From Sphaerochaeta sp. (GTDB lineage Bacteria > Spirochaetota > Spirochaetia > Sphaerochaetales > Sphaerochaetaceae), in assembly GCA_028699215.1 (NCBI GenBank), contig JAQVVB010000004.1, positions 1 through 34,346 on the forward strand: a stretch of 34,346 bases of DNA, written 5' to 3'. The notes under the pieces were generated by a model. That model ran no database searches, was not told the DNA's origin, and saw only the letters and a program-made list of their open reading frames with translations. The position numbers were made by a program, and so were the translations under genes. Positions 1 to 34,346 of the stretch are shown piece after piece. Position 1 is the first letter of the stretch, and every line of letters begins with the position of its first letter.

Positions 1-28
1 CCAATCGAACTTCGGCGATATTTTGCAT
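1..28 (-). CDS. 5' end of a leftward CDS (MQNIAEVRL...), possibly a fucose/arabinose isomerase-family protein
   Basis: ATG on minus strand at 26-28 preceded by AAGGAG-type SD; only 9 residues visible; identity guessed from N-terminal resemblance and araD neighbour. Confidence 0.4.
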
Positions 29-52
29 ACACAACTCCTTCCTTACGGTATA

Positions 53-751
53 TCAGTTTCCTTGCCCATAATAGGCGTTTGATCCATGTTTTCTCAAATA
101 ATGCTTATCCAATAAGGTCTGTTGCATTGGATTGCATTCCATATTGCTGCACATCAGGGTGTGCCACCCCATCATTGCCACTTCCTCAACCACCACAGCA
201 TTGTGAACAGCATCTTCAGCATCAATTCCCCAAGCAAACGGTCCATGGCTATGTACCAGAACAGCAGGAATGGAAGAGGGATCCAAGTCTTTGAAACGTT
301 CAACGATCACCTTGCCTGTTTCCAGCTCATATTCACCTGCGATTTCCTCATCACGCATCATCCTAGTGCAAGGAATCTCCCCATAGAAATAATCCCCATG
401 AGTAGTTCCTAGAGCAGGAATGCCTCGGCCGGCTTGGGCAAAAATCGTAGCCCATCTACTATGGGTATGAACAATTCCCCCAAGAGATGGAAAACTTCTA
501 TATAGGTGCAAGTGTGTCGGAGTGTCGGAAGATGGCTTGTACCTTCCTTCAACAATCTTGCCGGTCAATAGATCCACAACAACCATATCTTCACATGTCA
601 TCGCCTCATAACCAACACCTGAGGGTTTTATCACCATCTTCTGCTCCGCCCTATCGACAGCAGAAACATTTCCCCAAGTAAACGTCACCAAATTATGTTT
701 AGGCAATTGAAGATTAGCCTCAAAGACTTGCTTTTTCAGTCCCTCCAGCAT
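53..751 (-). CDS. araD: L-ribulose-5-phosphate 4-epimerase (class II aldolase family)
   Basis: 232-aa [53 protein letters not shown] and C-terminal [10 protein letters not shown] are AraD-like; SD GGGAGG upstream. Confidence 0.93.
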
Positions 752-775
752 GTATCATCCTCCCTGATTACTTTG

Positions 776-830
776 CGTTAACGTACACACGTCCAAACAA
801 GAGTGTGTTTCATCTCTTTATGATTGTCAA
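776..830 (-). promoter_or_regulatory. Putative promoter/operator of the araD operon
   Basis: Minus strand: perfect -35 TTGACA (825-830), 17-nt spacer, poor -10 CACACT (802-807); palindrome CGTTAACG (776-783) between predicted TSS and SD. Confidence 0.45.
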
Positions 831-938
831 GATTTTTAGCAGCTTGATAAGCAAACATACACTAAAAACCACCAAGTTTTTAAAAAGCAGGAAAATATTC
901 AGATACTACAATTTTTTTATCAACTGATTATCCTTGGG

Positions 939-969
939 CGTTTACCCTTTTTGCATAACCTCTTATGAT
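939..969 (+). promoter_or_regulatory. Putative promoter of the CLC gene
   Basis: TTTACC, 17-nt spacer, TATGAT (964-969), ending 8 nt before the ATG. Confidence 0.45.
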
Positions 970-977
970 ATGTAGCT

Positions 978-2300
978 ATGAACTTGTATAGAAAATTGCT
1001 CTCGGACCAGGTGCTTGTTTGGATCATTCGCTCCCTTATTCTTGGCCTTTTGATAGGACCGGTCATCACTCTGTTGACGAAAGCCGTTGGATTTGTTTCT
1101 TCGGTTAGAGAAACCGCCCCTCTGATCATACTGGCGATTCCCCTAGGGGCCTTCATCACGGCACTCCTTTACCAAAAAGTAGGCCCATATCTCAAGGAAG
1201 GTGGTTCCCAGGTCATAGATATGATAAACCAAGGAATACTCGACATCGCGCACCCTTCCAGCATCGGATACAAAAAAGACCAGAGCGATCATACTTCAAA
1301 CATTTCCACTAAAATGGCACCATTACTTTTCATAAGCACCTGCATCACCCATTTAGTAGGTGCATCGGGCGGAAAAGAAGGTGTCGGTGTTCAGATAGGC
1401 GCTTCCATCGGGAGTTATTTGAACCGATTCGAAACCTTTTTGTTCTCTTCCAAAGATATTGAATCAAACATCAAACAAGAAGGAATATGGCTCATCAGCG
1501 GAGCAGGAGCTGCATTTGGAGCGCTCTTCAATGCACCAATAGCAGGAACCTTGTTCGGCCTGCAGTTCTCAAACCCAAGGGTCAACCGGACTGATGCAAT
1601 GCTGCCTTGCCTCATCTCTTCGTTTACCGCCTGCATTGTCAGCCAAGCGTTGCATACAAGCACACTCATACCTGTACGTGCAGAAACCATTACGACCGAT
1701 ACGAAAACCCTGCTCATCCTATCATTTATTGCAGTGATTTTTGGACTTGCCAGCAGATTGTTCTGTTTCATCATCCATAAAACCAAGGAAATCCTTAATC
1801 GAATAACCTCCAATCCTTATAAAAAAGTGCTGGTTTCCAGCTCATTGCTTCTCCTTTGTTCTGTATCGATATATGCACTGACAGGGTCCTTTCAGTATAA
1901 CGGTCTATCTGTTGACTTGATCATCCAAGCAGAACTGGGAAACGTCTCTCCGTATGCACCTGTTTTCAAACTCTTACTTACAGCCCTTACCATAGGAGCG
2001 GGGTTCATGGGGGGAGAAGTCATCCCTATTTTGGTAATTGGAGCCACCTTTGGTTCCTTGTTCGCTTCCTTTCTATCCATTCCTGTTTCAACGCTTTCCA
2101 TGTTTGGGGCAATAGGCATGCTCAGTGGATCAACAAAACTTCCCATCGCCTGTTTTGTCCTCGGTCTTGAACTCTTTGGATTCGGAAACTCCCTGTCGCT
2201 CTTTCTTGTCTGCTCCATTGCATACATCGCATCAGGAAGACTGGGCATCTATGAAAAACAGATAGTTCCGGAGGTCATTGGAGAATCTTGGGATGTATGA
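978..2300 (+). CDS. CLC-family anion/proton antiporter, CLC-F-like motifs
   Basis: 440-aa membrane protein; MAPLLFISTCITHLVGASGGKEGVGVQIG, GAGAAFGALFNAPIAGTLFGLQ, GAGFMGGEVIPILVIGATFGSLFA. Confidence 0.85.
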   Translation: MNLYRKLLSDQVLVWIIRSLILGLLIGPVITLLTKAVGFVSSVRETAPLIILAIPLGAFITALLYQKVGPYLKEGGSQVIDMINQGILDIAHPSSIGYKKDQSDHTSNISTKMAPLLFISTCITHLVGASGGKEGVGVQIGASIGSYLNRFETFLFSSKDIESNIKQEGIWLISGAGAAFGALFNAPIAGTLFGLQFSNPRVNRTDAMLPCLISSFTACIVSQALHTSTLIPVRAETITTDTKTLLILSFIAVIFGLASRLFCFIIHKTKEILNRITSNPYKKVLVSSSLLLLCSVSIYALTGSFQYNGLSVDLIIQAELGNVSPYAPVFKLLLTALTIGAGFMGGEVIPILVIGATFGSLFASFLSIPVSTLSMFGAIGMLSGSTKLPIACFVLGLELFGFGNSLSLFLVCSIAYIASGRLGIYEKQIVPEVIGESWDV

Positions 2301-2309
2301 TATTTCCTC

Positions 2310-2354
2310 TTGACTGAAAAGGTGCACATCTTCTATTATATATGCATATATAAT
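2310..2354 (+). promoter_or_regulatory. Promoter with perfect 20-bp palindromic operator candidate for the metal ATPase
   Basis: TTGACT (2310-2315), 18-nt spacer, TATTAT (2334-2339); perfect palindrome ATTATATATGCATATATAAT at 2335-2354 overlaps the -10. Confidence 0.6.
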
Positions 2355-2383
2355 CATATAATGATTCATAGGAGATGATCACC

Positions 2384-4708
2384 TTGTCATATTCAAGAAC
2401 CTGGGAACTGAAAAACCTCGATTGCGCAAGCTGTGCCGGTAAAATAGAGAATACCTTGTCTCATCAAGAAGGGGTCAAAGAAGCCCGCCTCAATTTCATG
2501 ACAAAAAAACTAACGGTTGAATCAAAAACAAAACAAGATGATGAGTACTGGGAAAATCTCGAAAAAATCGCCAGAAACCAAGAACCCGGGCTTTGCATGC
2601 TTCCGCTTTCTTCCGGTACTACCAAAACATGGACGATCAAAGGCGTGGATTGTCCCACATGTGCATCAAACATTGAACGCGCCATAGCCAAATGTGAAAA
2701 CATAGACCAAGTCAACCTGGATTTTTTGCAGGGGAAACTTACCGTCACATCTTCAAAAGCAATGGATCCATCTTTCTGGAAAACCATTGTGGAAGTCGCA
2801 GAACACGCTGAAGAAGGAGTCAAGCTCATCGCTGATGAAGCATCCACGTTGGCATCTGGAACAAAACCTTCCCTATGGTTGAATACAAAGTTTTATCGCT
2901 TGGCCACTGCCATTACACTGTTTTCATTGAATTTTGCATTTTCAGGAACATATTTTTCCTTCTTATTCATTGTTTTAAGTTACTTGGTTGCAGGATATGA
3001 CATCCTGTATAAAGCAGTGCGCAACCTGATAAAAGGAAAAGTTTTCGACGAAAACTTCTTGATGAGCATTGCATCAATCGGAGCGATGGCAATTGGAGAA
3101 TTCACTGAAGGAGCAGCTGTCATGCTTTTCTACCAAGTGGGTGAATATTTCCAAGACGCGGCGGTGAACAGGAGCAAACGATCGATTGCAGAAGCCATGA
3201 ACCTGAAAAGCGACATCGCTTGTGTCGTTACAAATGAATCAATTGTGGAAATGTCTCCTCAAGATGTAGAGGTCGGTTCCATCATTCGTGTGCGTAATGG
3301 GGAAAAGATTGCTCTGGATGGAGTGGTCGTGTCAGGAAAAAGCTCTTTGGACACCAAGTCGCTTACCGGTGAAAGCCTTCCTCGCTTCATTGAAATCGAA
3401 AGTGAAGTGTTAAGCGGTTGTGTGAACCTTGGACCGGTTGTGGACATCAAGGTCACCAAACCTTTCAGCGAAAGTACGGTTCATAAGATTATGGCTTTGG
3501 TGGAAGAGGCTTCCTCCCATAAGGCTCCCAGCGAACAGTTCATCACTCAATTTGCCCGGTATTATACCCCGATAGTGGTTGTCCTCGCTGTTTTGATTGC
3601 GACCATCCCTACATTGTTTCTCGGCAGCTTCTCCACATGGTTGTATCGTGCCTTGGTTTTTTTGGTGATCAGCTGCCCCTGTGCCTTGGTGATATCGGTT
3701 CCGCTCTCCTATTTTGCGGGAATCGGCAAAAGTGCAACCTACGGCATCTTGGTGAAGGGCGGGAATTTTCTGCAATCTCTCAGTCAAGTCGATACGATGG
3801 TATTCGACAAGACCGGCACCCTGACCAAAGGAGAGTTTGTCTTATCTGCGGTGCATATGAGCAAATCCTCTCCAGTCTCTCAAGAACAGGTGACACGGTA
3901 TGCGGCGCTATTGGAAAGAAACAGCACCCATCCTATTGCCAAGGCTTTCTCCTTCATCAAGACCGACCAGGGACAGGCAACCCAGGTACAAGAGATTTCT
4001 GGTCTGGGTATCAAAGGTATCGTTGATGGACATAGCGTGATCGCCGGTAATGCTCATTTCCTATCAGAGCAGCAAATTTTGTTGAACTCTGAATTGAAAG
4101 GAGAAATGACAACAGTTCATGTATCAGTCGATGGAATCCATGCAGCTACCTTTGAAATAGAGGATGCTCTTAAGGATAATGCTGAAAAAACCCTAAAAAC
4201 GATTAGAAAACAAGGAATCCACAACCAGATCATGTTGACCGGAGACTCTGTGGAAGTAGCTTCCCGCATCACACAAAAACTTGGATTGGATGCTTTTCAG
4301 GCTCAACTGCTCCCGCAACAAAAAGTCGAGGCTTTCGAATATCTGGAACGTAAACACAAGCATATCGCGTATGTAGGCGATGGAATCAACGATGCCCCTG
4401 TCTTATCTCGTTCAGAGGTAGGAATCGCCATGGGAGCACAGGGAAGTGATGCAGCTATTGAGGCGGCAGATATCATCATCATGAATGACGATCTGAAAAC
4501 CCTTTCCTTGGAAATCGATATTGCAAAGAAGACTGACAGGATTGTCAAACAAAACATTGTTTTTGCCCTTTCCATCAAATTCGCCACCCTTTTACTAGGT
4601 TCTTTGGGGTTCGCTACCATGTGGTGGGCTGTATTTGCTGATGTGGGAGTAGCATTCCTTGCTATCTTGAACGCGTTGAGAATCCTGTTCTACCATCCAA
4701 CTCGTTGA
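2384..4708 (+). CDS. Heavy-metal translocating P1B-type ATPase, probable Zn/Cd/Pb class
   Basis: Two HMA-like domains (LDCASCAGKIE, VDCPTCASNIE), TGES, SCPCALVIS, DKTGTLTKG, GDGINDAPVL, C-terminal DVGVAFLAILNALR. The track start (2375) abuts the SD; in-frame TTG at 2384 has AGGAG 9 nt upstream. Confidence 0.92.
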   Translation: MSYSRTWELKNLDCASCAGKIENTLSHQEGVKEARLNFMTKKLTVESKTKQDDEYWENLEKIARNQEPGLCMLPLSSGTTKTWTIKGVDCPTCASNIERAIAKCENIDQVNLDFLQGKLTVTSSKAMDPSFWKTIVEVAEHAEEGVKLIADEASTLASGTKPSLWLNTKFYRLATAITLFSLNFAFSGTYFSFLFIVLSYLVAGYDILYKAVRNLIKGKVFDENFLMSIASIGAMAIGEFTEGAAVMLFYQVGEYFQDAAVNRSKRSIAEAMNLKSDIACVVTNESIVEMSPQDVEVGSIIRVRNGEKIALDGVVVSGKSSLDTKSLTGESLPRFIEIESEVLSGCVNLGPVVDIKVTKPFSESTVHKIMALVEEASSHKAPSEQFITQFARYYTPIVVVLAVLIATIPTLFLGSFSTWLYRALVFLVISCPCALVISVPLSYFAGIGKSATYGILVKGGNFLQSLSQVDTMVFDKTGTLTKGEFVLSAVHMSKSSPVSQEQVTRYAALLERNSTHPIAKAFSFIKTDQGQATQVQEISGLGIKGIVDGHSVIAGNAHFLSEQQILLNSELKGEMTTVHVSVDGIHAATFEIEDALKDNAEKTLKTIRKQGIHNQIMLTGDSVEVASRITQKLGLDAFQAQLLPQQKVEAFEYLERKHKHIAYVGDGINDAPVLSRSEVGIAMGAQGSDAAIEAADIIIMNDDLKTLSLEIDIAKKTDRIVKQNIVFALSIKFATLLLGSLGFATMWWAVFADVGVAFLAILNALRILFYHPTR

Positions 4709-4757
4709 TTATCCCCTTTTTGTATGATACATTTGCTCAGATTGGAAGGATAGCAAC

Positions 4758-6788
4758 ATGAATGAGAAACTGACGCGAAATATTGGAATAATGGCACATA
4801 TTGACGCTGGGAAAACCACGACTACGGAAAGAATTCTCTTTTACACAGGAGAGAACCATCGTATTGGAGAAGTGGACAACGGCGAAGCAACCATGGATTT
4901 CATGGAACAAGAACAAAATCGGGGCATCACTATTGCTAGTGCCGCCACAACATGTTCTTGGAAAGGACACCAGATAAACATCATTGATACTCCCGGACAT
5001 GTTGATTTCACCGCTGAGGTGGAACGCTCATTGCGTGTGCTTGATGGTGCTGTCATGGTTGTGTGTGCTGTCGGTGGTGTCGAACCCCAGACAGAGACCG
5101 TCTGGCGTCAGGCAGACACCTATCGAGTCCCTCGCATTGCCTTTGTAAACAAAATGGACCGGCTTGGTGCCAATTTTGAAGAAGCGATTGCAGAACTGAG
5201 GACTAAACTTGGGGCGAATCCCATTCCTTTGTTCATCCCGGTTGGATCAGAAAATGACTTTCAGGGCATCATCAATATCTTGACCAAGAAATTCATCACA
5301 TTCGATCGCGAAGACCAGGGAAAGACCATTGAGGAAAATGAGATTCCCGAAGCATTATCCGAGACCACCGAAACATGGTACGATCGTTTGATCGACAGTG
5401 TCTCTTCTTTCGATGATGAGATAACCGAGCTCTATTTTGACGGAAAAGAAATTCCCATTGATTTGGTGAAAAAGGCGTTGAAGAAAGCAACGATATCCAG
5501 AGAAGCGCTTCCCGTGTTCGTTGGGTCATCACTTAAGGATATTGGAGTCCAATCACTTTTAGATGGCGTGATCGACTACCTCCCCTCTCCCTCTGAGGTT
5601 CCCCCCTTGGTGGGCATCAACCAGAAAACTGAAAAGAATGTTGAAATCGTGTATGAGAAGGACAAAGCTCCTTTGGCACTCATCTTCAAGATTCAAGTCG
5701 ACCGTGAAGCCGGTCCCTTGAATTTCGTCCGCGTGTATCATGGTACCATCAAGAAAGGTACCGCAATCATGAACATCTCGAAAAAGAAACGGGAACGGGT
5801 CAATCGGATTTTGCGTATGCATGCAAACAGAAGTGAGGAACTAACGGAATTGGAAGCCGGTGACATTGGTGTCATCGTAGGTTTCAAAGAGGGAAGAACA
5901 GGCGATACCATCGGAAGTGAAGGCGCCCAGATTCTCTTGGAAGAGATGCATTTCCCTATTCCCGTCATCTCCATTGCCATTGAACCCAACACGCTCAGTG
6001 ATGGGGACAAATTGCGTGATGCACTATCACTTTTGGCTCAAGAAGACCCTACCTTCACCTATCGTGACGATGAAGAGACCGGTCAGTTGATCATCAGCGG
6101 AATGGGAGAGCTGCATCTCGATGTCTTGGTGACCCGATTGACCAAGGAGATGAAGATCCAAGCAAGAGTAGGCAAGCCTCAGGTCACATACAGAGAGTCC
6201 ATCACCCAGACCGCAAGCGGAAGTGAAACATTCACCAAGGTCCTTGCCGGCAAGGAAAACTCTGCAAGTGTGGGTCTTACCGTTCGCCCGCTTCCCTCTG
6301 GGAGTGGCACCAAGTATGTTTGCTCGGCTAAAGTAAAGGGAATGCCGGAAGTTTTCTATGAAAGCGTTAAGAGGGGCATCAACAATGCATTCAAAGGCGG
6401 CATACAGTTTGGTTACGATGTGTGTGATATGGAGGTTGAAGTCACCTCTCTTTCATACAATGAACTGACAGCTTCGGAATTTGCATATGAAGCCTGCGCA
6501 GCCATCTGTTTCGATAAGGTATCCCAAAGTGCCAATCCTGTTTTGATGGAGCCCATCATGAAAGTCACGGTGGCCGTTCCTTCCCAGTATGTCGGGGAAG
6601 CGATTTCCAGCCTTACCAGCAGAAGCGGTTTGGTAAACAGCATTGAAAGCAGACCTGCCTCAGAGTACATTCATGCCCAGGCGCCTCTTTCACAGTTGTT
6701 CGGCTATTCGACCATTCTCCGATCAGCTACTCAAGGAAGAGGGACTTTTTCCATGGAATTCGACCACTACGCTCAGAAACAGCGTTAA
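4758..6788 (+). CDS. Elongation factor G paralogue, candidate EF-G2 (ribosome-recycling) type
   Basis: 676 aa; [62 protein letters not shown]; domain IV has [17 protein letters not shown] rather than the usual KKQSGGxGQ loop. Confidence 0.92.
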
Positions 6789-6895
6789 ACTATGAAAACC
6801 ATGAAAAAAACAGATGCAAACTCTTGCGCAACAGCTGTTTCCGTGCCTACTATATACATATGAAGAGGTGTGAATATAAGGCTATTGGAGGACAT

Positions 6896-6909
6896 GTAAA
6901 CACGTTTAC
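6896..6909. promoter_or_regulatory. Inverted repeat GTAAAC-AC-GTTTAC upstream of the XRE gene, operator candidate
   Basis: Perfect 6-bp arms with 2-nt spacer, about 40 nt upstream of the XRE start codon. Confidence 0.4.
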
Positions 6910-6947
6910 TGTCAAGAAAATTGGAAATACTGAATGAGGAGTACAAC

Positions 6948-7271
6948 ATGGCTAGAACTTACAACTTGCAGGACATTTTCGCGAGGAATTTGAAAGAACG
7001 GAGAAGGAAGCTTGCTTTGACACAGGCCCAACTTGCTGAAAAAATCGGGGTCTCTACTTCCTTTGTCACCGAGATTGAAACTTCCAGAAAGGCACCTTCT
7101 TTTGCAACCATTGAAAAAATCAGTGCAGCACTGGATGTCCCCTGCTGGACCTTTTTCTGCGAGGATGGCGACAAACTGCCCAATGATGTAACCGTCATGG
7201 ACCAGTTCGCTTACAAGCTCAAACAGGATATCAGTCACCTTATTGACGTCAATGTGAGCTTGGCGAAATAA
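6948..7271 (+). CDS. Small XRE-family HTH transcriptional regulator
   Basis: RNLKERRRKLALTQAQLAEKIGVSTSFVTEIETSRKAPSFATIEKISAALDVP; ATG at 6948 with GAGGAG SD, not the track start 6921. Confidence 0.88.
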   Translation: MARTYNLQDIFARNLKERRRKLALTQAQLAEKIGVSTSFVTEIETSRKAPSFATIEKISAALDVPCWTFFCEDGDKLPNDVTVMDQFAYKLKQDISHLIDVNVSLAK

Positions 7272-7306
7272 CGTAGAATCTCACCTCACACTATCATGGT
7301 ATTGTC

Positions 7307-7345
7307 AGCAGGTTTGTCTTTTTGTGAGCAAATCTGCTTTTTTTT
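7307..7345 (+). terminator. Rho-independent terminator
   Basis: AGCAGGTTTG / CAAATCTGCT stem (10 bp, one G-U) followed by a run of eight T. Confidence 0.8.
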
Positions 7346-7531
7346 ATTGTCTGGATTCCACAGTGAACCGTGTTTTTTTCTGAATCTTTTCGCTTCATAT
7401 ACGCTCGTTTTGCACAGGTTTCCAAGACCATGCAAAAAAGAATTCTTTTGACATATGAGATTAAGAGGCTTACCATTGCTCATATGCGTTTTAGGACACT
7501 AGGGAACACCCTGGTGATCAAAGGAGGAATT

Positions 7532-9619
7532 ATGAGCGTTGTCAGCACAGACCTGAGGAATGTCGCAATCATTGGCCACAACGATACCGGGAAAACCACG
7601 TTGCTAGAGCAGTTGTTGTTCTACTCCAATGTGATTTCCCGTCCTGAATCGGTTGCCAGCGGAAGGACTACCAGCGACTTCACTGAAGAAGAAATCGCGC
7701 ACAAGATTTCCATTCACACCTCCCTTGCTTCCACAAACTGGGAAGGCAAGACCTTAAATTTTCTCGATACTCCGGGAACCGCCGGTTTTATCGGAGAAAC
7801 CATCTGTGGATTCCGTTCTTGTGAATCAGCACTGATGGTTGTAGACGCACGTGATGGAGCACAGATAGAGACCATCAAACTCTGGCGTCATCTAGATGAA
7901 AGAAACAAACCACGAGCAGTTTTCATCAATAAAATGGACCGCGACCGTGCAGATTATACAGCAGTCATTGAAAACCTTAGAGAAACCTTCCCTAACGCCA
8001 CCTTCGTACCGGTTGCCATCCCCTTGGGATCAGGTAAGGAATTCAAAGGTGTCGTCAATCTTATTGAAAACAAAGAATACATCTTCTCAGAAGGGGGAAA
8101 AGAGACCGTTGAAGAAATTTCTCCAGACCAAGTCGACTATGTGGAACAATTCAGGGAAGCCCTCATCGAGAATGCCGCAGAAGGAGCAGATGACCTCATC
8201 GAGAAATTCTTTGATGCAGGAACCCTGGAAAGCGACGATATACGACGCGGCCTTCGTGAAGGAATGGATCAGAACAGAGTGGTACCGGTTTTCTGTGGTG
8301 CTGCTGAGAAAGGATCCGGTATCGTGAGCTTGTTGACCTTCATCAGGTACAATTTCCCTAGACCCTTGGGAAAAATGGAGTGGATCGTCGATGAAAACGG
8401 CAATATCAGCGATTATCCCATCAAGGAAGAAGGAGCTGTAAGTGCTGTCGTATTCAAAACCACACTGGATCAGTTCAGTGGCAAGCTGAGCTTCATCAAA
8501 GTGGTGACTGGGACGCTGAAAGGCGATACAGAACTTTACAACCCCTCCATCGGCAAAAAGGAAAGACCGGGAAAAATCTACCGTATGGTCGGGAAAAAAC
8601 TCATTGAGACCGATGCTCTGAGTGCTGGTGATATCGGTGTCATAGCAAAAAGCAACATAGCATTGACCAACTCCACCCTATTGGAAGGGCCTGAACAGAA
8701 GGTTAAATTCAAGAAAGTAGCATTCCCCCAACCTATTTATGCCCTCGCCATTGCTGCAGATGATAAAAAGGGCGAAGTGAAGATGAACGAGGCACTCCAC
8801 AAGGTCACCGAAGAGGATCTGACATTCAGAATCCGTTATAACGAGGAAACCAAGGAGAGTGTTGTAGCTGGTATGGGAGAACTTCATATCAACATGATCC
8901 TCGACAAGATTCGGGACAAGCAGAAAGTCATCATTCATACCAAGTTACCACGAGTTGCTTACCGTGAGACCATCACCAAAAAAAGTGGGCTTGCTGAATA
9001 TTCCCATAAGAAACAGAGTGGTGGACATGGCCAATATGCACGTGTAATGATTGAAATCGCTCCAATCGAGCGAGGACAATACTACGCTTTCACCAATGCA
9101 ATTAAGGGAGGATCGGTCAGCAAAGGGTATATACCCGGTATTGAAAAAGGTCTTCATGAACAAATGGAAGAAGGTTTCTTGGCTGGCTATCCGATGGTCG
9201 ATATCGGAATAACCCTCATCGATGGAAAGGAACACCCTGTAGATTCCAGTGAAATGGCATTCAAATTGGCGGCAAAAGGCGCAATGAAGGCGGCTTTGGA
9301 AAAAGCAGGGACCGTACTACTTGAACCAATCATGAAACTTAGTGTATATGTAGAGAACGATTATCTTGGAGATATCCTTTCAGACCTATCTGGCAAACGT
9401 GGCAGAGTCCTTGGTCAGGAAGATATCGGCCATTTGCAGTTGGTCAAAGCATTGGTTCCGCAGGCAGAATTATTGAATTACGCCATTGATCTAAAATCAA
9501 TGACCAGTGGAACGGGTAGCTTTGAAATGGAATTTGATCACTATGAACCGTTGAGTGGAAAACTTGCGGATGAAGTGGTGAAGACCTACAAGGAAACCTT
9601 GAAAGAAGAGGTTGAGTAG
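7532..9619 (+). CDS. EF-G-like translational GTPase with diverged G domain (EF-G-II/FusA2-like)
   Basis: ATG at 7532 with AAAGGAGG SD; GHNDTGKTTLLEQLLFYS, EIAHKISIHTS, FLDTPGTAGFIGE, NKMDRD; domain IV YSHKKQSGGHGQYARV. Confidence 0.9.
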   Translation: MSVVSTDLRNVAIIGHNDTGKTTLLEQLLFYSNVISRPESVASGRTTSDFTEEEIAHKISIHTSLASTNWEGKTLNFLDTPGTAGFIGETICGFRSCESALMVVDARDGAQIETIKLWRHLDERNKPRAVFINKMDRDRADYTAVIENLRETFPNATFVPVAIPLGSGKEFKGVVNLIENKEYIFSEGGKETVEEISPDQVDYVEQFREALIENAAEGADDLIEKFFDAGTLESDDIRRGLREGMDQNRVVPVFCGAAEKGSGIVSLLTFIRYNFPRPLGKMEWIVDENGNISDYPIKEEGAVSAVVFKTTLDQFSGKLSFIKVVTGTLKGDTELYNPSIGKKERPGKIYRMVGKKLIETDALSAGDIGVIAKSNIALTNSTLLEGPEQKVKFKKVAFPQPIYALAIAADDKKGEVKMNEALHKVTEEDLTFRIRYNEETKESVVAGMGELHINMILDKIRDKQKVIIHTKLPRVAYRETITKKSGLAEYSHKKQSGGHGQYARVMIEIAPIERGQYYAFTNAIKGGSVSKGYIPGIEKGLHEQMEEGFLAGYPMVDIGITLIDGKEHPVDSSEMAFKLAAKGAMKAALEKAGTVLLEPIMKLSVYVENDYLGDILSDLSGKRGRVLGQEDIGHLQLVKALVPQAELLNYAIDLKSMTSGTGSFEMEFDHYEPLSGKLADEVVKTYKETLKEEVE

Positions 9620-9689
9620 GTTGATAGATCAATCAGAAATGTTATTTTTATTTTCTGATTGCTTGAGAGTGCATTTGTAATTTGAATTT

Positions 9690-9728
9690 GGAAGGGAGTT
9701 TGCGGCGGCAAGCTCCCTTCCCTCTTTT
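9690..9728 (+). terminator. Strong Rho-independent terminator between convergent EF-G-like and trmB genes
   Basis: GGAAGGGAGTTTGC-GGCG-GCAAGCTCCCTTCC: 14-bp stem with one G-U, tetraloop, then CTCTTTT. Confidence 0.88.
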
Positions 9729-10471
9729 CAGATCTTTTCCACCCAAATTTCATTGATGGGATTCTTCTGCGCGAGTCCTTTCTGCTCAAACTTGGTGGTA
9801 GGTCTCCAAGTTCTTGGGGGAGCGAACCCCTGGTAAGGGTTACTCAAATCTGAAACCTGAGAAAATACATCCAACATCTGGTAGGCATATTCCTCCCAAT
9901 CGGTGACACAGTAGATATACCCACCCTTCTTCAGCTTTCTCGTTAAAATCTCAGCAAACGGGAACTGAATGAGCCGACGTTTCTGTTGTTTTTTCTTAGG
10001 CCACGGATCGGGGAAAAATATATGAAAACCGGCAATCGAACCATCTGGGATCATGGAATTGAGAACCTGGACAGCATCGAACCGCATAAGCCGTACATTC
10101 TTCAGATCTTCTTTTCCCACTCTATCCAACAGCTTTGAAAACCCTGAAAGAAACACCTCGATTCCCAAATAATTGTACTCGTCTCGATCCTTGGCAATTC
10201 TTTCTGTAGACGTTCCCATACCAAACCCAATCTCAATCACAACGGGTTTGTCGTTTCCAAATACATCTGTGAAATTGAGCTTTTTTTCCTGAAAAGGCAG
10301 TCCAAATACCCCATAATATTTTCTGATAGCTTCAATTTGAAAGGTCCTAAGATACGAGGACCGCAAGACATAGCTCTTTATCTCCCTGAACGTTCCATCT
10401 TTGCGGGATTCAACCCATTGAAGTTCGGGAATATCAGTAAAAATCGTATCCTGGTTCTCTTGCATCACCAC
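9728..10471 (-). CDS. trmB: tRNA (guanine-N7-)-methyltransferase
   Basis: VIEIGFGMGTSTERIAKDRDEYNYLGIEVF, GFHIFFPDPWPKKKQQKRRLIQ are TrmB hallmarks. Confidence 0.94.
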   Translation of the reverse strand: MVMQENQDTIFTDIPELQWVESRKDGTFREIKSYVLRSSYLRTFQIEAIRKYYGVFGLPFQEKKLNFTDVFGNDKPVVIEIGFGMGTSTERIAKDRDEYNYLGIEVFLSGFSKLLDRVGKEDLKNVRLMRFDAVQVLNSMIPDGSIAGFHIFFPDPWPKKKQQKRRLIQFPFAEILTRKLKKGGYIYCVTDWEEYAYQMLDVFSQVSDLSNPYQGFAPPRTWRPTTKFEQKGLAQKNPINEIWVEKI

Positions 10472-10473
10472 TC

Positions 10474-13400
10474 CTATAAAAGCCGTTGCAACTTTTCCAT
10501 CAGGAACAAGGCCTTGTCCTTTAAGGAAACCGCATCGGTCTTCATAAACATAACATTCATTCTTCTCGTATCGATCCAGATACTTTTCCCACTCAATTTA
10601 ATCAGAGACATCACTTTTTCGACATTAAGATTCGCCACCTTGCCGAATTCCAAGGAAACGACTCCTTTTCTATCGGTAAGATGGATGATGGAAAGCTTGC
10701 GGCAGATGATCTTGATCTCTGCAATATACAACAAATTGGCCACTTCCTCTGGAGGAGGTCCAAAGCGGTCATCCAGCTCACTGGAGAGTTGTTGCAATTG
10801 GGACTCATCTGCAATGGAGGAAATCTTTCGGTAAATATCGAACTTGACCGAAGGAGCCTTGATATACGTATCGGGTATGAAACCAGTATAGTCGAGTTCA
10901 AGGAAGACCTCTTTCTCTCGCTCCACCTCACCAGTTTTTTGTAGGTCTGCGATGGCTTCATCCAAAATTCTTATATACATGTCCAGACCGACGGAGGCAA
11001 GTTGACCGCTCTGCTCCCTACCCAGCAGATTACCAGTACCACGAATCTCCATATCCTTCATGGCCACCTTGAACCCTGAACCCAATTCAGTATGTTCACT
11101 GATGATTTTCAGGCGCTTTACTGCAATTTCACTCAAAGCGCTTCCCTGGGGATAAAACAGATACGCATACGCCTGGCGGTCGTTCCTTCCTACTCGTCCT
11201 CGCAGCTGATAGAGCTGACTCAAGCCATACAGGTCGGCTCTATCGATGATGATCGTATTTACATTGGGGATATCGATGCCATTCTCAATGATCGTGGTCG
11301 AGACAAGAACCTGGATTCCTTCGTGTACGAACCTCCGCATGGTATCTTCCAGTACCTTGCTGTCCATCTGTCCATGAGCACTTTCAATGACGAGGTCCGG
11401 AAGCTGGGTGGAGAGTTGTCTCACCACTTCATCAAGACTCTCAATCCTGTTGTGCAGGAAGAACACCTGACCTCCTCGATTCACCTCATCCCTGATTGCC
11501 TTGACGATGATGTATTCATCATACTCATCAATTTTTGTTTCAATTGGCATTCTGGCGATAGGAGGAGTGGTGAGCAGAGACATGTCACGAATCTTGAGCA
11601 GGGACATATAAAGCGTTCTGGGTATGGGAGTTGCACTGAGAGAGAGCGAATCTACACTGTTTCTCATGGTTTTGATCCGTTCCTTGTCCTTGACTCCGAA
11701 CCGCTGTTCTTCATCAACCACCAACAGTCCGAGATCACGATAAAGCAAATCCTTCTGCAAAATCCTATGGGTCCCGAACAGAATATCCACCTTGCCCTCA
11801 GCGACAGCAAGCAAGGTTTGTTTTTGTTCTTTCTTGGGCACAATTCGAGACAAGTGGGCGCAACGCACAGGAAACGATCCTACCCGTTTGATGAAGTTGT
11901 CGTAATGCTGTTCTGCCAGAATGGTTGTCGGAGCCAAAAAAGCTACCTGTTTCCCACCCATAACCGCTTTGAACGCTGCTCTGAAGGCAATTTCGGTTTT
12001 GCCATATCCAACATCGCCACAAACCAATCGGTCCATGACCATTGGTTTTTCCATATCCTCTTTGATGTCCTCGATGCAGGTCAGCTGATCGGCGGTTTCA
12101 TCAAAGGGAAACGAAGCTTCAAACTGCAACTGCCAATCGGTATCCTTGGGGAAGGCAAAGCCTATGCTGTTCTTTCGTTTCGCATACAAGGAAATGAGAT
12201 GTTTAGCCAAATCCTCGGCATTTTTCCGCGCCTTGGCTTTTTTATTTTCCCACCCTTGTCCTCCCAATTTATCTTTCCTGGGAGCTCCTTGTTCACTGCC
12301 TATATAGCGTTGGACTAGATTTGCCTGTTCTATCGGGACATAGAGCATTTCGCCATCGGCATATGCAATCTTTATGTAGTCGCGTTCACGATCAAAACTC
12401 GAGACCCTATCGATTTTAACGAACTGCCCCACCCCATAATTCACATGAACGACATAGTCGCCTTCATTGAGATCGACAAAGGAATCAAGAGGTGAAGACT
12501 GGGTATGCTGCAGAGTTTTGACCACCTGCCGCCTTCTTCCAAAGATTTCATGTTCACATAGTGCTACCACTTTTTGGGAAGGTATGGAAAACCCTTCGGA
12601 AATCTCGTGATTTTCCCATTGCAGAAATTCAAAAGCTGAAAGCATCTGCATCAGACGTTGCTTCTGCAAAAGGTTTTCGGTGAAAACCGTTACCTGATAT
12701 CCATTCTTCTGCAGTACCTGCAACTCTTCCTTGAGCAAGGTGAAGTTTCCAAAATATGAGCGAGGACCATCAATATCAAAGCGAAATGAACCTTCTTTCT
12801 GCCCTGCAATATCGAGAAGGGTAAGGCTCCTTTTGCATTTTTCCTGGAACGAGGGGAAGTCAAACAAGATCTCATCAGGTCTTTTAACGTCCCGATGTAT
12901 CAGAAAAGCTTCGCGATACAAGGCCTTAGCTTCCAGTTGCAGACTATGATAACTGGTGGCAAGCCTTTGGTCTCCAATGAAACAAAAAAAATCATTATCC
13001 TGAAAATACGATTCTATCGAAGACGAGAGAAGCGATTCGTTGGTTGCATCAAGCAGGGAAATGGAAAACTTGTTGATACGTTCGGTGGTCTCTTGCGTGA
13101 TGGGATTGTATTTGCTGATCTTGCCAACGGTATCCCAGTCGGCATAAATACGATAAGGAAAATCACTCTCATAAGGGAAAATATCCAAAACCTCTCCTCG
13201 AACGGTAAATTCCCCTGGCATGGAGGTCGCTACCGTATTGAGATACCCGGCTTTGGACAACTCTTCACTGAGTGATGTTGAATCGAATGAGGAACCTACC
13301 ATAATGGTGAGTTCAGAATCGTTGAGAGCCTGAGGAGAAACCATTTGACTCACAAAAGGCCTGAGATGCGTGATGATGAGGCCTTGAGGACAATCCTTGA

Positions 13401-13803
13401 TGGCGTTGAGTCGTTCCAACTGGGAATACTCTATGTTATCGCCGGTAAACTGGGAATAAAGCTTTCTTCCATGGCTAGGAAGATAGAGTGTCTTCACTTC
13501 TTGATTTGACAAAGGAGTCTGCATCACCGATTTCGCATCGACCTGAAAACCGCTGTCTTTCAATAATTGCAAGGCACTGTCCTCGGTCGGACAAATCACC
13601 CAGATTCTGTTTTTTCTTCCACGAGTGAGCATACGTAAAAAAACAGCCAAAGGATACCCTTCTATCCCATTGACAAAGAGGGGAAAGGCACCTGAAGCAT
13701 ACGCCTTGTACGCAGGACTGCTTTTGATATACGATTGCACTGATGTGGCGATAGTCATTTCCATAAGCGCCATTACCCTATCACGAGCAAGAAGGTTATG
13801 CAA
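10474..13803 (-). CDS. mfd: Transcription-repair coupling factor
   Basis: 1109 aa; GDYVVHVNYGVGQF RNAP-interaction region; MDRLVCGDVGYGKTEIAFRAAFKA, DEEQRFGVKDKERIK, SATPIPRTLYMSL, RGRVGRNDRQAYAY. Start uncertain (possible ATG at 13773). Confidence 0.97.
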   Translation of the reverse strand: MHNLLARDRVMALMEMTIATSVQSYIKSSPAYKAYASGAFPLFVNGIEGYPLAVFLRMLTRGRKNRIWVICPTEDSALQLLKDSGFQVDAKSVMQTPLSNQEVKTLYLPSHGRKLYSQFTGDNIEYSQLERLNAIKDCPQGLIITHLRPFVSQMVSPQALNDSELTIMVGSSFDSTSLSEELSKAGYLNTVATSMPGEFTVRGEVLDIFPYESDFPYRIYADWDTVGKISKYNPITQETTERINKFSISLLDATNESLLSSSIESYFQDNDFFCFIGDQRLATSYHSLQLEAKALYREAFLIHRDVKRPDEILFDFPSFQEKCKRSLTLLDIAGQKEGSFRFDIDGPRSYFGNFTLLKEELQVLQKNGYQVTVFTENLLQKQRLMQMLSAFEFLQWENHEISEGFSIPSQKVVALCEHEIFGRRRQVVKTLQHTQSSPLDSFVDLNEGDYVVHVNYGVGQFVKIDRVSSFDRERDYIKIAYADGEMLYVPIEQANLVQRYIGSEQGAPRKDKLGGQGWENKKAKARKNAEDLAKHLISLYAKRKNSIGFAFPKDTDWQLQFEASFPFDETADQLTCIEDIKEDMEKPMVMDRLVCGDVGYGKTEIAFRAAFKAVMGGKQVAFLAPTTILAEQHYDNFIKRVGSFPVRCAHLSRIVPKKEQKQTLLAVAEGKVDILFGTHRILQKDLLYRDLGLLVVDEEQRFGVKDKERIKTMRNSVDSLSLSATPIPRTLYMSLLKIRDMSLLTTPPIARMPIETKIDEYDEYIIVKAIRDEVNRGGQVFFLHNRIESLDEVVRQLSTQLPDLVIESAHGQMDSKVLEDTMRRFVHEGIQVLVSTTIIENGIDIPNVNTIIIDRADLYGLSQLYQLRGRVGRNDRQAYAYLFYPQGSALSEIAVKRLKIISEHTELGSGFKVAMKDMEIRGTGNLLGREQSGQLASVGLDMYIRILDEAIADLQKTGEVEREKEVFLELDYTGFIPDTYIKAPSVKFDIYRKISSIADESQLQQLSSELDDRFGPPPEEVANLLYIAEIKIICRKLSIIHLTDRKGVVSLEFGKVANLNVEKVMSLIKLSGKSIWIDTRRMNVMFMKTDAVSLKDKALFLMEKLQRLL

Positions 13804-13807
13804 TAGA

Positions 13808-14614
13808 ATGAAATTGCAACTTGAAAGAGAAAAACTGGATACCCTTGCATCTGCGGTGAAGAACGCAGGGCTCTATGCTAAAGAACAGCAGGCAAATATC
13901 CATCGAAGTTACAAAAATGATGGTTCGGTCATTACGGAAACCGACCTTGCCATTTCCAAGAGAATACTCTCCCTTATCAGCGAGTTGTTTCCTGAAGCCA
14001 ACATCATCAGCGAAGAAACGCTCACTGCTTACCGCTCGGACGCACCGTATACATTCGTACTCGATCCCATCGACGGGACGGATGTCTACTCACAAGGGCT
14101 CCCCTCTTGGGCAGTTGCATTAGGAGTGCTGGACAACAACCGCAAGCCGGTAGGAGCCTATATTTGTGCACCCCGCTGGGGAATTGGAACAGACGGTCTT
14201 TTTCTACGCCTCGATCCAGGCGGGAACCTAATGGTCAATGATGCATTGTTTGAAGCCAAGGGTGATAAAGACCATCCCCATCAGATAACCATGGGATCAA
14301 GTGGCCAAAGATTGATGGATCTCTCGAATTTCGAAGGAAAGATACGAATTTTCGGCAGCAGCATCATACACATGCTCAGTCCCGTCATCTATGACCACTT
14401 CCAGGGATGCATCAACCAGAGTTGTTACATTTGGGATATTGTTGCAAGTCATGCAGTTCTGTTGCATGCAGGGATGGACATCCAGTATGTAGACGGGAAA
14501 AGCTTTGTCTATGATGATGCTTTGGTCTTGGAGAGAAAACCCTTCCCCCTTTCCTTCTATGCCGGGACACCTCGGTGCATAGAAGAAATGAAGAGACAGA
14601 TTCCTGCTAAATAG
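13808..14614 (+). CDS. Inositol monophosphatase / CysQ-like phosphatase family protein
   Basis: NDGSVITETDLAISKRI, IISEET, VLDPIDGTDVY, WDIVASHAVLLHAG motifs; ATG at 13808. Confidence 0.85.
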   Translation: MKLQLEREKLDTLASAVKNAGLYAKEQQANIHRSYKNDGSVITETDLAISKRILSLISELFPEANIISEETLTAYRSDAPYTFVLDPIDGTDVYSQGLPSWAVALGVLDNNRKPVGAYICAPRWGIGTDGLFLRLDPGGNLMVNDALFEAKGDKDHPHQITMGSSGQRLMDLSNFEGKIRIFGSSIIHMLSPVIYDHFQGCINQSCYIWDIVASHAVLLHAGMDIQYVDGKSFVYDDALVLERKPFPLSFYAGTPRCIEEMKRQIPAK

Positions 14615-15302
14615 CATCCTCTGTAATTTTTCCTTGTTCATACCAAGAACGAGCCAGATAGATGAATGGAGTATCGCAGATCGCTACTATCCACTTCAGG
14701 ACAAAGGTGCTGACAATGATTTGCACGAGTACTGAAGTTGGATAGACGCCCCAAAAAGCAATGAAGGTGAACAGCAGGGTGTCGATGAGCTGGCTTACAA
14801 ACGTACTGAGGTTGTTTCTCAGCCAGAGAGTGTTGCGTCCAGGTTTTTTGGCCTTCCAAAAGGCGAAAGCCCACACATCATGGAAATTGCTGATTACATA
14901 GGCGATCATGGAGCCTATGGCAATCCTGGGCATGAGCCCGAAGATGGTGGATAAGGAACCTTGGGCGATATCTGAAGAGGAAGGTTCGAACAACAATGCC
15001 GCCTGCATGAGGATGGTCATTGACAAGAGCGCGAAAAAGCCGATTTTTACAGCTTTTGCAGAGGCTTTTTTTCCATAAAACTCATTGAGAATGTCGGTTG
15101 CAAGGAATCCTGTGGCATAGACGATGTTTCCCAACGTAGCTTCGATGCCAAACAAGGAGATGTTTTTCGTCACTTGGATGTTCGCTATGATGATGCTGAT
15201 GGGAACCCATATATACAGACCTAGTTTACCCCAATAGCGAAACGATAACATGATGGCGGCAAAATCCAGTAGCAACAAAACAATCCACAGCAATTCATTC
15301 AT
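14607..15302 (-). CDS. Queuosine-precursor transporter (YhhQ/VUT family)
   Basis: Membrane protein with YATGFLATDILNEFYGKKASAKAV and LRNNLSTFVSQLIDTLLFTFIAF; ATGA overlap with upstream gene. Confidence 0.85.
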   Translation of the reverse strand: MNELLWIVLLLLDFAAIMLSFRYWGKLGLYIWVPISIIIANIQVTKNISLFGIEATLGNIVYATGFLATDILNEFYGKKASAKAVKIGFFALLSMTILMQAALLFEPSSSDIAQGSLSTIFGLMPRIAIGSMIAYVISNFHDVWAFAFWKAKKPGRNTLWLRNNLSTFVSQLIDTLLFTFIAFWGVYPTSVLVQIIVSTFVLKWIVAICDTPFIYLARSWYEQGKITEDAI

Positions 15303-15799
15303 GATTCTTTTTCCTTACCATATCCACACTCAATGATTTCCAAAGGAAACATATCGAGGGCATATTCTTTGATTACAGATTCGAGAAACGGCTTCCTTAC
15401 AGTTGCAACCACCTCAACAGAAGGAATCTGTAAAGCCCTTCTGAAGGAAGCATCCAACCCATCTCCATCAAGTTCAAACCGGCCTATTTCATCAAACACG
15501 ACCAACTTGGCTTGGGAAAGATTCTGCATGATCTGGTAATTCATCCAGGCAAAGACCGAATCATCCACAAAAAATCGTTTATAGGTTCGCGCATCAGGCA
15601 AGGGATTGATGTCCATTACCACGCGTTCTTCCTTACTGGTGAGATCTTTCAGTCTATAGCAGGTTTTTTCAGGATTGGCAAGAGATAAAACGCCACATAG
15701 CTCGGAAGGCTCCAAAAAACGTTTTTCAAGATAAGCCATCAGTGTCGTGGTCTTGCCCCCATTCCTTTCTGCGGTGATGAGCGTTATTTTATTTGGCAC
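15299..15799 (-). CDS. Small P-loop NTPase (THEP1-like) with atypical Walker A
   Basis: ITAERNGGKTTTLMAYL, KLVVFDEIGRFEL; GTG start inside the upstream gene. Confidence 0.7.
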   Translation of the reverse strand: MPNKITLITAERNGGKTTTLMAYLEKRFLEPSELCGVLSLANPEKTCYRLKDLTSKEERVVMDINPLPDARTYKRFFVDDSVFAWMNYQIMQNLSQAKLVVFDEIGRFELDGDGLDASFRRALQIPSVEVVATVRKPFLESVIKEYALDMFPLEIIECGYGKEKES

Positions 15800-16448
15800 T
15801 CAGAAAACTCTGCAATACATCAAAGGCCTTCATGGAGTGTTCCCGCTTGATGACGAATGTCAATTCATTCATCGTAGAAACAATCTCAATGACGTTGATC
15901 TGTTCCCAGGCCAGTCTGCGCACTGCTTCATAGACGATTCCTGGAGTCTGAAGAAAATCCCCTGTAAAAACCAAGGACAGGGCTACAAGATCATCCATCT
16001 TGTTAAGGACTTCTTCATCCTTCGCCAACTCGTTTACCAAATTACGGTATTTTTCGCTGACAGCAAGGGAGACTTCATGACTTCCCAGCGTGATGTTGAG
16101 GAAATCACCCTTTTCTGTCGAAATCTGATCGTATAAGGCACCCAGTTTACTGATGAAACTATCGCGTCTGACAAGATTCACATCAAAAATATTGGTCTTC
16201 ATGACGATGCCGTATTCGACATTACCATGAACTTCCTTCATTGCACGTCCTTTCAGCTCTTCTCCGTAACGCCGAAGGGCCATCACGATGGCTGAGCTCT
16301 TCACTTCCTTGCCATACGCCTTTTGGACTTCCAGTTGGATTGCATCAGCATAGTTGCTGAACGAGAGGATACCGTTGATCAACATCTCATGAATGAAAGG
16401 GGACTTGTCTACTATACGCTTTACACAGCTGCTTACCGAATCTGCCAT
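15789..16448 (-). CDS. ACT-domain protein with helical, possibly HTH-like, N-terminus
   Basis: C-terminal VALSLVFTGDFLQTPGIVYEAVRRLAWEQINVIEIVSTMNELTFVIK resembles aspartokinase-type ACT; ATG 16448 with AAGGAG SD. Confidence 0.6.
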   Translation of the reverse strand: MADSVSSCVKRIVDKSPFIHEMLINGILSFSNYADAIQLEVQKAYGKEVKSSAIVMALRRYGEELKGRAMKEVHGNVEYGIVMKTNIFDVNLVRRDSFISKLGALYDQISTEKGDFLNITLGSHEVSLAVSEKYRNLVNELAKDEEVLNKMDDLVALSLVFTGDFLQTPGIVYEAVRRLAWEQINVIEIVSTMNELTFVIKREHSMKAFDVLQSFLSAK

Positions 16449-16463
16449 TGGTATCACTCCTTA

Positions 16464-16487
16464 TATTGTGTTATTATTATCACAATA
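16464..16487. promoter_or_regulatory. Inverted repeat TATTGTG-N10-CACAATA upstream of the ACT operon
   Basis: Perfect 7-bp arms just upstream of the ACT-protein SD. Confidence 0.35.
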
Positions 16488-16565
16488 ATCGAATTATTAC
16501 AACATATTTGCTACAAATCCGCTTTAAATTTTACAATCTGTACCGATGAGATAAATACACTCATT

Positions 16566-16660
16566 TCACTACATATAGCGGATTGGCTCTCGTTAATTTG
16601 CATGAATTCGTAAAAATAAACACTAGTCATGTTGTTTGTAGGATAAAACAGTAGTATACT
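16566..16660 (+). promoter_or_regulatory. nrdR promoter with NrdR-box-like sites
   Basis: TTGTTT (16632-16637), 17-nt spacer, TATACT (16655-16660); TCACTACATATAGCGG (16566-16581) matches 12/16 and ACACTAGTCATGTTGT (16620-16635) 11/16 of ACACTATATATAGTGT. Confidence 0.5.
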
Positions 16661-16682
16661 TCCATAAAAAGGAGAGACTGCC

Positions 16683-17147
16683 ATGCGATGCCCACATTGC
16701 GGAGAAATGGATGACAAGGTATTGGAATCGCGGCAGAATGCCAGCGGTTCTTCCATCAGAAGAAGACGAGAGTGCAACAGTTGCGGTTACAGATTCACCA
16801 GCTATGAGCGGATCGAGGACAAACCGTTGATGGTAATCAAACGAGACGGGCGAAGAGAGCCGTTCGATCTGAACAAGCTGGGAAGAGGCATTCGGTCATG
16901 TACTGAAAAGCTGAAAGTAAGTGAAAGCACCATTGAACAATTGCTTCAGAGCATTGAAGACTCCATTATGCTCAAAGTCGGTTCAAAACGAGAAATTGCT
17001 TCTTCTGATATTGGAGACGAAGCGCTTAAGCAACTCAAACAAGTCGATCTGGTTGCCTATGTACGGTTTGCTGCTGTCTACAAAGCGTTCAATGACCTTG
17101 GTCAGTTCATTGGAGAAATCCAGCAACTGGGAGAAGAACTGAGTTAA
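16683..17147 (+). CDS. nrdR: Transcriptional repressor NrdR
   Basis: MRCPHCGEMDDKVLESRQ, IRRRRECNSCGYRFTSYER, ATP-cone region; AAGGAGAG SD. Confidence 0.97.
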   Translation: MRCPHCGEMDDKVLESRQNASGSSIRRRRECNSCGYRFTSYERIEDKPLMVIKRDGRREPFDLNKLGRGIRSCTEKLKVSESTIEQLLQSIEDSIMLKVGSKREIASSDIGDEALKQLKQVDLVAYVRFAAVYKAFNDLGQFIGEIQQLGEELS

Positions 17148-18295
17148 CGTGCATCAAACCACTTACCGGTCAGAGAATGTTCTATCGAGTCATTCAAATG
17201 TTCGGGTTTGAGTATTTCATTTGCACAATCAAGACAAAACGTATCGCTCATCCCAGCTACATAGTCATAAATCAATCGATCAAGAGATCCGTCATGTTTT
17301 TCATAGCTTTCTTTCATATCCTCGAGGTGATGAAAAAAGCCCATGGAAAGCATGTTCTTTTCACTGGCATACCCTTTCTCATCGAAACCATAGGTGGACA
17401 TCAACATCTTGAGATAGTCGATGATCAATCGAAGAAGCCGGGTAAAATAGCGCTCATACCCTTCAAGCATGGGACTCTTGTATATGTATTCGTAGTTGAA
17501 GGCTATCATGGCTTGGATTGCAGGATAGATGTCGTCGCTGAAGCCAATTCCCCTTTCAGCATTTGAATGATCAATGACATCGTTCACCAGGGTATCGATG
17601 ATCTTGGCATTGGTTGTTCCCAATTTTTCTTGAACGATACCGGGAAGCTGGGTTTTCTTTACGATGTTCAGACGTGAAGCATCTTCAAAATCACGCCCTA
17701 TATAGGCGATGGCATCACTGAATCGGACAACTGCTGCTTCATAGCTTGAAGGTATGAGATGTTTCCTTGAGGTAATGGAATCCAAATCCTTGATTGCAAA
17801 GGTAGGTCGAAGGTTTTGCACCAGAGACTCACCATTGTGACATACTATTCCATCACGTACAGCATAGGTCAAATTCAATCCCTTACCATGCTCACAAAGA
17901 AAATCGACCACCCGAAGGCTGTTGACTTCATGTTCAAAGGGAGGAAAGCCATCCTCCTGCATGAACGAGGAAAGGATTTTTTCTCCTGTATGACCAAAAG
18001 GAGTATGTCCCAGATCATGCCCCATGCCGATGGCCCAAGCAAGTTCGGTATCCAGATCAAGGCCACGACAAATAGTTGAGGCTATGGATGCTACATGGAG
18101 GCAGTGTTCCATCCTGGTGCAGATATGATCGTTGCTTGGTGCAAAAAATACTTGGGTCTTGTGTTTGAGCCGGCGAAAAGGAGAAGAGTGGATGATTGCA
18201 GTGGTGTCACGATAGTAGGCACCTCGTACATCGGACGACCGCGCTATCTTGCGCTGTTTCAAAGCATCTTGACCAAGCTGATTTTCCATTTCCAT
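17144..18295 (-). CDS. dgt: dGTP triphosphohydrolase-like HD protein
   Basis: SSPFRRLKHKTQVF, RMEHCLHVASIA, IGMGHDLGHTPFGHTGE. Confidence 0.94.
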   Translation of the reverse strand: MEMENQLGQDALKQRKIARSSDVRGAYYRDTTAIIHSSPFRRLKHKTQVFFAPSNDHICTRMEHCLHVASIASTICRGLDLDTELAWAIGMGHDLGHTPFGHTGEKILSSFMQEDGFPPFEHEVNSLRVVDFLCEHGKGLNLTYAVRDGIVCHNGESLVQNLRPTFAIKDLDSITSRKHLIPSSYEAAVVRFSDAIAYIGRDFEDASRLNIVKKTQLPGIVQEKLGTTNAKIIDTLVNDVIDHSNAERGIGFSDDIYPAIQAMIAFNYEYIYKSPMLEGYERYFTRLLRLIIDYLKMLMSTYGFDEKGYASEKNMLSMGFFHHLEDMKESYEKHDGSLDRLIYDYVAGMSDTFCLDCANEILKPEHLNDSIEHSLTGKWFDAR

Positions 18296-18316
18296 AGTTA
18301 TTCCCCAAATAGTACA

Positions 18317-18332
18317 CCTATGGTATCATAGG
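18317..18332. promoter_or_regulatory. Inverted repeat CCTATG-GTAT-CATAGG between dgt and the divergent operon
   Basis: Perfect 6-bp arms in a roughly 65-bp divergent intergenic region. Confidence 0.3.
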
Positions 18333-18362
18333 AAAAGACCCTTGGAAAGCGGAGGCATTATT

Positions 18363-18833
18363 TTGGAAACATACGGGGTACCCCTTCTCTGTCTTCTTTT
18401 AAATTTTCTTGCCTTTACCGCCTGCATGAGGTTTCTCTTTTCACGTCAGGGCTTCTATTGGATTGTCCCCTTGTTGGTAACGATTTTTCTGTTGTGGCCA
18501 AATGCCCTCAGACTGTATCAGGTGGCTGGAAATGGAGCAATTCAAGCAACAGGCTTTTCCTACTTTGACCTCCAACCTCTTTTGTTGTCCCTTTTGTGGT
18601 ATGCGATGATCGTCACTTTCCACTATGCCTTGAAAAAGACAGTACGAGCAAACTATCATCATGAACAAGTCAAGAAAAATCTTCATGAAGCCCGATATCA
18701 GATGTCGGTGGAATCCGTCACCCATCAGAGAAAAGAACAAAGAAGAAAACATTACTTCACCAATGCACCTGCTAGAACTCCACGTCTTCAGGCATACAGC
18801 AGTGAATGGACCGATTTGTTCGACCAACGCTGA
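18363..18833 (+). CDS. Small membrane protein of unknown function (about three N-terminal TM segments, charged C-terminal tail)
   Basis: TTG start 18363 with GGAGG SD 7 nt upstream; first gene of the aroK-aroC-xpb cluster. Confidence 0.6.
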   Translation: METYGVPLLCLLLNFLAFTACMRFLFSRQGFYWIVPLLVTIFLLWPNALRLYQVAGNGAIQATGFSYFDLQPLLLSLLWYAMIVTFHYALKKTVRANYHHEQVKKNLHEARYQMSVESVTHQRKEQRRKHYFTNAPARTPRLQAYSSEWTDLFDQR

Positions 18834-18835
18834 GC

Positions 18836-19357
18836 ATGGATACACACCTCTTCTTCTGCGGCATCAAACACTGCGGAAAATCCACCCTTGGCAGATTGGT
18901 AGCCCAAAAGATGGGTACGTTCTGCGTGGACAATGATGATCTTATACTCGCCGATCTTCATGGATATCCTTCCATACGAGCCATGTATAAAAAAGAAGGC
19001 AAAGCCTCTTTCATGGAGAAAGAGACGGAGACACTTAAAAGATATCTGGAGAATAACAATCAGAAATGTATTGTCAGCCTAGGAGGAGGAGCATGTGACA
19101 ACCTTCCCCTCATATCCCTCATCAAACGCTATGGGAAAGTGGTATATCTGCAGGTTGACGAGAAAGTATTGCTGAAGCGAATCCTTGTCGATGGCATTCC
19201 TCCCTTCCTTGACAGCCAGGATGTGGAAGGTTCATTTGCCGCCTTGTATGCCGATCGCCATGAACGCTATAGAAAATTATCTGACATTATGGTAAAATTG
19301 CCGGATTATCCGGATATCAAGGATACGGCAACATTCTTGTTTTCCAGTCTTTCTTAG
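18836..19357 (+). CDS. aroK: Shikimate kinase-like protein, diverged
   Basis: GIKHCGKSTLGRLVAQKMG, VSLGGGACDN, RHERYRKLSDI; adjacent to aroC; ATG 18836. Confidence 0.75.
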   Translation: MDTHLFFCGIKHCGKSTLGRLVAQKMGTFCVDNDDLILADLHGYPSIRAMYKKEGKASFMEKETETLKRYLENNNQKCIVSLGGGACDNLPLISLIKRYGKVVYLQVDEKVLLKRILVDGIPPFLDSQDVEGSFAALYADRHERYRKLSDIMVKLPDYPDIKDTATFLFSSLS

Positions 19358-19365
19358 GAGTTTTT

Positions 19366-20418
19366 ATGGGTCACAACAGTTTCGGTTCTGCATTTACCAT
19401 CACCACCTTCGGGGAGTCGCATGGCGAAGGGCTGGGAGTCATCATCGATGGAATCCAAGCTGGATTTCGTTTGGACCTTGATGCAATACAACAAGAAATG
19501 GATCGAAGAAGGCCTGGCGGCAACGTACTCGGAACGGAAAGAAACGAACAGGACAAGCTGGTCATTCTATCAGGCATGTACGAGGGGATGACCACAGGCA
19601 CTCCTCTTGCAATGATGCTCTTCAACACCAATCAACGTCCCTATGATTACTCAAACCTTGAAAACGTCTTTCGTCCTGGTCATGCAGACTGGTCGTTCTA
19701 TAAGAAATACGGCGTTCGCGACATCCGAGGAGGGGGCCGCTCCTCAGGGCGGGAAACCAGTGCACGGGTGGCAGCAGGTGCTGTAGCAAAGCAGATTCTT
19801 GCCCAACAAGGAATCAAGATATTCGCTGGCACCGTACAGGTTGGCTCGGTCATTGCAGAAAAACGCAATTGGAATGAAACTGATAATCCGCTTACCTGTC
19901 CCGACAGAGAAGCCGCTCTCAAAATGAGCCGACTCATAGAAGAAATTCGTCTGGAAAAGGACAGCATCGGAGGAATCATCGAATGCAGGGTGACCGGGGT
20001 GAAACCAGGGTTGGGAGAACCTGTGTTCGGTAAACTTCAGGCCTTGCTTGCACATGCAGTGATGAGCATCGGAGCTATCAAAGGCATACAATTTGGAGAC
20101 GGATTTGCCTGCGCCACCATGCGTGGAAGCATGTTCAATGACCAAAGGAACGGAGATGGTTTTCTATCCAATCATGCTGGAGGCATGCTCGGTGGTATCT
20201 CAAGCGGGCAAGAAATCATTCTCCAGGCTGCTGTAAAACCTACTGCTTCCATAGCCCGGCCCCAACAGACGATCAACAAACAAGGGGAAACTTCAGTCCT
20301 TGAGATTGAAGGCAGACATGACCCCTGCATTTGCCCACGCGCTGTAGTGGTGGTGGAAGCAATGGTCGCCATCACTCTATTGGATCTCTACTATACTGCT
20401 TTTGGAAAACAACAATGA
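19366..20418 (+). CDS. aroC: Chorismate synthase
   Basis: MGHNSFGSAFTITTFGESHG, RRRPGGNVLGTERNE, GRSSGRETSARVAAGAVAK, KPTASI. Confidence 0.97.
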   Translation: MGHNSFGSAFTITTFGESHGEGLGVIIDGIQAGFRLDLDAIQQEMDRRRPGGNVLGTERNEQDKLVILSGMYEGMTTGTPLAMMLFNTNQRPYDYSNLENVFRPGHADWSFYKKYGVRDIRGGGRSSGRETSARVAAGAVAKQILAQQGIKIFAGTVQVGSVIAEKRNWNETDNPLTCPDREAALKMSRLIEEIRLEKDSIGGIIECRVTGVKPGLGEPVFGKLQALLAHAVMSIGAIKGIQFGDGFACATMRGSMFNDQRNGDGFLSNHAGGMLGGISSGQEIILQAAVKPTASIARPQQTINKQGETSVLEIEGRHDPCICPRAVVVVEAMVAITLLDLYYTAFGKQQ

Positions 20419-22076
20419 ATGATAAACCTCTTATAGTCCAAAGCGATAAAACCATGTTGCTCGATGTCCATCACGAATCAGCTGAAGCATGTCGAGCGGA
20501 CTTGGTGCGCTTTTGCGAGCTTATAAAAAGTCCTGAACACGTACACACCTATGCTTTGAGTGCAATTTCTCTATGGAATGCTGCTTCCAGCGGCGTAAAC
20601 AGCGAATACATCTGTGATCGAATCCAATTCTGGTCAAGATTCCCAGTAAGCGACAGTGTCCTCTATTATATCAACGACATCGCATCCCGATTCGGCAAGG
20701 TGGTCCTTACGGAAAGCGATGACCCCATGTACTATAAACTTGAAGTGAAGACCGATCGTATCAGGACAGAACTGATGTCCCGCAAGAACATTGCAAAAAT
20801 GATGATCGTCAACGGTGTCAGGTCTTTTTTGATTGAAAAATATTACCGGGGGGAAGTCAAGCTCCAACTGATTAAATTAGGCTACCCTGTCGATGACCGC
20901 ATTGTCTTGGAGCGGGGGCCTACGGTACCCATGCAGTTCAAGAAAACTAATTCCAAAGGTGAGAAATTTGTCATCCGTCCTTATCAGGTACAGGCAGGAC
21001 AAGCCTTGCTTGGAGATTTGGGGCCCGGCTGTGGATATGGGACGATCGTGCTGCCCTGTGGTTCAGGAAAGACCGTTGTAGGCATGAACATCATGACCCA
21101 ACTGCAAACCCGTACCTTGGTGGTGACCACCAATGTTGCAGCCGTGCATCAATGGATGAGTGAAATACTTGATAAAATGGATTTACAGCCAGACCAAGTG
21201 GGCGAATACACAGGCGAACGAAAAGATCCAAGAGAGGTCACCGTCTGTACCTACCAAGTACTCACCTATCGGCCGGATAAAGACGGCCCGTTCCCCCATC
21301 TGGAGTTGCTCACCAAGGGCGAATGGGGACTGATCATTTATGATGAGGTCCACATGCTTCCTGCTCCGGTTTTCAAGATAACCGCAGAGTTGCAAGCGGT
21401 CTATCGAGTAGGACTCACCGCTACCTTGGTACGCGAAGACGGCAGAGAAGACGAAGTGTTCTCACTCGTTGGTCCCAAACGATTCGACGTGCCTTGGAAT
21501 GAGTTGCAGCAACAAGGATTCATTGCTGAAGCGTACTGCAATGAAATACGAGTCGACCTCCCTCCTGATTTGGAAATCCCCTATGCCTTGGCAAACAAGC
21601 GGGAGAAATACCGTTTGGCCAGTGAAAATCCCTTGAAACTCGATGTGGTGAAAGCCTTGGTCGCCCGCCATCCTGATGATTTCATCTTGATTATCGGACA
21701 ATACATCAATCAACTGGAAACCATTGCTGCTGCATTCAACCTTCCCATCATCACGGGAAGCACTCCCAATGCGAAACGTGAAGAACTCTATCGGGCATTC
21801 AAAGAGGGTGAAAACCATATACTGGTGGTCAGCAAAGTTGCTAATTTTGCCATCGACTTACCCGATGCCTCAGTAGCGATTCAGGTTTCAGGGACCTTTG
21901 GCTCCCGCAGTGAGGAAGCTCAGCGCCTTGGACGAATCCTTAGGCCGAAAAACCGCTCCAGTTTCTTTTATTCAGTGGTGACACGCTACTCCAATGAAGA
22001 GGAGTTTGCAGCAAATCGTCAAAAGTTCCTTGCAGAGCAAGGTTATTCCTACGAAATCGAGGTATGGGCCAATTGA
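20415..22076 (+). CDS. XPB/ERCC3-like superfamily 2 DNA helicase
   Basis: IRPYQVQAG, LPCGSGKTVVGM, DEVH, GLTATLVREDGREDEVF (XPB RED motif), QRLGRILRPK; ATGA overlap with aroC. Confidence 0.9.
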   Translation: MNDKPLIVQSDKTMLLDVHHESAEACRADLVRFCELIKSPEHVHTYALSAISLWNAASSGVNSEYICDRIQFWSRFPVSDSVLYYINDIASRFGKVVLTESDDPMYYKLEVKTDRIRTELMSRKNIAKMMIVNGVRSFLIEKYYRGEVKLQLIKLGYPVDDRIVLERGPTVPMQFKKTNSKGEKFVIRPYQVQAGQALLGDLGPGCGYGTIVLPCGSGKTVVGMNIMTQLQTRTLVVTTNVAAVHQWMSEILDKMDLQPDQVGEYTGERKDPREVTVCTYQVLTYRPDKDGPFPHLELLTKGEWGLIIYDEVHMLPAPVFKITAELQAVYRVGLTATLVREDGREDEVFSLVGPKRFDVPWNELQQQGFIAEAYCNEIRVDLPPDLEIPYALANKREKYRLASENPLKLDVVKALVARHPDDFILIIGQYINQLETIAAAFNLPIITGSTPNAKREELYRAFKEGENHILVVSKVANFAIDLPDASVAIQVSGTFGSRSEEAQRLGRILRPKNRSSFFYSVVTRYSNEEEFAANRQKFLAEQGYSYEIEVWAN

Positions 22077-23971
22077 CAGATTACGCAAAAGAAAAATTCA
22101 AGAATCTCCTCAGCCGATACACAGAGGATAACTATTTCTATATAGCCAGGAATTATCTTGGTCTGATACCTACTCCCTTCCATAAACCTGCCATCACGAC
22201 AAGGCTCTGTTCTTTCTTCTCGCAACAGACCATCCAAGAAAGAATCATCAGTCTGCTTGATGAAATGGATTGTACCATACTCAGTCTGGTCAGCGTTTCC
22301 TCCTCCATCGATGCCCAGACATGTACCGCGTTGTTGAAAGGCAAATGGAGCTATGGAACGCTACTAAGGCGGGTTTCAAACCTCCAAGAACGCATGGTAC
22401 TGCTTAATGACGAAGGGAAATTGGTCTTCAACCCTTTGCTTGAGGAGCGGCTTAAAAGCCTCTGTTCCCTAAAGCCCTTGTTTGGAACTGAACAAAACAG
22501 ACAAAAAAGCACTCCCTACTGTTCCACAGAGTTTGTTCGTGCCTATATATCGTTGATTGAAAAAGAGAAGAAAGTTGTTTTCAAAGATGAATATGCCCTT
22601 TTTTTCCCCGCCTATAATCTAGAACAGTTACAACTGATTTTCACTTCCTTGACAGACACACTTAATAAGTTGTGCATCATCTACCAGCAGAAGGACCGCA
22701 AGACATCAATCAACTACACAAAGGTGCATCAGTTGCTTTCCCTCAACGACAGACAGTTGTTGTGTTTTCTTGTAGCCTTTGATCTGGATGAACGAGCTAT
22801 CAAGGAAGGGGTACAGTTTACCAACAATCTGATCGCCATCTTGGAGAAAATTGGGTGCTGTGATACCTCTTCCCTTAAACTTCTTCTGCGTACGCTCGCA
22901 TTGAAGGCGGGTATCCGATACGACTCTTCCTTGATTGATTGTTTGAGCAAGTGGGGTTTGATTACCCTCGATGAGCTGTGGTATGCAAATCAAATTGAAG
23001 AGAATGTGGGACGTACCACCTTGGTAGTTGATAGTGACAATACCATCAGCTACAGCGGAAGCTGCTGTAAGGATGACATCTTGTACCGCTTTGCAGACAT
23101 CTGTGTTCTCGATAGGCAAACCAGTTACAAAGTGACACCACAGAGCTTCACCCGAGGCTTGGACAACCTTCTTGTCTGGGAACAAGTGAAGACGTATCTT
23201 GAACACAACAGTTATCCCAGCATGAGCATATCGCTGATAAAACTGCTGCAGATAACCTATGAACGGTATCATCAGATTACCATTTATGATGGAATCGTAC
23301 TCACTTGTGACGATAGGACCGCTCGACTTATCGAAAACCTTGAGAGCATTCAGGAACATCACTTGCAGACCATCGCTGCTAATGTGTATTTGATGCGACG
23401 TTCCACAGAAATGCTCTGGCGTCAGATCCTTACGTCATCAGGCGTCCTGCTTCCATCAACCATTGCAGATGAACAGGTGGAAGTGATACATCGGGAGGAT
23501 AACTTCATTTTCACCCTTTTGCTCAAAGAGAGCACGATCGAGCCTCTTGTAGTGGACATAATGGAATTCTCTGATGAAAAACATATGGACGAAGACCCTT
23601 CCATTGCCAATGCAATTGAAAAGGCCACCCTTACATCCTCACAACGTCAGGACCTCGAACACCGCTATAATGCTCGAATGATTCTCATAGAGGAACAGAT
23701 TGTTCCTCAGGTGGTAAATGGGGTCATTGAGGCTGGGGGGTTTGATTACCAAGGCAAAGTCGGTCTTTGCCGTCAGGCAGTGGGGAAACAGAACATCGCG
23801 CTTCAACTTCAGTTGACCGATCAAGAACTGGTGGTCCAAGCATTGGAAGTTGCATACACACCTCAAAAAGAAGCATTGCTGAAAGCCGCAGTCATGCCGA
23901 CCATGGAAGTGAAAATCATCCCGGTCAGCAAAATTTTCTTAGTCAGGCAGCTTCGATATCACCTCTGTTGA
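22064..23971 (+). CDS. Large protein of unknown function, putative partner of the XPB-like helicase
   Basis: 635 aa; overlaps the helicase end by 13 nt; N-terminal LLDEMDCTILSLV...LLKGKWSYGTLLRRVSNLQERMVLL looks winged-helix-like; no catalytic motif recognised. Confidence 0.75.
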   Translation: MGQLTDYAKEKFKNLLSRYTEDNYFYIARNYLGLIPTPFHKPAITTRLCSFFSQQTIQERIISLLDEMDCTILSLVSVSSSIDAQTCTALLKGKWSYGTLLRRVSNLQERMVLLNDEGKLVFNPLLEERLKSLCSLKPLFGTEQNRQKSTPYCSTEFVRAYISLIEKEKKVVFKDEYALFFPAYNLEQLQLIFTSLTDTLNKLCIIYQQKDRKTSINYTKVHQLLSLNDRQLLCFLVAFDLDERAIKEGVQFTNNLIAILEKIGCCDTSSLKLLLRTLALKAGIRYDSSLIDCLSKWGLITLDELWYANQIEENVGRTTLVVDSDNTISYSGSCCKDDILYRFADICVLDRQTSYKVTPQSFTRGLDNLLVWEQVKTYLEHNSYPSMSISLIKLLQITYERYHQITIYDGIVLTCDDRTARLIENLESIQEHHLQTIAANVYLMRRSTEMLWRQILTSSGVLLPSTIADEQVEVIHREDNFIFTLLLKESTIEPLVVDIMEFSDEKHMDEDPSIANAIEKATLTSSQRQDLEHRYNARMILIEEQIVPQVVNGVIEAGGFDYQGKVGLCRQAVGKQNIALQLQLTDQELVVQALEVAYTPQKEALLKAAVMPTMEVKIIPVSKIFLVRQLRYHLC

Positions 23972-25456
23972 TTAGATTTCAGGCTCAATCCAGTGGGGAT
24001 AGTGATATCCGGTGAAGGCTTCAAACTGAAGCTTTCCTTGCTCTATGAGCATTTCTCCACCGCTGATGACCCTACAGCCCGCCTCTTTTGCTCGTTTGAA
24101 AAACGAAGTTTCTTTTGGTTGATAAATCAACTCATATGCAATTTCTTTACCAGAAAATACAAAATCAGGAACAGGATTTTCACCTAAATGGGGAGCCATT
24201 CCTACATTGGTTGTCTGTACCACCAAATCTACAGCCCCGCTATAACGATTGCAGTTTTCCAAGGTATCGTACGTGCTCATCGTCTCACCTGCCAAGGCTT
24301 TTGCATGTTCAATGGTTCGATTGATGACCGTCACTTTGATACCGTGGTTATGCAAAGCCCAGATTACAGCCCTGCTGGCACCACCTGCTCCAATGACCAA
24401 TGCGGAGTGGATTTTTCCTGTTGCTATTTCCGATGAAAGAGGAGCCATGAATCCATAGTAGTCAGTATTGGTTCCCTTCCACATGTTCTGGATACGTACG
24501 ATGGTATTGCACGCTCCAATCTGTTTGACCTCACGGGTTATTCGCCCCAGATACGGTTGTACGTCACGTTTGTAGGGAACGGTGACAGAGAAACCGTGGA
24601 TCTGCAGCATGTCGGCAAGCTTGAAGAACGCCCGTACAGAATCCACTAAAAAGGGAACATACACCGCATTGTAGTGAATTGCTTCAAATCCAGGGTTGTG
24701 AATCATTGGAGAAGCGGTATGGAGAACAGGATTACCGATGATTCCGAAAATATGGGTCTTGTCATTGAGTGTATCAGCACGGTAAAGCTCGCTCATGACT
24801 TGGGCACTGAGATGTCCAGGAGCGGCTTTAGTATCGCTGCAAAATGAAAGCATCGATCCGCACTTTTTATAAAGAATACGTGTGCAGATACCGAAATCTC
24901 CCATACCTATAACGATTTTTTCTTTGACCTCTTTTAGTTCTTCCTGAATTCTGAACAAGGAAATGATGTCTATCATGCTCTTGGGAGTCACGGCGACCTT
25001 TGGAATGTCACCTTTTGCAGCAAGCTTTGAAATCTTTCCATAAATATCGGCGGGAACACACTCGAAATTATGATATGAACGGATGATTCTCATTCCCCTC
25101 TGCTTCATTGAGGCTTCAAAATCGACCTTCTGTTCGAAAAGCGGATCCTTGAACTTGAGATCGCTCTTTTTCACATCGTCTTCAATATCAACATACGAGA
25201 AGTCTCCCTTAGCGGTTTCATAGAGAAGTTGCAACCTCTGTTTTTCAGGAAGATTACACTTACCTCCATCGCTGACCCTTCTCAGGGTAAGAATAACAGG
25301 GATCTCTACCGTAGAAGGAAAGGAAGAAGCGATTTTCTGTTCATCGGCACATAAATAATCCATCCGCAGTTCGGCGAGGGATATCCACTGCCGGTTACGT
25401 TCTACCAGGTTCCGGTTCTCTTCTAGAGTAGAGCCGGTAAGAGTAAGGCAAAGCAC
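23972..25456 (-). CDS. aroDE: Bifunctional 3-dehydroquinate dehydratase (type I)/shikimate dehydrogenase
   Basis: AroD part: LAELRMDYL, IRSYHNFE, VAVTPKS; AroE part: GIIGNPVLHTASPMIHN, FSVTVPYKRDV, NTDYYGF, VIGAGGASRAVIWAL. GTG at 25456 with AGGAGG SD preferred over 25495. Confidence 0.93.
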   Translation of the reverse strand: MLCLTLTGSTLEENRNLVERNRQWISLAELRMDYLCADEQKIASSFPSTVEIPVILTLRRVSDGGKCNLPEKQRLQLLYETAKGDFSYVDIEDDVKKSDLKFKDPLFEQKVDFEASMKQRGMRIIRSYHNFECVPADIYGKISKLAAKGDIPKVAVTPKSMIDIISLFRIQEELKEVKEKIVIGMGDFGICTRILYKKCGSMLSFCSDTKAAPGHLSAQVMSELYRADTLNDKTHIFGIIGNPVLHTASPMIHNPGFEAIHYNAVYVPFLVDSVRAFFKLADMLQIHGFSVTVPYKRDVQPYLGRITREVKQIGACNTIVRIQNMWKGTNTDYYGFMAPLSSEIATGKIHSALVIGAGGASRAVIWALHNHGIKVTVINRTIEHAKALAGETMSTYDTLENCNRYSGAVDLVVQTTNVGMAPHLGENPVPDFVFSGKEIAYELIYQPKETSFFKRAKEAGCRVISGGEMLIEQGKLQFEAFTGYHYPHWIEPEI

Positions 25457-25568
25457 TGTAGACCTCCTGGAGTTAGGTGGATTGTCACCGAACACTTGCT
25501 TGTGTTAAGGTTATCATAACGTCAAACAACGGGCTTTTCAACACCCGTTTACATAAAGGGGTCGTACA

Positions 25569-27518
25569 GTGGCAACGTTGCAGGTACAAAGCGTGCACCT
25601 TGCATTTGCAGATAGGGATATTCTCAGCGATATTGCATTCACTCTTACAGAAAAAAGCAGAAGTGCTTTGGCCGGTGGAAATGGAAGCGGAAAATCCACC
25701 CTACTGAAAGTGATCAGTAACCAGATGGTCAGTGACAGTGCAAGCATCAGTTCAACAAAAAACATGCGCATTTCTTATCTCCCCCAAAGTGACATCGTTT
25801 TCGAAGAAGGAACGGTGTACGATGAAGTGGAAAAAGGATATCAACGATTTGATGCGGTCTTGCAGGAAAAACGTGAGATAGAAGCTAAGCTCGCCCACTC
25901 CACAGAAAACGAAAACACCTACCCTCTCTTGGTGCGGCTGGGAGAGATGGAAGAGATGTTGTTGGATGAAGGCTATTTTTCCCGCAAGGAATTGATAGAA
26001 CAGATTCTTGCAGGTCTTGGGTTTTCGAAAGCGGATATGACCAGACAGTGTCTGGAATTCTCCGGTGGGTATCAGATGCGCATTGCCTTGGCGAAAGTGC
26101 TGGTTGAACAGCCCACCATCATGTTGCTCGACGAACCGACCAACTACTTGGATATTGAAGCCCGGTATTGGTTGAAGAACTACCTCAAGGTATTTGAAGG
26201 TGGCGTGATGATTGTTTCCCATGACCAGAACTTTCTTGATGATACCGTCAACGAAGTCTTTGAACTTTTCAATGGGAAACTTACCCGGTACAGTGGAAAC
26301 TACACCAAATACCTACAGCAGAGAGAACTGGAAATAGCCCAGATGGAAGCAGCGTTCAAACTGCAACAGGAACAATTGGAAAAGACGGAACAATTCATTG
26401 AAAAATTCCGTTATAAGGCAACAAAGAGCAAACAAGTCCAAAGCCGCATCAAACAGATGGAAAAAATCCAAATTGTTGAAGTACCTTCACACTTGAAGCA
26501 GCTCACATTCACCTTTCCCCCAGCGCCCCATAGTGGAAATGATGTGGTGATCGTGGATCATTTGCAGAAGAACTACGGGGAGCAAAGCATTTTCAATGAC
26601 CTGTCATTTTTGCTGAACAAGGGAGACCGTCTTGCTGTAACAGGCAAGAATGGAGCAGGTAAGAGCACCTTGTTGAGAATGCTGTGCGGAGAGGACTCCT
26701 CATATACAGGAACAATACGACTTGGAAGCGGGGTAACCATCGGGTATTTTGCCCAAGATACAGAAAAGACTCTTAATCCAAGCCTGTCGGTTCTTGAAGA
26801 AATCTCATCGATAGCGGCAACTGCGGACCAACCAAAATTGCGGAACTATCTTGGTTCTTTCCTTTTTTCAGGAGACGATGTGTTTAAAAGTGTTTCCGTA
26901 CTGAGTGGAGGTGAACGCAGTAGACTTGCTTTGTTGAAGATACTTCTCCACCCTGTAAATCTTTTAATACTAGACGAACCCACCAACCACTTGGACATCA
27001 ACGCAAAGCAGATGCTTTTACAAGCTCTCAAGCAATATGACGGAACCATGGTCTTTGTTAGCCACGATTCGTATTTCATTGAGCACATCGCAACAAAAAT
27101 CCTTTATTTGACGGAAGATAATCCTCCTGAGTTCTTCGACGGTGATTACTCGTATTTTTCATATAAACTTGAACAAAAAGAAAAAGTTGAAGAAAAGGCA
27201 AAACAATCCAAGGAATCGGGTGAACCCTTCGAGGCTCGCCTTCCCGCCCTTTCTTATAAAGAGACGAACAAACTGAGAAATCGTCTTACAAACCTTAAAA
27301 GGCAAAGTGACAATCTCTTGGATGCGCAGCATACGTTGAGCAAGAGACTAAAAGAAGTCACCCATCTGATGTCCTTGGTGGAAAACTACAGTGATGCAAA
27401 AAAAATCACCACTTTGGTAGATCAGAAGGAAAAACTCGAAACTGAGTTGGAAGAAAGTGAAAACCAGTGGTTGACCCTTTTTGAGGAAATGGAACAATTG
27501 GAGGCCTCCCTTGCCTAG
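25569..27518 (+). CDS. ABC-F family ATP-binding protein
   Basis: Two ABC domains without TM: GGNGSGKSTLL / GKNGAGKSTLL, FSGGYQMRIALAK / LSGGERSRLALLK, LLDEPTNYLD / LILDEPTNHLD; GTG start. Confidence 0.93.
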   Translation: MATLQVQSVHLAFADRDILSDIAFTLTEKSRSALAGGNGSGKSTLLKVISNQMVSDSASISSTKNMRISYLPQSDIVFEEGTVYDEVEKGYQRFDAVLQEKREIEAKLAHSTENENTYPLLVRLGEMEEMLLDEGYFSRKELIEQILAGLGFSKADMTRQCLEFSGGYQMRIALAKVLVEQPTIMLLDEPTNYLDIEARYWLKNYLKVFEGGVMIVSHDQNFLDDTVNEVFELFNGKLTRYSGNYTKYLQQRELEIAQMEAAFKLQQEQLEKTEQFIEKFRYKATKSKQVQSRIKQMEKIQIVEVPSHLKQLTFTFPPAPHSGNDVVIVDHLQKNYGEQSIFNDLSFLLNKGDRLAVTGKNGAGKSTLLRMLCGEDSSYTGTIRLGSGVTIGYFAQDTEKTLNPSLSVLEEISSIAATADQPKLRNYLGSFLFSGDDVFKSVSVLSGGERSRLALLKILLHPVNLLILDEPTNHLDINAKQMLLQALKQYDGTMVFVSHDSYFIEHIATKILYLTEDNPPEFFDGDYSYFSYKLEQKEKVEEKAKQSKESGEPFEARLPALSYKETNKLRNRLTNLKRQSDNLLDAQHTLSKRLKEVTHLMSLVENYSDAKKITTLVDQKEKLETELEESENQWLTLFEEMEQLEASLA

Positions 27519-28098
27519 TATTCTTGATTTTACAGACCGTGTGGTTTTAGCCTCACAGTCAATTGCTCGAAAAAGATTGCTTGAAGATCTGGGCCTCCAG
27601 GTCATCGTGTCTCCCACCGATTGTGACGAGAGTCATTCACCAATGGCTCCAGGTGAAGTAGTACAACTTCTTGCTCGAAGAAAACTTGATGCCTATCGAC
27701 AAAGTCATATGGAATATACATTACCTGTATTGTGTTGTGATACGCTGGTTTGGCACAACAACCATCTTATAGGAAAACCTTCAGATAGGAAGATTGCCAA
27801 ACAACAACTTCAATCTTTCAGTGGAACGCCTCAATTGGTCTATTCAGGTTGGGCTCTCTGGTATGAAGAGAGCATTTTTGAGGGAACCGATGTTGCAACC
27901 GTTCATTTCAAGGAACTCTCAGAATCTATCATAGAGTCGTATCTGGATACAGAAGAATGGAGAGGTGCTGCAGGATCGTATAGGATACAGGAACAGGGAA
28001 AATTCCTGATAGATCATGTTGAGGGTGATTTTGCTACCGTAATAGGCTTGCCACTTTTACAGATTTCTGAAATACTGAATGGCAACTGTGCCCGTTAG
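27511..28098 (+). CDS. maf: Maf-like nucleotide pyrophosphatase
   Basis: VVLASQSIARKRLLEDLG, CCDTLVWHNNHLIGKP, GAAGSYRIQ; TTG start at 27511 with GGAGG SD, overlapping the ABC-F end by 8 nt. Confidence 0.83.
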   Translation: MPSILDFTDRVVLASQSIARKRLLEDLGLQVIVSPTDCDESHSPMAPGEVVQLLARRKLDAYRQSHMEYTLPVLCCDTLVWHNNHLIGKPSDRKIAKQQLQSFSGTPQLVYSGWALWYEESIFEGTDVATVHFKELSESIIESYLDTEEWRGAAGSYRIQEQGKFLIDHVEGDFATVIGLPLLQISEILNGNCAR

Positions 28099-28148
28099 TG
28101 ATGGCATAGAATTTCCGCCCCTGCGGGGGTGAGTAACAGATGAAGGGT

Positions 28149-28188
28149 GACACACAGAAAATACCGTACTTTGTATGGTTGTGTTGTC
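28149..28188 (+). promoter_or_regulatory. Structured 5' leader hairpin of rpsB
   Basis: Lower stem GACACACA/TGTG(T)TGTC, upper stem ACCGTAC-TTT-GTATGGT; ends 4 nt before the AGGAGG SD. Confidence 0.45.
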
Positions 28189-28201
28189 AGACAGGAGGAT
28201 T

Positions 28202-29107
28202 ATGTCCGTAGTAACCATGAAAAGCCTGCTCGAATCAGGCGTGCATTTCGGTCACCAGACCAAAAGATGGAATCCCAAGATGGCTCGTTTTATTTTCAGC
28301 CAGAGAAATGGAATTCATATCATCGACCTGCAGAAGACTTCTGCATGTATCGTTGAAGCCTATGACGCTGTAAGAGCCGTTGTAAAACAGGGGAAGACAG
28401 TTCTGTTCGTAGGAACCAAGAAACAGGCTCAACAAGCAATCGAAACTGAAGCAAAGCGCTGTGGCATGCCCTACATCAACAATCGTTGGCTCGGTGGTAT
28501 GCTTACCAACTTCACCACTATCAAGAAATCCATTGCAACCCTCAAGAAAATTGAGAAGATGGAAATTGATGGTACATTCGAATCACTTACCAAGAAAGAA
28601 GTTTCCCTGCTCACCAAGCAGAAAATCAAACTTGAGAAGAACCTTGGTGGTATCAAGGATATGAAAGATCTCCCTGGAGCTCTTTTCATCATTGACACCA
28701 AGAAGGAAGCCATCGCTGTTGAAGAAGCAAAGCGTCTCGGCATCCCTGTGATCGCTGTTGTTGATACCAACTGCGACCCCTCAGATATCACCTATCCTAT
28801 CCCCGGAAACGATGACGCAATTCGTGCCATCAGCCTCTTCGTGGAAATCATCGCCAATGCAGTTGTCGATGCTGATAATGAAGCTGGAATCCAGATCATT
28901 GAATCTCTTGGAAACGAAGATGAAGCTGCTGATGAAAGCGCTAATGCAGTAGAAGAGAAAGAAACAATTGTTTTCTCTACTGACGAATCATCAGATTTCT
29001 CTGACTTCGAAGAAGTGAAAGCTGCTGCTGTTGAAGTAGTGGAAGAGGAAGTTGCAGAAGAGAAGAGTGTCATTAGTGTTGACGAAGAAACCTTGTACAA
29101 GGACTAA
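28202..29107 (+). CDS. rpsB: 30S ribosomal protein S2
   Basis: [46 protein letters not shown]; acidic C-terminal extension. Confidence 0.98.
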
Positions 29108-29118
29108 GGAGAGTACGC

Positions 29119-29970
29119 ATGGCTATTACCGCTGAAGAAGTAAAAAAACTGCGTGACGCTACTGGCGCAGGTATGATGGATTGCAAGAAAGCACTTACCC
29201 AGGCAAACGGCGATTTCGCTGCTGCTGAAAAAATCCTCAAGGAAATGGGACTTGCTGCTGTTGCAAAACGTCAGGATAGAGCAACCGACAATGGTCGTAT
29301 TTTCGTAAAAGTCACCTCTGCTAAAGCTGTTATGGTTGAACTTTCCTGTGAAACCGACTTTGTGGCTGGAAATGTTGAATTCGCCAAACTCGGAGAGAGT
29401 ATTTGTGAAGTCGTCCTTGAAAAGGGCTATACCGAGATCAACGACGAATTGGTTGGCATGGTCAATGACCTGATCAGCGTAATCAAAGAAAACATGGGCC
29501 TCAAGCAGATTCTGGTTTTCCCACTTGGTGAGAATGAGTTTGCTTCCAGTTACCTCCACGGTGAAGGTTCATTGGGTGTTGTCGTACTGTTCAAGGCCGA
29601 CAAGGCTGAATTGTTCGCCAACGAGGCAGTTAAGGAATTTGCAAACGACTGTGCACTGCATGTAGCTGCATTCACTCCTTCCTACCTCTCCTCTTCCGTT
29701 GTTGATGCATCCTATGTTGCAGAACAGACCGAGATTTTCACTGCTCAGGCAGCTCTTCTTGGCAAGCCTGCAAAGGTTGTTGAAGGCATCGTCAAGGGTA
29801 AGCTCAACAAGCATCTTTCTGAAATCTGTTTCCTCCAGCAACCGTTCGTCAAGGATGATTCCATGAGTGTTGAGAAGAAGGCTGCAGAAATTGGCAAGAA
29901 TGCAGGCGGAAAGCTTGAAGTCGTAAACTACACTTACCTTCGCGCCGGCGCAGCTTCCTGCGCTAACTAA
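29119..29970 (+). CDS. tsf: Elongation factor Ts
   Basis: VKKLRDATGAGMMDCKKALTQANGD, ELSCETDFVAGN. Confidence 0.98.
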   Translation: MAITAEEVKKLRDATGAGMMDCKKALTQANGDFAAAEKILKEMGLAAVAKRQDRATDNGRIFVKVTSAKAVMVELSCETDFVAGNVEFAKLGESICEVVLEKGYTEINDELVGMVNDLISVIKENMGLKQILVFPLGENEFASSYLHGEGSLGVVVLFKADKAELFANEAVKEFANDCALHVAAFTPSYLSSSVVDASYVAEQTEIFTAQAALLGKPAKVVEGIVKGKLNKHLSEICFLQQPFVKDDSMSVEKKAAEIGKNAGGKLEVVNYTYLRAGAASCAN

Positions 29971-29990
29971 GGTTCATCGATTCATATACA

Positions 29991-30018
29991 CCGCTCACTT
30001 CTGTGAGCGGTCGTTTTA
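29991..30018 (+). terminator. Terminator between tsf and frr
   Basis: CCGCTCAC-TTCT-GTGAGCGG perfect 8-bp stem followed by TCGTTTTATT. Confidence 0.85.
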
Positions 30019-30030
30019 TTGGAGATTTCT

Positions 30031-30585
30031 ATGCAACAGGTTTTAGATACTTGCGAAAGCAAAATGCAAAAAAGTCTTGAAAGTCTTACTAAAGACTTCT
30101 CCGCACTCCGTACTGGTCGTGCATCGGCTTCTCTCTTGGATAAAATTAGGGTTGAATACTATGGAAACGAGACACCCATCAACCAGGTTGCCACCATCAG
30201 CGTTCCAGAAGCAAGAATGATTGTCATCCAACCTTGGGACAAGAGCATCCTTTCATCCATTGAAAAAGCAATCCTAAAAAGTGATCTTGGACTTCCCCCG
30301 AACAACGACGGAAAGCTCATTCGTCTTAATTTCCCCCCATTGAATGAAGACAGACGTAAACAACTCGTCAAAACTGCAAAAGCTACAGCTGAACAGTCTC
30401 GTGTTGCCATGCGGAACATCCGTCGTGAAGCTATGGATGAACTGAAGAAAATGCAGAAAGCTGGGGAAATGAGTGAAGATGAGCTCAAAGATGCTGAAGC
30501 AAAGATCCAGAAGATGACTGATTCCTCCATTGCTCAGGTAGGCACCCTTGCCGACGAGAAGGAAAAGGAAATCATGGAGATCTAG
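30031..30585 (+). CDS. frr: Ribosome recycling factor
   Basis: DFSALRTGRASASLLDKIRVEYYG, ATISVPEARMIVIQPWD; ATG 30031 with GGAG SD. Confidence 0.98.
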   Translation: MQQVLDTCESKMQKSLESLTKDFSALRTGRASASLLDKIRVEYYGNETPINQVATISVPEARMIVIQPWDKSILSSIEKAILKSDLGLPPNNDGKLIRLNFPPLNEDRRKQLVKTAKATAEQSRVAMRNIRREAMDELKKMQKAGEMSEDELKDAEAKIQKMTDSSIAQVGTLADEKEKEIMEI

Positions 30586-30586
30586 G

Positions 30587-31285
30587 ATGGAAGTGAAACC
30601 CGTTGTCCCTACTCACCTTGGCATCATCATGGATGGCAACGGGCGATGGGCACAGAAACGTGCCCTACCTCGTACAGCCGGCCATCTTGAAGGCCTTAAA
30701 GCTTTAAAAAAAGTAATCAAGGAAGCTTCGGTGCAAGGCATCGGATTTGTTACATTCTATGTCTTTTCCACGGAGAATTGGAAACGAAGCGAGCAAGAAG
30801 TATCCTACCTCATGAGTTTGCTTGTTTCCAAACTCCATGGAGAACTTTCCTTTTATAATCAATATGGAATTCGTATTCTCTTCCGTGGAGATTTGGAAGG
30901 TCTTCCAAAAGATGTTCAGAAAGTTATCAATGATACGGTTACCTCAACACAAAACAATTCAAAGATTTCTTGTATTTTAGCCATCAACTATGGCGGTCGG
31001 AATGAAATATGCCGTGCGGTCCATCGTTGTCTTGACGAAGATCCTGCGTACAACATCACTGAGGAAGCCATTGCTTCACATTTGGACTTGCCCCAAGTAC
31101 CTCCAGTCGATATGATAGTGCGTAGTGCGAATGAAAAACGATTAAGTAATTTTCTACTCTGGGACAGTGCATATGCCGAGTTTGGATTCTATGAAAAACT
31201 TTGGCCGGACTGGAATGGAGAAGATGTCAAACAAATCTGTTTTGATTTTTCGCAAAGAGTAAGGAAATATGGAGGGGTACAATGA
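30587..31285 (+). CDS. uppS: Isoprenyl (undecaprenyl) diphosphate synthase
   Basis: LGIIMDGNGRWAQKRALPRTAGH, FYVFSTENWKR, KRLSNFLLWDSAYAE. Confidence 0.96.
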   Translation: MEVKPVVPTHLGIIMDGNGRWAQKRALPRTAGHLEGLKALKKVIKEASVQGIGFVTFYVFSTENWKRSEQEVSYLMSLLVSKLHGELSFYNQYGIRILFRGDLEGLPKDVQKVINDTVTSTQNNSKISCILAINYGGRNEICRAVHRCLDEDPAYNITEEAIASHLDLPQVPPVDMIVRSANEKRLSNFLLWDSAYAEFGFYEKLWPDWNGEDVKQICFDFSQRVRKYGGVQ

Positions 31286-32121
31286 CTTCACTTGGAAAAA
31301 GGATTCTAACAACGGTTGTTGCAGTACCTACCCTATTCAGCACTATTTTCTTTCTTCCTTACAACCATTATCTGGCCCTCTCATTTCTTGCGATGATCAC
31401 TGTTGTCCTCGCCAGCATGGAACTGAAGACCCTCTACACCAAGGCTGAAGGCATAAAAATCCATCTCCCTGCTTGGACCACCGCGTTCCTGCCTCTTGCC
31501 CAGTGGTTGGAGATAGCATATTTCCCGCAGCTACCACTTTTAGATCTGACGGTTGTAATCTTATCTTTGACGTTCTTTGCCACAGAACTATCAGTGGGAC
31601 AGCATGACGACTTCTCCAAGACGCTCTCCAGGATTGGGGGTGCAAGCCTCATCATCATCTATCCAGGGCTTCTCATCACCTTTATCGTCCGTTTGATTTC
31701 ACTACCCCACACATCAGCATTCCTGATTCTTTTCTTCTTGCTGGTTTTTGGTAATGACGTGTTTGCCTTTCTCTTTGGAATGTCTTTTGGTAAAAACAAC
31801 AAAGGCATCATCAAAGTCAGCCCGAATAAGAGTCTCGCAGGTTTTATCGGAGGTACTCTCAGTACCATTCTGCTCTCTGTTCTCTTCATCTACTTTGTTC
31901 CAGGAATCAAAGATGAGCTCACCATTGTACAAGCCGTCCTGCTTGGGTTACTCACCAGCATCAGTGCCAATATCGGTGATCTCATTGAAAGTGCATTCAA
32001 ACGTTCAGCAAAAGTTAAAGACAGCGGCAACATCATTCCCGGAAGAGGGGGATTGTTGGATTCGATAGACTCGCTGCTCGCCAGTGCTCCCGTGTACTGG
32101 TTGCTGCTCACTTTGTTTTAG
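31282..32121 (+). CDS. cdsA: Phosphatidate cytidylyltransferase
   Basis: Multi-TM protein ending SANIGDLIESAFKRSAKVKDSGNIIPGRGGLLDSIDSLL; ATGA overlap with uppS. Confidence 0.96.
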   Translation: MTSLGKRILTTVVAVPTLFSTIFFLPYNHYLALSFLAMITVVLASMELKTLYTKAEGIKIHLPAWTTAFLPLAQWLEIAYFPQLPLLDLTVVILSLTFFATELSVGQHDDFSKTLSRIGGASLIIIYPGLLITFIVRLISLPHTSAFLILFFLLVFGNDVFAFLFGMSFGKNNKGIIKVSPNKSLAGFIGGTLSTILLSVLFIYFVPGIKDELTIVQAVLLGLLTSISANIGDLIESAFKRSAKVKDSGNIIPGRGGLLDSIDSLLASAPVYWLLLTLF

Positions 32122-32124
32122 GCA

Positions 32125-33243
32125 ATGAAGAAAAAAATCATATTGCTTGGTTGTACCGGTAGCATTGGTACTACGGCAATACAAGCTATCAGAGATTCTA
32201 AGCTCGATGTACAGGTTGTCGGTATTTCTGCCCATTCAAATCAAGACAGTCTTTTCAATCTAGCTTCTGAGCTTGGTTGTAACGCTGTCTGTTTGACAGG
32301 AAAAGCGTGTCCTCCTTGCACTTCAATATGTACCTATAGTTTTTTCTCTGGATTGAGCGAGATGCTTGCTTCTCTTGAGGCCGATATTGTTCTTAATGCA
32401 ATTGCAGGATTCGATGGTCTTCAAGCCTCCTTGCTTAGTCTTAAGCATGGTTTTGATTTGGCTCTTGCCAATAAAGAAAGCGTCGTGTGTGCAGGTTCAT
32501 TTCTTTTTGACTATGCAAGAGAAAATCATCGTTCCATCATTCCTGTCGACAGCGAACATAGTGCCATTTCTGAGCTTCTCAAGAAAAGAGATCCGCTTGA
32601 AGTGGATACACTGATACTCACCGGAAGTGGAGGGCCTTTCAGAACCCTCCCGCATGAACAATTTTCATCAATTACTGTTGAACAGGCTTTGAACCACCCT
32701 ACCTGGAATATGGGAAAAAAGATAACCATCGATAGTGCAACCTTAGCGAACAAGGCCCTTGAGGTCATCGAAGCCTCCTATCTTTTCTCCTTCCCTGCAA
32801 ACAAAATCGAAGTGGTCATCCATCCTCAGTCAATCGTTCATTCCATGATCAGGCTCAAGGATGGGGCTGTATACGCTCAATTGGGGAATCCTGACATGAC
32901 ACTGCCAATCGTCAATGCCTTGCAACAGGATTCAGTCAATCTGGTAAAACCCCTGGACTTCTCCATGTTGTCACTGACGTTTGAAAAACCTGATATCCAA
33001 CGTTTCCCCTTGCTCGGACTTGCATTTACCATCCTGGAAAGAAAAGGGTCTTCCGCACTTGCTTTCAATGCAGCAGATGAAGTTGCTGTACATGCTTTTC
33101 TTGACAAGCGTTGTTCATATCAAGAAATGATAGGTGTCGTACAAAAGACTCTAGAGAGGAAATGGGAACAAACCCCATCTTCCTTTACAGAAACCCTTGC
33201 TTTGGACGCTGAGGCGAGGAAGTTGGCAAGAAGCTTTTTATGA
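32125..33243 (+). CDS. dxr: 1-deoxy-D-xylulose 5-phosphate reductoisomerase
   Basis: LLGCTGSIGTTAI, ALANKESVVCAG, PVDSEHSAI, TGSGGPFR, HPTWNMGKKITIDSATLANK. Confidence 0.97.
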   Translation: MKKKIILLGCTGSIGTTAIQAIRDSKLDVQVVGISAHSNQDSLFNLASELGCNAVCLTGKACPPCTSICTYSFFSGLSEMLASLEADIVLNAIAGFDGLQASLLSLKHGFDLALANKESVVCAGSFLFDYARENHRSIIPVDSEHSAISELLKKRDPLEVDTLILTGSGGPFRTLPHEQFSSITVEQALNHPTWNMGKKITIDSATLANKALEVIEASYLFSFPANKIEVVIHPQSIVHSMIRLKDGAVYAQLGNPDMTLPIVNALQQDSVNLVKPLDFSMLSLTFEKPDIQRFPLLGLAFTILERKGSSALAFNAADEVAVHAFLDKRCSYQEMIGVVQKTLERKWEQTPSSFTETLALDAEARKLARSFL

Positions 33244-34346
33244 GCAACATCATGATGCTGATCCTTAAGTATGCCATCGGGCTTCTAGGTATCGCTCTGG
33301 TGGTAGTCGTGCATGAAATCGGTCATCTTGTAGTTGCAAAATTCAGTGGTATCGGGGTTGAGGTATTTTCTTTTGGTCTCGGTCCAAAAGTCTGGGGTAA
33401 AGAGTATAAGGGAACTGAATTTCGATTGAGTCTTCTGCCTCTTGGTGGTTTTTGCCGAATGAAAGGTTCGGATGACCTCAGCCAAGCTCTTTTAAAGAAG
33501 TCAAAGTCCTTTACGCATACTGAAGATGGCTCTCTTTTTTCAGTACATCCTCTAAAACGAATGGCCACCTATTTAGCTGGACCTTTTCTCAATATCCTAT
33601 TCGCCATTTTCCTCTACTCAATTCTTGCTTCCACACCGTATCGAGTAATATCAACTGAACCAGTCATTGCGACAATCAATGAATATCCTACGTTATTCGG
33701 AGGGGCAACCAGTCCGGCGTTCGAATCAGGTCTTCGAACCGGTGATACAGTTTTGGCTTTGAATGAAACCCCCATTCGGGATTGGGAAGCATTGGAAGAT
33801 TTGCTTCTACAAAGTGAAGGAATTCAATTATTCACTGTTCTTAGGGACAGCAAGGAGATCATCATTTCTGTTGCTGGAGAGCTGACAGAATCCGGCCCTC
33901 GTTATGGTCTGAGCCCTGCCCAAAAACCCATTGTTGGCAAGGTGAGACCCAATACACCCGAAGCTGAGGCCTTATTGAAAACAGGAGATGTAATCGTTCA
34001 AGCAAATGGAATCAACATCTCCAATGATTTGGATCTTCTTGTTGCCTTACCGCTCAATACAAACCAGACTACTTTGATAGTAAGTAGGGATGGAACGAAT
34101 ACAGAGATATCATTCAGACCGAACCTTGATGAAAATGGTAGAGGTGATTGGAATTTTTCGCTTCAAGGAAAAAACCGTGAAGTCGAAGCCCCTCCCTTCT
34201 CTTTGCAAAATGGGTGGCACACCACCATGAACATGGCCAGAGACACGTTGTATGCGTTGCTGGCAATCATCCAAGGGGAATCCTCAGATGTGCGTCAGGA
34301 GTTCACAGGAATGGCCCGTGCTGCCTTGATGATTGGAGATATCACT
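33240..34346 (+). CDS. rseP: Site-2 protease, RseP family (3' truncated by window)
   Basis: Open frame to window end, missing from the ORF track because no stop is present; VVVHEIGHLVVAKFSGI, FGLGPKVW, YLAGPFLNILFAI, two PDZ-like segments; ATGA overlap with dxr. Confidence 0.93.
   Translation, partial: MSNIMMLILKYAIGLLGIALVVVVHEIGHLVVAKFSGIGVEVFSFGLGPKVWGKEYKGTEFRLSLLPLGGFCRMKGSDDLSQALLKKSKSFTHTEDGSLFSVHPLKRMATYLAGPFLNILFAIFLYSILASTPYRVISTEPVIATINEYPTLFGGATSPAFESGLRTGDTVLALNETPIRDWEALEDLLLQSEGIQLFTVLRDSKEIIISVAGELTESGPRYGLSPAQKPIVGKVRPNTPEAEALLKTGDVIVQANGINISNDLDLLVALPLNTNQTTLIVSRDGTNTEISFRPNLDENGRGDWNFSLQGKNREVEAPPFSLQNGWHTTMNMARDTLYALLAIIQGESSDVRQEFTGMARAALMIGDIT

Follow-up and report, generated by a model that had tools for sequence, protein, structure and literature searches.

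In TFIIH, the clutch domain of p52 and the N-terminal domain of XPB share a fold and pair sheet to sheet in a pseudo-symmetric dimer that recruits XPB (PMC6422496). There, p52 and p8, along with the N-terminal extension of XPB and its damage-recognition domain (DRD), ring the RecA domains of the helicase and stimulate its ATPase (PMC7708078), and yeast mutations at the p52-XPB clutch interface lead to UV sensitivity (PMC9557730). A two-gene XPB partnership is found in archaea, where the partner Bax1, a nuclease of the DUF790 family (PMC7293015), modulates the ATPase. For bacteria, the role of XPB has been an open question since the 1990s, and a 2026 review describes it as still elusive (PMC13024598). 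Published work treats bacterial XPB as acting without TFIIH-like partners; a 2012 paper on the Mycobacterium enzyme, which needed large molar excess for unwinding, states that apart from XPB and XPD no TFIIH subunit had a homologue found in bacteria (PMC3353954). Our search of the open-access literature, with few subscription papers among the sources, returned no bacterial TFIIH subunit homologue besides XPB and XPD, nothing on the partner described below and no function for the family of PF13625 'helicase-associated domain-containing proteins' to which it is related.

Here, we analyzed an XPB gene and its downstream neighbor in a window of 34,346 nucleotides from Sphaerochaeta sp., which is one contig of a 2.9-Mb draft genome. 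We consider it likely, with a probability of roughly 0.7, that the neighbor encodes a p52/TFB2-like activator or loader that binds XPB as a subunit of a bacterial XPB complex. A companion of this kind, present with XPB in at least five phyla, would make for a concrete and testable complex, might account for the sluggishness of the isolated helicase in vitro, where it is active only at large excess (PMC3353954), and would bear on the origin of the TFIIH core.

The XPB gene and its surroundings

The helicase gene (20415..22076, plus strand) encodes a protein of 553 aa that matches the NCBIfam model NF045503 'DNA repair helicase XPB' with 806.7 bits (cut-off 610), covering model positions 1-548 of 548. 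Three Pfam domains were detected, each above its own cut-off, namely PF13625 (84.5 bits) in the N-terminal clutch domain (residues 6-131; 20430..20807), ResIII in the RecA1 domain (residues 185-339; 20967..21431) and ERCC3_RAD25_C in the RecA2 domain (residues 364-548; 21504..22058), all on the plus strand. The clutch assignment also draws on the comparison with eukaryotic XPB, to the N-terminal domain of which the region is homologous (E 4e-9 for yeast and 5e-6 for human). The XPB hallmarks GSGKT, DEVH, LVREDGRED and QRLGRILR, which an earlier sequence-only reading of this DNA had listed, were all found in the translation. The helicase is of the Mycobacterium tuberculosis XPB type (NF045503) and shows nothing out of the ordinary.

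The gene lies downstream of a shikimate-kinase-like gene (18806-19357) and of aroC (19366-20418), and its ATG at 20415 shares an ATGA (20415..20418, plus strand) with the aroC stop codon at 20416-20418. The partner gene (22064..23971, plus strand; 635 aa from ATG to stop) in turn begins inside the XPB gene, with an overlap of 13 nt (22064..22076, plus strand) up to the XPB end at 22076 and a GAGG preceding its ATG. Both junctions are thus as the sequence-only reading had described them. Directly after the partner, an aroD-aroE fusion runs in the convergent direction (23972-25495, minus strand). Homologues of the partner are 620-740 aa long and remain uninterrupted at identities of 20-63%; we therefore regard it as a real gene.

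The same reading had also drawn attention to mfd (10474-13803, minus strand) as a second repair translocase gene near XPB. The distance of 6.6 kb is real, but it carries no functional weight, since this neighborhood is kept throughout the genus and gone outside of it, where nine of ten genomes had mfd far from XPB and the remaining one had it at a distance of about 36 kb. Functional clustering of mfd and XPB is therefore rejected, leaving genus-level synteny only. Given that uvrA was found elsewhere in the same genome, XPB is no stand-in for a missing UvrA-type system. Two uvrA genes were seen (G000:C269:22120-24882 and G000:C47:40-2121, the latter within an extended open reading frame of 1151 aa). 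Two different EF-G paralogues (4758-6788 and 7370-9619) were also observed near each other on the same strand.

Relationship of the partner to XPB and p52

For the N-terminal half of the partner, a tandem winged-helix region is predicted (22241..22999, plus strand), with helix/strand patterns at residues 60-122, 155-216 and 250-312. These three patterns of winged-helix-like elements come from an AlphaFold2 model of the N-terminal 312 residues with a mean pLDDT of 60, so that the winged-helix-like N-terminus proposed from the letters is borne out as a pattern, at the low confidence of this model. The Foldseek neighbors of the fragment were mostly winged-helix proteins, none of them at E ≤ 0.001; the best was p52 (E 0.07). 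At the sequence level, neither the N-terminal nor the C-terminal part searched alone gave anything significant, and the N-terminal half alone had no significant match to p52. Residues 20-55 (22121-22228) carry a conserved NYLGxxxTPFHKPxLxxxL that by eye resembles a SAP-type DNA-binding motif, with no Pfam hit.

The C-terminal domain (23576..23968, plus strand) is conserved in the class through an EAxGxDYxGK...KIFxxR motif. In two actinobacterial partners (L096 and L098), Pfam identifies the C-terminus as a WYL domain (PF13280; 32-41 bits, cut-off 21.8). The window partner had no Pfam hit to WYL, and its hhalign comparison was suggestive of a WYL-like C-terminus without being significant (probability 19%, P 0.0012; reversed control 0.1%). 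The partners of other spirochaete orders stop right after the clutch/DRD segment, similar to p52, which ends soon after its own clutch. Winged helices together with a WYL-like C-terminus could also be those of a DNA-damage-responsive transcription regulator that senses DNA through an XPB-derived domain and is merely co-regulated with XPB, as the WYL domains of the actinobacterial partners and the presence of winged-helix regulators, for example IclR and MarR, among the neighbors of the fragment model would suggest. However, the WYL match of the window partner is not significant, the clutch is known as a domain that docks to XPB, and the partners of other spirochaete orders have no such C-terminus, which makes a regulator unlikely in our view.

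In its middle, the partner has a weak match to PF13625 (Helicase_C_3) at residues 338-420 (E 5.8e-5), which at 23.5 bits is below the cut-off of 34.2; the match was found in all 23 aligned partners and is above this threshold in some relatives, among them L027, L069 and L066. When compared with hhalign, partner residues 316-471 aligned with XPB residues 2-167, which comprise the clutch and the DRD, at a probability of 97.6% (P 3.8e-12), and the DRD segments compared alone still reached P 8e-6, while reversed-profile controls for the partner comparisons had a probability of at most 1.6%. Based on these profile matches and the low controls, residues 316-471 are a copy of the N-terminal half of XPB, that is, a helicase-less paralogue consisting of a clutch domain (residues 316-392; 23009..23239, plus strand), also homologous to the p52/TFB2 clutch, and a DRD-like segment (residues 395-470; 23246..23473, plus strand).

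When a profile of the 23 partners was searched against all PDB sequences, TFB2/p52 of yeast TFIIH came first (E 4.4e-5, 4.7e-5 and 1.6e-4), with XPB N-terminal domains behind it (E 0.008); the partner as a single sequence gave no match, and only profiles succeeded. We then used hhalign with a p52 profile of three sequences. Against this profile, the whole partner scored a probability of 93% (P 3.5e-7), its clutch alone 95.6% (P 1.1e-8) and bacterial XPB 50% (P about 1.6e-4). The profiles thus show the partner clutch to be closer to the p52 clutch than the bacterial XPB N-terminal domain is. In a wider alignment of partners, the p52 match spans residues 252-387 and takes in the segment before the clutch.

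A full-length AlphaFold2 model, built from four sequences (the window partner and three relatives), was poor (pLDDT 46.9) and is not readable as a structure. Nonetheless, ranks 1-17 of a Foldseek search against the PDB were all taken by p52/TFB2 chains (best E 3.2e-5 over about 340 aligned columns), and other proteins followed at E 0.1 or worse, even though the folding itself may lean on p52 structures in the training data. What such a model does say is that along much of the partner, predicted local structure and sequence fit p52 best among solved structures. By the Tfb2 family's own cut-off (PF03849; 34.5 bits), the partner is outside that family, as judged from its sequence: the window partner had no hit, and two of the 23 members match, at E 0.04 at best. 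Taken together, the partner resembles p52/TFB2 (GTF2H4) in its detectable clutch, apparently preceded in collinear order by a winged-helix-like segment, and in its status as a genetic companion of XPB. It differs in that its N-terminal half is not recognizably p52, in the XPB-DRD-like segment that follows the clutch, in the C-terminal domain added in this class and in having no other TFIIH subunits beside it.

With archaeal XPB-Bax1, the pair shares the two-gene arrangement and, presumably, a modulator of the ATPase. No nuclease family was matched by Pfam in the partner, in agreement with the earlier statement that it has no recognizable nuclease motif. DUF790 (PF05626), to which Bax1 belongs, had no hit in the partner and was absent from the source genome and from all 40 relatives searched (0/40), with positive controls, and the identification of the partner as a Bax1-like nuclease is therefore rejected.

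Distribution and linkage of the two genes

Across the whole genus and in most of the class, the partner comes after XPB. In the class-level loci with enough flanking sequence, XPB was directly upstream of the partner in all cases, usually with an overlap. A wider draw of the class contained three of 16 loci in which the two genes were unlinked, as they were in a 1.1-Mb genome (G094). In this latter genome (L090; G094:C1:25131-27484), the N-terminal ~85 residues of the partner are off-frame from a remainder of 732 aa, and the gene lies ~380 kb from XPB. Among 148 genomes of the phylum, we found both genes in 71, XPB only in 43, the partner only in eight and neither in 26, counts that are lower bounds and in which 'XPB only' was partly false in the first search. 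This co-occurrence had a one-sided Fisher p of 6e-5 when kinship was ignored and of 0.02 by family. A more sensitive look at the 'XPB only' genomes revealed the partner adjacent to XPB in three (L076, L077 and L082) and unlinked in five (G048, G061, G139, G180 and G184). Where both genes were present, they were adjacent in 27 of the 71 genomes, far apart on the same contig in seven and on different contigs in 37 (44 unlinked). The persistence of the partner in other orders even where it is unlinked favors a functional tie.

Two groups of genomes provide evidence against a p52-like role. In family f30 (G116 and others), which we presume to be Leptospira-like, XPB is present with no convincing second PF13625 protein in the seven genomes checked; the XPB of this family retains its clutch domain. 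Conversely, in family f39, several MAGs that are 90-95% complete (G115, G149, G164 and G176) carry the partner but lack an XPB that passes the family cut-off. Relatives with XPB that lack this neighbor, named by the sequence-only reading as what would refute its proposal, do occur: linkage is lost in several orders, and the partner itself is missing from one family, the Leptospira-like one.

Beyond the phylum, a plasmid collection, several replicons of which are chromosomes or chromids, contained ten full-length bacterial XPBs, each with a homologue of the partner no more than about 6 kb away. These pairs, from Actinomyces, Arthrobacter, Nonomuraea, Nocardia, Tsukamurella, three Deinococcus, Gloeocapsopsis and Paenibacillus, belong to four further phyla (Actinomycetota, Deinococcota, Cyanobacteriota and Bacillota), and the Paenibacillus genes overlap by 14 nt in the same manner as the pair in the window. 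The family is annotated, given that NCBI names several of these partners 'helicase-associated domain-containing protein'. By profile, the PF13625 proteins of this name in Actinomycetota, Deinococcota and Bacillota are of the same family as the window partner, and they are XPB-linked as well; those of Actinomycetota end in a WYL domain, whereas the window partner is below the PF13625 cut-off.

Two further arrangements were observed on plasmids. In Deinococcus, an ORF of ~100-115 aa lies between XPB and the partner (L067 5741-6040, L092 6238-6567 and L093 6234-6581); its identification as p8/TFB5 was discarded, as by eye its C-terminal half looks like the partner's DRD-like segment. On the Corynebacterium diphtheriae plasmid NZ_CP091096 (L072 3995-5575), a 527-aa ORF joins the first ~365 residues of XPB to a tail like the C-terminus of actinobacterial partners, and is apparently a deletion fusion of neighboring XPB and partner genes.

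This distribution also bears on whether the partner's clutch and DRD might be a free-standing damage-recognition module, derived from XPB by duplication, that would recognize the same lesions without ever binding XPB. The homology across clutch and DRD together would fit such a module, as would the many genomes in which the genes are unlinked and those that have just one of the two. Yet linkage to XPB recurs in five phyla, and the best PDB match is the XPB-binding p52 and not XPB itself, so that we consider this explanation unlikely too, slightly more so than that of a regulator. Many two-gene helicase systems are defence systems, but an anti-phage or other non-repair role of the pair is highly improbable, as PADLOC gave only weak helicase-core matches for XPB and none for the partner, synteny with housekeeping genes is stable in the genus and the distribution across the phylum is broad. 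A scan of viral contigs found no relative.

A probable two-part XPB motor and its possible origin

Because it is co-encoded with XPB and carries a matching clutch, the partner is most simply understood as a docking partner and activator of XPB. The co-encoded, non-nuclease regulatory or DNA-loading subunit proposed by the sequence-only reading pointed in the right direction but was too vague; the second copy of the clutch/DRD module and the match to p52 go beyond it. Probably, then, bacteria possess a two-part mini-TFIIH motor, one that, to judge from the open-access papers searched, is new to the literature. By analogy with TFIIH, the two clutch domains would pair sheet to sheet in a pseudo-symmetric dimer, and the clutch/DRD of the partner may cradle RecA2, thereby holding XPB in an ATPase-competent state. 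The N-terminal winged helices, in this class along with the C-terminal domain, might contact DNA or a further protein and in this way direct the motor to its substrate, while the translational overlap could provide for roughly equal amounts of the two proteins. The job of such a motor would most likely be to open or remodel DNA at sites of damage, working side by side with UvrA-type repair.

Finally, we asked how the bacterial pair relates to that of TFIIH. In a clutch-domain tree built on 88 columns, the XPBs of bacteria and eukaryotes all fell on one side (100/99), with p52 placed within the partners. p52 sits on a very long branch, and the alternative topology, with p52 derived from eukaryotic XPB, was not rejected (p-AU 0.30), for which reason the bacterial pair and that of TFIIH are only possibly homologous. 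That bacterial XPB and its partner are homologous to the core formed by XPB and p52 in TFIIH, with a clutch pair going back to one ancient duplication that preceded the separation of the bacterial and eukaryotic versions, is thus a tentative proposal that we think is rather less probable than its opposite; if true, the motor module of TFIIH would have a bacterial counterpart.
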